Source of the DNA: Agrococcus sp. Marseille-P2731
GTDB taxonomy: Bacteria; Actinomycetota; Actinomycetes; Actinomycetales; Microbacteriaceae
Reading direction: 5' to 3'
NCBI RefSeq assembly: GCF_900117395.1
Contig: NZ_FPEG01000003.1
Location: forward strand, 124,001 to 188,000
DNA: 64,000 bases
Positions 1-64,000 of the stretch are shown here, in pieces. The notes under the pieces are model-generated. The model searched no databases, was not told the DNA's origin, and saw only the letters and a list, made by a program, of their open reading frames with translations. Position numbers and translations under genes: made by a program. Position 1 is the first letter of the stretch. Each line of letters begins with the position of its first letter.

Positions 1-219
1 CGTCACCGTCGGGTAGCGCAGCACCTCGTCGCGGCCCATCGTGCGCAGCTCGAGCGGCGAGATGCCGTCGCGGGTGATGTACCCGTGCGACTGCAGCGTG
101 GCCGCGTGCCTGGGCCGGTTGGAGTCCAGCAGCGCCACCGTGCGCTGCTGGCGGGCGAGGTTGAGCGTCGCGGCCAGGCCCGCAGGGCCGGCGCCGATGA
201 CGACGACGTCGACCTGCAT
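1..219 (-). CDS. FAD-dependent NAD(P) oxidoreductase, thioredoxin-reductase-like (3' part missing)
   Basis: Only the first 73 codons lie in the window; the gene runs off the left edge. The N-terminus [19 protein letters not shown] is a Rossmann FAD-binding motif (GxGxxG), followed by an LLDSNRPRH stretch typical of small thioredoxin-reductase-like flavoproteins of actinobacteria. The ATG (217-219) shares one base with the gltX stop codon (TGATG), so translation is probably coupled to gltX. The missing part would carry the NADPH domain and any redox-active Cys pair, so a true thioredoxin reductase cannot be told from a paralogue. Confidence 0.75.
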   Translation of the reverse strand, partial: MQVDVVVIGAGPAGLAATLNLARQQRTVALLDSNRPRHAATLQSHGYITRDGISPLELRTMGRDEVLRYPTVT

Positions 220-1709
220 CAGACCCTCGCGGCCAGCCGGTCGATGCGGGCGAGCGTTGCCTCGCGGCCGAGCAGCTCCATCGACTCGAACAGCGGCGGC
301 GAGACGCGGCGGCCCGTGACGGCGACGCGCAGCGGCGTGAACGCGAAGCGAGGCTTGATACCGAGCCCCTCGACCAGCACCTCCCGCAGCACCTGCTCGA
401 TCGAAGCGGTGTCGAAGGTCTCGAGCTCGGCGAGCGCGCGCTTCGACGCCTCGAGCGTCGCGAGCGCGTCGTCGCCCAGCTTGGCCACCGCGTCCGCGTC
501 GTGGTGGATGTCGTCCGTCTCGAGGAAGAGGAAGCCCAGCATGTCCTCTGCCTGGCCGATCAGCTGCATGCGCTCCTGCACGAGCGGTGCCGCCTGCGCG
601 AGCAGCGCGCGCTGCGCCTCGGTCGGCTCGCCGTCGAAGATGCGCCCGAGATAGGGCTCGAGGCGCTGCGCGAAGTCGTCGGCCGCGAGCATGCGCACGT
701 GGTCGCCGTTGATCGACTCGGCCTTCTTCGGATCGAAGCGGCTCGGGTTGGGGTTCACGTCGGCGATGTCGAAGGCGGCGATCAGCTCGTCGCGGGTGAA
801 TACGTCGCGGTCGGCGGCGATCGACCAGCCGAGCAGCGAGAGGTAGTTCAGCAGCCCCTCGGGGATGAAGCCGGCCTCGCGCAGCAGGAAGAGGTTCGAC
901 TGCGGGTCGCGCTTCGAGAGCTTCTTGTTGCCCTCGCCCATGACGTAGGGCATGTGGCCGAAGCGCGGGATGGCGGTCGCGACGCCGATCTCGGCGAGCG
1001 CGCGGTAGAGCGCGATCTGGCGCGGGGTCGACGACAGGAGATCCTCGCCGCGCAGCACGTGCGTGACGCCCATGAGGGCGTCGTCGACGGGGTTGACGAA
1101 GGTGTAGAGCGGGGCGCCGTTCGGGCGCACCACGACGAAGTCCGTGAACGAGCCGGCCGGGAAGGTGATGTCGCCTCGGACCAGGTCGTCGAAGGAGAGG
1201 TCCTCGTCGGGCACGCGCAGGCGCAGGCTCGGCTGGCGGCCCTCGGCGCGCAGCGCCTCGCGCTGCTCGTCGCTCAGGTCGCGCTCGAAGTTGTCGTAGC
1301 CCTGCCGCGGGTCGCGCCCCTGCGCGACGTTGCGCGCCTCGATCTCCTCAGCGGTCGCGAACGACTCGTAGAGGTGGCCCGACGCGCGCAGCCGCTCGAT
1401 GATCTCGGCATAGATCTCGCCGCGCTGCGACTGCCGGTAGGGCGCGTGGGGGCCGCCGGTCTCGACGCCCTCGTCCCAGTCGATGCCGAGCCAGCGCATG
1501 GCGTCGAGCAGCTGCTCGTACGACTCCTGGCTGTCGCGGGCGGCATCGGTGTCCTCGATGCGGAAGACGAGCCTGCCGCCGTGGTGCCGCGCATACGCCC
1601 AGTTGAACAGGGCGGTGCGGATGAGCCCGACATGCGGGGTGCCGGTGGGCGAGGGGCAGAAGCGCACGACGACATCGCTGCCCGTCGCGGCCGAGAAGGG
1701 GACGCTCAT
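219..1709 (-). CDS. gltX: Glutamate-tRNA ligase
   Basis: Charges tRNA-Glu with glutamate in the cytoplasm. The 496-residue product has the class I motifs in order: [10 protein letters not shown] near the N-terminus (HIGH box variant HVG), then the ATP-binding loop KLSKRD (KMSKS box), then the all-helical anticodon-binding half. An ATG 12 bases upstream (1721) is in frame, but the ATG at 1709 sits four bases behind a GGGAGG ribosome site, so it is preferred. A TAGGAT -10 box lies just upstream, implying a very short leader. The gene is followed by the overlapping FAD reductase. Confidence 0.97.
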
Positions 1710-1760
1710 GATGCCTCCCATCCTAGGCGCGGGCAGCGCTCGTCGCCGCGCCCCGATGGC

Positions 1761-2321
1761 CTAGCGGCGACCGCCGCCGAGCAGACCGCCCAGCAGGTCG
1801 CCGAGGCCCCCGAGGCCACCGCCCTGCTTCGAGCCGCCGCCGAGCACGCCGCCCAGTAGGTCGTCGAGGCCGAAGCCGTCGTCCTGCTGCTGGGGCGCCT
1901 GGGCCTGGCCTGCCTGACCGCCCTGGCCGCCATGCGCGAAGAACCGGTTCGCGATCCACGCGATCACGATCGGCGCGACGATCGGCAGGACCTTCTGGAT
2001 GATGCCGCCGAGCGCCGAACCGCCGCCCGCCGCCCGCGCGATCTGCTCGGTGTTGTCGCCGAAGACGTTGTGCACGATGCGCTGCCCGTCATCCGGGTCG
2101 ATGCTGCCGGCGAGCCGTTCGTCCAGCCGACCCTGGTGCTTGCCGAGCGCGCCCATCAGCGACTGCGCGCCGGAGGGGTCGTGGGCGTTGGCCCGCATGC
2201 CGCCGACGAGCGCCGGCACGATGGCCTCGATCGCCTGCCGCGCCTCCGCCTCGTCGACACCTGCCTGCTGCGCCACCTGCTGGATGGGGATCTGACCGAT
2301 CAGCTGCTGGATCTCCGACAT
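1761..2321 (-). CDS. DUF937 (YidB-like) protein
   Basis: A 186-residue protein whose first ~120 residues match the DUF937 family: helical, with repeated Gln/Ala-rich segments (IQQVAQQAGVDEAEARQAIE) and a conserved central LMGALGKHQG region. A hydrophobic stretch (VLPIVAPIVIAWIANRFF) precedes a low-complexity tail rich in Gly, Gln and Leu with repeated LLGG units. Biochemical role in the family is unknown. It has a strong GAGGAGG ribosome site and a TAGCAT -10 box about 40 bases upstream. Function is not inferred. Confidence 0.8.
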   Translation of the reverse strand: MSEIQQLIGQIPIQQVAQQAGVDEAEARQAIEAIVPALVGGMRANAHDPSGAQSLMGALGKHQGRLDERLAGSIDPDDGQRIVHNVFGDNTEQIARAAGGGSALGGIIQKVLPIVAPIVIAWIANRFFAHGGQGGQAGQAQAPQQQDDGFGLDDLLGGVLGGGSKQGGGLGGLGDLLGGLLGGGRR

Positions 2322-2373
2322 GACTCCTCCTCGAGCCTCGGGGCGACGGGTGCCGCCGGTGCCCCGATGCTAC

Positions 2374-3147
2374 TCAGACGGCCTGCTGGGCGACGACGGG
2401 ATTCCTCAGGGTGCCGATGCCGGGGATCTCGACCTCGACGCTCTGGCCCGCGGTCAAGGGCCCCACGCCGTCCGGCGTGCCCATGAGCACCACGTCGCCC
2501 GGCAGCAGGGTCATGGATGCGGTGATCCAGCTGAGCACGGTCGGCGCGTCGAAGATCCAGTCGGTCGACGGGCCGTCCTGCTTGACCTCGCCGTCGACGC
2601 GCGTGATGATCCGCAGCGCGTCCCAATCGGGCTCGGTCTCGACGGCGGGGCCGAGCGGGCAGAAGGTGTCGAAACCCTTCGCCCTCGCCCACTGCGGCTC
2701 GCGGCGCTGCAGATCGCGCGCCGTCACGTCGTTCGCGACCGTCACGCCGAAGACCGCGCCGAGCGCGTTCGCGGGCGTGAGGCGGCGCGCGACGCGGCCG
2801 ATGACGAGCGCGACCTCGCCCTCGAAGTGCACGTCCTCGGACTCGGGCGGCAGCACGATCGCATCGCCCGGTCCGATCACCGAGGTGTTGGGCTTCAGGA
2901 ACACCAGCGGCTCCGCGGGGACCTCGTTGCCGAGCTCGGCCGCGTGCTTCGCGTAGTTGCGACCGACGGCGACGACCTTCGAGCGCGGGATGACGGGCGC
3001 CAGCAGGCGCACCTCGCTCAGCGGCACGCGCGTGCCGGTGGTCTCGAAGCCCATCACGATGGGGTCGCCGACGAGCTCGACCAGCGCGTCGTCGTCGACG
3101 ACGCCGTAGCCGATCCGGTCGCCGTGGGAGAAGCGCGCGACCCGCAT
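2374..3147 (-). CDS. Fumarylacetoacetate hydrolase (FAH) family protein
   Basis: 257 residues with the FAH-fold core: VVAVGRNYAKHAAELGN, the metal-binding HFEGEVALVIG segment (acidic ligands E-x-E), NDVTARDLQ, and the C-terminal GDVVLMGTPDGVGPL motif. The family cleaves C-C bonds in acylpyruvates, or isomerises or decarboxylates related diketo acids, using Mg2+; the substrate here cannot be read from sequence. The start ATG overlaps the ilvE stop by one base (TGATG), so it is translated together with ilvE and leuB. Placement between ilvE and gltX is common in Microbacteriaceae; a link to leucine metabolism is not shown. Confidence 0.88.
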   Translation of the reverse strand: MRVARFSHGDRIGYGVVDDDALVELVGDPIVMGFETTGTRVPLSEVRLLAPVIPRSKVVAVGRNYAKHAAELGNEVPAEPLVFLKPNTSVIGPGDAIVLPPESEDVHFEGEVALVIGRVARRLTPANALGAVFGVTVANDVTARDLQRREPQWARAKGFDTFCPLGPAVETEPDWDALRIITRVDGEVKQDGPSTDWIFDAPTVLSWITASMTLLPGDVVLMGTPDGVGPLTAGQSVEVEIPGIGTLRNPVVAQQAV

Positions 3148-4265
3148 CAGCGTGCCTCCGCGCTCTCTGCCCCGGACGCCTGCGCCTCGGTGAGCTGCAC
3201 CATCCAGCCGTGCGGGTCCTCGACGCGGCCGTACTGGATGTCGGTGAGCTGCTTGCGCAGCGCCGTCGCGACGGGACCGGCCGGCGCGTGCTCGTCGCCG
3301 ATGACCTCGTCGTGGCTCTTGAGCGCCGCGATCGGGGTCAGCACCGCCGCGGTGCCGCAGGCGAAGGCCTCGGTGATGCTGCCGTCGGCGACGCCGTCGC
3401 GCCACTCCGCCAGCGTGACCGTGCGCTGCTCGACCTCGTGCCCCGCATCCGCCGCGAGCTGCAGGAGGGAGTTGCGCGTGACGCCGTCGAGGATGGACTC
3501 GGAGGCGGGCGTGACGAGGGTGCCGTCGGCCTTGACGAGCACGACGTTCATGCCGCCGAGCTCCTCGAGGTCCGTGCCCTCCTCGTTCAGGAAGAGCACC
3601 TGCGCGCAGCCGTGCTGCACCGCCTGCTGCGTCGGCAGCAGGCTCGCGGCGTAGTTGCCGCCGCACTTCGCGGCCCCGGTGCCGCCGCGCCCTGCGCGGT
3701 TGTACTCGCGCGAGAGCCAGATCGAGACGGGCTTGACGCCACCCGGGAAGTAGGGGCCAGCCGGGCTCGCGATGACCATGAAGCGCACCGTCTGGGCTGC
3801 GCGCACGCCGAGGAAGACCTCGTTGGCGATCATGAAGGGGCGCAGGTAGAGCGAGTCCTCGCCCCCGGTCGGGACCCATGCCTCGTCGATCGCGACGAGC
3901 TGGCGCACCGCCTCGACGAAGTCCTCCTCGGGCAGCTGCGGGAGCGCCAGGCGCTCGGCCGAGCGCTGCATGCGCTGTGCGTTCTGGTCGGGTCGGAAGG
4001 TCCAGACCGAGCCGTCGGCGCGGCGGTAGGCCTTCATGCCCTCGAAGATCTCCTGGCCGTAGTGCAGCACGGCGGATGCGGGATCCATCTGCAGCGGGCC
4101 GTAGGGCTCGACCCGGGCGTCGTGCCAGCCGCCGTCCAGCGTCCAGTCGATCGAGACCATGTGGTCGGTGAAGTGCCGACCGAAGCCAGGTTCGGCGAGC
4201 ACGCTCGCGCGGACGTCGTCGGCTGCCGGGCGGTCGCTGCGCGTGAGCGCGAACTCGAGGGTCAT
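3147..4265 (-). CDS. ilvE: Branched-chain amino acid aminotransferase
   Basis: Class IV PLP aminotransferase, 372 residues, which catalyses the last transamination to leucine, isoleucine and valine. The PLP lysine is Lys200 in [15 protein letters not shown], and the [13 protein letters not shown] and [15 protein letters not shown] signatures are intact. An AAGGAG ribosome site lies within the end of leuB, and the ATG overlaps the leuB stop (ATGA), so leuB, ilvE and the FAH gene form one coupled operon. Confidence 0.97.
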
Positions 4266-5326
4266 GCCTGCTCCTTGGAAGCGGTGATGCGGTCGACGAT
4301 GGCGTCGCCGACCTGGCTGGTGCTGCGCTGGGCGTCGTTGACGTCGCGGCTGTCGACGTCGGCGTCCACGGCGTCGCGGATGCGCTGGCCGGCCTCGGGA
4401 TGTCCGGAGTGCTCGAGCAGCAGTGCGGCGGAGAGGATCGCGGCGGTCGGATCGGCGACGCCGCGCCCGGCGATGTCCGGCGCCGAGCCGTGGACCGGCT
4501 CGAACATGCTCGGGAACTCGCCGGAGGGGTTCAGGTTACCCGAGGCGGCGAGGCCGATGCCTCCGCCGACAGCGCCCGCGAGGTCGGTCAGGATGTCGCC
4601 GAAGAGGTTGTCGGTGACGATGACGTCGAAGCGGCTCGGCCGGTCGACGAGGAAGATGGTCGCCGCGTCGACGTGCAGGTAGTCGACCTCGACATCCGGA
4701 TGCTCGGCGGCGACGCTGTCGACGATGCGCTGCCAGAGCGCGCCGGCGTGCACGAGCACGTTCTTCTTGTGCACGAGCGTGAGGCGACGTCGGCGCTGCT
4801 CGGCCAGCTCGAAGGCGAAGCGCACGACGCGCTCCACGCCGAAGGCCGTGTTCACGCTCGTCTCGTTGGCGATCTCGTGCTCGGTGCCGGTGCGGAGCGA
4901 GCCGCCGTTGCCGACGTAGGGGCCCTCCGTGCCCTCGCGCACGACGACGAAGTCGATCTCACCCGGGTCGCGGAGCGGGCTCTCGACCTTCGGGGGCAGG
5001 CGCGTGGGCCGCAGGTTGACGTGGTGGTCGAAGGCGAAGCGGAGGCGCAGCAGCAGGCCGCGCTCGATGATGCCGCCGGCGAGCCGTGCGTCGGCAGGGT
5101 CGCCGCCGACCGCGCCGAGGAGGATCGCGTCGTGCCCGGCCAGCGCCGCGAGGGTGGCGTCGTCCAGGACCACGCCGGTCTCGAGGTAGTGGGCTGCTCC
5201 GAGCTCGAACTCGGTCTCCACCAGCTCGACGCCGTCGAGGGCCGCGCGCATGGCGCGCCTCGCCTCGAGCGTGACCTCCGGCCCGATGCCGTCTCCTGCG
5301 ATGACCGCGAGGCGCAGCTGCTCCAC
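4262..5326 (-). CDS. leuB: 3-isopropylmalate dehydrogenase
   Basis: 354 residues; oxidises and decarboxylates 3-isopropylmalate to 2-ketoisocaproate in leucine synthesis. Seen: N-terminal [12 protein letters not shown], the substrate-binding Arg-rich segment [17 protein letters not shown], and [18 protein letters not shown] with the Asp residues that bind Mg2+ and substrate. The start is GTG at 5326 behind AAGGAGG. First gene of the leuB-ilvE-FAH run. leuA, leuC and leuD are not in the window. Confidence 0.96.
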
Positions 5327-5497
5327 AGTTCCTCCTTGCGGCGCTCCTGCGCGCCCGTCGACCAGCGGCGCTGCTGCCGCGCAGGCCGCGCGACCAGCCT
5401 AGTCGCGCCTCCGCCGCCCGCCGCGTCCCAGGCTGGCGGGGGTACAGTGCCAGCACCGGCGGCCCGCGATGGGCCGTCACGACGAACGGAGACCACC

Positions 5498-5755
5498 TTG
5501 AGCATCGGCTTCGGCATCTTCCTCATGGCCGTCGGCGCGATCGTCGCCTGGGCAGTGCCAGCACTGTGGCAGGTCGAGGGCGTCGACTGGGCCCTCATCG
5601 GCTACATCCTGCTGGGCGCGGGCGCGCTCATCACGATCATCGGCATCGCCGTGAGCGCGCGCTCCGGCCGCACCTCGCAGGTGTCGCGCTCGAGCGTCGA
5701 CCCGGGCACCGGCACCCGCGTCGAGCGCACCGAGCGTCGCGACGACCTGATCTGA
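5498..5755 (+). CDS. Small two-TM membrane protein (DUF6458-like)
   Basis: 85 residues starting at TTG (5498-5500) behind GGAG. Two hydrophobic helices (IGFGIFLMAVGAIVAWAV and IGYILLGAGALITIIGIAV) are followed by a basic, Ser/Arg-rich cytoplasmic tail with TRVERTERRDDLI. This matches a short conserved actinobacterial family of unknown function. Monocistronic between leuB (divergent) and a hydrolase (convergent), with a strong shared terminator downstream. The frame continues further upstream, but the extension has no protein-like composition. Confidence 0.78.
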   Translation: MSIGFGIFLMAVGAIVAWAVPALWQVEGVDWALIGYILLGAGALITIIGIAVSARSGRTSQVSRSSVDPGTGTRVERTERRDDLI

Positions 5756-5767
5756 CCTGCGCATCGC

Positions 5768-5811
5768 GCGACGGGGCGCTGCATCGCGAGAGCGACGCAG
5801 CGCCCCGTCGC
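5768..5811. terminator. Bidirectional hairpin terminator
   Basis: Perfect 15-bp inverted repeat (5768-5782 with 5797-5811, arms GCGACGGGGCGCTGC) around a 14-base loop, in the gap between convergent genes ending at 5755 and 5837. No clear U-tract on either side, as is common in high-GC actinobacteria. Confidence 0.75.
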
Positions 5812-5836
5812 TCGTGCAGGAGCCGGCGCAGGGCGC

Positions 5837-6544
5837 TCAGGCGCGGGCGGCCTCGTCGATGAGCGCCGCGAGCTCGGCGGGCTTCGACCACATCGGCCAG
5901 TGGCCAGTGGGCAGATCGACGAGCGTGAGCGCTCGGTGCTCGAGCACGCCGGCCAGGAACGGGATCCCCTGCTCGGCGTAGGAGCGGTAGTCCTCGGCTG
6001 AGAACGCCGTGCAGACGATGGTCGCCGGCACGTCGAGCCGCCGGTCGTCGGTGAGGCGGGCGACATCGCGGACCGCGCCCGCAGGCTCCGGCACCGCACG
6101 GCTGCGCATCTCGACGAGCTGCTCGTCGCTCAGGTCGCGCATCGAGCCCTGCTCGAGCTCGTCGTCCCAGTTCGCCTCGATCGGCAGAGCGTCGCCCTCG
6201 AAGCTCGCGTCCATCGCGGCGCCGTCGACGACCGGCGCGGTGTCCACCCACACCGAGCGCGCCACGCGGTCGATGTTCCGGTCGATCGCGACGGTCGCGG
6301 GGATCGCCGCGCCGCTGTGGGCGACGAGCACGACCGGCCCGTCACCGATCGCCGCCTCGATCGCGCCGACGTGGTCCTCGAGCGAGACCTCGCCAGGGGT
6401 GGCGAAGCCCGGCTCGAGGCCCGGCAGCGTGAGGGCTTCGACGTCGTGGCCGAGCTCGCGGAGGCGAGCGGCCACGTCGTCCCAGGCCCAGGCGCCCAGC
6501 CAGAAGCCCGGGACGAGCAGGATGCGTGCAGGAGCGGTCGTCAT
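5837..6544 (-). CDS. Alpha/beta-fold hydrolase
   Basis: 235 residues. Seen: the oxyanion-hole region LLVPGFWLGAWAWDDV near the N-terminus, nucleophile elbow VAHSGAAIP (Ser in HSG rather than the usual GxSxG), and LPTGHWPMW supplying the likely catalytic His close to the C-terminus. This arrangement is found in methylesterase/EstC-like hydrolases, usually acting on small esters. Substrate unknown. The ATG at 6544 follows TAGCGT by seven bases, so the message is probably leaderless. Confidence 0.82.
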   Translation of the reverse strand: MTTAPARILLVPGFWLGAWAWDDVAARLRELGHDVEALTLPGLEPGFATPGEVSLEDHVGAIEAAIGDGPVVLVAHSGAAIPATVAIDRNIDRVARSVWVDTAPVVDGAAMDASFEGDALPIEANWDDELEQGSMRDLSDEQLVEMRSRAVPEPAGAVRDVARLTDDRRLDVPATIVCTAFSAEDYRSYAEQGIPFLAGVLEHRALTLVDLPTGHWPMWSKPAELAALIDEAARA

Positions 6545-6551
6545 GCTGGCG

Positions 6552-6557
6552 ACGCTA
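6552..6557 (-). promoter_or_regulatory. -10 box of leaderless hydrolase gene
   Basis: TAGCGT on the minus strand, seven bases before the ATG at 6544. The spacing places the transcription start at or next to the start codon. Confidence 0.55.
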
Positions 6558-6601
6558 GCCGCCTCCGCCCACATCGGCCAGGGCCGATGCGAGGCGGTCG
6601 C

Positions 6602-8134
6602 TCAGTCCTCCGAGCCGCGCAGGGAGACCCACGCGACGACCATGGCCAGCGCCATGAGCACGGCGCCCGAGATGCTGGTCGCGATCACGCCGTGGTCGAA
6701 GGCGGTGCGGGCGGCCTCCAGCAGCCGCTCCCCCGCGGCGCCCGCGCCCTCGGTCGCGGCGACCGCACCGCCCAGGGTCTCGCGCGCCGCATCCGCCATC
6801 GCCCCGTCGGTGCCGGCCGGCACCACGAGCGTCGCCCGGTAGACCGCGGTGAGCAGGCCGCCGAGCACGGTGGTGCCGAGCACGGCGCCGAACTCGTAGG
6901 CGGTCTCCGACATGGCGGATGCCGCGCCCGCCTTCGCCGGCGGCACGGCGGTGAGGATCATGTCGTTCGAGACGGTCTCGGCGGCGCCGATGCCGAGACC
7001 CAGCAGCGCGAACGCGACCGCGATGCCGGGCACCGTGACGTCCTCGCCGAGCACGGCGAGCATGCCGTAGGCGGCGAGCGAGGCGCTCAGCGCGATCACG
7101 ACCGCGACTCCCGGGTCGACCCGCCGCACCACGCGCACGACCAGCAGGCCGGAGCCGATCATCGCGATGACGCCCGGCACGAGCACGAGCGCGGCGTCGA
7201 GCACGGGCATCGCCTCGACCAGCTGCAGGTGCTGCGTGACGAAGAAGAGGAAGCCGGTGAGCGCCACGACGCTGAGCAGGTTCACGAGCAGCGCGCCGCT
7301 GAACTGCGGCAGCCGGAAGAGCCCGACGTCGAGCATCGGCTGGGCCACCCGCCGCATCCGGCGCACGAACAGCCAGCCGGTCAGCACCGCGACCAGCACG
7401 AGCGCGATCCCGAGCGGGTCGACGCCCTTGACCGCGATCTCCTTGATGCCGGCGGCGAGGCCACCGAGCGCGAGCATCGACAGCGCGATGCCGATCGGGT
7501 CGATCGGGCCGGGCGCGGGGTCGCGCGACTCGTCGACGAGGAGCGGCGCGAGGATCAGCAGCGGCAGCAGCACCGGCACCGCGATGAGGAAGATGGCACC
7601 CCAGTGGAAGTGCGCCAGCAGCGCGCCACCCACGATGGGGCCGGCGGCCGAGCCGACCGAGAAGCCCGTCGCCCACACGGCGACGGCGAGGCGGCGCTGC
7701 TGCCGGTCGAGGAAGATGGTGCGCAGCAGCGCGAGCGTCGCGGGCATGAGCGTCGCGCCGAAGAAGCCGATGGCGGCGCGGGCGGCGATCAGCAGCTCGG
7801 CGGTGGGCGCGAAGGCCGCCAGCACCGAGACGACGGCGAAGCCGGTGGCGCCGATGAGCAGCAGGCGGCGACGGCCGACGCGGTCGCCGAGGTTGCCCAT
7901 CGCGACGAGCAGGGTCGCGAGCACGAGCGAGTAGGCGTCGACGATCCAGAGCTGCTGCGAGGAGGTCGGCTGCAGCGACTGCGCGATCTCGGGCAGCGCG
8001 AAGTTGAGGGCCGTGATGTCGATCGAGACCAGCAGCACCGGCAGCATCAGCACCGCGAGCGCGGCCCAGCCGCGTGCTCCGGCGCGCGCAGGCGCGGTCG
8101 AAGGGGTGTCAGTGCTGCGGATGTCGTTGGTCAC
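6602..8134 (-). CDS. MFS transporter, DHA2 (14-TM) drug exporter family
   Basis: 510 residues with about 14 predicted helices. The DHA2/QacA-type signatures are present: LNFALPEIAQSLQPTSSQQLWIVDAYSLVLATLL, read here as an Asp-containing TM1-TM2 region; GNLGDRVGRRRLLLIG (motif A); and the motif C-like GSAAGPIVGG in helix 5. Expected to export hydrophobic or cationic compounds with proton antiport. The start is GTG at 8134, six bases after a TACAGT -10 box. The divergent TetR gene and the palindrome between them indicate substrate-responsive repression. Confidence 0.9.
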   Translation of the reverse strand: MTNDIRSTDTPSTAPARAGARGWAALAVLMLPVLLVSIDITALNFALPEIAQSLQPTSSQQLWIVDAYSLVLATLLVAMGNLGDRVGRRRLLLIGATGFAVVSVLAAFAPTAELLIAARAAIGFFGATLMPATLALLRTIFLDRQQRRLAVAVWATGFSVGSAAGPIVGGALLAHFHWGAIFLIAVPVLLPLLILAPLLVDESRDPAPGPIDPIGIALSMLALGGLAAGIKEIAVKGVDPLGIALVLVAVLTGWLFVRRMRRVAQPMLDVGLFRLPQFSGALLVNLLSVVALTGFLFFVTQHLQLVEAMPVLDAALVLVPGVIAMIGSGLLVVRVVRRVDPGVAVVIALSASLAAYGMLAVLGEDVTVPGIAVAFALLGLGIGAAETVSNDMILTAVPPAKAGAASAMSETAYEFGAVLGTTVLGGLLTAVYRATLVVPAGTDGAMADAARETLGGAVAATEGAGAAGERLLEAARTAFDHGVIATSISGAVLMALAMVVAWVSLRGSED

Positions 8135-8140
8135 CCGAAT

Positions 8141-8146
8141 ACTGTA
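8141..8146 (-). promoter_or_regulatory. -10 box of leaderless exporter gene
   Basis: TACAGT on the minus strand, six bases before the GTG at 8134. It abuts and shares its last base with the palindrome at 8146-8159, so a bound repressor would block it. Confidence 0.6.
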
Positions 8147-8159
8147 CCGTCTGGACGGT
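8146..8159. promoter_or_regulatory. Palindromic TetR operator
   Basis: ACCGTC-TG-GACGGT: perfect 6-bp arms with a 2-base spacer, midway between the divergent exporter and tetR genes. It touches the exporter -10 box and occupies the -35 region of tetR, a layout expected for combined repression and autorepression by the TetR protein at 8185. Confidence 0.7.
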
Positions 8160-8171
8160 TTTTTGTCGAGG

Positions 8172-8177
8172 TAGGGT
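8172..8177 (+). promoter_or_regulatory. -10 box of leaderless tetR
   Basis: TAGGGT, seven bases before the GTG at 8185, consistent with a leaderless transcript. No good ribosome site precedes the GTG. Confidence 0.5.
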
Positions 8178-8184
8178 GGGTGCC

Positions 8185-8718
8185 GTGAGCAAGGCAGATG
8201 ACACCAGGGATCGCATCCTGGACGCGTTCGAGCAGCTCGTGCTCGAGCATGGCGAGCGCGCCGGCACGATCGCCGCGACCGCCGACGCGGCCGGGGTCTC
8301 GAAGGGCGGCCTGCTCTACCACTTCGGCTCGAAGACCGCGCTCGTCGAGGGCCTCGCGGAGCGGCTCGACCGCTTCGGCGTCGAGGAGGAGGATCGTCTC
8401 TCGCCCATGCCCGACGCCGTGCAGGTGTTCCTGCGCGAGTCGCTCGCCGCAGAGCACCCGATCGACCGCACGCTGGTCGCGCTGCTCAAGCTCGGGCAGC
8501 ACGACGAGCACCAGGCGGCCCGCGAGGCGCTCACCCGGCTCGACGAGCACTACCTCGCCGCGCTGACGGCGAGCCTGGGCGATCGCGACCTGGCGCTGCT
8601 CGTCGTGCGGCTGAGCGACGGCATCTACCTGCGGTCGGTGATCGGCGGCTCTGGCTCGCTGCCGGCCGACTCGGTCGAGCGCGTGATCGCTCGGCTCGAG
8701 CTGCTGCTCGAGGGCTAG
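8185..8718 (+). CDS. TetR family transcriptional regulator of the adjacent exporter
   Basis: 177 residues. The N-terminal HTH is typical (TRDRILDAFEQLV ... GTIAATADAAGVSKGGLLYHFGSK ... LVEGLAERLDR), with GGLLYHF as recognition helix. The C-terminal ligand domain is short but belongs to the TetR_C type found next to MFS exporters. The GTG at 8185 is chosen because it directly begins the conserved region and lies seven bases after TAGGGT. Likely represses itself and the divergent exporter through the palindrome at 8146-8159. Ends three bases before the convergent serA stop, with no terminator between. Confidence 0.9.
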   Translation: MSKADDTRDRILDAFEQLVLEHGERAGTIAATADAAGVSKGGLLYHFGSKTALVEGLAERLDRFGVEEEDRLSPMPDAVQVFLRESLAAEHPIDRTLVALLKLGQHDEHQAAREALTRLDEHYLAALTASLGDRDLALLVVRLSDGIYLRSVIGGSGSLPADSVERVIARLELLLEG

Positions 8719-8721
8719 GGG

Positions 8722-10314
8722 CTAGAGCTCGCGGATCTCGATCTGGCGGATCGCGGTCGCATCGATCGAGGCGCTCAGCTGCTCGATGAGGGCGTCGGGC
8801 GCAGCCTGGTCGATCGTCACGATCGACAGCGCGTCGCCGCCCGCCTCCGTGCGCGCGATCTGCATGCCGGCGATGTTGATGCCCGCCTCGCCGAACGCCG
8901 CGCCGTAGGTCGCGACGATGCCGGGTCGGTCGACGTACTCCATCACCACGAAGTGCTGCGCGAGCGGCACCTCGACCGACTGCCCGTTGACGCCGACGAT
9001 CTTCTCGATCTGCTTCGGGCCGGTCAGCGTGCCCTCGACGCTCACCCGGCGGCCGTCGCTCGTCGCCAGCACGACCTCGACGACGTTGCGGTACTCCTCG
9101 CTGCGCTCGTCAGCGGTCAGCGTGCTCGTCACGCCGCGCGACTCGGCCAGCACCGGCGCGTTGACGAACGTCACCTGCTCGCTCACGATCGACGAGAAGA
9201 AGCCCTTGAGGGCCGCCAGGCGCAGCACCTTGACGTCGTAGGCGGCGAGCTCGCCGTGCACGGCGACGTCCACCGACTCCACCGGTCCCCCGGCGAGGCC
9301 CGCCGCGAACTGGCCCAGGCGCTCCGCGAGCGGGATCCCGGGGCGCACGTACTCGTCGATGATCCCGCCTGCGACGTTCACCGCATCCGGCACCAGGTCG
9401 CCGGCGAGCGCGAGGCGCACCGAGCGGGCGACGGCGATGCCCGCCTTCTCCTGCGCCTCGTCGGTCGATGCGCCCAGGTGCGGCGTGACCTGGATGTTCG
9501 GGGCGCTCGTGAGCGCGTCGTCCTTCGGCGGCTCCGAGACGAAGACGTCGATGCCTGCACCCGCGATGCGGCCGCTGCGGAGCGCCTCTGCGAGGGCGGC
9601 CTCGTCGATGATGCCGCCGCGCGAGGCGTTGACGATCCGCAGGCTCTGCTTCGCGAGGGCGAACTGCGCCTCACCGATCAGGCCGACCGTCTCGGGCGTT
9701 CGCGGGATGTGGATGGTGATGAAGTCGCTCTCGGCCATCAGCTCGTCGAGCGTGCGCAGCTCGACGCCCAGCTGTGCGGCGCGCGCGGGGCTGACGAAGG
9801 GGTCGAAGGCGATGAGCTTGGTGCCGAAGGCGGCGAGGCGCTCGGCGACCAGCACGCCGATGCGGCCCAGGCCCACGATCCCGACCGTCTTCTCGTAGAG
9901 CTCGACGCCCGTGTACGCCGAGCGCTTCCACTCCCCTCGCTTGAGCGACGCATCCGCCGCCGGGATGTGCCGGGCGAGGCCCAGCAGGTGCGCGATCGCG
10001 AGCTCTGCCGCAGAGACGATGTTCGAGGTCGGGGCGTTCACGACCATGACGCCGGCCTTCGTGGCAGCCGGGATCTCGACGTTGTCGAGGCCGACGCCCG
10101 CGCGTGCGACGACCTTGAGCTGCGGCGCGTGCGAGAGCGCCTCCGCGTCGATGCGCGTAGCGCTGCGCACGAGCACGGCGGATGCGTCGGCGAGCGCCGC
10201 GAAGAGCGCGGGACGGTCGGTGCCGTCCACGTTGCGCACATCGAAGTCGGGCCCGAGGGCATCGACGGTGGCGGCCGAGAGCTCCTCGGCGATCAGGACG
10301 ACGGGCTTGGACAT
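8722..10314 (-). CDS. serA: D-3-phosphoglycerate dehydrogenase
   Basis: First committed step of serine synthesis: oxidises 3-phosphoglycerate to 3-phosphohydroxypyruvate. The 530-residue length is the long actinobacterial type with four parts: substrate domain, NAD domain (GIVGLGRIGVLVAERL), an intervening regulatory domain (about residues 320-450) and a C-terminal ACT domain (VMEYVDRPGIVATYGAAFG) that senses serine. Catalytic region NASRGGIIDEAAL and TPHLGAST are intact. The ATG has a GAGGAG site upstream. In many relatives serA directly follows ilvC; here about 4.6 kb of unrelated genes separate them. Confidence 0.96.
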   Translation of the reverse strand: MSKPVVLIAEELSAATVDALGPDFDVRNVDGTDRPALFAALADASAVLVRSATRIDAEALSHAPQLKVVARAGVGLDNVEIPAATKAGVMVVNAPTSNIVSAAELAIAHLLGLARHIPAADASLKRGEWKRSAYTGVELYEKTVGIVGLGRIGVLVAERLAAFGTKLIAFDPFVSPARAAQLGVELRTLDELMAESDFITIHIPRTPETVGLIGEAQFALAKQSLRIVNASRGGIIDEAALAEALRSGRIAGAGIDVFVSEPPKDDALTSAPNIQVTPHLGASTDEAQEKAGIAVARSVRLALAGDLVPDAVNVAGGIIDEYVRPGIPLAERLGQFAAGLAGGPVESVDVAVHGELAAYDVKVLRLAALKGFFSSIVSEQVTFVNAPVLAESRGVTSTLTADERSEEYRNVVEVVLATSDGRRVSVEGTLTGPKQIEKIVGVNGQSVEVPLAQHFVVMEYVDRPGIVATYGAAFGEAGINIAGMQIARTEAGGDALSIVTIDQAAPDALIEQLSASIDATAIRQIEIREL

Positions 10315-10433
10315 GCGGGACTCCTCGCGGGGTGGGGGCAGGCAGCACCACGTCGTGCCGCGCCCAGCCTATCGAGGGGCGCGTACCGAGGCGGCCTCCG
10401 ACGTCTTCCAGCGCAACAGGCCATGATGCCCTC

Positions 10434-10901
10434 ATGCTGACCGTGACGACGAACGAGATCCCGGGCTTCCGCATCCTCGCCGTGCAGGGCGAGGTGATGG
10501 GCCTCACCGTGCGCAGCCGCGACGCGGCCTCGAACTGGGTCGCGGGCTGGCGAGCGATCGGCGGCGGCGAGATCCCCGAGTTCACGCAGATGCTCTACGA
10601 GGCGCGCATGCAGGTGATGGGCCGCATGGTCGACGAGGCGCAGCGGCGCGGCGCGAACGCGATCGTCGCGATGCGCTTCGACGCCAGCGACATCGGCGCG
10701 CAGTGGACCGAGATCTGCGCCTACGGCACCGCGGTCGTCGTCGAGGCGATCCCGAGCGGGCAGGAGGGCGCGACCCCGCAGTCCGCCGACCTCGCGCGCC
10801 AGCACCCGCGGCATCCGGGCGTCTTCACGCCGCCGGGCGACGTGCCGCCCGCAGCGCACGGAACCCCCGACCCCTTCGGCCTGCCGCCGCACCACCCCTG
10901 A
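10434..10901 (+). CDS. YbjQ/DUF74 family protein
   Basis: 155 residues. Residues 1-105 match the small YbjQ (UPF0145) fold: VTTNEIPGFRILAVQGEVMGLTVRSRDAA, then YEARMQVMGRMVDEAQRRGANAIVAMRFD, and YGTAVVVEAI at the end of the domain. Homologues assemble as pentamers; a heavy-metal-binding role has been proposed but not proven. A Pro/His-rich tail of about 50 residues is added. Monocistronic and divergent from serA; no convincing ribosome site (weak CATGAT six bases before the ATG). Confidence 0.8.
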   Translation: MLTVTTNEIPGFRILAVQGEVMGLTVRSRDAASNWVAGWRAIGGGEIPEFTQMLYEARMQVMGRMVDEAQRRGANAIVAMRFDASDIGAQWTEICAYGTAVVVEAIPSGQEGATPQSADLARQHPRHPGVFTPPGDVPPAAHGTPDPFGLPPHHP

Positions 10902-10971
10902 GCCGCGCCTCGCACTCCTGCGTCAGCGGGCGCGTGCGGCACAGGCACCCGGATGCGGGAGGATGGACGCG

Positions 10972-11367
10972 ATGGACGCCTTCGCAATCGCGCAGCTCGT
11001 GCTGCGCATCATCCTCGCCCTCGTCTTCGTCGGCATGGGCCTGACGCACTTCGTCCCGCGCGTGCGGCGCACGATGGCGGCGATGATCCCCGCGAGGCTC
11101 GCCGGGCCGGAGCGTCGGCGAGCGCTGCCGCTCGTGACGATCTCGGGCGTCGCCGAGGTGCTGGGCGGCATCGGCCTGCTCGCTCCCTGGTGGGGCGTGC
11201 GCTTCGCGGCGGGCATCGCGCTCATCGCGCTGCTCATCGCCGTCTTCCCGGCGAACGCCGAGGCCGCGAGGGATCCCAAGCGCTTCGGCGCGGTCGCGAT
11301 GCCGCTCGTGCCGCGCGCGATCGGCCAGGTCGTGCTCGGGGCGCTGCTGCTCGTCGCCGTGATCTGA
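10972..11367 (+). CDS. DoxX-like membrane protein
   Basis: 131 residues with four predicted helices (LVLRIILALVFVGMGLTHF, SGVAEVLGGIGLLAP, FAAGIALIALLIAVFP, AIGQVVLGALLLVAVI), matching DoxX/DoxX-like proteins, whose members serve diverse and mostly unclear redox-linked membrane roles. An ATG nine bases upstream (10963) is in frame, but it directly abuts GGGAGG, whereas the ATG at 10972 has proper spacing. Convergent with the next gene, 17 bases apart. Confidence 0.75.
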   Translation: MDAFAIAQLVLRIILALVFVGMGLTHFVPRVRRTMAAMIPARLAGPERRRALPLVTISGVAEVLGGIGLLAPWWGVRFAAGIALIALLIAVFPANAEAARDPKRFGAVAMPLVPRAIGQVVLGALLLVAVI

Positions 11368-11384
11368 CCGGTCGCCCGTTCGCG

Positions 11385-11780
11385 TCAGCCGCCGAGCGCG
11401 GTGACCGCGATCTGCCGCGCCAGCTGCTCTGCGAGCAGGCTGAGCTGCGCGCTCACCGCGAGCGCCACGAGCAGCACGCCGGCCTTGGGCACCAGGCGCA
11501 TGCCGCGCCCGATCCACAGCGCTGCGAAGAACAGCACCGCGGGCAGCGCGACGCCGGCGATCAGCAGCCACCACGGCGTCGAGCCCTCGATGCCGCTGCC
11601 GAGGTAGAGCAGCGGCAGCTGCTGCAGGTTGGCGACCGCCTCGACCGTGTCGTAGCCGAAGCCGAGCGCGAGCAGCAGCGCCACGATCCAGCTGTCGCCC
11701 GGGCGCTCCTCGCGCGGCGGCCGCGCTTGGTGCACCTGCTCGTCCGGCATCCGCGCATCTCCCGCCTCAGCCGCGCTCAT
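11385..11780 (-). CDS. Integral membrane protein of unknown function
   Basis: 131 residues: a ~35-residue charged N-terminus (MSAAEAGDARMPDEQ, then PPREERPGDS) followed by three hydrophobic helices (WIVALLLALGFGYDTVEAVANL, WWLLIAGVALPAVLFFAALWIG, AGVLLVALAVSAQLSLLAEQL). Not recognised as a named family. The ATG overlaps the stop of the preceding membrane-protein gene (ATGA), so the two are co-translated and may act together. Confidence 0.65.
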   Translation of the reverse strand: MSAAEAGDARMPDEQVHQARPPREERPGDSWIVALLLALGFGYDTVEAVANLQQLPLLYLGSGIEGSTPWWLLIAGVALPAVLFFAALWIGRGMRLVPKAGVLLVALAVSAQLSLLAEQLARQIAVTALGG

Positions 11781-12187
11781 GCGAGGAGCCCTGCCACGAG
11801 CGGCCACGGCGCGGTGACGACGAGACCGGCGAGCCACCAGGGCGCACGGCGCGCGAGCGGCGCGAAGCGGTCGACCACGAGCCACCAGAGCAGCGGCGCG
11901 ATCACCGCGAGCAGCTCGCCGAGCTGGTACATCGCGAGGCCCAGCAGGCTCGGCTGGTCGACCGGGTTCGCGACGATGATGACGACCCAGCCGGCGGTCG
12001 CCGCGACCGCGAGCACCAGCAGCAGCCAGCCGAGCGGCCCGCGCGGCCGCGCTGCGCGGGCCGGGGCGGCGGATGCGTCGGCGTGCGCCACGCGGTCGGC
12101 CTCGGCCTGCGCCTCGGCCTCGGCGACCGACAGGCGATCGAGATCGTCATCGCCCTCCCAGCGGAGGGCGTCCTCGTCAGTGCTCAT
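11777..12187 (-). CDS. Integral membrane protein of unknown function
   Basis: 136 residues: an acidic, Ala-rich cytoplasmic segment of about 50 residues, then three helices (LGWLLLVLAVAATAGWVVIIV, LGELLAVIAPLLWWLVV, APWWLAGLVVTAPWPLVAGLLA). Family not recognised. The ATG overlaps the upstream DUF2332 stop (ATGA) and also follows TAGCAT by seven bases inside the DUF2332 gene, so it may have its own leaderless promoter. Overlaps the next membrane gene by four bases. Confidence 0.65.
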   Translation of the reverse strand: MSTDEDALRWEGDDDLDRLSVAEAEAQAEADRVAHADASAAPARAARPRGPLGWLLLVLAVAATAGWVVIIVANPVDQPSLLGLAMYQLGELLAVIAPLLWWLVVDRFAPLARRAPWWLAGLVVTAPWPLVAGLLA

Positions 12188-13188
12188 CGCTCCGATGCTA
12201 CCGGCGGCAGATCGTCGATCCAGGTGATCGAGGCCCCGTGAGGGTGCGTGATCGCGAGCGGCTCGCCGTCGCGGCGCAGCACGAAGTCGCCCGGCCGCGC
12301 CCACGGTGCGGGCGGGCCGAGCTCGAGCGCTCCGCCCTCGTTCGCCACCCACGTGACGGGCAGCTCCCGCATGAGCTCGGCGAAGTCGACGCGGGCCGCA
12401 GCCGGCACGTAGGCCAGCACGGCCGAGTGCCACACGACCACCGTCGGCGCGTGCCGCGCGGCCTCCTCGACGACCGCGCGCGTGTCCGTCATCAGGTCGC
12501 CGCGGCGCACGTGGGCGCTCTCGCGCCGCGCGATCGCGATGCCGGTGCGCACCCGGTCGACGCGTGCGCCGTCGACGCCGCCCGTCGCATCCGGCCACAC
12601 GAGCGCCTCGAGCCACGCCCGCGTCTCGGGATCGTCGGGGTCGAGGGGCTGCAGGTCGAGCCCGCCGCGCCAGGCGACGGTCGGCGGATGGGTCGGCACG
12701 GGCGTCGAGGGCGAGGCCTCGGTCTCGAGCAGCGGCAGGCTCGCGTCGCCCGCGTACCGGCCCGGTCCGAAGCGGTAGCGCCAGCGGTCAGGGTAGAGGC
12801 ACAGGCCCGCGGATGCGCCCACCTCGACGAGCGCGATGGGCCCGGTCAGGTGCGCGATGGCCGGCAGCAGCGTGGCCATGCGCCTCGCCTCGTTGGTCTG
12901 CGTCATGCGCGCGAGCATCGTGGCGCGGATGCGGCCCCAGCTGCCCGCGATCATGTCGCGCACCTGCGACCACGGCTGCAGCGGCACGCCCTCGAAGCGC
13001 GCGGCGGCGAAGAGCAGGTTGGCCTGGCGCTTCAGCGGCTCGAGCTCGGCGATGGCCGCGCACAGCCACGGATCGTCGGCGACGCCGAGCGCCCACTCGG
13101 CGTAGCGGGGCGAGCCCTCGCCAGCCTCGACCCGTGCCCAGCGGCGATAGGCGTCGCTCACCCGCTGGTCGTCGGTCACGCTCTGCAT
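12184..13188 (-). CDS. DUF2332 family protein
   Basis: 334 residues matching the DUF2332 family: VSDAYRRWARVEAGEGSPRYAEWA at the N-terminus, VEVGASAGLCLYPDRW (glycine-rich, resembling a SAM-binding motif I), VVVWHSAVLAYV and VTWVANEGG near the C-terminus. The methyltransferase-like layout suggests SAM binding, but no activity is established for the family. Two in-frame ATGs (13188 and 13200) are possible; neither has a convincing ribosome site and 13188 begins closest to the conserved region. Followed by two overlapping membrane genes. Confidence 0.8.
   Translation of the reverse strand: MQSVTDDQRVSDAYRRWARVEAGEGSPRYAEWALGVADDPWLCAAIAELEPLKRQANLLFAAARFEGVPLQPWSQVRDMIAGSWGRIRATMLARMTQTNEARRMATLLPAIAHLTGPIALVEVGASAGLCLYPDRWRYRFGPGRYAGDASLPLLETEASPSTPVPTHPPTVAWRGGLDLQPLDPDDPETRAWLEALVWPDATGGVDGARVDRVRTGIAIARRESAHVRRGDLMTDTRAVVEEAARHAPTVVVWHSAVLAYVPAAARVDFAELMRELPVTWVANEGGALELGPPAPWARPGDFVLRRDGEPLAITHPHGASITWIDDLPPVASER
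12195..12200 (-). promoter_or_regulatory. Internal -10 box for a leaderless membrane-protein gene
   Basis: TAGCAT on the minus strand, seven bases before the ATG at 12187, lying inside the 3' end of the DUF2332 gene. It would uncouple the two membrane genes from the upstream gene. Confidence 0.45.
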
Positions 13189-13295
13189 GCCGCCCAGCAT
13201 GGCACTGCACGGCACCGGCGACGGGCAGCGCTCCCGCCGCGGGCGCGACCGCCAGCCATCGCCGCGCCCCCTGCCGCAGCGCAGCTGCCTCGCGC

Positions 13296-14768
13296 CTAGG
13301 CCACCGCGCGCTGTCGCAGCGGGCAGGCGGCCGGGCCCTCGAGCCGCGCACCGTCCGGCGCGAAGCGGGAGCCATGCGCGCTGCAGTCCCAGCTGCGCCC
13401 CTCGGTGTTCCACTGCACGAGCGCACCGACGTGCGGGCAGAAGGCCGACACCTGCCGGGTCTGGCCCCCGACGGTCGAGGTCGCGACGATCCGCACGCCA
13501 TCGCGGCCGAGGCTGCCCTCGCCCTCGGCGGGCACCGACGCGGGCGTGAGCGCCTGGCCCCAGGCACGCATGTCGGCGGCGCCGCTCGCAGCAGCAGCGC
13601 CCGCGAGGCGACCGAGCGCGACGGGAGTCGTGCCGCGCCGTCGCAGCGCGTGCGCCCACCCGGGCTCGTCGCCGACGATGCGGCCGGCGAGCGCCAGCGC
13701 GCTCATCGCTCCACTCGTCATCCCCCACTTGTCGAAGCCCGTCGCGAGCAGCACGCGGCCGCGCGAGCCGGGCCGCGCGCCGATCCACGGCAACCGGTCG
13801 GGCGTGCGGTAGTCCTGCGCGCTCCACTCGTGCGTGCGCTCGGCGTCGGGCCAGTGCTGCAGCACCCAGCGATCGAGCTCGGCCACGATCCGACGCGTGT
13901 CGCGGTGGCGCCCCACCGCGTGGCCGCCGCCGCCCGCGACGAGCACTCGCTCACCGCCCAGCGTGGCCGTCCGCAGCGAGCGGCTCGGCTCGTCGACGCT
14001 CAGCGCCATCACCTCGGGCAGCGGCGCAGCGGTGCGGTAGGAGGCGGCGTACGAGCGCTGCGCCTCCAGCAGCGTCGACGTGCCGCGGGCGGGCACGGGC
14101 GAGCCCGTCGCCAGCACGGCCGTCCCCGCGTGCCACTGGCCCGCATCCGTCTCGATCTCGACCCCGCCGCGCCGCGCGCGCACCCGGCGCACGGCGGCGT
14201 GCACGATGCTGCCGCCGTGCTCGCGCAGCTCGCCGGCGAGCGCGGCGAGGGTCGTCATCGGCTGCAGCTGCGCCTGGTCGACGAGCTGCAGGGCGCCGGT
14301 GGTCGTGAAGGGCAGGCTCTCGTCGCCGCCCGGCTGGACGGGGAGGCCGAGAGATCGCGCCGCCTCGAGCTCGCGAGCGACGCTCGCCGCGCCCTCGGCG
14401 CCGAAGGCGAAGGAGACGGCCGGGCGCAGCTCTGCAGGGGTGCCGCGGCGCTCGAGCAGCTCGAGCAGCCAGCGCTGGCCGGCGAGCGAGCCGTCGACGT
14501 AGGCCTGCGTCGCGTCGCGGCTCGCGAGCTGCAGGATGCGGTGCAGGCGGTCGCCCTGCAGCAGGCTGAGCTTCGCAGTGGTGTTGCCGGTCGCGACGGA
14601 GCCGATGGGGCGTGCCTCGAGCACGACGACGCTCGCGCCACGGCGCGCGAGCAGCGCTGCGGTGGCGAGGCCCGTGATGCCCGCCCCGATCACCGCGACG
14701 TCTGGCCGCCGCTGCGAGGCGTCGTCGAAGTCGATCGTCGGGCCGTCGGCATGCCAGAGAGCAGTCAT
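13296..14768 (-). CDS. FAD-dependent oxidoreductase with C-terminal Rieske [2Fe-2S] domain
   Basis: 490 residues. Residues ~1-370 are a DAO-type flavoprotein: VAVIGAGITGLATAALLARRG binds FAD and VLLATGFDKWGMTSG closes the fold. Residues ~390-490 are a Rieske domain with complete ligands, CPH in SAFCPHVGALVQWN and CSAH in WDCSAHGSRFAPDG. Such fusions occur in Bacillus and actinobacteria; substrates are unknown, but electron transfer from the cluster to FAD is likely. The ATG at 14768 is preferred over an upstream in-frame ATG. Stands alone between the DUF2332 gene and ilvC. Confidence 0.88.
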   Translation of the reverse strand: MTALWHADGPTIDFDDASQRRPDVAVIGAGITGLATAALLARRGASVVVLEARPIGSVATGNTTAKLSLLQGDRLHRILQLASRDATQAYVDGSLAGQRWLLELLERRGTPAELRPAVSFAFGAEGAASVARELEAARSLGLPVQPGGDESLPFTTTGALQLVDQAQLQPMTTLAALAGELREHGGSIVHAAVRRVRARRGGVEIETDAGQWHAGTAVLATGSPVPARGTSTLLEAQRSYAASYRTAAPLPEVMALSVDEPSRSLRTATLGGERVLVAGGGGHAVGRHRDTRRIVAELDRWVLQHWPDAERTHEWSAQDYRTPDRLPWIGARPGSRGRVLLATGFDKWGMTSGAMSALALAGRIVGDEPGWAHALRRRGTTPVALGRLAGAAAASGAADMRAWGQALTPASVPAEGEGSLGRDGVRIVATSTVGGQTRQVSAFCPHVGALVQWNTEGRSWDCSAHGSRFAPDGARLEGPAACPLRQRAVA

Positions 14769-14849
14769 GTACCCCAGCCAAGCGAGGCGACGGGGCATGC
14801 GCAAGGGGCGGGCACCCAGGTGACCCTCGCGCTACCACCGGACAGCGAA

Positions 14850-14881
14850 GGGGCGAGGGATCCGCGTGGATCCCTCGCCCC
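14850..14881 (-). terminator. Terminator of the ilv operon
   Basis: Perfect 14-bp hairpin (14850-14863 with 14868-14881, arms GGGGCGAGGGATCC, loop of 4) starting 17 bases after the ilvC stop. On the minus strand it is followed by TTCG only, so it is a U-poor terminator of actinobacterial type. Confidence 0.8.
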
Positions 14882-14898
14882 TGCCGTGGCCTCGCGGG

Positions 14899-15975
<1,077 letters not shown>

Positions 15976-16494
15976 TCAGGCGCGGTCGGCCTTGAGCACG
16001 CGCTCGCTGATGGACTTGCCGCCGCGCCCGATGGCCAGCAGGCCCGACTGCGCGATCTCCTTGATGCCGTAGGGCTCGAGCAGCCGCAGCAGCGCCTGGC
16101 ACTTCGGCGAGTCGCCCGTGACCTCGATCACGAGCGCATCGGTGGTGACGTCGACGACCCGCGCCCGGAAGAGCGTCGTCGCCTCGAGGATCTGCGAGCG
16201 GGTGGAGTTGTCGACGCGCACCTTGATGAGCATGTGCTCGCGCTGCACCGACTGCCCGGGCTCGAGCTCGACGATCTTCACGACGTTCACGAGCTTGTTG
16301 AGCTGCTTGGTGACCTGCTCGAGCGGCAGCTGATCCACGTCGACGACGACCGTGATGCGGCTGAGACCCGGCACTTCGGTCTTGCCGACCGCGAGCGACT
16401 CGATGTTGAACCCCCGGCGCGCGAAGAGCGCGGCGACGCGGGTCAGCAGACCCGGCTTGTCCTCCACCAGGAGCGACAGGACGTGCGTGCTCAT
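15976..16494 (-). CDS. ilvN: Acetolactate synthase, regulatory small subunit
   Basis: 172 residues: an N-terminal ACT domain (VLSLLVEDKPGLLTRVAALFARRGFNIESL) that binds valine for feedback inhibition, and a C-terminal domain (LIKVRVDNSTRSQILE ... VIEVTGDSPKCQALLRLLEPYGI). Partners with IlvB. The ATG shares a base with the ilvB stop (TGATG), ensuring matched synthesis of the two subunits. Confidence 0.97.
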   Translation of the reverse strand: MSTHVLSLLVEDKPGLLTRVAALFARRGFNIESLAVGKTEVPGLSRITVVVDVDQLPLEQVTKQLNKLVNVVKIVELEPGQSVQREHMLIKVRVDNSTRSQILEATTLFRARVVDVTTDALVIEVTGDSPKCQALLRLLEPYGIKEIAQSGLLAIGRGGKSISERVLKADRA

Positions 16495-18281
16495 CACTCC
16501 TCCTCCCACACGGGGCTGTGATCCTTCGCGTACTGCACGAAGGAGTTCGAGACCCCCTGCGGCACCATCGGCCACACCATCGAGTCCTTCGAGACGATGA
16601 AGTCGATCACGACCGGGCGGTCGTTCGTCTCCAGCGCCAGCTTGATCGCCGGGTCGATCTCCTCCGGCGTCGTGACGCGGATGGACAGGCACCCGTAGGC
16701 CTCGCCCAGCTTCACGAAGTCGGGGATCATCTTGGCGTCGGTACCGGTCTCGAGGTCGGTGAACGAGTGCCGGCCCTCGTAGAACAGGCTCTGCCACTGC
16801 CGCACCATCCCGAGCGACGAGTTGTTGATGATCGCGACCTTGATCGGGATGTCGTTGAGCGTGCAGGTGGCGAGCTCCTGATTGGTCATCTGGAAGCATC
16901 CGTCGCCGTCGATCGCCCACACCACCCGCTCGGGGTCGGCGACCTTCGCGCCCATCGCTGCGGGCACGGCGTAGCCCATGGTGCCGGCGCCGCCGGAGTT
17001 GAGCCACGCGTTCGGACGCTCGTACTTGATGAACTGGGCCGCCCACATCTGGTGCTGACCGACGCCCGCGGCGAAGATGCCCTCGGGTCCGGTGATCTCG
17101 CCGATGCGCTGGATCACGTGCTGCGGCGAGAGCTTGCCGTCGGTGGGCGGGGTGAAGCCGAGCGGGAACCGCTCCTGGAGGCCGTGGAGGCGCTCCCACC
17201 AGTCGGTCAGGTCGGGGCGCTCGCTCACCGCGAGCTCCTGGAACGCGATCGACAGGTCGGCGAGCACCTCGCGCACGTCGCCGACGATGGGCACGTCGGC
17301 GGCGCGGATCTTCGAGATCTCCGCCGGGTCCACGTCGACGTGGATCACCTTGGCGCCGGGGGCGAACTCGGCGACCTTGCCGGTGACGCGGTCGTCGAAG
17401 CGGGCGCCGAGCGCGAGGATCAGGTCGCACTCCTGGAACGCGAGCACCGCGGGCACCGCGCCGTGCATGCCGGGCATGCCCAGGTGCTGCGGGTGCGAGT
17501 CGGGGAACGCGCCGCGCGCCATGAGCGTCGTGACGATCGGGGCGCCCGTCGCCTCGGCGAAGTCGAGCAGCTCCTGCGAGGCCTTCGCGCGGATCACGCC
17601 GCCGCCGACGTAGAGCAGCGGGCGCTGCGACTGCGAGAGGAGCTGCGCCGCTGCCGCGATCTGCTTGCCGTGCGCCTTCGTGACGGGCCGGTAGCCGGGC
17701 AGGTCGACCTTCTCGGGCCAGACGAACGGCGCCGAGTTGGCCTGCGCATCCTTCGTGATGTCGACGAGCACGGGGCCGGGGCGACCGGTCGAGGCGATGT
17801 GGAAGGCGGCCTGCAGCACGGCCGGCACGTCGGCCGGGTCGGAGACCTGGAAGGTGTGCTTCGTGATCGGCATCACGATGCCCGTGATGTCGGCCTCCTG
17901 GAACGCATCCGTGCCGATCAGGTGGCTGAACACCTGGCCGGTGATCGCGACCATCGGCACCGAGTCCATGTAGGCGTCGGCGATCGCGGTGACGAGGTTC
18001 GTGGCACCGGGACCGGAGGTCGCGAGGCAGACGCCGACCCTGCCGGTGGCGGCCGCGTAGCCCTCGGCGGCGTGGCCGCCGCCCTGCTCGTGGCGCACGA
18101 GGATGTGGCGGATCGCGCTCTGCTGCATGAGCTCGTCGTAGAACGGGATGATCGCGCCGCCGGGGATGCCGAACACGTCGGTGACCCCGAGGAGCTCGAG
18201 CGACTTGAGGACGGCACCCGACCCCGTCAGGGTCGGCGGCGAGGCCTCGCGCGGCGGCGCAGGCCGTGGGGTGATGGTCAT
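16494..18281 (-). CDS. ilvB: Acetolactate synthase, catalytic large subunit
   Basis: 595 residues. ThDP/FAD enzyme joining two pyruvates, or pyruvate and 2-ketobutyrate. Seen: the N-terminal catalytic Glu region [13 protein letters not shown], the FAD-binding middle domain ([20 protein letters not shown]), and the ThDP motif [15 protein letters not shown] ... INN in the C-terminal third. The ATG at 18281 has an AGGAG site; upstream in-frame codons run into the intergenic region. 61 bases separate it from ilvD and I see no attenuator peptide there. Confidence 0.97.
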
Positions 18282-18342
18282 GGCTCTCCTGTGCTCGAAC
18301 GGCCTGTGCAGGACAGACCGGGCTGGATCGACCGGGCGTGCG

Positions 18343-20040
18343 TCAGCCGGTGACAGCGCCGGTGGCGGCGGACTGCACGAGCTTGGCGTACTTGGCGAGG
18401 ACTCCGCGCGTGTAGCGCGGGGGCAGCGGCTCCCAGCCCTCACGCCGGGAAGCGAGCTCTGCCTCGTCGACGATCAGGTCAAGCGAGCGAGCGGCGATGT
18501 CGACCTTGATGCGGTCTCCGTCGCGCACGAAGGCGATCGGACCGGAGTCGACCGCCTCAGGGGCGATGTGGCCGATGCACAGGCCGGTTGTGCCGCCTGA
18601 GAATCTGCCGTCGGTCAAGAGTAGTACATCCTTGCCGAGCCCAGCGCCCTTGATGGCGGCGGTGATGGCGAGCATCTCGCGCATGCCGGGGCCGCCCTTC
18701 GGGCCCTCGTAGCGGATCACGACGACGTCGCCGGCCCGGATCTCGCCGTTCGTCAGCGCATCCATCGCCGCGCGCTCGCGGTCGAAGACGCGCGCGGGGC
18801 CCTCGAAGACCTCGGCGTCGAAGCCGGCCGTCTTCACGACGGCACCGTCGGGGGCGAAGGAGCCGGAGAGGATCGTCAGGCCGCCGGTGGCGTGGATGGG
18901 GTCGGCCAGGTCGCGCACGACCGTGCCGTCGATCGGCTGCGGGTCGAGCGCTGCGAGGTTCTCGGCGAGCGTCCTGCCCGTCACCGTCAGCACGTCGCCG
19001 TGCAGCAGGCCGGCGTCGAGCAGCGCCTTCATGACGACGGGCATGCCGCCGACGCGGTCGAAGTCCTGCGCGACGTAGGCGCCGAAGGGCTTGACGTCTG
19101 CCAGGTGGGGCGAGCGCTCCCCCACGCGCCGGAAGTCGTCGAGCGTCAGCTCGACCTCGGCCTCGTGCGCGATCGCCAGCAGGTGCAGCACCGCGTTCGT
19201 CGAGCCCCCGAGCACCATCGCGACGGTGATGGCGTTCTCGAACGCCTCCTTCGTCAGGATGTCGCGCGCGGTGATGCCGCGACGCAGCAGCTCGACGACC
19301 GCGGCGCCCGATTGGCGTGCGTAGTAGTCGCGACGGCGGTCGGCCGAGAGCGGCGTCGACGAGCCGGGCAGGCTCATGCCGAGCGCCTCGGCGACGCAGG
19401 CCATGGTGTTCGCGGTGTACATGCCGCCGCAGGCGCCCTCGCCCGGAGCGAAGCCGCACTCGATGCGGTGCAGGTCCTCCGCCGAGATCTTGCCGGCCTT
19501 GTAGGCGCCGACCGCCTCGAAGGAGTCGATGATCGTCATCGACTTCGGGATCGTGCCGTCCTCGAGCTTCGCGAAGCCGGGGGCGATCGAGCCGGCGTAG
19601 ACGAACACGCTCGCGAGGTCGAGGCGCGCGGCCGCCATGAGCATGCCGGGCAGCGACTTGTCGCAGCCGGCCAGCAGCACCGTGCCGTCGAGGCGCTCGG
19701 CCATCACGACCGTCTCGACGCTGTCGGCGATGACCTCGCGCGAGACGAGCGAGAAGTGCATGCCCTCGTGGCCCATCGAGATGCCGTCGGAGACCGACAC
19801 CGTGCCGAACTGCAGCGGGTAGCCGCCGCCGGCGTGCACGCCCTCCTTCGAGGAGCGCGCGAGGCGATCGAGCGAGAGGTTGCACGGCGTGATCTCGTTC
19901 CACGAGCTCGCGATGCCGATCTGGGGCTTCTCCCAGTCGGCGTCGCCCATGCCCACGGCGCGCAGCATCCCGCGGCTGGTGGTCGCTTCCACCCCGTCCG
20001 TGACGGCACGGGAACGCGGCTTGATGTCGATCTCAGGCAT
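18343..20040 (-). CDS. ilvD: Dihydroxy-acid dehydratase
   Basis: 565 residues. Dehydrates dihydroxy acids to 2-keto acids for valine and isoleucine. Cys residues for the iron-sulfur cluster are in [13 protein letters not shown] and [17 protein letters not shown]; the C-terminal [20 protein letters not shown] motif is intact. The ATG lies six bases after TAGGAT, so the message is probably leaderless and this promoter likely drives ilvD-ilvB-ilvN-ilvC. Confidence 0.97.
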
Positions 20041-20046
20041 GCTGCG

Positions 20047-20052
20047 ATCCTA
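20047..20052 (-). promoter_or_regulatory. -10 box of leaderless ilvD
   Basis: TAGGAT on the minus strand, six bases before the ilvD ATG. It faces the divergent TACCGT box at 20153 across a 124-base gap that contains nothing else I recognise. Confidence 0.6.
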
Positions 20053-20152
20053 CGCCGCGGGTGATGTCTGATCTGGCCGCCCAGCACCGCCTCGCTCGTC
20101 CGCGGCACCGCATCCGACGTCATCCTGCACGTTCGCACTCACCGAGAGGGTC

Positions 20153-20158
20153 TACCGT
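20153..20158 (+). promoter_or_regulatory. -10 box of leaderless isomerase-like gene
   Basis: TACCGT six bases before the ATG at 20165, with no ribosome site between. Confidence 0.5.
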
Positions 20159-20164
20159 CGAGGC

Positions 20165-21016
20165 ATGATCCCGATCGGCCTCAGCACGATCTCCGTCTTC
20201 CCCAAGGGGGTCGAGGACGGCTTCCGGCTCTCGCGCGAAGCGGGCTTCGACGGTGTCGAGGTCATGGTGACGACGGATGCGAAGACGCGCAGCCCCGAGC
20301 GCCTGCTCGAACTCGCCGACCGCTACGAGCAGCCCATCATGGCCATCCACGCGCCGGTGGTGCTGCTGACGACCTTCGTCTGGGGCCGAGACCCCTTCGT
20401 GAAGCTCGATCGCTCGGCCGAGCTCGCCGTCTCGGTGGGCGCGCCGACCGTCGTCGTGCACCCGCCGTTCCGCTGGCAGGGCAAGTACGCCAGGACGTTC
20501 ACGGATGCGGTGCGCGCGACCGAGCAGAAGCACGGCATCGAGGTCGCGGTCGAGAACATGTTCCCCTGGGCGGCCGGCGGCATCGACCGCCAGGCCTATC
20601 TGCCCGGCATCGACCCGAGCCTCATGGACGTCGACCACGCGACGCTCGACTTCTCGCACTGCGCGCTCGCGAAGCGCGACTCGATGCAGCTCGCCCTCGA
20701 CCTGGGCGACCGGCTGCGCCACGTGCACCTCACCGACGGCGTCGCCGCCGAGGAGGGGCGCGTGTTCGACGAGCACCTGATCCCCGGCCACGGCAACGAG
20801 CCCGTCGCCGAGGTGCTGCAGATGCTCGCGCAGCAGCAGTGGTCCGGTCAGGTGATCGCTGAGATCAAGACGCGGCAGGCGCGCTCGGAGCGCGACCGCC
20901 TGCGGCTGCTGACCGAGACGATCGAGTTCGCTCGCGAGCACCTCGCGGTCGACGCGCCCGCCGAGGCCGAGCCGGCCGCGGCCTCCTCGACGCCCGAGCC
21001 CGACACCGGCACCTGA
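20165..21016 (+). CDS. Sugar phosphate isomerase/epimerase-like TIM-barrel protein
   Basis: 283 residues of the xylose isomerase-like / AP endonuclease IV-like superfamily. Metal- and substrate-facing strands are recognisable: IMAIHAPVV (His), VVVHPPFRW, IEVAVENMFPW (Glu), DRLRHVHLTDG (Asp/His), GHGNEPVAEVLQML and VIAEIKTR (Glu). Members isomerise sugars or cleave AP sites; the substrate here is unknown. The last ~25 residues are an Ala/Glu/Pro-rich tail. Monocistronic, divergent from ilvD. Confidence 0.82.
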   Translation: MIPIGLSTISVFPKGVEDGFRLSREAGFDGVEVMVTTDAKTRSPERLLELADRYEQPIMAIHAPVVLLTTFVWGRDPFVKLDRSAELAVSVGAPTVVVHPPFRWQGKYARTFTDAVRATEQKHGIEVAVENMFPWAAGGIDRQAYLPGIDPSLMDVDHATLDFSHCALAKRDSMQLALDLGDRLRHVHLTDGVAAEEGRVFDEHLIPGHGNEPVAEVLQMLAQQQWSGQVIAEIKTRQARSERDRLRLLTETIEFAREHLAVDAPAEAEPAAASSTPEPDTGT

Positions 21017-21059
21017 CGCGGTCGACGCTCGGCGCGCCGCGCGGCCGTCGCGATGCTGA

Positions 21060-21116
21060 CCGTGTGCACGCTCCGGTCCTCGGGCGCGCCGTCTGAGCGC
21101 GACTGCGTGCACACGG
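21060..21116. repeat. Long-loop inverted repeat between convergent genes
   Basis: CCGTGTGCACG (21060-21070) is repeated inverted as CGTGCACACGG (21106-21116), 11 bp perfect with 35 bases between, in the 164-base gap after the isomerase gene and before the end of the ligase gene. It may work as a weak terminator or a protein site; nothing decides between them. Confidence 0.4.
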
Positions 21117-21180
21117 ATCGCCGGGGCCACGAGTCGTGCAGCGAGTCAGCGCGGCGGCGAAGGTGTCAGCGGGCGCGGCG

Positions 21181-22776
21181 TCATGGGGCCAGCTCGCCGC
21201 GGCCCGGCGGAGTGCTCGCGGCGTCGAGCAAGGGCGTGACCAGCGCGACGAGCGCTGCCCGGTCGGGCTTGCGCATCCGCCCCCGCCTCGGCAGCGCGCC
21301 GATCGCGACGACCAGGTCTGGCAGCGCGCCGTGATCGATGAGGCCCGGCAGCGCGGCCGCGACGCGCCTCGCGAGCGGATGCGCGGGGTCGGGCACCAGC
21401 CCGTCGCGCGCGCCGCCGGTGCCACCTGAGGCGGGCACCACCGCGACCACGACGCGGTCGTCGCCGATCGCATCCGGCACCCCCACCATCGCCGCGTCGG
21501 CGACACCGGGCAGCGATGCGATGAGCGGCTCGTAGAGCCCGACGTAGATGTTCTGCGTGCCGCGCAGCAGCATGTCCTTCTTGCGGCCGAGCAGGGTGAG
21601 GCGGCCGTCGTCGATGCGGGCCAGGTCACCCGTGCGCACCTCTGCGAGCTCGTCGGGCAGCTCGTGCAGGTAGGCGCGCGCGAGGCCCGGGCCCGAGAGC
21701 ACCAGCTCGCCGTCGTCGATGCGGGCGTCGACGCTCGGCACGACGGCACCGACCAGATCGCCCGCGCTCGACGCGCGCAGCTTCTCGCGGCCGTCGGCGA
21801 TCGCGACCGGCAGGATCTCGCTCATCCCGTAGACGCAGCGGATGCGCGCCTGGGGGAACCGCGCGAGCGCGCGCTCGATGAGCGGCGGCAGCACCGGCGC
21901 CCCGCCGAGGGCGATGAGCTGCAGGCCGCCGGGCGCGGCACCCTGCTCGTCGAGGAGCCGCAGGATCGCGTCGAGCCCGCCGGGCGAGGCGAACACGGCT
22001 TCGGCGCGCTCGAGGTGGGGCAGGTAGCGCTCCGGCGAGGCACCCGGGTCCAGACCCGCGGGCGGCAGCGTCCAGTGGCTGCCGGCGATGAGCGCGGGGA
22101 TGCCGATCATGAGCTGGTCGGTGAGGAGCCGCAGCCCGGGCGTGAGGCCGAGCCCCGCGCGGATGTCGGCGAGGCCGGCGCCGAGCGACGCGAGCGTGTG
22201 CAGCACGGTCTTCGGCTCGCCCGTGGTGCCGGAGGTGAAGATCAGCAGCGCGTCGGCGTCCGCGTCGGCGGCCGGCAGCGCCCGCGGGCGGGTGCGCGCG
22301 AGCGCGTCGAGGCGATGCGCCCCCCGGGGCGAGCCTGGCAGGCTGCGGCCCGCGACGATGTGTCGGGCGTGCGGCAGCAGCTCGGCGTAGGCGGGCAGGT
22401 CGATGCCGCGGCTGCGCGCGACGCGGCGGAGGCCGGGGCTGGAGACGAGGTGCAGCAGCGACTCTGCGGCCGTCCACTGCGGCTGCGCGAGCGCGAGCCG
22501 GGCGGCGAGCAGCTCGGGCCCTGCGCCCAGGTCGACGAACGCGATCTGGCCGCCGGCGCGACAGATCGCGAGCGCGAGCACCACGGCGTCGATCGACGGC
22601 CGCACCGAGAACGCGACGCGGTCGCCCGGCCGCATGCCCGCATCCACGAGCCCCGTCGCGACCCGCTCGATGCGCTCGCCCAGGTCGCCGAAGCTCAGCG
22701 TCTGCCTGCCGGAGCTCAGCGCGGGGCGCCCCGCGTGCTCGCGGGTGGCGGCGAGCACGGCCTCGAGCATGCTCAC
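21181..22776 (-). CDS. AMP-forming acyl ligase (ANL superfamily), OleC-like
   Basis: 531 residues. The adenylating-enzyme core is clear: LLIFTSGTTGEPKTVLHT (P-loop; the usual Gly of PKG is Thr), CVYGMSEILPVA (aromatic-x-x-TE region), TGDLARIDDGRLTLLGRKKDM (ATP Asp and hinge). An early FVDLGAGPELLAARL segment and the MSEILP motif resemble beta-lactone synthetase OleC more than ordinary CoA ligases. The C-terminal motif LPRRGRMRKPDRAAL has Arg where the catalytic Lys (PxxxxGK) is expected. Start GTG at 22776 is chosen for GGAGG seven bases upstream and a GTGA overlap with the P450 gene. Last gene of the lipid operon; substrate unknown. Confidence 0.85.
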   Translation of the reverse strand: MSMLEAVLAATREHAGRPALSSGRQTLSFGDLGERIERVATGLVDAGMRPGDRVAFSVRPSIDAVVLALAICRAGGQIAFVDLGAGPELLAARLALAQPQWTAAESLLHLVSSPGLRRVARSRGIDLPAYAELLPHARHIVAGRSLPGSPRGAHRLDALARTRPRALPAADADADALLIFTSGTTGEPKTVLHTLASLGAGLADIRAGLGLTPGLRLLTDQLMIGIPALIAGSHWTLPPAGLDPGASPERYLPHLERAEAVFASPGGLDAILRLLDEQGAAPGGLQLIALGGAPVLPPLIERALARFPQARIRCVYGMSEILPVAIADGREKLRASSAGDLVGAVVPSVDARIDDGELVLSGPGLARAYLHELPDELAEVRTGDLARIDDGRLTLLGRKKDMLLRGTQNIYVGLYEPLIASLPGVADAAMVGVPDAIGDDRVVVAVVPASGGTGGARDGLVPDPAHPLARRVAAALPGLIDHGALPDLVVAIGALPRRGRMRKPDRAALVALVTPLLDAASTPPGRGELAP

Positions 22777-23981
22777 GGTCGGGCCTCCACGATCAGTCGG
22801 GCGTAGGCGGGCAGCAGCTGGCCGCGAGCGGGCGCGCGCTCGATGACGCGCAGCGTGCGGCCGGCCCGCTCGACGCTGCGCAGCGCCGCGAGCACCAGGC
22901 GGATCTCGGCCATCGCGAGCGGGGCGCCGATGCAGAAGTGCGCACCCGCGCCGAACCAGAGCTGCTTCAGCCCCGCCGCGCGATCGCTCGCGGGGTCGAA
23001 GCCGCCGGCAGCGCGGTCGGCGGCGTAGGTGAGGATGATGACGCGATCGCCGGGCGCGACCGCGACCGATCCGATCGTGCGGGCGACGAGGGTCGATCGC
23101 AGCATGACGGGGGTCGGCGTCGTCCATCGCAGCCCCTCGGCGATCGCCCGCTCGGCCGCCTCGTCGTCGACGACTTCCCGCAGCGTGCCGCTGTCGGCGA
23201 GCAGCGCTGCGATGCGCGGGATGGCCGCGGCGATCGTCTCGGTGCCCGTCAGCACGAACGCGCCGACCGCGCTGAGCGCCTCCTCCTCGCTGAGGCCGAG
23301 GCCGCGCAGGCGCCCGGGCACGGTCGACTCGTCGCCGCGGTAGGCAGCGGCCGCGTGCTCGCCGAGCGCGTCGAGCACCGCGCGGGCGCTCTTGACCTGC
23401 GCGGGGCGCAGCGTCGGCCGAGTGAGGCGCACCATGCCGGTGATGCCAGCGATCTGCTGGAACAGCCGATCGTCGACAGCCTCGCGCTCGAGCCCGACGA
23501 GCAGCGCGATCGCGGCGCTCGCCGAGCGCCGGGTGTGCGCGGCGAGATCGACGCGCTCGCCCGCGAGCAGGCTGCGCTCGAGCGCCGCCGCGCCCTCCCC
23601 CAGCGCCTGCTGCACGAGCGGCTCGACGAACGAGGGCGAGAAGATCGGCGCGAGCCTCCGCCGCAGGGTGCGGTGGTCGTCTCCATGCATGTTCAGCAGG
23701 ACGCTCGGGCCGAGCACCGGCGTCCACAGGTCGCTCGACGCGCCCTTGCCCTGCTTCGAGAACCCCTCGCCGTCGAGCAGCACCCGGCGGGCGAGCGCCG
23801 CGTCCTTGACGACGACGCCGAGGCCCGGCACGCGACGCACCGGCCCGCGCACGGCCTGCAGCAGCGGGTAGCCCACGGGGTGCACCGCACGCATGAGCCG
23901 CTCGTCGTGGCGCATCGCGAGCGCCAGAGCCTCCGCGCGGTCGGCGGAGGGGCGGTGGGCAGTGGCTCGGTCCGCGGTCAT
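22773..23981 (-). CDS. Cytochrome P450
   Basis: 402 residues, a soluble bacterial P450. The heme Cys is Cys350 in WFGAGAHFCIGAPLAMAEI; the I-helix Thr is in FVLTGTETIAAA; the K-helix EGLR provides ExxR. The N-terminal ~50 residues are longer than usual and hydrophilic. It needs ferredoxin and reductase partners, which are not in this operon. Overlaps the glycosyltransferase stop by four bases (ATGA) and the ligase start by four (GTGA), so it is made with them; oxidation of a fatty or polyketide-like chain is inferred from context. Confidence 0.93.
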   Translation of the reverse strand: MTADRATAHRPSADRAEALALAMRHDERLMRAVHPVGYPLLQAVRGPVRRVPGLGVVVKDAALARRVLLDGEGFSKQGKGASSDLWTPVLGPSVLLNMHGDDHRTLRRRLAPIFSPSFVEPLVQQALGEGAAALERSLLAGERVDLAAHTRRSASAAIALLVGLEREAVDDRLFQQIAGITGMVRLTRPTLRPAQVKSARAVLDALGEHAAAAYRGDESTVPGRLRGLGLSEEEALSAVGAFVLTGTETIAAAIPRIAALLADSGTLREVVDDEAAERAIAEGLRWTTPTPVMLRSTLVARTIGSVAVAPGDRVIILTYAADRAAGGFDPASDRAAGLKQLWFGAGAHFCIGAPLAMAEIRLVLAALRSVERAGRTLRVIERAPARGQLLPAYARLIVEARP

Positions 23982-24772
23982 CGGATGTCCACGTGCTCGG
24001 GCCGGTACGCGTGGTCCTTGTACCAGAGCAGCGTGTTCTTCAACCCCCACGCCTGCACCCGGCGCGACGAGCCGCGCACGACGACGTCCGAGCGCCGCGC
24101 GTAGTTGCCCGTCAGCCGCCGGACCGCGTTGACGAGCGCGCGATCCTCGTGCAGGTCCTCGATCGCGGTGCGCGGGAACCCGCCGCTCGCGACGTACATC
24201 GCGGCGGTGATCGCCACGTTGCAGCCGGGCGCCATCACGTAGGGACCGTGGAACTGCGGGCCGTTGTTGTCGGGCCTGACGACGCCGAACGCATCCGCGA
24301 TGTGCACCGCGCCCATCAGCAGCGCGCGGGTCACGGGCCCGAGCCCCTCGTCGTGCCGCGGCACGAGGCTGCCGGCGACGAGATCGAGCCCCAGGCCGCC
24401 CTGCTCGCGAGGCGTGAGGGCCTGGCGGATGCGCGCCGTCCAGTCGAGCCGCGGGATGCAGTCGGCGTCGGTGCGCGCGAGCATCGTCGCGCCGGCGGCG
24501 ATCGCGGCGCGCATGCCGGTGTCGGCAGCCGCGCCCGTGCCCTTCTGCGGCTCGTCGACGACGCGCCAGCGGCTGAGCCCCCGCGCAGCGGCGAAGGCCT
24601 CGATGACGGCGCGCGAGCCGTCGGTCGATGCGTTGTCGACGAAGACCGCGTCGAAGTCGGCGTCGCGCTGCGCGGCGAGCTGACGCAGCGTCGGGCCGAT
24701 GCCGCGCGCCTCGTCGAAGACCGGCACGACGACCGCGAGGCGCCCTGTCGCGGGGGCAGCGGCGCCGCTCAC
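23978..24772 (-). CDS. Family 2 glycosyltransferase
   Basis: 264 residues. GT-A fold: LAVVVPVFDEARGIGPTLRQL at the start, DAVFVDNASTDGS, and the metal/nucleotide site RTDADCIPRLDW (DxD). A downstream YVASGGFPRTAIEDLHED resembles the acceptor and catalytic Asp (ED) motif. No membrane segment, so it acts in the cytoplasm or at the membrane face. Start is GTG overlapping the upstream synthase stop (GTGA). Probably adds a sugar to the product of the operon; donor and acceptor are unknown. Confidence 0.87.
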   Translation of the reverse strand: MSGAAAPATGRLAVVVPVFDEARGIGPTLRQLAAQRDADFDAVFVDNASTDGSRAVIEAFAAARGLSRWRVVDEPQKGTGAAADTGMRAAIAAGATMLARTDADCIPRLDWTARIRQALTPREQGGLGLDLVAGSLVPRHDEGLGPVTRALLMGAVHIADAFGVVRPDNNGPQFHGPYVMAPGCNVAITAAMYVASGGFPRTAIEDLHEDRALVNAVRRLTGNYARRSDVVVRGSSRRVQAWGLKNTLLWYKDHAYRPEHVDIR

Positions 24773-27483
24773 AGCCGCACCGCCGCCGCGCCCAGGCTGA
24801 TGCCGCCGGCGAGGCCGACGAGCAGCACGAGGCTCCCGGGGCCGACGAGCCCCTCGTCGAGCGCCTGCCGCAGCTGGATCGGCAGGGTCGCCGACGCGAG
24901 GTTGCCGTGCAGCGCGACGGTCGGGAGGATGCGCTCGACACCGAGGCCGAGGCGCTCGGCGATCGGCGCGAGGTGCGGCTCTGCCACCTGGTGCATCAGC
25001 ACGAGGTCGACGTCGTCGAGCGCGATGCCGTTGCGGGCGAGGAGGCCCGTGACGAGCTCGGGCCCGAGCGCCATGAAGGCGCGCTGCAGCCCGCGTCCAT
25101 CGATGTCGAAGTAGGTCGCGTCCGGGTCGCGCGGGCGCATCGAGCCGCCCATCGGCAGCGTGCCGATCGACCAGTGGTGGCTCGCCGCCGAGAACGCGAG
25201 GTCGACGATGCCGCGGCCCTCGTCCTCCGGGGCGGCCTCGAGGATGAGCGCGGCACCCGCGTCGCTCATCGTGTAGCCGGGGAATGAGCGCACGAACTGG
25301 TGCCGGTCGGCGACCTGCCACCGCACCGCGCTCGTCGGCGTCTCGCCGCTCGCGATCAGCACGCGCCGCGCCTGGCCGCTCACGATGAGCGCCTGCGCGA
25401 CCTGCACGGCGTTCAGCACCGAGTTGCAGGCGTTCTTGACGTCGAAGACCGGCACGCCGAGGCCGAGCTTGTCGCTGACGATGTGCGAGGTGGCGGGCTC
25501 GATGAGATCCTGGCTCGCGCTCGCGAACACCAGCAGGTCGACGGGCTCGGGCGAGGCTTCGATCGCTCGCCGCGCCGCGTGCACCGCGAGGTCCGAGGCC
25601 TGCTCGCCCTCCTCGCGCTCGTGCACCCGGTCGACGCCCGTCATGCGGCGGATGAGCCCGACAGGCAGCAGCACGCCGGGGTTCTCGTCGCGCAGGCGCC
25701 GCTCGGTCTGCTCCGTGGTGCGGATGCGCGTCGCGAGCAGCGCCTGCACGCCGACGAGCCAGGCCGAGCGGATGAGCATCGTGAGCAGCACGCGGCCGTC
25801 GGACTCGCCGGAGGCGAAGACCCTGCTGCGGCTGCGCGCCAGCACGAGCGCGAGCGCCAGGGCACCGAGCCACAGGCCGATCGGCACGGCGATCGTCAGG
25901 ATGCGCGCCTCGCCGGTGGGCAGCGCGCCCTGCTCGGCGAGGTCGAAGCCGACCGGGTTGGTCGCGACGTCAGAGAGGTTCTCGAGCTCGCTGTCGCTCA
26001 GCTGCGGCAGGGCGTCGAGGCCTTCGCGCAGCCCCTCGGCGAGCTGCGTGCCACCGTCGCCCAGCTGCTCGGCGCCGGTCTGCGCCGAGCGCGCGCCAGC
26101 GGCCAGCTGCACGGCGCCCGACTCGAGCTCGCCGAGCCCGGTGCCGAGCTCGCGGGTGCCGTCAGCGAGCTGCTGCGCGCCGGCGACCGAGGCGCCGAAG
26201 CCGCCTTCGAGCTCGCCGAGTCCACCGGCGAGCTGGGAGGCGCCGTCGCGCAGCGCGGGCGAGCCGGCCGAGGCCTGCGCGGCGCCGTCGGCGAGCTGGG
26301 CAGCACCGTCGCGCACCCCGGCGCCTCCGGCGATGAGCTGCGACGCTCCTGCGCCGAGCTGGTCGAGCCCGCCGGTCGCCTCGCCCAGACCCGCCGCGAG
26401 CGAGCCCGCGATGTCCTGCTGGTCGAGCTGGCCGAGCCCTGCGGCGAGCTGCCGCGCCCCCTCGAGCGCCGCGGGGTCGGTGCCCGGGTCAGCCTCGAGG
26501 GCCGCGACGACCTGAGCTGCGGCCGACGCCGATGAGCCGATCGCGTCCTCGAGCTGGCCGATGCCGCCCGCCTCGATCGCCTGGTCGAGCCCGGCGCCGA
26601 TCTGCGAGGTCAGCTGCTGCACGCCGCCGGCGAACTGGTCGACGCCCGCGGTGTACCGGTCGATGCCGTCGCTCAGCTGCGCGGCGCCGCCTGCGAGCTG
26701 GTCGACGCCGCCGGTGTACTGCCCGATGCCGTCGCTGAGCGCGGCTCCACCGTCGGCGAGCTGGCCGATGCCCTGCTGCGCCGTGCCGAGGCCGGACGCG
26801 AGCTGATCGCCGCCGTCCGCGAGCTGCAGCGCACCGTCCTGGGCGCTGCCTGCGCCGTCGGCGAGCTGGTCGACGCCGCCGGCGATCTCGCCGATGCCGT
26901 CCGCGAGCTCCGTGCCGCCGTCGCCGAGCGCATCCGCGCCGTCGACGACCGCGCCCAGCTGCTCGGCCATCGTGCCCATGCCGCCATAGATGCCAGAGAT
27001 GAAGCCGCTCGTCACCACATCGCCGAAGGAGGCCATGATCGATTCGCCCGTCTCGGTCGCGAGGCTCGTCGCGAGACCGCTCGAGCTCGCGTCGGTGACG
27101 ATGCGGATGCCCGCCTGCTGCGGCTCGTCGCCCTGCAGGCTCAGCACGCGCTCGGAGAAGTCGTCGGGGATCGTGACGACGGCGCGCACGTCCCCGGCCG
27201 CGAGCGCCTCGGCCGCGTCCTCCTCGTTCAGGATCAGGAAGTCGAAGCCGTCCTCGTCGTCGGCGACCAGGTCGGTGACGACCTGTCGACCGGCGAACAT
27301 CGTCGACTCGGTGCCGTCCGCGGCCGTGGTCGTGATGATCTGATCGCTGTTCACGACCGCTGCCGTCACATCGCGCTCGCCGTCCACGGCGGGCCCGAGC
27401 GACCAGGCGGCGAACGCGGCGATCGCGAACGGGGTCGCGGCGGCCGCGGTGAGCGCGGCGGCCTTCGTGAGCGTGCTGGTCAT
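24769..27483 (-). CDS. In-frame fusion: truncated YhgE/Pip-like membrane protein joined to beta-ketoacyl synthase III (OleA/FabH-like)
   Basis: 904 residues in one uninterrupted frame. Residues 1-~540 look like YhgE/Pip: one N-terminal helix (~7-29), an extracellular domain, and many heptads of the type QLADG (~165-520). A helix follows (ILTIAVPIGLWLGALALALV) and the frame then enters the next helix and, at about residue 583, switches to a KAS III sequence (TTEQTERRLRDENPG). The rest of the YhgE membrane domain and the first ~10-40 residues of KAS III are absent. The thiolase-fold catalytic residues are intact: Cys686 (KNACNSVLN), His831 (LMHQVAEPH), Asn861 (LHGNLASA); their spacing (145 and 30) is close to OleA/FabH. 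Overlaps both neighbours by four bases. The enzyme part would face the cytoplasm only with suitable topology. A real fusion, a recent deletion, or an assembly error are all possible. Confidence 0.8.
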   Translation of the reverse strand: MTSTLTKAAALTAAAATPFAIAAFAAWSLGPAVDGERDVTAAVVNSDQIITTTAADGTESTMFAGRQVVTDLVADDEDGFDFLILNEEDAAEALAAGDVRAVVTIPDDFSERVLSLQGDEPQQAGIRIVTDASSSGLATSLATETGESIMASFGDVVTSGFISGIYGGMGTMAEQLGAVVDGADALGDGGTELADGIGEIAGGVDQLADGAGSAQDGALQLADGGDQLASGLGTAQQGIGQLADGGAALSDGIGQYTGGVDQLAGGAAQLSDGIDRYTAGVDQFAGGVQQLTSQIGAGLDQAIEAGGIGQLEDAIGSSASAAAQVVAALEADPGTDPAALEGARQLAAGLGQLDQQDIAGSLAAGLGEATGGLDQLGAGASQLIAGGAGVRDGAAQLADGAAQASAGSPALRDGASQLAGGLGELEGGFGASVAGAQQLADGTRELGTGLGELESGAVQLAAGARSAQTGAEQLGDGGTQLAEGLREGLDALPQLSDSELENLSDVATNPVGFDLAEQGALPTGEARILTIAVPIGLWLGALALALVLARSRSRVFASGESDGRVLLTMLIRSAWLVGVQALLATRIRTTEQTERRLRDENPGVLLPVGLIRRMTGVDRVHEREEGEQASDLAVHAARRAIEASPEPVDLLVFASASQDLIEPATSHIVSDKLGLGVPVFDVKNACNSVLNAVQVAQALIVSGQARRVLIASGETPTSAVRWQVADRHQFVRSFPGYTMSDAGAALILEAAPEDEGRGIVDLAFSAASHHWSIGTLPMGGSMRPRDPDATYFDIDGRGLQRAFMALGPELVTGLLARNGIALDDVDLVLMHQVAEPHLAPIAERLGLGVERILPTVALHGNLASATLPIQLRQALDEGLVGPGSLVLLVGLAGGISLGAAAVRL

Positions 27484-30449
27484 CGGTCTGCTCCCGTGGT
27501 CGCGAGATCCCCGCTCGGGGTCCCGCTGTCGGTCGATCGGTCGTCGTTCGAGGTGGTGGCGGATGCGGCGCCAGCGGCCGCGCGCGCGGCCTCGGCAGCG
27601 CGCGCCTCGGCAGCGCGCTCCTCAGCGGCAGCATCCGCAGGCGTGAGCTCGAGCGTCGCCCGCCCGTGCGCCTCGGGCGAGGGCTCGCTCGTGACGATCG
27701 TGAGGTCGTCGCCGCCCAGGCGAGCCGCGAGCGCCGCAGCGCCGGTCGGGGCGCCGGTCGCGGCGTCGATCCAGACGAGGCTCGGCGTGCGCTCGAGCGC
27801 GATGGCGAGCAGCACGGCCGCGCGCTCCAGCGGCGCGAGTCGCGCGAGCGGCGCCGCAGCGTCGATCGCGGTGCCCGCGGCCGAGCTCGCGCGCTCGACG
27901 AGCGCCGCTGCCCGCGCATCGAGCACGTGGCCGACCGCGAAGGGCGAGCGCAGCGCCAGTGCGGACCGCGCCGCCTGGTGCGCCGATTCGACGTGCCCGT
28001 CCAGGTCGACGAGCGCGATGCGGTCGCGCAGCGTGGCGACGTCGCCGGGCAGCGCCGCCCCGCCGAGGTGGGCGCGCCCCTCGGCGCCGACGTCGCCCAG
28101 CAGCGCGTGCGCGAGCCGCTGACGATCGGCGAAGGGTCCGTCGAGGCGCACGACCGCGCCGCGCGGTGCCGTGATCGTCCAGGAGGCGCTGCCGGGCTCG
28201 TCGTGGCCGAGCTCTGGTCGCAGGCGCTCGAGCGCGAGGTGACCGCCCGCATCCGTCGCCCACGCGAGGGCTGCCCGGTGCCGGCCCAGGCTCTCGCCCT
28301 CGACGTCCATGTCGGGCATCGCGCGGTCGAGCCACTTCGGCAGCCACCAGGCGCGCTCGCCCATGAGCGTCATGAGCGCCGGGATCAGCGTCATGCGCAC
28401 GAGGAAGGCGTCGACCGCCACTCCGACCGCGAGGCCGAGCGCGATCGCCTTGATCATCGCCATGCCCTCCGGCACGAACGCGAAGAAGACGAAGAACATG
28501 ATGAGCGCAGCCGCCGTGACGACGCGGGCATTCGCGGCGAAGCCGTGGCGCACCGCGTCGATCGCCCGATCGGGGTCGGAGGCGCGCCCGTGGGCGTAGG
28601 CCTCGCGCATGCCGGAGACGAGGAACATCTGGTAGTCCATCGCGAGGCCGAACAGCACCGCCATCAGCAGCACCGGCATGAACGACAGGATCGGCCCGGG
28701 CTCCGCGTGCAGCAGCTCGATGCCCCGGCCCCACTGCATGACCGCGACGACGGTGCCGAAGGCGGCGAGCACCGAGCCGAGGAAGCCGAGCGCGGCCGTG
28801 ATCGGCACGAGGATCGAGCGGAACACGAGCATGAGCAGCACGATCGCGAGCGAGACGACCACGGCGCCGAAGGGCAGCAGCGCGTCGGCGAGGCGCGCAG
28901 AGACGTCGATCTGCACGGCCGTCGCACCCGTCACCGCGATGGGCGTGTCGTGCGCGGCCTCGAGCGCGGGGGCGGCGTCGCGGATGCGCTGCACGAGCTC
29001 TGCGGTCGCGTGATCGGTGGGGCCGGTCTCGGCGATGACCTGCACGATCGCGGTGTCGGCGGTCTCGTCGGGATAGGCGCTGCCGATGCGCTCGACGCCC
29101 TCGATCTCGGCGAGGTCGTCGGAGAGCTCGTCGAGCACGCCCATGATGTCGGTGACCTGCGTGATGTCCGCCATCACGACGAGCGGTCCGGTCGAGCCGT
29201 CGCCGAAGCCCTCCTGCAGCATGTCGTAGGCCATCCGCTGCGTCGTGCCCTGGGCCTCCCGCCCGTTGTCGGGCAGTGCGAGCTCGAGGCTCGCGGCAGG
29301 CACGGATGCGACGCCCACGACCGCGAGCACGGCGAGGATCGCGACCCAGGGCCGCTTCGCGACGCCGGTGACCCAGCGCATGCCGAGGGTCGGCTGCGCA
29401 TCGACGTCGCGCTCGGCGAGGCGCGCGGCGCGACCGCCGGGCTTCGGGCGCAGGCGCTCGCCCAGCAGCGCCATGATCGCCGGGAGCAGCGTCGCGGCGG
29501 CGGCGACGGCGATCGCGACCGAGACGGCCGCGCCGATGCCCATCACCGACAGGAACGGGATGCCGACGATCAGCAGGCCCGTGAGGGCGACGATGACGGT
29601 GAGGCCCGCGAAGAGCACGGCGGTGCCCGCGGTGCCGACCGCGAGCGACCCGGATTCGATGACGCCCATGCCGCGGGCGAGCTGCGATCGGTGCTTCGAG
29701 AGGATGAAGAGCGCGTAGTCGATGCCGACGGCGAGGCCGATCATGAGCGCCATGAGCGGCGCCGAGTTCGACACGGTCACGAGCGCGGATGCCGCGAGCA
29801 CCCCGCCCATCGTGATGCCGACGCCGACGAGCGCGGTGATGAGCGGCAGGCCGGCGGCGAGCAGCGACCAGAAGGTGACGAACAGCACGATGCCGGCGAA
29901 GAGCACGCCGAGGCCCTCGACCCAGGAGATCGGCACGCTCGTGGCCTGGAACGCCTGCCCCCCGAACTCGACCGTCAGGCCCGACGCGCGCGCCGCATCC
30001 GCCGTCGCCACCAGCTCGTCGACGCCTGCGGGCGCCGCGCTCGAGCCGCTCGGCTCGAACTGCACCTGCGCGAAGGCGTAGCGGCCGTCGTCGGAGATCT
30101 GATCGGCGGCGAACTCATCCCAGGGGCCGAGCGCCGTGGCGATGTCGTCGATCTCGGCGATCTCGGCGACCTGCGTCTCGATGACGTCGCGGAACTGCTC
30201 GACCTGCTCGCCCTCGGGCGCGGCGTAGACGACCTGCACGGCCGAGCCCGCGACCTGCGGGAAGACGCTCGAGAGGCGATCGAGCGCCTGCTGCGACTCG
30301 GTGCCGGGGATGTCGAAGGACTCCTGCATGTTCGGGCCGAGCGCCAGCGCGCCGCCCAGCACGCCGCCGAGGGCGAGCACCCAGGCGATGATGACGAACC
30401 ATGCGCGGCGCATCGAGGCTGCGCCGACGCGGGAGAGCCAGGTGGCCAT
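27480..30449 (-). CDS. MMPL-family lipid/hydrophobe exporter with C-terminal degenerate ABC-ATPase-like domain
   Basis: 989 residues. Residues 1-~740 are a two-lobed MMPL/RND transporter, each lobe with one helix, an extracytoplasmic domain and five more helices; GLAVGIDYALFILSKHR and FGLAMDYQMFLVSGMREAY are the paired Asp-Tyr motifs of the proton path. Residues ~760-960 resemble an ABC ATPase that has lost its Walker A lysine: GPFADRQRLAHALLG stands where GPNGxGKST would be, and LARLAPLERAAVLLAIALE then SLVWIDAATG mimic the signature and Walker B. A low-complexity tail ends the protein. The ATG shares a base with the tetR stop. MMPL proteins commonly export lipids in actinobacteria, which suits this operon. 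Confidence 0.88.
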   Translation of the reverse strand: MATWLSRVGAASMRRAWFVIIAWVLALGGVLGGALALGPNMQESFDIPGTESQQALDRLSSVFPQVAGSAVQVVYAAPEGEQVEQFRDVIETQVAEIAEIDDIATALGPWDEFAADQISDDGRYAFAQVQFEPSGSSAAPAGVDELVATADAARASGLTVEFGGQAFQATSVPISWVEGLGVLFAGIVLFVTFWSLLAAGLPLITALVGVGITMGGVLAASALVTVSNSAPLMALMIGLAVGIDYALFILSKHRSQLARGMGVIESGSLAVGTAGTAVLFAGLTVIVALTGLLIVGIPFLSVMGIGAAVSVAIAVAAAATLLPAIMALLGERLRPKPGGRAARLAERDVDAQPTLGMRWVTGVAKRPWVAILAVLAVVGVASVPAASLELALPDNGREAQGTTQRMAYDMLQEGFGDGSTGPLVVMADITQVTDIMGVLDELSDDLAEIEGVERIGSAYPDETADTAIVQVIAETGPTDHATAELVQRIRDAAPALEAAHDTPIAVTGATAVQIDVSARLADALLPFGAVVVSLAIVLLMLVFRSILVPITAALGFLGSVLAAFGTVVAVMQWGRGIELLHAEPGPILSFMPVLLMAVLFGLAMDYQMFLVSGMREAYAHGRASDPDRAIDAVRHGFAANARVVTAAALIMFFVFFAFVPEGMAMIKAIALGLAVGVAVDAFLVRMTLIPALMTLMGERAWWLPKWLDRAMPDMDVEGESLGRHRAALAWATDAGGHLALERLRPELGHDEPGSASWTITAPRGAVVRLDGPFADRQRLAHALLGDVGAEGRAHLGGAALPGDVATLRDRIALVDLDGHVESAHQAARSALALRSPFAVGHVLDARAAALVERASSAAGTAIDAAAPLARLAPLERAAVLLAIALERTPSLVWIDAATGAPTGAAALAARLGGDDLTIVTSEPSPEAHGRATLELTPADAAAEERAAEARAAEAARAAAGAASATTSNDDRSTDSGTPSGDLATTGADR

Positions 30450-31087
30450 CAGGCGTCCTTCCCTTCGGTGGTGGCGCTCGCGGCGCCAGCGGTGTTCGCT
30501 GCGACGGTCGCGGCGGGGTCGTGCTCTGCCGGCAGCGGCGGGCACAGGTCGACGATCGTGTCGATCAGCACGCGGCGCTTGAGCTCGCGGTCGAACTCCG
30601 GCACGTCATCGCGCTCGGCCTCGCCGATCAGGAAGGCGGCGCCCGCGAGCCCGATCGAGAGGCGCATGACCTCCGGAGTGGCGGATGCCTCGGCGATGAG
30701 CACCTCTGCCATGCGGTTCACGAGAGCGTTGGCGCGCCCGATCACCGGCACGTCGAGCAGAGCGCCACGCTGGCTGACGAAGATCGTGACCGCGCGCGCA
30801 TGCGCCTGCAGCAGGTCGACGAAGACGGTGACGAGCGACACGAGGTCGTCGCGGCTGAAGGCGTGGTGCTGGTCGCTCGTGGGCACCTGCTGCAGCAGCG
30901 ACTCGAGCGCGTCGAGCGCCGGCGCCATCGCGGCCTCCAGCAGCGACTCCTTCGAGTCGAAGTGGTAGAGCACCGAGGACTTCGAGGTGCCGACCGCGTC
31001 GGCGATCTGCTGGATCGAGGTGCCGAGGTAGCCGTAGCGGGCGAAGCGCTCGAGCGCCGCTTCGAGGATCGTGTCGCGGGTGGTCAC
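30449..31087 (-). CDS. TetR family regulator of the lipid operon
   Basis: 212 residues. HTH at residues ~1-50 (TRDTILEAALERFARYGYLGT ... IADAVGTSKSSVLYHFDSKESLL), recognition helix SKSSVLYHF; the C-terminal ligand domain ends in a Thr/Ala-rich tail. Starts with GTG (31085-31087), eight bases after TACAGT. First gene of a six-gene overlapping operon; two palindromes just upstream indicate autoregulation that would also control all downstream genes. The inducer is probably a hydrophobic molecule, as for most TetR proteins next to MMPL exporters. Confidence 0.9.
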   Translation of the reverse strand: MTTRDTILEAALERFARYGYLGTSIQQIADAVGTSKSSVLYHFDSKESLLEAAMAPALDALESLLQQVPTSDQHHAFSRDDLVSLVTVFVDLLQAHARAVTIFVSQRGALLDVPVIGRANALVNRMAEVLIAEASATPEVMRLSIGLAGAAFLIGEAERDDVPEFDRELKRRVLIDTIVDLCPPLPAEHDPAATVAANTAGAASATTEGKDA

Positions 31088-31095
31088 GTGACCCC

Positions 31096-31101
31096 ACTGT
31101 A
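31096..31101 (-). promoter_or_regulatory. -10 box of the TetR/lipid operon
   Basis: TACAGT on the minus strand, eight bases before the GTG at 31087, directly beside the first operator palindrome. Confidence 0.55.
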
Positions 31102-31117
31102 CTGACCGATCGGTCAG
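31102..31117. promoter_or_regulatory. TetR operator 1
   Basis: Perfect 16-bp palindrome CTGACCGATCGGTCAG, abutting the -10 box of the operon. It has the typical ACCGATCGGT core of TetR-family sites. Confidence 0.8.
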
Positions 31118-31122
31118 AGTTC

Positions 31123-31134
31123 GACCGATCGGTC
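31123..31134. promoter_or_regulatory. TetR operator 2
   Basis: Perfect 12-bp palindrome GACCGATCGGTC with the same core as operator 1; centres are 19 bp apart (about two helical turns), covering the -35 region. Suits two dimers bound side by side. Confidence 0.78.
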
Positions 31135-31245
31135 AGGATCCAGAGCGGATGCGTGGGTTTCGGCGCGGCGCTCAGCCACCCGCCGCTAGGTTTGGTCGCG
31201 ACCGAGGTCGGCTGCGACCGAGGTCTTCTGCGACTAGGAGGCGCG

Positions 31246-31470
31246 ATGCGCAAGTACCTGTTCAACGCTGGAGTCCTCAGCGCCGTCGCGAGCGGCATCG
31301 GGGTCGCGAAGGCGACCCGTCAGGGCCCGCGCGACTGGCGGCTGGCGCTGCTGTGGGCCAGCTGGGGCATCGGCGTGGCGCTCGCGCTCGGCTCGGTGAA
31401 GCAGCGCGAGGAGGGCATCCGCCAGCAGGAGCTCGAGCGCGAGCTGCGCAAGGCCGCCAAGGGCAAGTGA
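31246..31470 (+). CDS. Small protein of unknown function
   Basis: 74 residues with a good AGGAGG site four bases before the ATG. A first moderately hydrophobic segment (KYLFNAGVLSAVASGIGVAK) and a second helix (ALLWASWGIGVALALGSV) precede a basic-acidic coiled tail (QQELERELRKAAKGK), so it is probably a small membrane protein. Overlaps the PfkB kinase start by four bases (GTGA). Not recognised as a named family. Confidence 0.65.
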   Translation: MRKYLFNAGVLSAVASGIGVAKATRQGPRDWRLALLWASWGIGVALALGSVKQREEGIRQQELERELRKAAKGK

Positions 31471-32366
31471 GCCTCGACCCGGGCGGCGCTGACGCCGGTC
31501 GCGTGCTCGTGGTCGGCGACGCGCTCGTCGACGAGGTCGACGGGTCGACGATCGTCGGCGGCGCCGCGCTCAACGTCGCCGTCGGGCTCGCGCGCCTCGG
31601 GGTGCCGTCGCGGCTCGTGGCCATGGTCGGCGATGACGGGGCGGGCCGGCTCGTGCGCGAGCACTGCCAGGCGCACGGCGTCGAGCTGGTCGCGACTCCC
31701 GCGCCGCTGGGCACGGCGATCGCCCGCGCTGAGCGCGTCGGGGGCACCATGCACTACGCGTTCAACGAGGCCGGCATGCGGCGCTTCGTCGATCTGACCG
31801 GTCTCGAGCGCGAGCTCCGAGGCGCACCGCTCGTGGTGGTCTCCTGCCTCGCGCTCGAGCACGAGGCGCAGATCGCGCCCCTGCTGGCGCTGCCGCGCTC
31901 GAGGGAGCGCCTGCTCATCGACCCGAACGCGCGGCCCGGCTACCTCAAGGCGCCCGGCGCGCGGGAGCGCTTCGCCGCGGGTCTCGACGCGCTCGCGGCG
32001 CGGGCCCTGGTCGTGAAGGTGAGCGACGAGGACACCGAGCTCGTCTTCGGCGAGGATGCCGGTGAGACCGCGTCGCGCTGGCTGAGCGCCGGCACGGGAG
32101 CGGTGGCGATCACGCGCGGTCCCGAGGGTGCCCGCATCGCGACCGCCAGCGGCTGGGTCGATGCGCTCGTGCCGCAGCTCGCGGCACCGCTGGCCGACAC
32201 CATCGGTGCCGGTGACAGCGTGCTCGCCGCGCTCACCGCATCCGTCGTCTCTGGCGACCACGCCGGCGGATGGGCGGGGCCGCTCGAGCGCGCGATGGCC
32301 GTCGCTGCCGCCACCACGCGCGTCGCCGGCGGCCTGCTGCAGCTGCCCCAGCAGCGCGACGCCTGA
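31467..32366 (+). CDS. PfkB-family carbohydrate (ribokinase-like) kinase
   Basis: 299 residues. Signature 1 is IVGGAALNVAVGLARLG and signature 2 is DTIGAGDSVLAAL, whose Asp is the catalytic base and whose Gly-Ala-Gly forms the anion hole. PfkB kinases phosphorylate sugars or nucleosides; specificity is not visible. Start GTG overlaps the preceding small gene. No sugar transporter or regulator lies nearby. Confidence 0.88.
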   Translation: MSLDPGGADAGRVLVVGDALVDEVDGSTIVGGAALNVAVGLARLGVPSRLVAMVGDDGAGRLVREHCQAHGVELVATPAPLGTAIARAERVGGTMHYAFNEAGMRRFVDLTGLERELRGAPLVVVSCLALEHEAQIAPLLALPRSRERLLIDPNARPGYLKAPGARERFAAGLDALAARALVVKVSDEDTELVFGEDAGETASRWLSAGTGAVAITRGPEGARIATASGWVDALVPQLAAPLADTIGAGDSVLAALTASVVSGDHAGGWAGPLERAMAVAAATTRVAGGLLQLPQQRDA

Positions 32367-32430
32367 CCCGCGCTGCTCAGCGCCCGGGCGAGGTGAGCCA
32401 CCTGCTCGCCAGTGGCACGGCGGGCGCGCC

Positions 32431-32436
32431 TAGCAT
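32431..32436 (+). promoter_or_regulatory. -10 box of leaderless aminotransferase gene
   Basis: TAGCAT, six bases before the ATG at 32443. Confidence 0.5.
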
Positions 32437-32442
32437 GGTGCA

Positions 32443-33684
32443 ATGGCCCTGAAGTCGCTCGACCAGTCCTCGAAGCTCAAGCACGTGCTCTACGAGATCC
32501 GCGGCCCGGTGGCCGCCGAGGCCGCGCGGCTCGAGGCCGAGGGGCACCGGATCCTGAAGCTCAACATCGGCAACCCCGCGCCGTTCGGCTTCGAGACGCC
32601 CGACACGATCGTGCAGGACATGATCGCGAACCTGCCGCTCGCCGAGGGGTATTCCGACTCGAAGGGCATCCTCTCCGCTCGCCGCGCCGTCGTGACGCGC
32701 TACGAGGGCGTGCCAGGGTTCCCACAGCTCACGGTCGATGACGTGTTCCTCGGCAACGGCGTCTCCGAGCTCATCACGATGACGATGCAGGCGCTGCTCG
32801 ACTCCGGCGACGAGGTGCTCATCCCCGCCCCCGACTACCCGCTGTGGACGGCGATGACCTCGCTCGGCGGCGGCACCCCGGTGCACTACCTGACGGATGA
32901 GTCGAACGGGTGGGTGCCGGACCTCGCGGACATCGAGGCCAAGATCACGCCGCGCACGAAGGCCATCGTCGTCATCAACCCCAACAACCCGACGGGCGCC
33001 GTCTACACGAGAGAGGCGCTGCAGGGGATCGTCGACCTCGCGCGCCAGCACTCGCTGCTGATCCTCGCCGACGAGATCTACGACCGCATCCTCTACGACG
33101 ACGCCGAGCACATCTCGATCGCGACGCTCGCCCCCGACCTCCTGACGCTGACCTACAACGGGCTGTCGAAGACCTACCGCGCGGCCGGGTTCCGGGCAGC
33201 GTGGCTCGCGATCACCGGACCCAAGTCGCACGCGGCAGGATTCCTCGAGGGACTCACGCTGCTCGCATCGACGCGCCTCTGCCCCAACGTGCCGGCGCAG
33301 TACGGCATCCAGGTGGCGCTCGGTGGCGTGCAGTCGATCGAGTCGCTGATCCTGCCCGGCGGGCGGCTGCTCGAGCAGCGCGACGCCGCCGTGCAGGGGC
33401 TGCAGAGGATCCCGGGCGTGAGCGTCGTCAACCCGAAGGGCGCGCTCTACCTGTTCCCGCGGCTCGACCCAGAGGTCCACGAGATCCGCGACGACCGCCA
33501 GTTCGCGCTCGACCTGCTGCGCGAGCAGAAGATCCTCGTCACGCACGGCACGGGCTTCAACTGGCCGGCGCCCGATCACTTCCGCATCGTGACGCTGCCG
33601 TGGAAGCGCGACCTCGAGGATGCGGTGGAGCGGATCGGCAACTTCCTCGCCTCGTACCGGCAGGAGTCGAAGCCTCTGCCATGA
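32443..33684 (+). CDS. PLP-dependent class I aminotransferase (AlaA/AspC-like)
   Basis: 413 residues. Fold-type I motifs: NPNNPTGAVY (substrate/PLP Asn), DEIYDRILYDD, and NGLSKTYRAAGFRAAWL with the PLP-binding Lys. The N-terminal LNIGNPAPFGFETPD is typical of the alanine/valine-pyruvate transaminase group (AlaA). Likely makes or uses alanine or aspartate from keto acids; specificity is not proven. ATGA overlap with the acetyltransferase downstream. Confidence 0.88.
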   Translation: MALKSLDQSSKLKHVLYEIRGPVAAEAARLEAEGHRILKLNIGNPAPFGFETPDTIVQDMIANLPLAEGYSDSKGILSARRAVVTRYEGVPGFPQLTVDDVFLGNGVSELITMTMQALLDSGDEVLIPAPDYPLWTAMTSLGGGTPVHYLTDESNGWVPDLADIEAKITPRTKAIVVINPNNPTGAVYTREALQGIVDLARQHSLLILADEIYDRILYDDAEHISIATLAPDLLTLTYNGLSKTYRAAGFRAAWLAITGPKSHAAGFLEGLTLLASTRLCPNVPAQYGIQVALGGVQSIESLILPGGRLLEQRDAAVQGLQRIPGVSVVNPKGALYLFPRLDPEVHEIRDDRQFALDLLREQKILVTHGTGFNWPAPDHFRIVTLPWKRDLEDAVERIGNFLASYRQESKPLP

Positions 33685-34229
33685 CCGAGCCGCCCGTGCT
33701 CCGAGCCGAGCCCATCCGCACGCTCAGGCTGCAGCTGGAGCCGCTGCGAGCGGAGCACGCCGACGAGGCGGCCGCCGCGTTCGACGACGTCGCACTGCAC
33801 GCCTTCATGGGCGGCTCCCCCGCGAGCGCGGCGCAGCTGCGCGAGCGCTACGCGCGGCAGGCCCTCGGGCACTCGCCGGACGGGACCGAGGGGTGGGCGA
33901 ACTGGATGCTGCGCTGCACCGCGTCGGGCGAGCTCATCGGCACGGTGCAGGCGACCGTCTCGCCTGCGGGAGCCGGTGCTCGCAGCGCCGACCAGGGCCC
34001 CTCGGCGGAGCTGGCGTGGGTCCTCGCAGCCTCGCATCAGGGCCAGGGCTATGCCCGCGAGGCCGCGACGGCGATGGCGACCTGGCTGCGGCAGCGGGGC
34101 GTCGCGACCCTCATCGCCCACATCCACCCCGAGCACGCGGCGTCGGCCGGGGTCGCGCGCGCCGTCGGCCTGCGCCGCACGGATGCGATCGTCGACGGCG
34201 AGGAGCGCTGGGACGGCGGACGCGCCTGA
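33681..34229 (+). CDS. GNAT-family N-acetyltransferase
   Basis: 182 residues. GNAT core: TLRLQLEPLRAEHADEAAAAF at the start, ELAWVLAASHQGQGYAREAATAM as the acetyl-CoA pyrophosphate loop (Q/RxxGxG/A), then VARAVGLRRTDAI. Closest in style to RimJ/RimL-type enzymes; target unknown. ATG overlaps the aminotransferase stop. Confidence 0.85.
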   Translation: MTEPPVLRAEPIRTLRLQLEPLRAEHADEAAAAFDDVALHAFMGGSPASAAQLRERYARQALGHSPDGTEGWANWMLRCTASGELIGTVQATVSPAGAGARSADQGPSAELAWVLAASHQGQGYAREAATAMATWLRQRGVATLIAHIHPEHAASAGVARAVGLRRTDAIVDGEERWDGGRA

Positions 34230-34268
34230 GCGGTGGTGCGCCCGCCGTCGATGCGGCACGATCGGGGC

Positions 34269-35027
34269 ATGCGACTCTCATCGACCACGGCCGGAGCCGG
34301 CCCCACCCACGTCGGCCTCGTGCACGGCCTGGGCGCTGACGGCGAGACGTGGCGGCCTCTGATCGAGCGGATGCTCGCGGCAGGCGACCTGACGGTCACG
34401 ACCGTCGACCTCCGCGGTCACGGCTCGAGCGCGCGTGCGACCTCGTACGCGCTCGACGACCTCGCGGACGACGTGGCGGAGACGCTGCCGCGCGGGCTCT
34501 CGGTGCTCGTGGGCCATTCCCTCGGCGGTCCCGTCGTGGCGCGGGCCGTCGAGAGGCTCGCGCCCAGCCGTGCGGTCTACCTCGACCCGGGCTTCGGCCT
34601 CGCACTGCCGACGACGGGCGTAGCGGGACGCCTGTTCTGGACGGCGCCCACCATCACGCTCGGCGTCGCTCAGCTGCTGCGGGCGCGACGATCTGGCAGG
34701 CAGCGGGCGGCATACCCGCAGGAGGTGCGGCAGCTGCTGGACGACGCCATGCAGCGCTTCGACGCGAGGATGGCGGTCGGGGTCTTCCGCGACGTCGCGT
34801 TCCATCCGATCTCGGTCGCCCCTCCTGCGGTGCCATCGACGATCGTGCTGTCGGACGAGTCGCCGGCGGTCCTGCCGAATGCGCTGGCGACGAGGCTCGA
34901 GCAGCAGGGCTGGGACATCCGTCGCATCGACGGCGTCGGCCACGACATGCACCTCGAAGCGCCGGATCGCGTGCTCGAGGCGATCATCGACGTGCTCTCG
35001 CCGCGGGCGGAGCCGCATCCCGACTGA
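34269..35027 (+). CDS. Alpha/beta-fold hydrolase
   Basis: 252 residues. VGLVHGLGADGETW oxyanion hole, DLRGHGSSA, nucleophile elbow LVGHSLGGPV (Ser), acid near VLSDESPA and His in GVGHDMHLEAPD: a complete catalytic triad. General esterase/lipase-like; substrate unknown. The start at 34269 is chosen because upstream in-frame ATGs lack any signal. Confidence 0.82.
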   Translation: MRLSSTTAGAGPTHVGLVHGLGADGETWRPLIERMLAAGDLTVTTVDLRGHGSSARATSYALDDLADDVAETLPRGLSVLVGHSLGGPVVARAVERLAPSRAVYLDPGFGLALPTTGVAGRLFWTAPTITLGVAQLLRARRSGRQRAAYPQEVRQLLDDAMQRFDARMAVGVFRDVAFHPISVAPPAVPSTIVLSDESPAVLPNALATRLEQQGWDIRRIDGVGHDMHLEAPDRVLEAIIDVLSPRAEPHPD

Positions 35028-35052
35028 TCGCGGCGCTCCCCTGACATGCGAG

Positions 35053-35090
35053 AGGACCCCCGACCGGTGATTCCACCGGTCAGGGGTCCT
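35053..35090. terminator. Terminator between hydrolase and tRNA-Lys genes
   Basis: Long hairpin, 35053-35068 with 35075-35090, one mismatch (C/A), loop of six. It sits eight bases past the 3' end of tRNA-Lys (minus) and 26 bases past the hydrolase stop (plus), so it can serve both. Confidence 0.78.
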
Positions 35091-35097
35091 GTGCTCG

Positions 35098-35170
35098 TAC
35101 ACCCCCCGGGACTCGAACCCGGAACCGATTGATTAAGAGTCAACTGCTCTGCCAATTGAGCTAGAGGTGC
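35098..35170 (-). tRNA. tRNA-Lys (anticodon CTT)
   Basis: 73 bases without encoded CCA. Acceptor GCACCTC pairs with GGGGTGT (G-U at the end), D-arm GCTC...AGC, anticodon stem GTTGA/TCAAT with loop CTCTTAA giving anticodon CTT, and T-arm CCGGG-TTCGAGT-CCCGG; discriminator A. All arms fold without gaps. Confidence 0.95.
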
Positions 35171-35231
35171 ATGGCTTTCCAGCCGAGGATCAAGAATAGC
35201 AGACGATCGGGGTGGCGCGCACACTGCTTGG

Positions 35232-35711
35232 ATGGAGCGGATGACGCACCTCGAGCCCGGCATGACCGCCCCCGACTTCACGCTGCCCGACCAGTACGGC
35301 CGCCCCGTGTCCCTCGCGGACCTCCGCGGCCGCAAGGTCATCGTCTACTTCTACCCCGAGGCGCTCACCTCGGCCTGCCAGCAGCAGGCCTGCGACTTCC
35401 GCGACCGCCTGCCCGATCTCTCGCAGCACGGCTACGCGGTGCTCGGCATCTCGCGCGACCCGCTCGAGCGCCTGGCGCGAGCGCACGAGCAGGACGGCCT
35501 GACCTTCCCGCTGCTGAGCGACGAGGATCTCGCCGTGCACCGCGCTTGGGACACCTTCGGCGAGAAGAACAGCTATGGCCGGATCGTCCAGGGCGTGCGC
35601 CGCTCGACCTTCGTGCTCGATGAGCAGGGCATCGTCACCCACGCCTTCTACAACACGAGGGCGAAGGGGCACCTCGAGATGCTCGGCAAGCGACTGGGAC
35701 TCTCGAGCTGA
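35232..35711 (+). CDS. bcp: Thioredoxin-dependent thiol peroxidase (Bcp/PrxQ type)
   Basis: 159 residues. Reduces peroxides. The peroxidatic Cys fits PxxxTxxC in YPEALTSACQQQACDFRD, and a second Cys five residues later is the resolving Cys of the PrxQ type. FGEKNSYGR and STFVLDEQG are conserved. The usual TPGC is TSAC here. Start ambiguous: 35232 (used; CACACT six bases before, possibly leaderless) or 35241. Confidence 0.9.
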   Translation: MERMTHLEPGMTAPDFTLPDQYGRPVSLADLRGRKVIVYFYPEALTSACQQQACDFRDRLPDLSQHGYAVLGISRDPLERLARAHEQDGLTFPLLSDEDLAVHRAWDTFGEKNSYGRIVQGVRRSTFVLDEQGIVTHAFYNTRAKGHLEMLGKRLGLSS

Positions 35712-35729
35712 GCGCTGCCACCGCGTGAC

Positions 35730-35752
35730 GCGCGCGGCCCTGGGCCGCGCGC
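35730..35752. terminator. Terminator between bcp and a membrane gene
   Basis: 11-bp inverted repeat GCGCGCGGCCC-T-GGGCCGCGCGC in the gap between convergent genes ending at 35711 and 35761; folds as an 8-9-bp stem with a small loop. Confidence 0.6.
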
Positions 35753-35760
35753 CGCTCGGC

Positions 35761-36165
35761 CTATGCCTCGACGTCCGGGTTCAGCCAGAGCGTGACCGTG
35801 CGACGCAGCACGAGCACGAACACGGCGACACCGACCCCGGCGAGGATCAGCGCGAGCCACACCGGCCCCTCACCCCCGTCGAACGTGCCAGCGGCGACGC
35901 CGAGCTGCAGCACCTGCCAGACGATGGCGCCCGCGCGTGACCAGGACTTCCCGTCGAGCATCGCCCTCGCGACCTGCAGCAGGAAGAACGCCGCGCCCGC
36001 TGCGAGCGCCGCGAGGAAGATGCCGCCGGCGATGTGCTGGGGCGGGTCTCCGAGGGCGTTGATGGCGACCCAGACAGCGATCGCGAGCATGCCGAGCGCC
36101 TCCAGCAGGAGCAGCCCGCTGGCTGCGGTGGCGGCGGTCGGACGCACGCGCGAGTGATCGCTCAC
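35761..36165 (-). CDS. Four-TM membrane protein of unknown function
   Basis: 134 residues with about four helices (ATAASGLLLLEALGMLAIAV, AGGIFLAALAAGAAFFLLQ, AIVWQVLQLGVAAGTF, WLALILAGVGVAVFVLVLR). Resembles short actinobacterial membrane proteins without known role. Start GTG at 36165; no clear ribosome site. Divergent from whiB1. Confidence 0.68.
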   Translation of the reverse strand: MSDHSRVRPTAATAASGLLLLEALGMLAIAVWVAINALGDPPQHIAGGIFLAALAAGAAFFLLQVARAMLDGKSWSRAGAIVWQVLQLGVAAGTFDGGEGPVWLALILAGVGVAVFVLVLRRTVTLWLNPDVEA

Positions 36166-36303
36166 GGAAGAAAACCCTTGCCTCTCTGGGGGGCCTGTGG
36201 AAGCATGGAACGTCGGGCGGCACCGGTGCTGCGCCCTGAGACTTCTGCGCCGCGGGTATCGCGATGCGCGACTTCCCCCCTCCAATGTACAAGGAGCACA
36301 TGT

Positions 36304-36552
36304 ATGGATTGGCGTGATGACGCTGCCTGCCTCACGGTGGACCCCGAGCTGTTCTTCCCGGTCGGCAACACCGGCCCGGCGCTCGAGCAGATCGAGAAGG
36401 CCAAGGCCGTGTGCGCGACGTGCCCGGTGACCGAGATGTGCCTGCAGTACGCACTGGAGACCAACCAGGACTCCGGCGTGTGGGGTGGCCTCTCCGAGGA
36501 TGAGCGCCGCGCCCTCAAGCGCCGCGCCGCACGCGCTCGCCGCGCGGGCTGA
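36304..36552 (+). CDS. whiB1: WhiB1-type iron-sulfur transcriptional regulator
   Basis: 82 residues, [4Fe-4S] protein. Cys9, Cys37, Cys40 and Cys46 match the four cluster ligands of Mycobacterium WhiB1 in number and spacing; GVWGGLSEDERR is the beta-turn and a Lys/Arg-rich C-terminus contacts DNA. The conserved LFFPVGNTGPAL is typical of the WhiB1 subgroup, which binds sigma-A and responds to nitric oxide. Start ATG (36304) seven bases after AAGGAG; a second, out-of-frame ATG overlaps at 36300. Monocistronic with a strong terminator. Confidence 0.95.
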   Translation: MDWRDDAACLTVDPELFFPVGNTGPALEQIEKAKAVCATCPVTEMCLQYALETNQDSGVWGGLSEDERRALKRRAARARRAG

Positions 36553-36568
36553 CGCACACGCAACGCAG

Positions 36569-36598
36569 CAGCGGGGTCGCCTTCGGGCGGCCCCGCTG
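36569..36598. terminator. Bidirectional terminator after whiB1
   Basis: 13-bp stem (36569-36581 with 36586-36598, one G-U) closed by a TTCG tetraloop, between whiB1 and the convergent histidine kinase gene. Confidence 0.85.
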
Positions 36599-36606
36599 TC
36601 GCGTGC

Positions 36607-38118
36607 TCAGACGATCGCTTCGTCTTCGCGGATGTAGGCGAGCGGCACCCTGACCGTGACCTCGGTGCCCTCCACCGCGCGAGCGCCCCAGTCGATCGTC
36701 CCCGACAGCTCGCCCGTGACGAGCGTCTTCACGATCTGCGTGCCGAGCCCCGAGCCGACGCGCCCGGGCGGTAGCCCTGCGCCGTTGTCGCACACGCGCA
36801 CGGTGAGCCAGCCGTCGGCGCGGTCGGCGGTGATGCGCACGAGACCGTCGGAGCGGCCGGCGAGGCCGTGCTCGACGGCGTTCGTGACCAGCTCGGTCAG
36901 CGCCAGGGCGAGCGGTGTCGCGTAGCCGCTCGGCAGCACCCCGAAGGTGCCGGCGCGCTCGGTGCGCACCTGCGCGCCGTGGATGGACGCGAGCTCGCTC
37001 GTGAGCTTCATCGCGCGATCGAAGACCTGGTCGAAGTCGACGGACTGGCTGAGCCCCTCCGACAACGTGTCGTGCACGACGGCGATCGACGAGACGCGCC
37101 GCTCGGCGTTCTGCAGCGCAGCGCGGGACTCCTCGCTCTTCGTGCGCCGCGACTGGATGCGCAGCAGCGCCGCCACCGTCTGCAGGTTGTTCTTGACGCG
37201 GTGGTGGATCTCGCGGATCGTCGCGTCCTTCGTGATGAGCGTCTGCTCCTGGGCGCGCATGTCGGTCACGTCGCGCACCAGCACGATCGCCCCCAGCCGC
37301 TCCGAGCGCAGCCGCAGCGGCACGGCGCGCAGCGACAGCGTCACGAGGCGGGTCTCGATGTCGGTGCGCCACGGCGCCCTGCCGGTGACGACGAGCGGCA
37401 GCGCCTCGTCGACCTCGTGCGACTCGTCGATGAGGTCGGTGGCGATCTCCGCCAGCGACTCCCCCTCGAGCTCGCCGCGGAACCCGAGCCTCGTGAACGC
37501 GGAGAGCGCGTTCGGGCTGGCGAAGGTGACGGTGCCGGCCTGGTCGAGCCGGATGAGACCGTCGGATGCGCGCGCCGCGCCGCGCCGCGGGCCGGAGGGG
37601 GCTGCCTGGTCGGGGAAGTCGCCGTCGGCGATCATGCGGAACAGGTCGTCGGCACATTCGCGGAAGGTGCGCTCCAGCCTGCCCGCGCTGCGGGTGTCGG
37701 CGTGGTTGGCGTGCCGCGTGATGACGGCGATCGGGTGCTGCACGAGCACGGTCGAGGGCTCGGCCTCCCGGCGCCGCACCGGGATCGCACGCACCTTCGC
37801 GTCGGATTCGACGCCCCACTCGGGTGAGTCGGCGCTCAGCGAGACGCCCTCGTCATAGGCGCGGCCGACCTGCTCGCGCCAGGCGTTCCGCACCGGCTGG
37901 CCGACGATGTCGCGGTAGAAGAGCGTCGCGGCACCGGCCGGGCGCGCGTGCTGGACGGCGATGTAGCCGTCGTCGTCGCCGGTCGGGAGCCACAGGACGA
38001 TGTCGCCGATGGCGAGGTCGGCGAGCAGCTGGAAGTCGGCGACCAGCCGATGCAGCCATCGCAGGTCATGGTCATCCAGCAGGCCGTAGCGCGCAGCGAT
38101 CGACGTCAAGCTCGTCAC
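36607..38118 (-). CDS. pdtaS: PdtaS-type sensor histidine kinase (HisKA_2)
   Basis: 503 residues, no membrane segment, so cytosolic. N-terminal ~150 residues form the GAF-like domain of the PdtaS family (FQLLADLAIGDIVLWLP); a PAS domain follows (~190-310); the phospho-His is in IREIHHRVKNNLQTVAALL (HisKA_2), then the HATPase domain with ELVTNAVEHG (N-box) and VCDNGAGLPPG. PdtaS in mycobacteria phosphorylates PdtaR, an RNA-binding antiterminator; pdtaR is not in the window. The GTG start follows TACGCT by six bases: leaderless. Confidence 0.9.
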   Translation of the reverse strand: MTSLTSIAARYGLLDDHDLRWLHRLVADFQLLADLAIGDIVLWLPTGDDDGYIAVQHARPAGAATLFYRDIVGQPVRNAWREQVGRAYDEGVSLSADSPEWGVESDAKVRAIPVRRREAEPSTVLVQHPIAVITRHANHADTRSAGRLERTFRECADDLFRMIADGDFPDQAAPSGPRRGAARASDGLIRLDQAGTVTFASPNALSAFTRLGFRGELEGESLAEIATDLIDESHEVDEALPLVVTGRAPWRTDIETRLVTLSLRAVPLRLRSERLGAIVLVRDVTDMRAQEQTLITKDATIREIHHRVKNNLQTVAALLRIQSRRTKSEESRAALQNAERRVSSIAVVHDTLSEGLSQSVDFDQVFDRAMKLTSELASIHGAQVRTERAGTFGVLPSGYATPLALALTELVTNAVEHGLAGRSDGLVRITADRADGWLTVRVCDNGAGLPPGRVGSGLGTQIVKTLVTGELSGTIDWGARAVEGTEVTVRVPLAYIREDEAIV

Positions 38119-38122
38119 CCGC

Positions 38123-39376
38123 TCAGCGTAGCGCGGGCAGCCAGCGCCGCTCGGGCCGCTCGGCCGCCCGCAGCGCCGCTCGACTGGTCGGCTCTGCCGC
38201 AGGCACGAGCGTCGCCGCGAACTCCTGCACCCGCCGCCGCAGTCGGGACCGACCCGCGACGTCGACGAGCGGACGCCCCTCGAGGAGCGCCGCGTCAGCC
38301 GCTCGACTGTCGAACGGCCAGCACGCCTCCGGCGTCACCGCAGCGAGCCTGCGCAGCGTCTCCTGCACCGCGCGCTCGGGTGCGATGCCGATCGCCGATG
38401 CGCGCACCTTGTTCACGACCACTCGCACGTGCGCCTGCGGCACCAGCTCGCGCAGCTCCGGCAGCGCGCGCACCAGGCGAGCCACGCCGACCGCATCGCC
38501 TCCGGCGATCACGACCACCTCGTCGCTCGCCTCGAGCGTCGCGTGCGTCGCGGCATGGCGCCGCGGAGCGAAGAGGTCGCTCGAGATCTCCTCGTCGCGC
38601 TCGATGCTCGCACCGATGTCGACCACGGTGGTGTCGACCCAATCCCGGCAGCGCTCGAGCACCTCTGCGACTCGATCGCCTCCCAGCTCTGGCCAGCGGC
38701 TCGCGCGACCGATCCCCGTGAGCACCCGCACGACTCCGCCCATCGTGGGCACCTGCTGGCAGATGCGATCGAGCTCGTCGATCGTCAGGCTGCCCGCTCT
38801 GGCGAGGCGAGCGGCGGCCGCGAACCCCGGGGACTCGTCGAGCAGACCGAGCGCCGGAGCGACCGAGGCGCTCGTGGTGTCGGCGTCGACGAGCGCGACC
38901 CGCCGCCCGAGCAGGGCCAGCTCGGCCGAGAGCGCGACGGCCGCCGTCGTGCGGCCGGGGGCGCCGGCCGGCCCCCAGACGGCCACGACGCGGCCACGCG
39001 CGCGCTCCGCTTCGCGCTCGAGCCCCTCGGTCGGCTTCGCCTTCGCCTCGATCGCGCTGAACCCCTCGGCCCACGTGACCGAGTCCACGCCGAGCGATCG
39101 CGCGCGCGTCCGCTCGCCGGCGTCATCGGCGAGCGCCAGCAGGCGCAACCCGCGCGCATCGCACTCGGCGACCAGCTCGCGGTGGAGGTGCCGCTCGTCG
39201 GCGACGACGAGCACGAGGTCGAGGCGCGGCTCGGCATCCGGCGCTCGCGCAGCGAGCCGCTCCACGAGATCCGTGGCCGTGGCCGCGCGGATGGCCACGC
39301 GATGGCCGTGCCTGGCTACTTCGCGGACGATGGCGTCCTCGCGCTCGAGCGGCGCGGAGACGGCGAGGCCCATCAT
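38123..39376 (-). CDS. MinD/CpaE-like P-loop ATPase with atypical Walker A
   Basis: 417 residues. N-terminal ~125 residues resemble a receiver-like domain; the ATPase follows. Its P-loop is WGPAGAPGRTTAAV, with Arg142 in place of the P-loop Lys and without the leading signature Lys of MinD/ParA; VALVDADTTSASVA (Walker A' region) and VVDIGASIE are present, then VVVNKVR. CpaE-type proteins localise Flp pilus assembly; no pilus genes are nearby. ATGA overlap with the SAF gene upstream, so the two are coupled. Substrate or target unknown. Confidence 0.82.
   Translation of the reverse strand: MMGLAVSAPLEREDAIVREVARHGHRVAIRAATATDLVERLAARAPDAEPRLDLVLVVADERHLHRELVAECDARGLRLLALADDAGERTRARSLGVDSVTWAEGFSAIEAKAKPTEGLEREAERARGRVVAVWGPAGAPGRTTAAVALSAELALLGRRVALVDADTTSASVAPALGLLDESPGFAAAARLARAGSLTIDELDRICQQVPTMGGVVRVLTGIGRASRWPELGGDRVAEVLERCRDWVDTTVVDIGASIERDEEISSDLFAPRRHAATHATLEASDEVVVIAGGDAVGVARLVRALPELRELVPQAHVRVVVNKVRASAIGIAPERAVQETLRRLAAVTPEACWPFDSRAADAALLEGRPLVDVAGRSRLRRRVQEFAATLVPAAEPTSRAALRAAERPERRWLPALR
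38125..38130 (-). promoter_or_regulatory. -10 box of leaderless pdtaS
   Basis: TACGCT on the minus strand, six bases before the GTG at 38118; lies inside the end of the upstream ATPase gene. Confidence 0.5.
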
Positions 39377-39984
39377 GGCGCGCTCGCCGTCGGCGTCGCG
39401 AGCGGGACGACCGAGAGCGCATGCTCGTTGGACATCGCCTCGAGCAGCACCGAGGTGTCGGCACTCGGCACCAGCAGCTCGAGCTGCCTCGCTGATGAGG
39501 CGAGGATCCCCTCGTCCTCGACGATGGCGACGACGATCGCGTCATCGACGAGCACCGCCGGGGCCTCGAAGCCGTCCTCCCCCGGCGCCGCGGTCCAGAT
39601 GTCGACGAGCGACCCGGCCCGCACCGCGCGCGGCAGCGCGCCATGCACATCGATGACCACCGCCGAGCGATCGACGCCCGAGGCCGAGCCGAGCGCTCGC
39701 AGCGGCAGGACCTCGCCCTCCCCCACCGTCGATGCCACGACCATGCCCTCGGGTGCGGTCGTGGCCGGCAGGTAGCGATGCTGCGACTGCGGCAGCCGCA
39801 CCTCGACCCGCTCGACGTCGGCGCCGGTCACCACGTCGCCCGGCAGCAGGGTGCGGGTCGCCGCCCAGGCGGTCTCGGTGCGAGCCGACTGCTGCACCAC
39901 GAACCAGACGCCCGCGAGGGAGACGAGCACCAGCGCGACGCCGATCACCAGCCTCGGATCCATCCAGCCACGACGTGTCGTCAT
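39373..39984 (-). CDS. SAF-domain (CpaB/RcpC-like) membrane-anchored protein
   Basis: 203 residues: one N-terminal helix (LVIGVALVLVSLAGVWFVVQ), then a SAF domain (TRTLLPGDVVTGADVERVEV ... GEVLPLRAL) and a C-terminal part. SAF proteins of the CpaB type act in Flp pilus secretion, but this short form is found next to MinD-like ATPases without pili in Microbacteriaceae. GGGAGGG ribosome site. Divergent from the HTH gene. Confidence 0.82.
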   Translation of the reverse strand: MTTRRGWMDPRLVIGVALVLVSLAGVWFVVQQSARTETAWAATRTLLPGDVVTGADVERVEVRLPQSQHRYLPATTAPEGMVVASTVGEGEVLPLRALGSASGVDRSAVVIDVHGALPRAVRAGSLVDIWTAAPGEDGFEAPAVLVDDAIVVAIVEDEGILASSARQLELLVPSADTSVLLEAMSNEHALSVVPLATPTASAP

Positions 39985-40092
39985 GCCACCCTCCCGTTCG
40001 GTGGCATCAACCTGGCAGGAGGCCGCAGGGGGTCGCTGAAGTTCTCCACAGGCTCTGCTCATCCGGCGGGAGACTGGCGCACAATGGTGCCC

Positions 40093-40341
40093 ATGCCGCT
40101 CGAACCCCGACGTTTCCTCACCGTCGCAGATGTGGCCGAGCTGCTCGACGCGACGCCCAGCGCTGTGGTCGCGCTGCTCGAATCCCGCGACATCCGCGGC
40201 GTCCGCGTGCGCGGGCAGTGGCGCGTGGCGCAGGATGAGGTGCAGGCCTGGGTCGATCGCCAGCTCGAGCTGGAGCGCCGGCGGGCGCTGTGGCGCCAAG
40301 CCCAGTCGGCGAGCGTCGCCGACCTCTTCGGCGGTCGCTGA
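40093..40341 (+). CDS. Excisionase-family helix-turn-helix protein
   Basis: 82 residues. MerR-like winged HTH of the excisionase/BldC group: FLTVADVAELLDATPSAVVALL, wing RVRGQWRVAQDEVQAWVDRQ, then a charged helical tail. An in-frame ATG at 40084 would add three residues. Divergent from the SAF/ATPase pair, which it may regulate; there is no integrase nearby, so a role in excision is unlikely. Confidence 0.85.
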   Translation: MPLEPRRFLTVADVAELLDATPSAVVALLESRDIRGVRVRGQWRVAQDEVQAWVDRQLELERRRALWRQAQSASVADLFGGR

Positions 40342-40379
40342 CGCGCCGCAGGACCGACGCGCCGCAGGACCGGCGCGCC

Positions 40380-40949
40380 TCAGGGCAGGCGCACCCAGTC
40401 GAAGGCCGCGAACGGCACGATCCGCCAGGTGCGCACCACGCCCACCCGGGGCCGCTCGCCCGGCTCGTGCACGGCGAGGTCGAGGTGATCGCGGCCGACC
40501 CGGTCGATGGTGCCCGCGACGGGCGCATGCCCCTCGAGGATCACGGACGCGCGGCGTCGAGCGAGGTCGCGCAGCGCGAACGCGAAGCTCAGGCGCGCCT
40601 GCAGGTCGTTCGCCTCCTTCGCCGGCTGCACCGAGGCTGCGGCCCCGTCGCCGTCCAGCACGATCCCGGTGATGGCCTGCAGTGGCACGATGGCCCCTGT
40701 CTCGGCGGGTGCCCCGTCGAGCACGATGCCGTTCAGCCAGTCGCGTCCGAGGGCCATGCGCCGCAGCCGCAAGCGGGTGCCGGCTCGCAGCGTGACGTCG
40801 AGCAGCCGGGGTGCGGCGGCGATCCGGTCGCGGAGCTCGAGCCTGCCGAGCCGGAAGCGCTCCTCCTCCGCCTGCAGATCCCGCTGCTCGGCGTCGAGCT
40901 CTGCCTCGAGCTGGCTCTCCAGGTCATCGAACAGATCCTCGAAGCGCAC
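40380..40949 (-). CDS. Conserved actinobacterial protein of unknown function
   Basis: 189 residues. N-terminal ~45 residues are strongly charged and coiled-coil-prone (VRFEDLFDDLESQLEAEL); the rest is a beta-rich domain with two repeats of similar character (AGTRLRLRRMALGRDW and GTIDRVGRDHLDLAV), reminiscent of an Sm/LSm or PilZ-like barrel, which is inference only. Start GTG (40949) lies seven bases after TAGATT. Next to DUF6459, often seen together in Microbacteriaceae. Confidence 0.7.
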   Translation of the reverse strand: MRFEDLFDDLESQLEAELDAEQRDLQAEEERFRLGRLELRDRIAAAPRLLDVTLRAGTRLRLRRMALGRDWLNGIVLDGAPAETGAIVPLQAITGIVLDGDGAAASVQPAKEANDLQARLSFAFALRDLARRRASVILEGHAPVAGTIDRVGRDHLDLAVHEPGERPRVGVVRTWRIVPFAAFDWVRLP

Positions 40950-40956
40950 AGTCGCG

Positions 40957-40962
40957 AATCTA
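40957..40962 (-). promoter_or_regulatory. -10 box of leaderless gene at 40949
   Basis: TAGATT on the minus strand, seven bases before the GTG. Confidence 0.5.
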
Positions 40963-41013
40963 ACCGCGCGCGCGGCGCCGCCGTCGGCTTTCTCCACAGC
41001 ACGAGCGCGTCGG

Positions 41014-41044
41014 TTGACACGGCCGGGAGTAACAGCGTTATCTT
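41014..41044 (+). promoter_or_regulatory. Sigma-A promoter of the DUF6459 gene
   Basis: Perfect -35 box TTGACA (41014-41019) and -10 region TTATCT (41038-41043, 18-bp spacer), the best consensus promoter in the window, leading into the gene at 41089. Confidence 0.7.
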
Positions 41045-41088
41045 CTGCACCTGGGCCGCGCCGAGTCGGGCCCGAGCGAGGGGGCCGC

Positions 41089-41502
41089 GTGCGCGCGACG
41101 AGACAGCGGATGACGACGGTCGACGCCGAGGAGTTCTTCGACTTCCAGCCGTGCTCCTCGGCCGACCTGCCCGATCCCACCCCGCTGCTCGAGAACCTCG
41201 CACGCGGCGTCATCGAGATCCTCCTGGGCGTGCGCGAGGTGCAGCAGATCGCCCGGTGGGTGACGGAGCAGACCTTCGTGATGCTCACGCAGCGCGCGCT
41301 CAGCGCGAAGCACGCCCGAGCTCGGCAGCCGCAGCGCACGGTGCCGGGATTCGCGATCACCAGCGTGCGCGCCTGCCATACGGCCGACGGCATCGTCGAG
41401 GGAGCCGTGATCGTGCGATCGGCCGGGCGCACCCGGGCGGTCGCGATCCGCCTCGAGGGGCTCGACGGCCGGTGGCGGGCGACTGCGATCGGCGTCCTCT
41501 GA
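41089..41502 (+). CDS. DUF6459 (Rv3235-like) protein
   Basis: 137 residues. Matches the actinobacterial DUF6459 family: SSADLPDPTPLLENLARGVIEILLGVRE, then IARWVTEQTFVML, and the C-terminal AVAIRLEGLDGRWRATAIGVL. In many relatives this gene sits beside secA; here mca follows instead. Start GTG (41089) has AGGGGG upstream; ATG at 41110 is an alternative. Role unknown. Confidence 0.82.
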   Translation: MRATRQRMTTVDAEEFFDFQPCSSADLPDPTPLLENLARGVIEILLGVREVQQIARWVTEQTFVMLTQRALSAKHARARQPQRTVPGFAITSVRACHTADGIVEGAVIVRSAGRTRAVAIRLEGLDGRWRATAIGVL

Positions 41503-41536
41503 GGCCGGCCGCCAGCGACGGCCACGCGTTCTGCGG

Positions 41537-41797
41537 CTACGCGCCGGTGCCCGGCTCGCGTCGCTTTTGGTCCCCGACCTCCGCCGCGAGGCGCTCGCGC
41601 GCCTCCATCTCCGCGACCTCGACCTCGAGGCGCTCGCGCACATCCGCCCGGTCGTTGATGCGTCGAACGCGGCGGTTGAAGTCCCACAGCAGCAGGATGA
41701 CGACCGCGGCGACGAGCAGCGTCGCCAGGAAGCCGACCCATCCCGGCGTGACCTGGTTCGGGTCGTAGGGCAGCTCCTGCAGGAACAGCGGAAGCAT
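41537..41797 (-). CDS. Small membrane protein after mca
   Basis: 86 residues: one helix (GWVGFLATLLVAAVVILLLWDF) followed by a long charged coiled-coil tail (DRADVRERLEVEVAEMEARER). Its ATG overlaps the mca stop by one base (TGATG). Similar small proteins follow mca in Microbacteriaceae; function unknown. Confidence 0.75.
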   Translation of the reverse strand: MLPLFLQELPYDPNQVTPGWVGFLATLLVAAVVILLLWDFNRRVRRINDRADVRERLEVEVAEMEARERLAAEVGDQKRREPGTGA

Positions 41798-42651
41798 CAG
41801 TCCTCCTCGACGCCCGCGAACAGGTCGTCCTCCTGGCCGTCGCCGCGCACGCGCGATCGCACCAGCTCGTAGTCGTCGGTCGGCCACGTCTGCCGCAGCA
41901 GGTCGTTCGGCCAGAAGAAGAAGCGCGACTCCGGATCGACCTGGCTCGCGTGCGCACGCAGCGCCAGATCGCGAGCCTCGAGGTGCTCGGCGACCGAGAT
42001 GCGCGTGGTCATGGTCGCGCCGCGATCACCCATGCGCTCGGCCCACTCCCGCACGAAGGGCAGCCGCTCGTCCTCGGGCGCGACCGCCTCGAGCGCGGTC
42101 AGCAGCGCTCGCAGGCGCGCGCCGCTCATGCTGCGATCGAAGTAGACCTTCTGCACCTCGTACGGCTCGCCGAGCTCCGGCATGCCGGCGGCGGCGTGCT
42201 CGACCGCCCACATCGTCACCTCGTGGCAGCGGATGTGATCCGGGTGCGGGTAGCCGCCGGTCTCGTCGTAGGTCACGACGACCTGCGGGCGCAGACGACG
42301 GATGAGCCGCACGAGCGGGCGACCGGAGACCTCGAGCGGGATGGTGGCGAACGACAGCGGCCGCAGCGGGTCGCCCTCGTCGGGCAGCCCCGAGTCGACG
42401 TAGCCGAGCCAGGCGTGATCGATGCCGAGCGCGGCCTGGGCGGCCCCCATCTCCATGCGCCTCAGTCCCGTGATGTCGCGGGCCGCGCGGTGGCCGAGCT
42501 CGAAGCGCTCGTTCAGCACGCTGCCGCTCTCGCCGCCCGTGCAGGAGACGACGGTGACCGCTGCCCCCTCGGCGGCGTAGCGCGCGAGCGTGGCCGCGCC
42601 CTTGCTCGACTCGTCATCCGGGTGCGCGTGCACGGCGAGCAGTCGACGCAT
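41797..42651 (-). CDS. mca: Mycothiol S-conjugate amidase
   Basis: 284 residues. Zinc enzyme cleaving mycothiol conjugates so that toxins leave as mercapturic acids. The metal site is AVHAHPDDESSKGAATL at the N-terminus and YPHPDHIRCHE in the middle; SCTGGESGSVLN is conserved. Distinguished from the paralogue MshB by context (DUF4307 and greA divergent, as in other actinobacteria) and by length. GGGAGGG eight bases before the ATG supports this start. Implies the cell makes mycothiol. Confidence 0.9.
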   Translation of the reverse strand: MRRLLAVHAHPDDESSKGAATLARYAAEGAAVTVVSCTGGESGSVLNERFELGHRAARDITGLRRMEMGAAQAALGIDHAWLGYVDSGLPDEGDPLRPLSFATIPLEVSGRPLVRLIRRLRPQVVVTYDETGGYPHPDHIRCHEVTMWAVEHAAAGMPELGEPYEVQKVYFDRSMSGARLRALLTALEAVAPEDERLPFVREWAERMGDRGATMTTRISVAEHLEARDLALRAHASQVDPESRFFFWPNDLLRQTWPTDDYELVRSRVRGDGQEDDLFAGVEED

Positions 42652-42669
42652 GGCTTCATCCCTCCCACG

Positions 42670-42715
42670 GCGCGCTGCCGCGCCGGTGGCCCAGCTTCGA
42701 GCGCGCTGCCGCGCC
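42670..42715. repeat. Direct repeat in the mca/DUF4307 intergenic region
   Basis: GCGCGCTGCCGCGCC occurs at 42670-42684 and again at 42701-42715 (31-base period), followed in each copy by a GGCCC block. It lies in the divergent promoter region of mca and may bind a regulator or be a small duplication. Confidence 0.45.
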
Positions 42716-42795
42716 CATGGCCCGTCCCAGCGCCGCCGCGCCGAGGGCACGGCGATAGGCTGGGAGTGCTCCCATCATCCCACGGACGAGGCTCC

Positions 42796-43188
42796 ATGAC
42801 CCATCTCGATGCCCGCTACGGCCGCACCCGGTCGCGCACGCGGCGCGAGAAGCTGCTGGGCATCGTCGTCGGCGTCGGCATCCTCCTCACGGCGACGCTG
42901 TGGGTGTGGTGGGTGGGCACCGATCCGGCGACCACGCAGCTGCAGTCGCGCACGATCGGGCACGAGATCGTCGACGAGTCGACCGTGCGGGTCATCTTCG
43001 AGGTCTCGGTGGATGCGGGCACCGCGACCACGTGCGCGGTCGAAGCGCTGAACCCCTCCTTCGGCATCGTCGGGTGGACGGAGCTCGAGCTCGAGCCCGT
43101 CGACGCCTTCACGAGCACGCACGCCGTCGAGGTGCGCACGAGCGAGCTGGCGACCACAGGATTGGTCTCCGACTGCTGGGTGCCATAA
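42796..43188 (+). CDS. DUF4307 membrane protein
   Basis: 130 residues: basic N-terminus, one helix (GIVVGVGILLTATLWVWWV), then an extracytoplasmic beta-rich domain with two Cys (TTCAVEALNP ... VSDCWVP) likely to pair. Conserved between mca and greA in actinobacteria. A TAGGCT -10 box lies at 42756. Followed by a hairpin before greA. Confidence 0.85.
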   Translation: MTHLDARYGRTRSRTRREKLLGIVVGVGILLTATLWVWWVGTDPATTQLQSRTIGHEIVDESTVRVIFEVSVDAGTATTCAVEALNPSFGIVGWTELELEPVDAFTSTHAVEVRTSELATTGLVSDCWVP

Positions 43189-43200
43189 GATGCCACGAGG

Positions 43201-43221
43201 ACCGGCCCACTCGGGGCCGGT
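43201..43221 (+). terminator. Hairpin between DUF4307 gene and greA
   Basis: 8-bp perfect stem ACCGGCCC/GGGCCGGT followed by TTCTCT, 12 bases after the DUF4307 stop; would end or attenuate transcription into greA. Confidence 0.7.
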
Positions 43222-43243
43222 TCTCTGCATATCGGGAGACCAC

Positions 43244-43732
43244 ATGAACGGCACCACGGAGACCTGGCTGACCCAGGAGGCGCACGACCGCCTGCAGGGT
43301 GAGCTGGAGCACCTGCAGGGGCCCGTCCGCGCCGAGATCGCCAAGCGCATCGAAGAGGCTCGCGACGAGGGTGACCTGAAGGAGAACGGCGGCTACCACG
43401 CCGCCAAGGACGACCAGGCGCAGATCGAGGCGCGCATCGCTCAGATCACGCAGCTGCTGCGCACCGCCACCGTCGGCGAGGCGCCCAAGGCGAGCGGCGT
43501 CGTCGAGCCCGGCACCGTCGTCACCGCGACCGTCGCGGGCGACGAGACGACCTTCCTCGTGGGCAACCGCGAGATCGCGGAGGTCGGCGACGACCTCGAC
43601 GTCTACAGCGAGGCGAGCCCGCTCGGCGCCGCGATCATGGGGCTGAAGATCGGCGCGAAGACCACCTACGAGGCTCCGTCGGGCGCGACCATCGAGGTCG
43701 TCGTCACCGACGTCCAGACCTACGCGGGCTGA
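43244..43732 (+). CDS. greA: Transcription elongation factor GreA
   Basis: 162 residues. Rescues backtracked RNA polymerase. The N-terminal coiled coil (TWLTQEAHDRLQGELEHLQ ... EEARDEGDLKENGGYHAAK) carries the tip acidic residues; the C-terminal FKBP-like domain has ASPLGAAIMGLKIGA. GGGAG five bases before the ATG. Strong terminator follows. Confidence 0.96.
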   Translation: MNGTTETWLTQEAHDRLQGELEHLQGPVRAEIAKRIEEARDEGDLKENGGYHAAKDDQAQIEARIAQITQLLRTATVGEAPKASGVVEPGTVVTATVAGDETTFLVGNREIAEVGDDLDVYSEASPLGAAIMGLKIGAKTTYEAPSGATIEVVVTDVQTYAG

Positions 43733-43740
43733 CGCCCCGA

Positions 43741-43780
43741 CGCAGCAGGCCCCGCGGTTCGCGCCGCGGGGCCTGCTGCG
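43741..43780. terminator. Terminator between greA and ilvA
   Basis: Perfect 17-bp stem (43741-43757 with 43764-43780) around a six-base loop, between the convergent greA and ilvA genes; the longest perfect hairpin noticed. Confidence 0.85.
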
Positions 43781-43798
43781 TGCCCGGCCCTTCCGGCG

Positions 43799-45091
43799 TC
43801 AGACGATCACGGGCTCGTAGCCCGCGCGGCGCAGCGCCTCGAGCACCCGCTCGGCGTGCTCCGGCCCGCGCGTGGTGACGGAGATGTCGATCGACACGTC
43901 GCTGATCGAGGTCCAGGCGTCGTGCTGCGAGTGCAGCACCTCCACGACGTTCGCCTGCTCGTCGGAGACGATCTGCGCGATGATCGCCAGCTGCCCCGGG
44001 CGGTCGGGCAGGGCGATGCGCACCTTGAGGTAGCGCTGGGAGGCGGCGAGCCCGCGACCGATGACGCGCTCCATGAACAGCGGGTCGATGTTGCCGCCCG
44101 ACAGCACTGCCACGACCGGCCCGTCGGATGCGACGAGCCCGGTCATGATGGCGGCGGTCGTCACCGCCCCGGCCGGCTCGACGACGAGCTTGGCTCGCTC
44201 GAGCAGCATGATCATGGCGCGGGCGATGTCATCGTCGGAGACCGTGACGATCTCGTCGACCGCTTCGCGGATGATCGCGAACGGCAGGGTGCCGGGCCGG
44301 GCGACCGCGATGCCGTCGGCGATCGTCGGCAGGGTCGCGATGGTCGTCGGCTCCCCCGCTTCGAGCGAGGTGACGTAGGACGCGGCGCGCTCGGCCTGGA
44401 CGCCGATGATGCGCACGGTGCGCCCGTCGAGCGCTGCGCGCTGCCGGATGGCGGATGCCACCCCGGCCGCGAGGCCACCGCCCCCGATCGGCACGACGAC
44501 CGTGGTCGCATCCGGAGCCTGGTCGAGGATCTCGAGGCCCAGCGTGCCCTGCCCCTCGATGATGTCGGGGTGGTCGTAGGGCGGGACGAAGGTGGCGCCG
44601 GTGCGCTCGACGTGCTCGATCGCCGCCGCGAGCGCGGTCTGGAACTCGAGGCCGCGCAGCTCGACCGCCGCACCGTAGTCGCGGGTGGCCTGCAGCTTGG
44701 GCAGCGCGACGCCCACGGGCATGAAGATGGTGGATCGGACGCCGAGCTCGCTCGCGGCGAAGGCCACGCCCTGCGCGTGGTTGCCTGCCGAGGCCGCGAC
44801 GACGCCGCGCTGGCGCTGCTCGGCCGTGAGCTTCGACAGCATGTTGTAGGCGCCGCGGATCTTGTAGGCACCCGTGCGCTGCAGGTTCTCGCACTTGAGG
44901 TGCACCTGGGCGCCGAGCATGCCGCTGAGGTAGCGGGAGAGCTCCATCGGGGTCTCCTGCGCGATGCCGACGAGCCGCTCGCGCGCGCCCTCGAAGTCGG
45001 CGAGCGTCGGGCCGGGCAGCGGCGCACCCTGCCCTGCCGTGGCGGAGGCCTCAGCTGGCGGGGCTGCGGCGGGCGCGGCTGCGTCGGTCAT
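43799..45091 (-). CDS. ilvA: Threonine ammonia-lyase
   Basis: 430 residues. PLP enzyme making 2-ketobutyrate for isoleucine. PLP Lys in RTGAYKIRGAYN; Gly loop VVPIGGGGLAAGV; a single C-terminal ACT-like domain (RIALPDRPGQLAIIAQIVSDEQ ... EVLHSQHD) marks the short type, which in some bacteria is degradative. An N-terminal ~35-residue Ala/Pro-rich extension is unusual. ATGA overlap with the AI-2E transporter. Confidence 0.93.
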   Translation of the reverse strand: MTDAAAPAAAPPAEASATAGQGAPLPGPTLADFEGARERLVGIAQETPMELSRYLSGMLGAQVHLKCENLQRTGAYKIRGAYNMLSKLTAEQRQRGVVAASAGNHAQGVAFAASELGVRSTIFMPVGVALPKLQATRDYGAAVELRGLEFQTALAAAIEHVERTGATFVPPYDHPDIIEGQGTLGLEILDQAPDATTVVVPIGGGGLAAGVASAIRQRAALDGRTVRIIGVQAERAASYVTSLEAGEPTTIATLPTIADGIAVARPGTLPFAIIREAVDEIVTVSDDDIARAMIMLLERAKLVVEPAGAVTTAAIMTGLVASDGPVVAVLSGGNIDPLFMERVIGRGLAASQRYLKVRIALPDRPGQLAIIAQIVSDEQANVVEVLHSQHDAWTSISDVSIDISVTTRGPEHAERVLEALRRAGYEPVIV

Positions 45092-46314
45092 GCGACCACA
45101 TCCTCGACGGTGGGGTTCGGATTCGTGCGCCAGGTGCCCGTGGCGACCGTCTTGACGAAGCTGTTGACGAACGCGACCACCGGTACCGCGAAGAGCGCGC
45201 CGGCGATGCCCGCGATGGTGGAGCCCGCAGCGACGGCGAGCACCACCGCGAGCGGGTGGACCTTGACGGCCGTGCCCATGATGAGCGGCTGGAGCACGTG
45301 GCTCTCGACCTGCTGCACGAGCAGCACGATGCCGAGCATGATGAGCGCCGGGACGAGGCCGAAGGAGATGAGCGCGACCAGCACCGCGATCGCGCCGGTG
45401 ACGACGGCGCCGATGATGGGGATGAAGGAGCCGAGGAAGACGAGGATCGCGATCGGGATCACGAGCGGCATGCCGCCCTCGAAGAAGAGGCCGAGGATGA
45501 AGGCGCCCAGACCGATCCCGACCGCGTCGATGAAGGCGACCAGCACCTGCACCCGCACGAAGTTGCCGAGCGTCACCCAGCCGGCCTTCGCGGCCCCGTC
45601 GGCTGCCGGCTGCGCGTTCCTCGGCAGCAGGCCGACGACCCAGCGCCAGATGCTGCGGCCGTCGCCGAGGGTGAAGATGAGCGCGAAGATCGTCAGGATC
45701 AGGCCCGCTGCGAAGTGGCCGACGGAGGAGCCGACCGTGAGCGCGCTCGAGAGGATGGACGAGAGGTCGTCGCGCAGGGTGCCGAGGATGTTCGTGCCGA
45801 AGTCGCGCACATCCTGCTCGGAGATGTCGAAGGGCAGCGACAGGATCCACTGCTGGGTGTCGTTCCAGAAGTCGACGCCTCGCTGCTGCAGCACGGGATA
45901 CTCCGCCCGGATCTGCGAGACGGCGAGCCAACCCAGGCCGCCGACGACGACCACCACGCCGACGAGCGCCAGCGCCACGGCGAGGCCACGCGGCCATCGC
46001 GCCCGCACGAGCGCGTCGACCATGGGGCCCAGAAGTGCGGTGAGCAGCGCGGCGACGAGCACCGGGATGACGATGAGGCTGAACTGCATGATGAGCCAGA
46101 TCACGACGGCGGTGGCTGCGGCGATCGCGACGAAGCGCCACGACCAGGCGCCGGCGATCTGCAGGCCGCGGGGCACGTCCGGATGCGACCGGGCGGCGGG
46201 CGACCCCTGCGCGCTGCCCGTGTCGGCCTCGGTGACCTCGGAGCGCAGGGCCGCTCCGGAGCGCGTGGCTCCGTCGAGGGCAGGCAGCCGCGGTGTGCGG
46301 CGGGCGAACAGCAT
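45088..46314 (-). CDS. AI-2E family (PerM-like) transporter
   Basis: 408 residues, about eight helices with a large extracytoplasmic segment. VALLTALLGPMVDAL, EGGMPLVIPIAILVFLGSFIPIIGAV and VQQVESHVLQPLIMG match the family (the QxxExxxxxP motif). Members export AI-2 or act in sodium/proton exchange. Starts with ATG six bases after TAGGAT: leaderless. Coupled to ilvA by ATGA overlap. Confidence 0.9.
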   Translation of the reverse strand: MLFARRTPRLPALDGATRSGAALRSEVTEADTGSAQGSPAARSHPDVPRGLQIAGAWSWRFVAIAAATAVVIWLIMQFSLIVIPVLVAALLTALLGPMVDALVRARWPRGLAVALALVGVVVVVGGLGWLAVSQIRAEYPVLQQRGVDFWNDTQQWILSLPFDISEQDVRDFGTNILGTLRDDLSSILSSALTVGSSVGHFAAGLILTIFALIFTLGDGRSIWRWVVGLLPRNAQPAADGAAKAGWVTLGNFVRVQVLVAFIDAVGIGLGAFILGLFFEGGMPLVIPIAILVFLGSFIPIIGAVVTGAIAVLVALISFGLVPALIMLGIVLLVQQVESHVLQPLIMGTAVKVHPLAVVLAVAAGSTIAGIAGALFAVPVVAFVNSFVKTVATGTWRTNPNPTVEDVVA

Positions 46315-46320
46315 TGCCCG

Positions 46321-46326
46321 ATCCTA
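46321..46326 (-). promoter_or_regulatory. -10 box of leaderless transporter gene
   Basis: TAGGAT on the minus strand, six bases before the ATG at 46314. Confidence 0.55.
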
Positions 46327-46370
46327 CGACCAGCGCGGGCGCGCGTCGGACATGTGTCGGCGGCCGTTGC

Positions 46371-46376
46371 TAGCCT
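46371..46376 (+). promoter_or_regulatory. -10 box of leaderless YcaQ-like gene
   Basis: TAGCCT, seven bases before the GTG at 46384; divergent from the box at 46321. Confidence 0.55.
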
Positions 46377-46383
46377 CGCGCAC

Positions 46384-47595
46384 GTGAAGCCACGCACCAT
46401 CTCAGCGGCGCAGGCGCGCCGCATCGCCGTCGCCGCGAGCGGCCTGGACGGTGCGCTGCCCGGCGAGCGCGGCAGGACGGGCGCGCGCACGCTCGAGCGC
46501 ACCATCGCGCGGCTCGGCCTGCTGCAGCTCGACTCCGTCAACGTCTTCGAGCGCAGCCACTACCTGCCGCTGCTCGCACGCCTCGGCCCCTACGACCGCG
46601 CATCCCTCGACCGACTGCTGCACCACGACCACGGGCGCGGCCTCGGCCGCTACACGGAGTACGTGGCGCACGAGGCCGCGGTGCTGCCGGTCACCGACTG
46701 GCCCCTCTGGCGCTGGAAGCGCGAGCAGCCCTATCGGCCGAGCACCCAGCGCTGGGCCGACGACAACGCGAGCCTCGTGGACGACGTGCTGGCGGAGTTC
46801 GCCGAGCGCGGACCGATGCGGCCGAGCGAGATGGAGCATCCCGCGCACGAGCGGCTGCCGGGCGGCTGGTGGAACAAGTCGGAGGCGTACTGGGCCACGT
46901 CGGTGCTCTTCGGGCAGGGGCGGCTCGTCACGGTGGGTCGGACGCGGTTCGAGCGGCGGTATGCCGCGGCCGAGGCTGTGCTGCCCCAAGCCTCGCTGCC
47001 GCAGCTCGACCGCGCCGACGCGCAGCGCGAGCTGGTGCGGCGCGCGGCAGTCGCCTTCGGCGTCGCGACGCTCGACGACCTCGCCGACTACTACCGGCTG
47101 AAGGTCGCGGACGCGAAGGCTGCGGTCGCGGCCCTGGTGGAGGCCGGCGAGCTCGAGCCGGTCGCGGTCGAGGGCTGGGGGCGCCCCGCCTACCTGCACG
47201 TCGACGCACGACTGCCGCGGCGCATCCGCTCGACCGCACTGCTGTCGCCCTTCGACCCGCTCGTGTGGTTCCGCCCGCGTGCCGAGCGCACCTTCGGCTT
47301 CGCCTACCGCATCTCGATCTACACGCCCGCCGCGGAGCGACAGCACGGGTACTACGTGCTGCCGGTGCTCGTCGACGACGAGCTGGTCGGGCGCGTCGAC
47401 CTGAAGAGCGACCGGCGAGCCGGCGTGCTGCGCGTGCAGCACGCGACCATCGAGCCGAGCAGTGCGCATCGGGCGGCCGAGCTGGCCGAGCGGCTCTCCC
47501 CCGCGCTCGCCGAGGCCGCCGCGTGGCAGGGGCTGGATCGCATCGAGGTGACCGGGCCCGGGACCTGGGCGCCGGAGGTGGCTGCGGGGCTCTGA
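46384..47595 (+). CDS. Crosslink-repair DNA glycosylase YcaQ-like (winged-helix) protein
   Basis: 403 residues of the HTH_42/AlkX family: LERTIARLGLLQLDSVNVFERSHYLPL near the N-terminus, the conserved EYVAHEAAVLPV, a central winged helix and LLSPFDPLVWFRPRAERTFGF. Members (YcaQ, AlkX, AlkZ) excise alkylated or crosslinked bases. GTG start supported by the -10 spacing. Single gene. Confidence 0.87.
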   Translation: MKPRTISAAQARRIAVAASGLDGALPGERGRTGARTLERTIARLGLLQLDSVNVFERSHYLPLLARLGPYDRASLDRLLHHDHGRGLGRYTEYVAHEAAVLPVTDWPLWRWKREQPYRPSTQRWADDNASLVDDVLAEFAERGPMRPSEMEHPAHERLPGGWWNKSEAYWATSVLFGQGRLVTVGRTRFERRYAAAEAVLPQASLPQLDRADAQRELVRRAAVAFGVATLDDLADYYRLKVADAKAAVAALVEAGELEPVAVEGWGRPAYLHVDARLPRRIRSTALLSPFDPLVWFRPRAERTFGFAYRISIYTPAAERQHGYYVLPVLVDDELVGRVDLKSDRRAGVLRVQHATIEPSSAHRAAELAERLSPALAEAAAWQGLDRIEVTGPGTWAPEVAAGL

Positions 47596-47771
47596 GCCGC
47601 GAGCGGCTCGGCGCATCGGTCACGCGCAGAGGGCGGTGGCCCTGGCAGGGCGGAATCGTCCTCTGCTGGGGGCGATCCGCACCAGCCGTCCTCGGCTCGC
47701 GACGCGGGCCGGCGAGCGGCAGCGGTGCGGATGCGCGACGCGGGCGACGGGGCGGGCGGCCGGCCCGCGCG

Positions 47772-48320
47772 TCAGAACTGGATGCGGGGCGGCTCCGCGA
47801 CCGCGTTCGAATGGTCGACCTCGAAGAACTCGCGCGGGGTCGAGAGCGCTCCGGCGAACAGCGAGGCCGGGAAGCGGCGCGCCTTCGCGTTCAGCTCGCG
47901 AGCACCCGTGTTGTAGTCGCGCCGCCGCGCCTGCGTCTCGTCGTCCAGCGCGGTGAGCGCGGCGCGTGCCTCCGCGGACCCGGCGCCGAGCGGCTGCGAC
48001 GCCGAGGCCTGCACGAGTGGGCGCAGCAGGCGCTGCACCTCCGCCTCCGCCTCGGCCTTGGCCCCGGGAGCGTCAGCGCGCTCCAGGGCGGCGAAGGCAT
48101 CCGCCACCTGGGTGCGCTGCTGGGCGCTCGCCGGTGCCAGCAGCGGCGCGGCCACGGCGGCCCGTCCCTCGAGCGCCGCAGCGAGCGCCGCCCAGCGCTC
48201 GTCGACCGTTGACGCCAGTCGGCGGATGGAGCCCCGAGCCGAGACGATCCACACCAGCGCGATGAGCGCCAGCACCACGACCGCGCCGACGATGATCCAG
48301 AGGGTGAGCATGGGATCCAT
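47772..48320 (-). CDS. LemA-like protein
   Basis: 182 residues: one N-terminal helix (LWIIVGAVVVLALIALVWIV), then helical coils typical of LemA, with the family tail RRDYNTGARELNAKARRFPA and FEVD near the end (YN ... FP ... FF). LemA proteins are membrane-anchored helical bundles of unclear role. The ATG at 48320 lies seven bases after TAGGGT, which would overlap an alternative GTG at 48329. Confidence 0.82.
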   Translation of the reverse strand: MDPMLTLWIIVGAVVVLALIALVWIVSARGSIRRLASTVDERWAALAAALEGRAAVAAPLLAPASAQQRTQVADAFAALERADAPGAKAEAEAEVQRLLRPLVQASASQPLGAGSAEARAALTALDDETQARRRDYNTGARELNAKARRFPASLFAGALSTPREFFEVDHSNAVAEPPRIQF

Positions 48321-48327
48321 GCCCTCC

Positions 48328-48333
48328 ACCCTA
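48328..48333 (-). promoter_or_regulatory. -10 box of lemA-like gene
   Basis: TAGGGT on the minus strand, seven bases before the ATG at 48320; decides the start against the GTG it overlaps. Confidence 0.5.
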
Positions 48334-48344
48334 GAGCCGCGCGG

Positions 48345-49637
48345 TCAGTCGCCGAGCACCCGCCGCGTCCACTCGCTCGCGAACACACGCTCGGGGTCGA
48401 GCCTGTTGCGCACGTCGAGGAACTCGGCGAAGCCGGGCACCAGCTCGGCGAGCTGCGGCGCGCGCAGCGAGTGATGCTTGCCCCAGTGCGGCCGCCCGTC
48501 GTGCGCGAGCAGGATCGGCTCGACGAGCTCGAACAGCGGGCGCGGATCCTCGCGCCACCAGCGGTGCGCGGCGATGTAGGCGGTGTCGCGTCCGCGCGCG
48601 GTCGAGAGCAGGGCGCTGTCGGCCGCGGTCGCCCGCATCTCGAAGGGGAAGGTGGGCGTCAGGTCCGCGCGTCGCAGAGCAGCCGTCAGCTCGCGCATCG
48701 CGTCGGGCAGCGCCTCGACCGGGATGCCGTACTCGAGCTCGCGGAACCGCACGGCGCGCTCGGCGACGAACACGCTGTGGCTGGGCTCGACGAAGCGCCC
48801 GCGCGCCATGCCGCGCGCGGCGACCTGGTTCAGGGCGCGCGACGCCGACGGCAGGAGTGCCCCGACGGTCAGCAGCGCGCGGTGGCCGACGTCGGTCAGC
48901 ACCCGCTCGTCGAGGAAGCGGCCGATCGCGGAGCGCGGCTCGAGCGGCCCCTCGACGCGGCTGTTCGACTTCGTGACGGCGAGCTCGGTGCCGGCGAACC
49001 AGTAGAACTCGAAGTGGTCGGTGCGCTCGAGCAGTCCCATCCAGTCGTCGAGCACGGCGTCGAGGTCGACGGTCGCCTCGATCGCCTCGAGCGCGAAGGC
49101 CGGCACGCACTGCAGCGTGACGTCGACGAGCACGCCGAGCACGCCGAGCCCCAGCCGCACGGCGTCCAGCAGCTCGGGCTGCTCGGTCTCGCTGACGCGC
49201 ACGACGGCGCCGGCGGCGGTGACGAGCGTGGCGGCGACGACGGATGCGCCGATGGACCGGTGCAGGATGCCGGTGCCGTGCGTGCCGGTCGAGATCGCGC
49301 CGGCGATGCTCTGCCGATCGATGTCGCCGAGGTTGTCGAGCGCGAGCCCGCGGTCGGCCAGCAGCGCCGAGAGCTCGCGGATGGTCGTGCCAGCCAGCGC
49401 AGTGACGCGCCCGCGCTCGGCGTCGTGCGCGACGAGGCCGCGCATGGCGTCGACGCGCAGCTGCGCGTCATCTGGGCGAGCGGCGGCCGAGAAGGAGTGT
49501 CCGCTGCCGAGCGGCCTGATGGTGCCGCCGCGCTCGCGCACGCGCGCGATCGAGCGCCGCACGTCGTCGACCGTCGCGGGCGAGAGCACCTCGCGCGGCT
49601 CCGCTCGTTGCGAGCGCGCCCAGTTCGACCAGATCAC
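48345..49637 (-). CDS. D-arabinono-1,4-lactone / L-gulonolactone-type oxidase
   Basis: 430 residues. Vanillyl-alcohol-oxidase-fold flavoenzyme: FAD loop RPLGSGHSFS (His may bind FAD covalently) and SIAGAISTGTHGTG; the C-terminal ALO motif with HWGK in GRPHWGKHHSLRA. Oxidises aldonolactones or alditols. Start GTG overlaps the stop of the PLP enzyme gene (GTGA), a pairing often seen in actinobacteria, suggesting linked substrates. Confidence 0.87.
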   Translation of the reverse strand: MIWSNWARSQRAEPREVLSPATVDDVRRSIARVRERGGTIRPLGSGHSFSAAARPDDAQLRVDAMRGLVAHDAERGRVTALAGTTIRELSALLADRGLALDNLGDIDRQSIAGAISTGTHGTGILHRSIGASVVAATLVTAAGAVVRVSETEQPELLDAVRLGLGVLGVLVDVTLQCVPAFALEAIEATVDLDAVLDDWMGLLERTDHFEFYWFAGTELAVTKSNSRVEGPLEPRSAIGRFLDERVLTDVGHRALLTVGALLPSASRALNQVAARGMARGRFVEPSHSVFVAERAVRFRELEYGIPVEALPDAMRELTAALRRADLTPTFPFEMRATAADSALLSTARGRDTAYIAAHRWWREDPRPLFELVEPILLAHDGRPHWGKHHSLRAPQLAELVPGFAEFLDVRNRLDPERVFASEWTRRVLGD

Positions 49638-50848
49638 AGCAGCTCCCTCCCCTCCCCACGATACGTCGGGACCGCACCGGCCGCGGTGTCGCCCTCGACC
49701 AGCTGCAGCTCGCGCACGCGCTCGTTGGGCTCGCCCGACTTCGCCGGACGCATCCACACCCGGTCCCCGAGCCGCAAGCGGTCGGCGGCGCGGCCGAGCA
49801 CCGGCGTCTGCACCTCGCCAGCGCCCTCCGCGGGATCGAGCCGGAGCCCGGGAGGCCAGGCGATCACGGGGCTGCGGTGGCGCCCGGCCGGGCCGGAGGC
49901 GATCCAGCCGCCGCCGAGCAGCGTCGCGACGCCGGGCGCGGGCTTGCGCACCACGGGCAGCGCGAAGCCGATCGCCGGGGCCGGCATGAAGCGCCGATAG
50001 CCGTCGAAGAGGTGGCCGCCGAAGAGACCGCTGCCCGCGCCGATCTCGGTCACGGCGGGGTCGGCGCCCGTGCTCTCGATGGAGCCCGTGCCGCCGCCGT
50101 TGACGAACTCCAGCGGCGCCACCTCGCGCACCGCGGCGACCGCGGCCGTGCGGCGCTCCAGCAGGTCCGAGACCGACAGCCGCTGCATCCCCCGCACCAC
50201 GAACGCGGGAGCGATGCCGCGGTGGCGCGCGCTCTGCACGCCGGCGACCTGTGCCTCGTAGGACATCACGCCGACCAGCGCGAAGCCCCGGCGATCGGTG
50301 ACGGTCTGGGCGAGCGCGCGGATCTGCTCCGGCGTGTGCAGGGGCGACCGGCGCACGCCCGCGCGCAGCGGACCGAGCGCGAGGCCCGAGTCGAGCTCGA
50401 CGGCGATGCGGATGCGCGGGTGGCCCGGCGCCGCGCTGTCGATCACGTCGAGGTGATCGACGCTGTCGATCATCAGCGTCACGCGCTCGAGCGCCCGCTC
50501 ATCGGCGGCGAGCGCGCGGAGCGCGCGCACGTCGACGGTCGGGTAGCCCATCAGGACGTCGTCGACGGTCTCGGTCAGCCACAGCGCCTCGGAGAGCGTC
50601 GCCGCGAGCGCGCCGCGCCAACCGGGCGTCGCGAGCACCGCGTCGATGACGGGGCGCGATCGCACCGACTTGGTCGCGAGCCGCAGCGGGGTGCCGGCCG
50701 CGCGCCGCACCATGTCGCGCGCGTTGTGCGCGAGCGCCTCGAGCGAGAGCGCGGCCAGCGGTGCGTCGAGGTGCGCGACCGCGGCATCCATGCGCTCCCA
50801 GTGGCCGTCGGCGCTCCACGGCCCCGCCGCAGCGAGCTCGAGCGTCAT
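49634..50848 (-). CDS. Fold-type III PLP enzyme (amino acid deaminase/aldolase, D-threonine aldolase-like)
   Basis: 404 residues. Alanine-racemase-like barrel with PLP Lys in LRLATKSVRSRPV, then VAVELDSGL-type strand (RIAVELDSGLALG), MSYEAQVAG, and a C-terminal D-threonine-aldolase-like domain. Likely acts on a hydroxy or D-amino acid; exact reaction unknown. Forms a coupled pair with the lactone oxidase. Confidence 0.82.
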   Translation of the reverse strand: MTLELAAAGPWSADGHWERMDAAVAHLDAPLAALSLEALAHNARDMVRRAAGTPLRLATKSVRSRPVIDAVLATPGWRGALAATLSEALWLTETVDDVLMGYPTVDVRALRALAADERALERVTLMIDSVDHLDVIDSAAPGHPRIRIAVELDSGLALGPLRAGVRRSPLHTPEQIRALAQTVTDRRGFALVGVMSYEAQVAGVQSARHRGIAPAFVVRGMQRLSVSDLLERRTAAVAAVREVAPLEFVNGGGTGSIESTGADPAVTEIGAGSGLFGGHLFDGYRRFMPAPAIGFALPVVRKPAPGVATLLGGGWIASGPAGRHRSPVIAWPPGLRLDPAEGAGEVQTPVLGRAADRLRLGDRVWMRPAKSGEPNERVRELQLVEGDTAAGAVPTYRGEGRELL

Positions 50849-50959
50849 CGACGAGGGCCGAGCACGAGGCCCTGCGCTTGCACTGCGTCTCGCGCCACGG
50901 CCGCTCCGATGCTCGTGGAACCGTCGTGTGACGATTCTTCACGTCTCCAGGATACGACA

Positions 50960-50989
50960 GCGCCGCGCCCTGCGGACAGGGCGCGGCGC
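50960..50989 (-). terminator. Terminator of ndh
   Basis: Perfect 13-bp hairpin (50960-50972 with 50977-50989, loop CGGA), 17 bases after the ndh stop. Confidence 0.82.
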
Positions 50990-51006
50990 AGATCGGGGCG
51001 TCGCGG

Positions 51007-52341
51007 CTACGCGTCGACCGGGGGCTTCGGGCGCGACGCGAAGGTCTCGAAGGCGACGCGCGGCTGCTCGCGGTCCGAGATCTCGGCGATGTCGCGGCCC
51101 AGCCAGAACTGCGCCCACCAGTCGCCGAACACGCGCAGCTTGCGCTCCCACATGGGCATCGCGAGGCCGTGGTAGCCGCGGTGCGCGACCCACGCGAGCG
51201 GCCCCTTGATCGCGATGTTGCCCTTCTGGAACACGCCGTTCCAGAGGCCCAGGCCCGCGACGGCGCCCTCGTTGGCGTGGATGTACTCGCGCGGCGCCTC
51301 GTCGCGCAGCACCGCGACGATGTTCTTCGCGAGCAGCTTGGCCTGGCGCACGGCGTGCTGCGCGTTCGGCACGCAGAAGCCGCCGGGGCCGGGCGTCTTC
51401 GACTTGTCGGGCACCGCCGAGACGTCGCCGGCCGTCCAGGCGTCCGGCACGACCACGCCGTCCTTGGCGACCTGGAGGGTCGCGAGCGCCGTCACGCGGC
51501 CGCGCTCGTCGAGCGGCAGGTCCGTCGCTCGCACGACGGGGTTCGCCATCACGCCGGCGGTCCAGATGATCAGGTCGGAGCCGAATCGCTCCCCCGTCGA
51601 CAGCTCGACGACGCCGCCGACGGCGCCCTGCAGCTGCGTGTCGAGGTGCACGTCGACGCCACGCTTGGTGAGGTCCTCGACCACCCAGAGCGCGGTCTGC
51701 TCGCTGACCTCCGGCATGATGCGGCCCATCGCCTCGACGAGGTGGAAGCGCACCTCCTCGAAGGAGATCTCGCGGAACCGCGACAGCAGGTGCGTCGCGA
51801 AGTCGCGCAGCTCGGCGATCGTCTCGATGCCGGCGAAGCCGCCGCCCACGACGGTGACCGTCAGCAGCCGGTCGCGCTCGGGACCAGCGGGCAGCGCGGC
51901 GGCCTTGGCGAAGTTCGAGATCAGGCGGTCGCGCACGGCGACGGCCTCCTCGATCGTCTTCATGCCGATCGCCTCGTCGGCGACGCCTGCGATCGGGAAG
52001 GTGCGCGAGACCGAGCCCGCCGTCATCACCACGACGTCGTACTCGAGCTGCCACTCGTCCCCGAGCTCCGGCTTGATGGTCGCGACCTTGCTGGCGTGGT
52101 CGACGTAGGTGACCTTCGCCTGGATGACCCGGGTGCGGTGCAGGTGGCGGCGCAGCGGCACCACCGCGTGGCGCGGCTCGATCGAGCCGACGGCGACCTC
52201 CGGCAGGAACGGGAGGTAGGTCATGTAGGGCAGCGGATCGACGATGATGATCTCCGCCTCGGAGTCACCCAGCTGACGCTCGAGCCCTCGTGCGGTGTAC
52301 AGGCCGGCGTAGCCGCCTCCGACGATCAGGATCTTGTTCAC
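51007..52341 (-). CDS. ndh: Type II NADH dehydrogenase (NDH-2)
   Basis: 444 residues. Single-subunit flavoprotein passing electrons from NADH to menaquinone without pumping. FAD site ILIVGGGYAGLYTARGLERQ; NAD site LTVTVVGGGFAGIETIAEL; AWTAGDVSAVPD; the C-terminal amphipathic tail (GNIAIKGPLAWVAHRGYHG ... FGDWWAQFWLGRD) anchors to the membrane. Start GTG at 52341; a TAGAAT -10 box is at 52383-52388. Confidence 0.92.
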   Translation of the reverse strand: MNKILIVGGGYAGLYTARGLERQLGDSEAEIIIVDPLPYMTYLPFLPEVAVGSIEPRHAVVPLRRHLHRTRVIQAKVTYVDHASKVATIKPELGDEWQLEYDVVVMTAGSVSRTFPIAGVADEAIGMKTIEEAVAVRDRLISNFAKAAALPAGPERDRLLTVTVVGGGFAGIETIAELRDFATHLLSRFREISFEEVRFHLVEAMGRIMPEVSEQTALWVVEDLTKRGVDVHLDTQLQGAVGGVVELSTGERFGSDLIIWTAGVMANPVVRATDLPLDERGRVTALATLQVAKDGVVVPDAWTAGDVSAVPDKSKTPGPGGFCVPNAQHAVRQAKLLAKNIVAVLRDEAPREYIHANEGAVAGLGLWNGVFQKGNIAIKGPLAWVAHRGYHGLAMPMWERKLRVFGDWWAQFWLGRDIAEISDREQPRVAFETFASRPKPPVDA

Positions 52342-52417
52342 AGACGCACTTCTTCCCCGGTATCAGATGTGGATTGCTCCCGATTCTATCGCCTTCGGGA
52401 TGCCGATCTCGCGGCCA

Positions 52418-52978
52418 TCACTCACCGTGGGTGTCGGCGCGCTGGCCGCGGGCCTCCGGCGCGCACGCGCACACCGCGGGCGACCAGTCGCCGAGCTCGA
52501 GCGTGCGGTCGCCCATCGGGTTCACGCCATGTCCCGCCACGAGCGCGTGGGCGAGCACGGCGTGCAGGCACTTCACCCGCGTCGGCATACCACCGGCGCT
52601 GATCCCGGCGATCTCCTCGACGTGCCCGTGCGCCTCCCGGGCCGCGAGGTACGACGCATGGGCCGCGGCATACGCATCCGCCACCGCCGGATCGTCGAGC
52701 TGCGCCTGCAGCTGCGCCATGGTGCCGTCGGCCTCGAGCCGAGAGGCGGATGCGGCTGCCGCCGGGTGCGTCAGGTAGTAGAAGGTCGGGAAGGGGGTGC
52801 CGTCGGGCAGCCGCGGGCTCGTGACCACCACGGTGGGCGCCCCGCAGGCGCAGCGGGCGCCGACGCCGAGCACGCCGCGCATCGTGCGGCCGAGCTGCAG
52901 CGCCATGATCTCGAGGTCGCGCTCGCTGGCGGGATCGATCGGGGCTGCGATGCCCGACTGGAGGGATGCGTCGTTCAC
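52418..52978 (-). CDS. DUF501 family protein
   Basis: 186 residues. DUF501 features: RDLEIMALQLGRTMRGVLGVGARC, CGAPTVVVTSPRLPDGTPFPTFYYLTHP and a conserved CLHAVLAHALVAG with Cys and His residues that may bind metal. Usually sits between the ftsB-like gene and ppx; ppx is absent here. GTG start overlaps the upstream stop (GTGA). Confidence 0.88.
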   Translation of the reverse strand: MNDASLQSGIAAPIDPASERDLEIMALQLGRTMRGVLGVGARCACGAPTVVVTSPRLPDGTPFPTFYYLTHPAAAASASRLEADGTMAQLQAQLDDPAVADAYAAAHASYLAAREAHGHVEEIAGISAGGMPTRVKCLHAVLAHALVAGHGVNPMGDRTLELGDWSPAVCACAPEARGQRADTHGE

Positions 52979-53427
52979 TGCGGCTCCGGTGCTGTGCCGA
53001 GCGGGCTCGGCGCCTGGTTCGTGAGTCCTGCGAGCAGGAAGGAGGTCGCGGCACTGCTCGACCAGTCGCTGCTCGGCGCCTCGAGGCTCGCTGAGGGCAC
53101 CTCGGTCGGCGCTGTCTCGAGCGCGGAGCGGTCGTCGAGCAGCACGAAGCTCGTCTCGTCCGGGTAGACGAAGAAGAGCCGGTCGCGTGCCTGCGCCTCG
53201 ATGTAGGCCGGGTCGTCCCAGCGAGCCACCTCGGTCTCGAGCGACTCGACGTTGGACTGCTGCCCGGCGACCTGAGCCTCGAGCGCGGCGATGTCGCGCC
53301 GCTGCTCGAGCAGCAGGCCGACCGTCGGCGCGAGCACGACGAAGCCCGCCACCACGAGGCCGACGACGACCAGCAGCAGCCACGAGACGCGCAGCTGGCC
53401 GAGGGCGACGTCAGACGAGGAAGGCAC
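52975..53427 (-). CDS. FtsB/DivIC-like septum formation initiator
   Basis: 150 residues: a short cytoplasmic start, one helix (VSWLLLVVVGLVVAGFVVLAP), a coiled coil (EQRRDIAALEAQVAGQQSNVESLETEVARW) and the family motif DPAYIEAQARDRLFFVYPDET, then a variable tail. Partner of FtsL/FtsQ in the divisome. GTG start is six bases after TAGCAT. See the hairpin at 53423-53451. Confidence 0.9.
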   Translation of the reverse strand: MPSSSDVALGQLRVSWLLLVVVGLVVAGFVVLAPTVGLLLEQRRDIAALEAQVAGQQSNVESLETEVARWDDPAYIEAQARDRLFFVYPDETSFVLLDDRSALETAPTEVPSASLEAPSSDWSSSAATSFLLAGLTNQAPSPLGTAPEPQ

Positions 53428-53451
53428 CCGCCGATGCTACCGGCGGGTGCC
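53423..53451 (-). terminator. Hairpin overlapping the ftsB-like start; possible eno terminator
   Basis: Perfect 11-bp stem GGCACCCGCCG/CGGCGGGTGCC with a seven-base loop, 38 bases after the eno stop. The loop holds TAGCAT (minus), the -10 box of the ftsB-like gene, and one arm contains its GTG start. Confidence 0.75.
53434..53439 (-). promoter_or_regulatory. -10 box of leaderless ftsB-like gene
   Basis: TAGCAT on the minus strand, six bases before the GTG at 53427, in the hairpin loop. Confidence 0.6.
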
Positions 53452-53489
53452 CTCCTGCGGCGGTCGAACCGCGGTCAGTCGCTGATGCG

Positions 53490-54821
<1,332 letters not shown>

Positions 54822-54871
54822 CTAGCCCTCGCCGCATCTGACCGCGCCGGGCATCCCTAGGGGCGGCAGCG

Positions 54872-56140
54872 TCAGCCGATGGGCTTGATGTCCAGGCCGG
54901 TCGCCATCGTGCCGGGGCGCACGAAGGCGAAGTGGGTGGCGCCGGATGCGGCCAGCTGCTCGAGCAGCAGCGTCGCGTTCTTCGGGCGGCGCTGCATGCG
55001 CACCGTCTGACCGGCCGCCACCAGCTCGCGCTTGATGGCCACCGCATCCGCGGGCTCGACCGCCTTGTCGACCAGCAGCGCGATCGTCTCGCCTGCGGTC
55101 TCGTGGGGCAGGGCGACGAGGTCGACGAGCCGCTCGAAGCCGAGCGAGATGCCGACGGCGGGCACCTCCTGCCCGAGGAAGCGACCGACCATGCCGTCGT
55201 AGCGGCCGCCGCCGCCGATGGAGAAGCGCAGCTCTGGGTGGGCGATCTCGAAGATCGGGCCGGTGTAGTAGCCCATGCCGCGCACGAGCGTGGGGTCGAA
55301 CTCGAGGCGGATGCCGGCGCTCGCGCCGAGCAGCTCGCGCACCGGCGCGAGGATGTCCTCGTCGAAGCCGTCGAGCGGTGCGGCGGCCGCGGCCTCGTCG
55401 CTGCCCGGGTCAGCGACAGCGCGCTCGACGAGCGCGCGGATCGCCTCGAGCGTCGCCAGCAGCCGCGCGCCGTCGATGCCGCGGTCGGCGAGCTCGGCGA
55501 CGACGCCGTCCGGGCCGATCTTGTCGAGCTTGTCCACCGTGATGAGCGCGCCGTCGCGCAGCCCCTCCGCGACGCCCGCGTGCTCGAGCGCGGCGAGGAG
55601 GATGCGTCGGTCGTTGATGCGGATGAACGCGTCGGGGATCCCGAGCCGCGTCAGCGCATCCCCCGTCGCCGCGAGGATCTCGAGCTCTGCCGTGATGCCG
55701 GGGTCGCCCGCGATGTCGATGTCGCACTGCATGAACTGGCGGTAGCGGCCGCGCTGCGGGCGCTCGGCGCGCCAGACGGGGGCGATCTGGATGGCGCGGA
55801 AGACCGGCGGCAGGCTCGCGCGGTGCGTGGCGAGGAAGCGCGCGAGCGGCACGGTCAGGTCGAAGCGCAGGCCCAGGTCGGCCAGGTCGAGCGGCGCCGC
55901 CGCCTCGCGCAGGTCGTCGACGCCGAGGCCGCGCCGCATCACGGCGAACGCGAGCTTCTCGTTGTCGCCGCCGAGGCCCGCGTGCAGTCGCGCGGCATCC
56001 TCGACCACCGGCGTCTCGATCTCCTCGAAGCCGTGGTGCTCGTAGGCGCTCCTGATGACGCGCAGCACGCGCTCGCGCACGCGCTTCTCGACCGGCAGGA
56101 AGTCGCGCATACCGCGCGGCGGGTTCACCTGGGATGCCAT
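54872..56140 (-). CDS. hisS: Histidine-tRNA ligase
   Basis: 422 residues, class II synthetase. Motif 1 near FEEIETPVVEDAARL, motif 2 PVWRAERPQRGRYRQFMQCDIDI, His-specific VRGMGYYTGPIFE and motif 3 AVGISLGFERL; C-terminal anticodon domain. ATG at 56140 follows GGAG and the N-terminus NPPRGMRDFLP is the usual start region. Monocistronic; eno follows about 100 bases downstream with its own promoter. Confidence 0.97.
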   Translation of the reverse strand: MASQVNPPRGMRDFLPVEKRVRERVLRVIRSAYEHHGFEEIETPVVEDAARLHAGLGGDNEKLAFAVMRRGLGVDDLREAAAPLDLADLGLRFDLTVPLARFLATHRASLPPVFRAIQIAPVWRAERPQRGRYRQFMQCDIDIAGDPGITAELEILAATGDALTRLGIPDAFIRINDRRILLAALEHAGVAEGLRDGALITVDKLDKIGPDGVVAELADRGIDGARLLATLEAIRALVERAVADPGSDEAAAAAPLDGFDEDILAPVRELLGASAGIRLEFDPTLVRGMGYYTGPIFEIAHPELRFSIGGGGRYDGMVGRFLGQEVPAVGISLGFERLVDLVALPHETAGETIALLVDKAVEPADAVAIKRELVAAGQTVRMQRRPKNATLLLEQLAASGATHFAFVRPGTMATGLDIKPIG

Positions 56141-56215
56141 GTCTCCATCCTCCCGCACGCGGCACGCGCTCGGCGTCAGCGTCGCATCCGCACCTGTGGC
56201 CGCGCGAGTGCGACG

Positions 56216-56893
56216 ATGAGCGTCATGCGAGGACGGTGGCCACTCCACGACCAGGCTGTGCCCGTGGTCTCCTGGCGGATCGTGATCCTGCTGACGGCGG
56301 CCTTCGCCGAGGGCTGGAACATCAAGAACATGCTCGACAGCGGCGAGCGGGCGAGCGAGCACTTCGCCTACTTCACGGTGCAGTCGAACATCCTCGTCAT
56401 CGTCGTGATGGCATGGATGCTGCTGGTGCCGCAGGAGCGCAGGCCGCGGTGGTTCGACCACCTGCGCGGCGCGGCGACGGCCTACATCGTGCTGACCGGG
56501 ATCGTCTACGCGGTGCTGCTCGCGCAGCCCGACGAGGTGTGGTCGTGGTCCATCGAGTTCACGAACGCCGCGCAGCATCGCATCATCCCGTGGCTCGTCG
56601 GCCTCGACTGGCTGCTCGTGGCCACGCATCGGCGGATCCGCCTTGGGCGCGCGGTGTGGTGGATGCTGTACCCGATCGCCTACCTCGCGTGCTCGCTGCT
56701 GCGCGGCGGCCTCGTCGACGGCTGGTTCCCCTATCCGTTCCTCGACCCGGGCGAGCACGGCGGATGGGCCGGGCTGCTGTGGCCGACCGGGCAGGTGCTG
56801 ATCGCGTTCTTCGTCGGCATCCTGCTGGTGGCCGCGCTCGGTCGGCTGCGCCACCGCGAGCCGGCCGCGCGCCGCGCCGTCACAGAGGGCTGA
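56216..56893 (+). CDS. Pr6Pr family membrane protein
   Basis: 225 residues, six predicted helices. FAYFTVQSNILVIVVMAWMLL and the run of Trp/Tyr-rich helices ending PYPFLDP match the Pr6Pr (predicted six-TM) family with unknown role. Start uncertain: ATG 56216 (used) or 56225, neither with a ribosome site. Divergent from hisS, convergent with the PepSY gene. Confidence 0.78.
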   Translation: MSVMRGRWPLHDQAVPVVSWRIVILLTAAFAEGWNIKNMLDSGERASEHFAYFTVQSNILVIVVMAWMLLVPQERRPRWFDHLRGAATAYIVLTGIVYAVLLAQPDEVWSWSIEFTNAAQHRIIPWLVGLDWLLVATHRRIRLGRAVWWMLYPIAYLACSLLRGGLVDGWFPYPFLDPGEHGGWAGLLWPTGQVLIAFFVGILLVAALGRLRHREPAARRAVTEG

Positions 56894-56911
56894 CGACGGC
56901 GCGGCGCGACC

Positions 56912-58330
56912 TCAGGCGCTCGCGGTCTCGCTCGCGGTCTCGCTCGCGCGCGGCCGGGTGCGCAGGGCGACGAGCACGCCGTCGATGACGACGAAGGCCA
57001 CGAGGCCCCAGCCGACGAGCGGCAGCAGCAGGCCGACGGTCGCCCCGACGGCGACCACCGCGAGGATGCCCCACCACGGCGCCCGTGACAGCGCCCCAGC
57101 CTCGGGCGGCCGGCCCGGTCGGCCGTAGGGGCCGCGCGTCCACCACATCCGCATCCCGAGCACGACGATCGCCGCGATCCCGAGCGCGAGGGCCGCGAGC
57201 ACGAGCTGGTTGGCCAGGCCGAACATCGAGCCCATGTGCAGGTCGATCCCCCACCGCGCGAGCTTCGGGATGAGGCCGAAGTCCGCGAAGTCGACGCGGT
57301 CGACGACTTCGAGGGATGCGCCGTCGATCGCGACCGAATCGACCTGCGTCGGGAACGACCGCTGGATCTCCTGCACGACCCACGCCGTCTGCGCGTCGGC
57401 CGGCGGCCGGATCTCGATCAGTCCGACGTCGACGTTCTCGGTGCGAGCGACGGCCAGGACCTCGTCGAAGGACCTCGGGTCGACATCGGCAGCCGCGATC
57501 GCCTCGCCGTGACCCGCGTGCGGATCGGCCTCGCCCGTCGGCCCCTCGAGCGAGGTGGAGACGGAGGGCGTCGACCAGCCGAGCGCAGATCGCAGCTCGG
57601 TCACGTTCGCGCCGGCGAGCTGCGACCAGGTGATGCCGGTCGCCGACAGGAAGAGCGCGCCGAGGGCGAGCCAGATGCCCAGCGACGCATGCCACGAGCG
57701 CAGGCGGCGCACGCCCTTCGCGGCTCGCTCCGGTCGCAGCAGCTCGCGTCGGCGGCGCGAGGTGCGCCACCTCGCGATCCACAGGCCGACGCCCGCCAGG
57801 ACGACGATGCCGAGCCAGCTCGCGGCCAGCTCGGAGTAGAGGCGGCCGATGTCGCCGAGGCCGAGGCCGCGGTGGAAGTGGTCGATCGCCGTGCGGAGCG
57901 GCAGCGCGCCGCTCGTGCCGTAGACGGTCATGTCGCCGCGCACCTCGCCGCTCACGGGATCCACGAAGATCGCGCGGCTCTCGCTCTCGACGAGCGCGTC
58001 GTCGGTGAACAGCACGCGCGTGGTGGCGCCTGCCTCCGGCGCGGGTCGCACGGCAGAGAGCGCCGCGCCGCCTGCCGCTTCCTGAGCGATGCGCACCTGC
58101 TCCGCGAGCGGCAGCGACTCGCCCTCCGCAGGCGCTGTGAGCGCTTCTCGGTAGAGCGCCCCCTCGACGGCGGGGGCGAGGGCGTAGGCCGCGCCCGAGA
58201 GCGCAGCGATCACGATGAAGGGGCCGACGAGGACGCCTGCGAGCCAGTGCAGGCGGTGCAGGAGCGGCGCGAACCACCGCCGCGGACGAGCGGGAGGCGC
58301 GGACGCCTCCGGTGAGGCGGTGGCGGTCAT
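56912..58330 (-). CDS. PepSY-domain transmembrane protein
   Basis: 472 residues with about four helices (LHWLAGVLVGPFIVIAALSGAAYAL, LGIVVLAGVGLWIARW, LGIWLALGALFLSATG, LVLAALALGIAAIVVLGMRMWW) and extracytoplasmic PepSY segments. The His before the first helix (LHRLHWLAG) and later His residues suggest heme or metal binding, as in the PiuB/iron-regulated group. Starts in overlap (ATGA) upstream with the YcnI gene, so both act together in metal handling. Confidence 0.85.
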   Translation of the reverse strand: MTATASPEASAPPARPRRWFAPLLHRLHWLAGVLVGPFIVIAALSGAAYALAPAVEGALYREALTAPAEGESLPLAEQVRIAQEAAGGAALSAVRPAPEAGATTRVLFTDDALVESESRAIFVDPVSGEVRGDMTVYGTSGALPLRTAIDHFHRGLGLGDIGRLYSELAASWLGIVVLAGVGLWIARWRTSRRRRELLRPERAAKGVRRLRSWHASLGIWLALGALFLSATGITWSQLAGANVTELRSALGWSTPSVSTSLEGPTGEADPHAGHGEAIAAADVDPRSFDEVLAVARTENVDVGLIEIRPPADAQTAWVVQEIQRSFPTQVDSVAIDGASLEVVDRVDFADFGLIPKLARWGIDLHMGSMFGLANQLVLAALALGIAAIVVLGMRMWWTRGPYGRPGRPPEAGALSRAPWWGILAVVAVGATVGLLLPLVGWGLVAFVVIDGVLVALRTRPRASETASETASA

Positions 58331-59121
58331 CGCTGCTGCGCCTGGCGACGCAGCGCCGCGGCGCCGAGGATCGCAGCCAAGACCGCCACGACGAGTGCGG
58401 CGATGGAGACCGGCACAGCCGGGCTCGCGCCCGACTCGGCTGCGGGAGCCACCGCTGCGGCAGCGGCATCGGCGGGCGCACCGCCGTGGTCTGCGTGATC
58501 GCCTCCGGCTGCCTCGCCCTCAGCTTCGGCGTCGACCGCGGGCGCACCGTGGTCGTGCCCGTGTGCATCCGCCGTCTCGCCGATGGTCAGCAGGGGCGCC
58601 GGCGTCTCGGAGCCCTGGTCCTCGTCGGCCCACAGCCACTCGCCGGTCTCGCACTGCTGCAGCGTCGGGAAGACGAGCTGCGAGCCGTCGGCGGCGCCCT
58701 CGGGCAGCGCCACCTCGAGCTCGAGCGTCTCGCGCACCCCGTCGGGGATGGGCGTGTCGGCGGTGAAGGCGACCGTGCGGGTGCCGTCCTCGCCGAGGTC
58801 GGCTGCGACCTGCCAGCCGGCATTGGCGATGAGCGCGACCGAGGCGACCTCCTCGGGCACGGTCACCTCGATGCCGGTCGTGGGCGAGCCGTCGCAGCCG
58901 TGGCTGAACGAGAAGGCCAGCTCGCTCGTCGCCCCGGCCTCGGTCGAGCTGGGCGTGACGTGCACGTGGGCGTTGGCAGCGACGGGGCCCGCGAGCACGA
59001 AGGCTGCGGCCGCGAGACCGGTGGCGGTGGCGACCACGGCGCGGCCTGCGCGCCGACGGCGGCGGGGGCCGGGTGCGGCGCTGGCGGGACGGTTCGGGTC
59101 GGACGGGATGGGGTGGGTCAT
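58327..59121 (-). CDS. YcnI/DUF1775 copper-binding membrane protein
   Basis: 264 residues. Signal peptide ending NAHVHVTPSST; after cleavage the N-terminal His would form the YcnI mononuclear copper site, with a conserved Trp (GWQVAADL). C-terminal helix (ALVVAVLAAILGAAALR) anchors it. A His/Asp-rich linker (DAHGHDHGAP ... GGDHADHGG) near residues 185-225 adds probable metal ligands. GAGGAG ribosome site. Confidence 0.9.
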   Translation of the reverse strand: MTHPIPSDPNRPASAAPGPRRRRRAGRAVVATATGLAAAAFVLAGPVAANAHVHVTPSSTEAGATSELAFSFSHGCDGSPTTGIEVTVPEEVASVALIANAGWQVAADLGEDGTRTVAFTADTPIPDGVRETLELEVALPEGAADGSQLVFPTLQQCETGEWLWADEDQGSETPAPLLTIGETADAHGHDHGAPAVDAEAEGEAAGGDHADHGGAPADAAAAAVAPAAESGASPAVPVSIAALVVAVLAAILGAAALRRQAQQR

Positions 59122-59251
59122 GACTGCTCCTCGCAGTGGGCGCGCACGCCGACGGCGCTGCGCGCGGTGCGCCCTCGGGCGCGTTCGTCTGGGAGCACGC
59201 CGCCGGAGGCGGGCGTGCGGGGCCGCGCGACGCAGCGCGCGGAGGATGGGC

Positions 59252-59860
59252 TCAGACGAGCGCGAGCGGCGGGCCGCGGGGGACGAGCGCGGCGTGGAGC
59301 ACGTCGAGCGTGCGTCGTCGCGCGGGGCTCGAGGCGGTGACGGATCCGCGGCGTCGAGCGGGCATGCCCGCCCACCGGAGCACGGCGACGGCTCGGCGCA
59401 GGGACATCGCCTCGAGCATCGCCGCGAGCGCGCGCGGCACGAGCCGCAGCAGCGCGAGCGTCAGCGCCCCGGCGACCAGGTGCGCCAGCGGCATGCTCGT
59501 GTGCGCGTGCAGCACCTCTGCTGCACCGGGCAGCGCGGCATCGGCGTGGTGCGCGTGATCGGCCGCAGCGGTCGGATGGGCGGCGCCCGGCAGCGAGTAG
59601 AGCCCGTGCTGCACCACCTGCGCGATGGCGACGGCGACGCCCTGCCGCGCGAGCGATCGCCGCGAGCCGAGCACCGGCGCGAGCACGAGGAGGGTGACGA
59701 CGAGCCCGGCCGCGAGCAGCAGGGCATCGGGCGCTGCTCCCCCGCCGAGGGCGTGGGCGAGGCCGGTGGCGAGCGTCGTGGCGCCGGCGACGACGAGCGC
59801 GGCGGCCAGCGCGCGGCGGCGGTGCTGCAGCCGCGCCTCGGTCGTCGTCGCAGCGCTCAC
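59252..59860 (-). CDS. Membrane protein with His-rich loop
   Basis: 202 residues, about four helices (LAAALVVAGATTLATGLAHAL, ALLLAAGLVVTLLVLAPVL, LAHLVAGALTLALLRLV). A His-rich extracytoplasmic loop (HPTAAADHAHHADA ... LHAHTSMPLAH) suggests metal binding and agrees with its place upstream of ycnI-like and PepSY genes. Start GTG overlaps the mazG stop (GTGA). Not assigned to a named family. Confidence 0.75.
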   Translation of the reverse strand: MSAATTTEARLQHRRRALAAALVVAGATTLATGLAHALGGGAAPDALLLAAGLVVTLLVLAPVLGSRRSLARQGVAVAIAQVVQHGLYSLPGAAHPTAAADHAHHADAALPGAAEVLHAHTSMPLAHLVAGALTLALLRLVPRALAAMLEAMSLRRAVAVLRWAGMPARRRGSVTASSPARRRTLDVLHAALVPRGPPLALV

Positions 59861-60606
59861 AGCTGGACCCTACCCGTCGCGCCGGGCACGGCGGCCTCCC
59901 GCTCGCGCAGCTCGCGCTCGAGCTCGCGGGTGGCGCCGCGCAGCGCGCGCTCGGCGTCGAGGCCATCGGCGGATGCGCGGCGCACCATCGCGAGCAGCGC
60001 ACGACCCAGGTGCGCCTCTGCGTCGTGCGCCGATGCATCCTCCTCCGGCTCGGTAGCGGGCGCCCCGAGCGGCTCGAGCGCAGGCTCGAGCCCGGCCCGC
60101 TGCGCTCGGCCCAGCAGCTTCTGCGCGCGGGCGAGCGCCGGCAGGCTCGCGGGGATGCCGTCGAAGGCGCTCTCGCGCTCGGGCTTCTCAGCGCGCTTGA
60201 TCGCGTCCCAGTTCGCGACGACCTCGCCGACGCCCTCGACCTCCGTGTCGGCGAAGACGTGCGGATGCCGGCGGCGCAGCTTCTCGATCAGCGTGCGAGC
60301 GACGTCGTCGACGTCGAAGCGCCCCTCGACGCGAGCGATGTCGGCGTGGAAGACGACCTGCAGCAGCACGTCGCCGAGCTCCTCGCGCAGGTGCGCGTCG
60401 GCGGCTGGATCACCCGCCGCGGCCTCGATGGCCTCGGCGAGCTCGTGCGCCTCCTCGATCGCGTAGGGCGCGAGCGAGGCGTGCGTCTGCTCGGCATCCC
60501 ACGGGCAGCCGCCCGGCGCCCGCAGGCGCGCCATCACCGCGAGGAGCTCGTCCAGACCGCTCGCCGCGTGCGAGCGCGGCACGCCGGACCAGTCGTCGCC
60601 GTCCAT
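59857..60606 (-). CDS. mazG: MazG nucleotide pyrophosphohydrolase
   Basis: 249 residues. All-alpha NTP pyrophosphatase that clears non-canonical nucleotides. Metal site: EEAHELAEAIE and REELGDVLLQVVFHADIA; CPWDAEQTHASL is the conserved start of the domain. A second, shorter and degenerate helical part follows (~165-249). The ATG shares a base with the mfd stop (TGATG). Confidence 0.93.
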   Translation of the reverse strand: MDGDDWSGVPRSHAASGLDELLAVMARLRAPGGCPWDAEQTHASLAPYAIEEAHELAEAIEAAAGDPAADAHLREELGDVLLQVVFHADIARVEGRFDVDDVARTLIEKLRRRHPHVFADTEVEGVGEVVANWDAIKRAEKPERESAFDGIPASLPALARAQKLLGRAQRAGLEPALEPLGAPATEPEEDASAHDAEAHLGRALLAMVRRASADGLDAERALRGATRELERELREREAAVPGATGRVQL

Positions 60607-63600
60607 CACTGCGCCGACCCCTCGGCGCCAGCCTCGGGCTTCGGCGCCGGGAAGATGGCCGTCAGCAGCGCGTCGACCCACGCGACGAGCTCCGCGTCGG
60701 GCAGCGGCTCGGCCTGCGTGCCCGCGAGGCGCCCGCCACCCGCCGTCGGCAGCGGCACGACGATCGTCTTCGCGGCCGCGTTGAGCTTCGCCTCCGGATA
60801 CATGCGGCGCAGCCGCAGCTGCACCGAATCGGCGAGCTCTGCAGGCCCCACGCGCAGGTTGGGGCCGACGGTGATGACCTCGGAGAGCTTCGCCGCCTGA
60901 GCCTTGCGCCGCAGCCGAGCGATCGCCACGAGCGCGCTCACCTGCGCCGGCGGTTCGCCGTAGCGGTCCTGGAGCTCCTCGAGCACGTGGTCGATCGCGG
61001 CGTCGTCGCGCGCCGAGGCCGCAGCGGAGAGCTTCTGGTAGGCCTCGAGGCGCAGGCGCTCCGAGTCGACGTAGTCCTCGGGGATCACCGCGTCGACGGG
61101 CAGCTCGAGCCGCAGCTCGCGCGGGCCGTCGTCCTCCTCGCCGCGGAAGACCGCGACGGCCTCCCCGACCATCCGCAGGTACAGGTCGAAGCCGACGCCC
61201 GCGATGTGCCCCGACTGCTCGCCGCCGAGCAGGTTGCCGGCGCCGCGGATCTCGAGGTCCTTGAGCGCCACCTGCATGCCGGCGCCGAGCTCGTTGTGCA
61301 CGGCGATCGTCTCGAGCCGGTCGTGCGCCGTCTCCGACAGCGGCTTCTCGCCGTCGTAGAGGAAGTAGGCGTAGGCGCGCTCGCGGCCGCGGCCGACGCG
61401 CCCGCGCAGCTGGTGCAGCTGGCTGAGGCCATAGCGCTCGGCGTGGTCGACGATGAGCGTGTTGGCGTTCGGGATGTCGAGGCCGGTCTCGACGATCGTC
61501 GTCGAGACGAGCACGTCGTACTGCTTCTCCCAGAAGTCGACGATCACGCGCTCGAGCGCCGTCTCGGCCATCTTGCCGTGGGCGACGCCGATGCGCGCCT
61601 CCGGCACCAGCTCGGCGAGCTGGGCCGCCACCCGGTTGATCGAGGAGACGCGGTTGTGCACGAAGAAGACCTGGCCCTCGCGCAGCAGCTCGCGGCGGAT
61701 CGCGGCGGCCACCTGCTGCTCGTTGTAGGCGCCGACGAAGGTCAGCACCGGGTGCCGGGCCTCTGGCGGCGTCGCGAGCGTCGACATCTCGCGGATGCCG
61801 GTCACCGCCATCTCGAGCGTGCGCGGGATGGGCGTCGCCGACATCGAGAGCACGTCGACATTGGTCTTCAAGGACTTGAGCCGCTCCTTGTGCTCGACGC
61901 CGAAGCGCTGCTCCTCGTCGATGATGACGAGGCCGAGCTCCTTGAAGTGCACGTTCTCCGAGAGGATGCGGTGGGTGCCGATCACGACGTCGACGGTGCC
62001 GTCGGTGATGCCTGCGATCGTCTCCCGCACCTCCTTGTCGCCCTGGAACCGGCTGAGGGCGCGCACCTGCACGGGGAAGCCCGCGAAGCGCGCCGCGAAG
62101 GTCTCGAAGTGCTGCCGCACGAGCAACGTGGTCGGCACGAGCACCGCCACCTGCGTGCCGTCCTGCACGGCCTTGAACGCGGCGCGCACCGCCACCTCGG
62201 TCTTGCCGTAGCCCACGTCGCCCGAGAGCAGCCGATCCATCGGCACCTCGCGCTCCATGTCGCGCTTGACCTCGTCGATCGTGGTGAGCTGGTCGGGCGT
62301 CTCCGCGTAGGGGAAGGCGTCCTCGAGCTCGCGCTGCCACGGGCTGTCGGGGCCGAAGCGCCGCCCCTTCGAGGCCATGCGCTTCGAGTAGAGCTGCACG
62401 AGCTCCACCGCGATCTCGCGCACGGCCTTGCGGGCCTTCGCCTTCGACTGCTGCCAGTCGCTGCCGCCCATCTTCGACAGCTGCGGCGCCTCGCCGCCGA
62501 CGTAGCGGTTGAGCTGGTCGAGCTGGTCGGTGGGCACCGAGAGGCGATCGCCCGGGTGGCCGCGCTTCGACGCCGAGTACTCGATGACGAGATACTCGCG
62601 CGTCGTCTTCACCGGGTTGCGGCCGCCCGTGGAGACGGTGCGCTGCGTGAGCTCGACGAAGCGGCCGACGCCGTGCGTCTCGTGCACGACGTAGTCGCCC
62701 GCCTTCAGCTGCAGCGGGTCGACGACCGAGCGGCGGCGGCCGGCGAGCTTGTGGGGCTGGCGCGCGTCGACGCCGACGGCGCGGCCGAAGAACTCCGCCT
62801 CGCTCACCAGCTCGATGCGCTCCTGGGGCAGCGAGAACCCGTGCTCGACGGATGCGCGGATCACGTGCACGACGCCTGGCTCGAGCTGGGCGGGCAGCGC
62901 GTCCACGACGCGCGCCGCGACCTCGTGCTCGCCGAGCACCTGCGCGGCGCGCTCCACGAGCCCCTGGCCGGCGGCGGTCACGACGACCCGCCAGCCCTCT
63001 CGCGTGCGCTGGCGCAGGTGCTCGACCGCGCCGTCGGCGATGCCGGTGAAGCTCGGCACCGGCTGCCCGTCGATCGCCGTCACCGTGTCGTCGGCGGCGA
63101 GCACCGAGTAGCTCCACCACGGGGCGTCGACCGCCGCGCGCAGCTCGTCGAGGCTCAGGAAGCCGCTCGAGAGGTCGACGGGCGCCTGGCCGCCCGCGGT
63201 GGCGGCGCTCCACGCGGCCTCGAGGAACTCCTGGTTGGTGTCGTTGAGGCTCGTGACGCGGTCGCGGATGCGCTCGGGGCCGAGCACGAGCACGCCGGTG
63301 CCCGGCAGGTAGTGCGTGATCGGCACCATCCGCTCGAGGAGCGCGGGCGCGAGCGACTCCATGCCCTCCACGGGGATGCCCTCGGCGATCTTCTCGAGCA
63401 TCTGCTGGATGCCGGGGAACTCGGGCGCGAGCTGGCGCGCTCGCGCGCGCACCGCATCCGTCAGCAGCAGCTCGCGGCTCGGCGGCAGCACGATGCGCTC
63501 GACCGGCGCCGGGTCGGAGCGCTGATCGGCGACGTGGAACCAGCGCATCTGCTCGACCTCGTCGCCGAAGAGCTCGATGCGCACCGGGTGGTCCTCGGCA

Positions 63601-64000
63601 GGGCTGAAGACGTCGACGATGCCGCCGCGGACGGCGAACTCGCCGCGGCGCGTGACCATGTCGACGCGGGAGTAGGCGAGGTCGACGAGCTGTCGCGACA
63701 GCGCGGTCAGGTCGACGCCGCGGCCTCCCGCCTCGAGCTCGATCGGCTCGACGTCCAGCAGGTTGTCGGCGACGGGCTGGAGCGCCGCGCGCACGGAGGC
63801 GAGCACGATGGTCGGCCGGCTGCCGTCGCGGCGCGCGACCGCGCGCAGCGTGGCCCCGCGATGGCCGACGGTCTCGGCAGAGGGGCTCAGCCGCTCGTGC
63901 GGCAGCGTCTCCCACGCGGGGAGGTCGAGGATCTCTGCCTCCGGCAGCCAGGCGGTGAGGTCGTCGCGCACCGACTCGACCTCGCGCCGGGTCGCGGCGA
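60606..64000 (-). CDS. mfd: Transcription-repair coupling factor (5' end outside the window)
   Basis: About 1131 codons are present; the N-terminus lies beyond 64000. Removes stalled RNA polymerase and recruits UvrA. Seen in order: UvrB-like domain (DLPAWETLPHERLSP), polymerase-binding CarD-like domain (GDYVVHETHGVGRFVELTQR), helicase with LLSGDVGYGKTEVAVRA (Walker A) and VIIDEEQRFGVEHKE (DEEQ), motif VI RGRVGRGRE and a C-terminal TRCF domain. The frame continues to the edge without stop. Confidence 0.97.
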   Translation of the reverse strand, partial: AATRREVESVRDDLTAWLPEAEILDLPAWETLPHERLSPSAETVGHRGATLRAVARRDGSRPTIVLASVRAALQPVADNLLDVEPIELEAGGRGVDLTALSRQLVDLAYSRVDMVTRRGEFAVRGGIVDVFSPAEDHPVRIELFGDEVEQMRWFHVADQRSDPAPVERIVLPPSRELLLTDAVRARARQLAPEFPGIQQMLEKIAEGIPVEGMESLAPALLERMVPITHYLPGTGVLVLGPERIRDRVTSLNDTNQEFLEAAWSAATAGGQAPVDLSSGFLSLDELRAAVDAPWWSYSVLAADDTVTAIDGQPVPSFTGIADGAVEHLRQRTREGWRVVVTAAGQGLVERAAQVLGEHEVAARVVDALPAQLEPGVVHVIRASVEHGFSLPQERIELVSEAEFFGRAVGVDARQPHKLAGRRRSVVDPLQLKAGDYVVHETHGVGRFVELTQRTVSTGGRNPVKTTREYLVIEYSASKRGHPGDRLSVPTDQLDQLNRYVGGEAPQLSKMGGSDWQQSKAKARKAVREIAVELVQLYSKRMASKGRRFGPDSPWQRELEDAFPYAETPDQLTTIDEVKRDMEREVPMDRLLSGDVGYGKTEVAVRAAFKAVQDGTQVAVLVPTTLLVRQHFETFAARFAGFPVQVRALSRFQGDKEVRETIAGITDGTVDVVIGTHRILSENVHFKELGLVIIDEEQRFGVEHKERLKSLKTNVDVLSMSATPIPRTLEMAVTGIREMSTLATPPEARHPVLTFVGAYNEQQVAAAIRRELLREGQVFFVHNRVSSINRVAAQLAELVPEARIGVAHGKMAETALERVIVDFWEKQYDVLVSTTIVETGLDIPNANTLIVDHAERYGLSQLHQLRGRVGRGRERAYAYFLYDGEKPLSETAHDRLETIAVHNELGAGMQVALKDLEIRGAGNLLGGEQSGHIAGVGFDLYLRMVGEAVAVFRGEEDDGPRELRLELPVDAVIPEDYVDSERLRLEAYQKLSAAASARDDAAIDHVLEELQDRYGEPPAQVSALVAIARLRRKAQAAKLSEVITVGPNLRVGPAELADSVQLRLRRMYPEAKLNAAAKTIVVPLPTAGGGRLAGTQAEPLPDAELVAWVDALLTAIFPAPKPEAGAEGSAQ

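Follow-up and report, generated by a model that had tools for sequence, protein, structure and literature searches.

In the 64,000-nucleotide stretch of Agrococcus sp. Marseille-P2731 DNA analysed here (the window), six minus-strand genes that resemble a single operon are, as judged by comparison with related loci, two separate modules, one a transporter operon that includes a regulator of its own, the other a cassette for lipid synthesis. We assign a probability of about 0.7 to the reading that these modules lie head to tail and have been welded together and damaged by a deletion of about 0.53 kb (or by an assembly error), and that the second is an OleA-type cassette without a reductase. The locus is best read as a published OleA-type pathway in a variant form that is damaged and has no reductase of its own.

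Gene content of the locus

The features on which this reading is built are the following:

21181..22776, minus strand: ANL adenylating enzyme (PF00501, E=2.9e-41); module 2
22773..23981, minus strand: cytochrome P450 (PF00067, E=1.4e-10); module 2
23978..24772, minus strand: GT2 glycosyltransferase (PF00535, E=1.1e-14); module 2
24769..25731, minus strand: OleA-type KAS III, outer boundary approximate (PF08545/PF08541); module 2
25728..25735, minus strand: putative deletion junction; the upstream side aligns to yhgE of relatives, the downstream side to their KAS
25732..27483, minus strand: truncated YhgE, inner boundary approximate (TIGR03061 and TIGR03057); module 1
27480..30449, minus strand: MMPL transporter with a C-terminal degenerate ABC-ATPase-like domain (PF03176, E=1.1e-81); module 1
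30449..31087, minus strand: TetR-family regulator (PF00440, E=2.5e-15); module 1
31104..31115, no strand: 12-bp palindrome GACCGATCGGTC, putative TetR operator, copy 1 (motif match)
31123..31134, no strand: 12-bp palindrome, putative TetR operator, copy 2 (motif match)

The six open reading frames, which span 21181-31087, fall into the families tetR, MMPL, YhgE::KAS, GT2, P450 and ANL, with domain matches to TetR_N, MMPL, the YhgE/Pip N-terminus plus ACP_syn_III, Glycos_transf_2, p450 and AMP-binding, respectively, and the domain profiles agree with the family names that an earlier sequence-only reading had given to all six genes. Neighbouring genes overlap by 1 bp (tetR/MMPL, 30449) or by 4 bp (MMPL/YhgE::KAS, 27480-27483; YhgE::KAS/GT2, 24769-24772; GT2/P450, 23978-23981; P450/ANL, 22773-22776), so all the 1-4 base overlaps described in that reading were found again in the window sequence. 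Its claim that the genes form one unit is true of the window sequence alone; in related genomes they make up two tightly packed sets with a gap of 40-3010 bp between them. A consensus scan found no sigma-70-type promoter or terminator, and is a weak guide in this genome because of its 73% GC content.

The junction between YhgE and KAS

In the six relatives that carry both genes, yhgE and kas are in every case separate and non-overlapping (YhgE of 727-739 aa, KAS of 335-360 aa), and the gaps between tetR-mmpl-yhgE and kas-gt2-p450-anl measure 40, 65, 305, 310, 620 and 3010 bp. Compared with the two relatives whose spacer is shortest, the window is 529-542 bp shorter, and the missing stretch corresponds to the last ~147 residues of YhgE, the whole spacer and about 16 residues of KAS. 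The flank alignments at the junction overlap by 0-8 bp (blastn against five relatives). What had been described as a YhgE::KAS III fusion gene thus appears to be a deletion junction peculiar to this genome; a natural fusion was rejected, since none of nine KAS-bearing relatives is fused. Both halves are incomplete in the window. We propose that a deletion of about 0.53 kb, or an assembly error, in this genome alone would have cut off yhgE at its end and kas at its start and joined what was left in one frame, the outcome being a YhgE without its permease domain and a KAS without its N-terminus. Both modules are probably damaged in this genome; relatives probably have an intact pathway, whereas here it is likely to be impaired.

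Loss of KAS activity is not certain, because the fused KAS still folds in a shallow AlphaFold model (mean pLDDT 65), with the YhgE remnant taking the place of the lost first strand. Moreover, Nei-Gojobori estimates indicate no relaxed selection on the window KAS (mean pN/pS 0.26 vs 0.28 for other pairs), a result that a recent deletion, an artefact or retained function could each explain. The mean for the ligase is 0.33 in window pairs vs 0.27 in other pairs, and MMPL and YhgE are also slightly higher; decay of the window genes was considered and set aside, as these ratios give no clear relaxation.

We see somewhat less than an even chance that a chimera formed during amplification or assembly produced the junction and that the living strain has intact, separate yhgE and kas, which would be a form of the explanation we favour. 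An assembly artefact is possible because the same assembly holds, elsewhere, a perfect inverted repeat with zero spacer, a 9-kb palindrome whose arms measure 9004 bp or more; the marker contamination of the assembly (7.69%), the short overlap of the flank alignments and the unrelaxed window KAS also speak for a chimera. However, the window holds no repeats of at least 200 bp, the frame is preserved across the junction, and short homology also accompanies small deletions that arise naturally; in addition, a search run without a positive control did not find the missing YhgE segment elsewhere in the genome.

Independence of the two modules

A single working six-gene operon, in which YhgE::KAS III would act as a membrane-tethered synthase and the MMPL would export a glycolipid, seems to us very improbable, even though all six genes share a strand and overlap by 1-4 bp in the window, the YhgE/KAS junction is in frame and the predicted structure of the fused KAS retains the thiolase fold. 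The yhgE-kas gap narrows to 40-65 bp in two relatives, so that co-transcription is possible there. Nevertheless, the fusion is missing from all nine relatives with KAS, of which six have both genes, and comes at the cost of the YhgE permease domain and of KAS residues. The MMPL and the cassette also assort independently: among 24 Agrococcus genomes, incomplete ones included and with the MMPL counted by its C-terminus alone, the MMPL occurs in 16, the cassette KAS in 10 and both in 7, leaving 9 genomes with the MMPL alone and 3 with the cassette alone. Outside the genus, relatives of TetR, MMPL and YhgE are absent from 59 of 59 KAS loci retrieved, including 34 four-gene cassettes (two of the 59, L072 and L073, were covered by tblastn alone). 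On these two lines of evidence we reject MMPL, YhgE and TetR as members of the pathway; they also leave export by this MMPL, as had been proposed from the window, unsupported. More generally, the locus is a caution that a single small deletion or assembly error can yield both an in-frame "fusion" and a "six-gene operon".

Enzymes of the cassette

The window KAS lacks its first ~16 residues and has YhgE sequence in their place, leaving the OleA protein incomplete. It keeps the equivalent of OleA Glu117 and the Cys, His and Asn residues (fused residues 662, 686, 831 and 861), and these four are present in 62 of 62 aligned KAS/OleA sequences, including those of the window and the oleBC-linked OleA. 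The Glu117 equivalent is Thr in the genome's own FabH; Xanthomonas KAS III 3fk5 also has Glu-Pro at this site. The presence of the OleA-type Cys-His-Asn residues and Glu117-Pro bears out the suggested kinship of this KAS III with the Ole pathway. In a KAS tree of 37 of 63 rows, nine oleBC-linked OleA lie outside a set (support 98) that holds the cassette KAS, on long branches and with a root that is not trusted; FabH was dropped as the root, its branch being very long.

The ligase is an ANL enzyme, as had been noted, with a confirmed AMP-binding domain (PF00501). It scores 81.5 bits against the OleC model (cut-off 900). A tree of 35 selected rows, for which five other ligases served as reference, groups the cassette ligases in a clade of their own (support 99) apart from the canonical OleC clade (98); the tree does not support, but does not exclude, a canonical OleC identity for the window ligase. 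Compared with the other ligases of its genome, the enzyme comes closest to an ordinary acyl-CoA-ligase-like protein rather than to OleC. The GT2 is 43-90% identical to 28 aligned relatives, and comparison with the PDB gave weak generic matches alone, which point to no acceptor or sugar.

Distribution of the cassette and its reductase

By its conservation across genomes, KAS-GT2-P450-ligase is a conserved actinomycete cassette, mostly with an OleD-like reductase at its end. All ten Agrococcus genomes with the KAS have the four-gene set, the ligase match at L027 beginning at residue 114. Among 20 other Microbacteriaceae with the KAS, 12 have the set, six have another type, and contig ends interrupt the remaining two. 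The set also turned up in 10 of 19 genomes newly added at order level and, at class level, in 12 of the 20 loci examined out of 27 new matches. The GT2 gene lies directly after KAS in almost every four-gene locus. This conservation of gene order across several actinomycete families supports the earlier grouping of GT2 and P450 with KAS and ligase. One Streptomyces match (L024) was rejected as a cassette: it is a distant KAS III (24%), and the other cassette genes are absent.

An OleD-like reductase was called after the four genes in 34 of 44 four-gene loci, and in 30 of the 34 outside Agrococcus. Within the genus it is present at L019, the A. sediminis locus with the order kas-gt2-p450-anl-reductase, and at L023, L027 and L028, and absent from the window and from L020, L021, L022, L025 and L026. 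The OleD model was the top NCBIfam match for the three reductases tested, all under its cut-off. No convincing leftover reductase follows the window ligase, the best match in the window being 45 aa long (E=0.007) and antisense to another gene; the reported absence of OleB and OleD from the operon thus stands, neither having been found at the window locus. Across ten related Agrococcus genomes, one of them 86% complete, oleBC occurs in 6 of 6 genomes with a reductase-less cassette vs 1 of 4 with a reductase-bearing one, and the six carry oleBC-oleD elsewhere; A. baldri is an example of a species with this combination. It is possible that a canonical OleD encoded elsewhere replaces the missing cassette reductase in the window genome and in the five other Agrococcus.

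Comparison with known pathways

A region of Actinoplanes atraurantiacus published in 2020, which encodes OleA, a glycosyltransferase, OleC, a P450 and OleD, is described as having a hydroxylated, glycosylated β-lactone as its predicted product (PMC7064751), and the roles of OleA, OleC, OleD and OleA Glu117 used here are taken from that description. The domain set matches that of the cassette by the published description, which runs counter to the statement that no described cluster has this composition (PMC7064751). Both the region, as far as that description goes, and the window cluster are without OleB and have an OleA-type thiolase with Glu-Pro. The window locus differs in its order (KAS-GT2-P450-ANL), in having no reductase and in its N-terminally truncated KAS fused to YhgE, and the window genome also has oleB, as oleBC. 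The same domain set occurs on the Streptomyces viridifaciens plasmid pKVP2 in the order KAS-GT2-ANL-P450, an order shared by five class-level loci, four with a called reductase and one (L174) with an extra GT2-like gene.

The window genome also carries a canonical oleA-oleBC-oleD cluster of the Micrococcales type (C1:1139931-1144853, with oleBC at C1:1140950-1143865; L084). Like the cassette, this cluster encodes an OleA-type KAS in which the four residues recur, and its OleD-like reductase is a feature common to the cassette kind; in contrast, it has an OleB-OleC fusion and no GT2 or P450, and the window ANL falls in a clade separate from its OleC. The window operon contains no such grouping of OleB or OleBC with both OleA and OleD. 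Nine loci of other actinomycetes (L066-L071, L106, L107 and L109) share the P450 with the window, and the KAS of L066-L071 is 56-60% identical to the window KAS. An OleD-like reductase was called in eight of the nine, whereas GT2 matches are absent from all of them and the place of the ANL ligase is taken by a PaaK/F390-synthetase-like adenylating enzyme (TIGR02304, tested in L066).

Proposed chemistry

In the proposed route, the OleA-type KAS would join a pair of fatty acyl-CoAs by condensation into a 2-alkyl-3-keto acid, which an OleD-type reductase would convert to the 2-alkyl-3-hydroxy acid; the ANL enzyme would adenylate that acid and probably close a β-lactone. In keeping with the general roles of their families, the P450 would hydroxylate a chain and the GT2 would add a sugar to the hydroxyl so made. 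We infer the β-lactone closure with caution, because the ANL enzyme lies outside the OleC clade and its best match in its own genome is acyl-CoA-ligase-like.

A different, rather doubtful outcome is a mycolate-like glycolipid, for which the ANL enzyme would activate the 2-alkyl-3-hydroxy acid as an acyl-AMP or acyl-CoA and the end product would be a sugar ester or a glycoside, not a β-lactone. The separation of the 35 selected ligases into cassette and OleC clades would suit this outcome, as would the PaaK-like enzyme near KAS and P450 in related loci and the position of GT2 next after KAS in almost all four-gene loci. Nonetheless, the cassette has no acyltransferase, and specialists read a region with the same five domains, as described, as a β-lactone cluster (PMC7064751). 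It is also conceivable, if unlikely, that the cassette represents a third OleA-initiated branch, widespread in actinomycetes and leading neither to an olefin nor to a simple β-lactone but to an oxidised, glycosylated mycolate-like lipid built on a 2-alkyl-3-hydroxy acid, with OleD borrowed from the olefin pathway in some Agrococcus whose cassette has lost its reductase; two lipid pathways would then share one enzyme, OleD, in these strains.

OleA-initiated pathways yield membrane hydrocarbons and bioactive β-lactones, and the cassette recurs in several actinomycete families with conserved GT2 and P450. Since these two genes are conserved and no product of any cassette member was found in the open-licence literature, intact cassettes in Agrococcus and in Streptomyces relatives are targets for a new lipid.

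The transporter module

The transporter operon tetR-mmpl-yhgE is independent of the cassette and carries a double palindrome that is conserved in relatives. The window YhgE retains its N-terminal and heptad-repeat part (TIGR03061 at 83.4 bits, below the cut-off of 96.15; heptad repeats matching TIGR03057) and loses the C-terminal multi-pass membrane domain at the junction, beyond which the full-length protein of the six relatives runs for about 150 residues; from its hydrophobic sequence and the topology of the family, we take this missing part to be the permease domain. The best NCBIfam match of the MMPL is the trehalose-monomycolate exporter MmpL3 (NF052608), at 159.5 bits and far under the curated cut-off of 1400. 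The window protein differs from MmpL3 in its degenerate ABC-ATPase-like C-terminus, of which ~290 aa are modelled as an ABC nucleotide-binding fold, and has no consistent genetic link to the cassette.

TetR probably binds the double palindrome before its own gene. The two copies are the only matches in the window at up to one mismatch, with 0.75 expected by chance and two matches reached in 16 of 100 shuffles, and the pair is kept upstream of tetR with its 19-bp spacing in six of six relatives.

The transporter operon and the cassette

We show that the earlier observation of one six-gene operon for lipid synthesis and export is real, yet composite. The region most likely consists of a transporter operon (tetR-mmpl-yhgE) and, after it, an impaired version of an OleA-type glycolipid/beta-lactone cassette that has been published but has no known product; the cassette comprises a ketoacyl synthase III (KAS), GT2, P450 and adenylating ligase (ANL), often with an OleD-like reductase. 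The window (G000:C1:124001-188000, 73% GC) belongs to a 3.02-Mb genome of three contigs, whose closest named relatives belong to Agrococcus (Microbacteriaceae).

31087 (tetR) to 21181 (ANL ligase), minus strand: six ORFs, adjacent overlaps 1, 4, 4, 4 and 4 bp

These overlaps of a few bases bear out the sequence-only reading, and Pfam and NCBIfam concur with its family labels. Its single unit holds for the overlaps in the window itself, but kin show two non-overlapping modules. With starts picked by our own gene calling, neighbours within each module overlap or almost do in relatives, and the two modules there do not overlap each other. Among 24 Agrococcus genomes, the MMPL's own C-terminal domain occurs in 16 and the cassette KAS in 10 (E<=1e-40): both in 7, MMPL only in 9 and cassette only in 3, a count that took in the MMPL C-terminus and KAS, with some genomes incomplete and an internal stop in 2 of the 9 MMPL-only matches. 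None of the 59 KAS loci fetched outside Agrococcus (20, 19 and 20 from the family, order and class searches; 34 with the four-gene cassette) carries a TetR, MMPL or YhgE similar to the window's proteins. The transporter operon and the cassette are two independent modules.

Structure prediction gives the roughly 290 residues after the MMPL core (27480-28352) an ABC-transporter ATPase fold (5xu1_B is the best PDB match, E=2.8e-07; modest mean pLDDT of 59.6), and a Walker A motif is absent from 7/7 Agrococcus copies of this C-terminus. The model suggests a pseudo-ATPase fused to MMPL and adjoining the ABC2-type YhgE.

The YhgE::KAS III junction

Comparison with relatives indicates that the YhgE::KAS III fusion is a deletion junction. 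The tetR-mmpl-yhgE module lies upstream of KAS in 6 of the 9 other KAS-bearing Agrococcus, and each of these six encodes a full-length YhgE (727-739 aa) and a separate KAS protein of 335-360 aa, with yhgE-kas gaps of 40, 65, 305, 310, 620 and 3010 bp. The window matches the relatives' yhgE until about 25731 and their kas beyond; in comparisons with five relatives, the flank alignments share 0, 3, 3, 6 and 8 bp. Relative to Agrococcus loci L025 and L026, 542 and 529 bp are missing, and more relative to three relatives with longer spacers; the loss comprises about 147 YhgE residues, the spacer and about 16 KAS residues.

An artefactual junction has to be kept in mind because contig C3 of the same genome contains a spacerless perfect inverted repeat whose arms each span at least 9004 bp, and because the assembly shows 7.69% contamination. 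The repeat (L192:1993-20000) duplicates its gene content, which we take to be hut-like genes together with a set resembling type III PKS genes, each present twice; it resembles an assembly artefact and could account for the contamination value. Synonymous and non-synonymous counts gave no clear sign of relaxed selection in the window genes (the ligase slightly above other pairs, KAS slightly below), and therefore a deletion event would be recent, harmless or not real. The missing YhgE segment had no match elsewhere in the genome in a search run without a positive control. As for the deletion's effect, a model of the KAS half, built from a six-row alignment, keeps the thiolase fold and gains a strand from the YhgE remnant (mean pLDDT 65), so that the fused KAS may be active despite its lost N-terminus.

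A published cassette with a wide distribution

The statement that no cluster of this composition had been described does not stand. In PMC7064751 the same set is published for Actinoplanes atraurantiacus (OleA, glycosyltransferase, OleC, P450 and OleD), with an OleA active in a colour assay and a hydroxylated, glycosylated beta-lactone as proposed product. A second named case, by annotation, is Streptomyces viridifaciens pKVP2 (CP090842.1; KAS III, GT2, acyl-CoA ligase, P450, oxidoreductase), a linear plasmid with a lectin-domain gene upstream of the five-gene cassette. Since the composition is already published, it is not new; we regard the Agrococcus form without a reductase, and likewise the junction, as variants. 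We found neither a product nor a description in Microbacteriaceae in the open-licence PMC literature; the interest lies in the cassette's unknown product, not in the window's copy.

A family search found KAS in 25/299 genomes and 14/85 genera (E<=1e-50). The 20 loci outside Agrococcus include 12 with KAS-GT2-P450-ANL in a row (L060 with an extra ORF between KAS and GT2), six of a different type, with a PaaK-like enzyme, reductase, KAS, P450, alcohol dehydrogenase and nitrilase-like gene, and two cut by contig ends. The order search gave KAS matches in 23/396 genomes, 19 of them new: 10 four-gene loci (L111 with its KAS taken from the search match; L113 with an opposite-strand ORF ahead of the ligase), three of the PaaK type and six canonical oleA-oleBC-oleD. 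At class level KAS was found in 32/394 genomes (E<=1e-60), and 20 loci were fetched out of 27 new matches: seven have the window's gene order plus reductase, five have KAS-GT2-ANL-P450 (a reductase was called in four, and L174 has an additional GT2-like gene), two have KAS and ANL only, three (L169, L176, L177) adjoin OleC-, OleD- and OleB-like genes, and three have no such neighbours. All 10 Agrococcus KAS loci hold the four genes, the L027 ligase match starting only at residue 114.

A reductase was called in 34/44 four-gene loci: Agrococcus 4/10, family 11/12 (genes not callable in the twelfth, L072), order 8/10 (none called in L112 and L118) and class 11/12. OleD was the best NCBIfam model for the three reductases tested (E=1.5e-33, 2.8e-29 and 1.2e-39), all under the cut-off.

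In the nine PaaK-type loci (L066-L071, L106, L107, L109) a PaaK/F390-synthetase-like enzyme replaces ANL and GT2 has no match; alcohol dehydrogenase and nitrilase-like genes follow in six. A second P450 lies beside the cassette on the opposite strand in L054, L055, L059, L060, L062, L063, L065, L108, L110, L111, L114, L115 and L161, 33-36% identical to the cassette P450 in Microbacteriaceae loci. Agrococcus L027 also has one, and the gene calls around the window operon include no such P450.

By score alone, FabH and OleA are equally near to the window KAS. OleA uses Glu117, which precedes a Pro, as its second catalytic base (PMC7064751). An equivalent Glu occurs in 62/62 aligned KAS/OleA proteins, in which Cys, His and Asn are likewise conserved; the genome's own FabH has Thr at the Glu position. 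In the ligase tree the cassette enzymes group together (99), next to a clade of OleC (98); with five reference ligases, the tree does not discriminate for or against beta-lactone closure. Compared with other proteins of its genome, the window ligase is best matched by an ordinary ligase-like one and not by OleC. No close solved relative of GT2 was found, and the P450 resembles bacterial P450s generally.

The missing reductase

No reductase follows the ligase in the window or in Agrococcus loci L020, L021, L022, L025 and L026; one is present in L019, L023, L027 and L028. All six reductase-less genomes encode an OleB-OleC fusion (oleBC) with an adjoining OleD relative elsewhere, in the window's genome as part of a complete canonical olefin cluster:

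G000:C1:1139931-1144853 (L084:5932-10854): oleA (340 aa), oleBC fusion (972 aa), oleD (323 aa)

Across Agrococcus, oleBC occurs in 18/24 genomes, and it is absent (E<=1e-60) from 3 of the 4 reductase-bearing cassette genomes, one of these three, G022, being 86% complete. It is possible that OleD encoded elsewhere stands in for the missing reductase, a lead from ten related genomes.

Regulation of the transporter operon

A 12-bp palindrome in two exact copies 19 bp apart precedes tetR in the window and in 6/6 relatives, with no copy between yhgE and kas. Two copies in the window alone are not significant (16/100 shuffles reach two), and the claim is made because the pair is conserved in relatives; this conservation fits an autoregulated transporter operon. 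The double palindrome is unchanged while tetR is unusually variable: the relatives' copies share 57-83% identity with that of the window, dN/dS reaches about 0.87 among the listed pairs, and two allele types seem mixed among strains.
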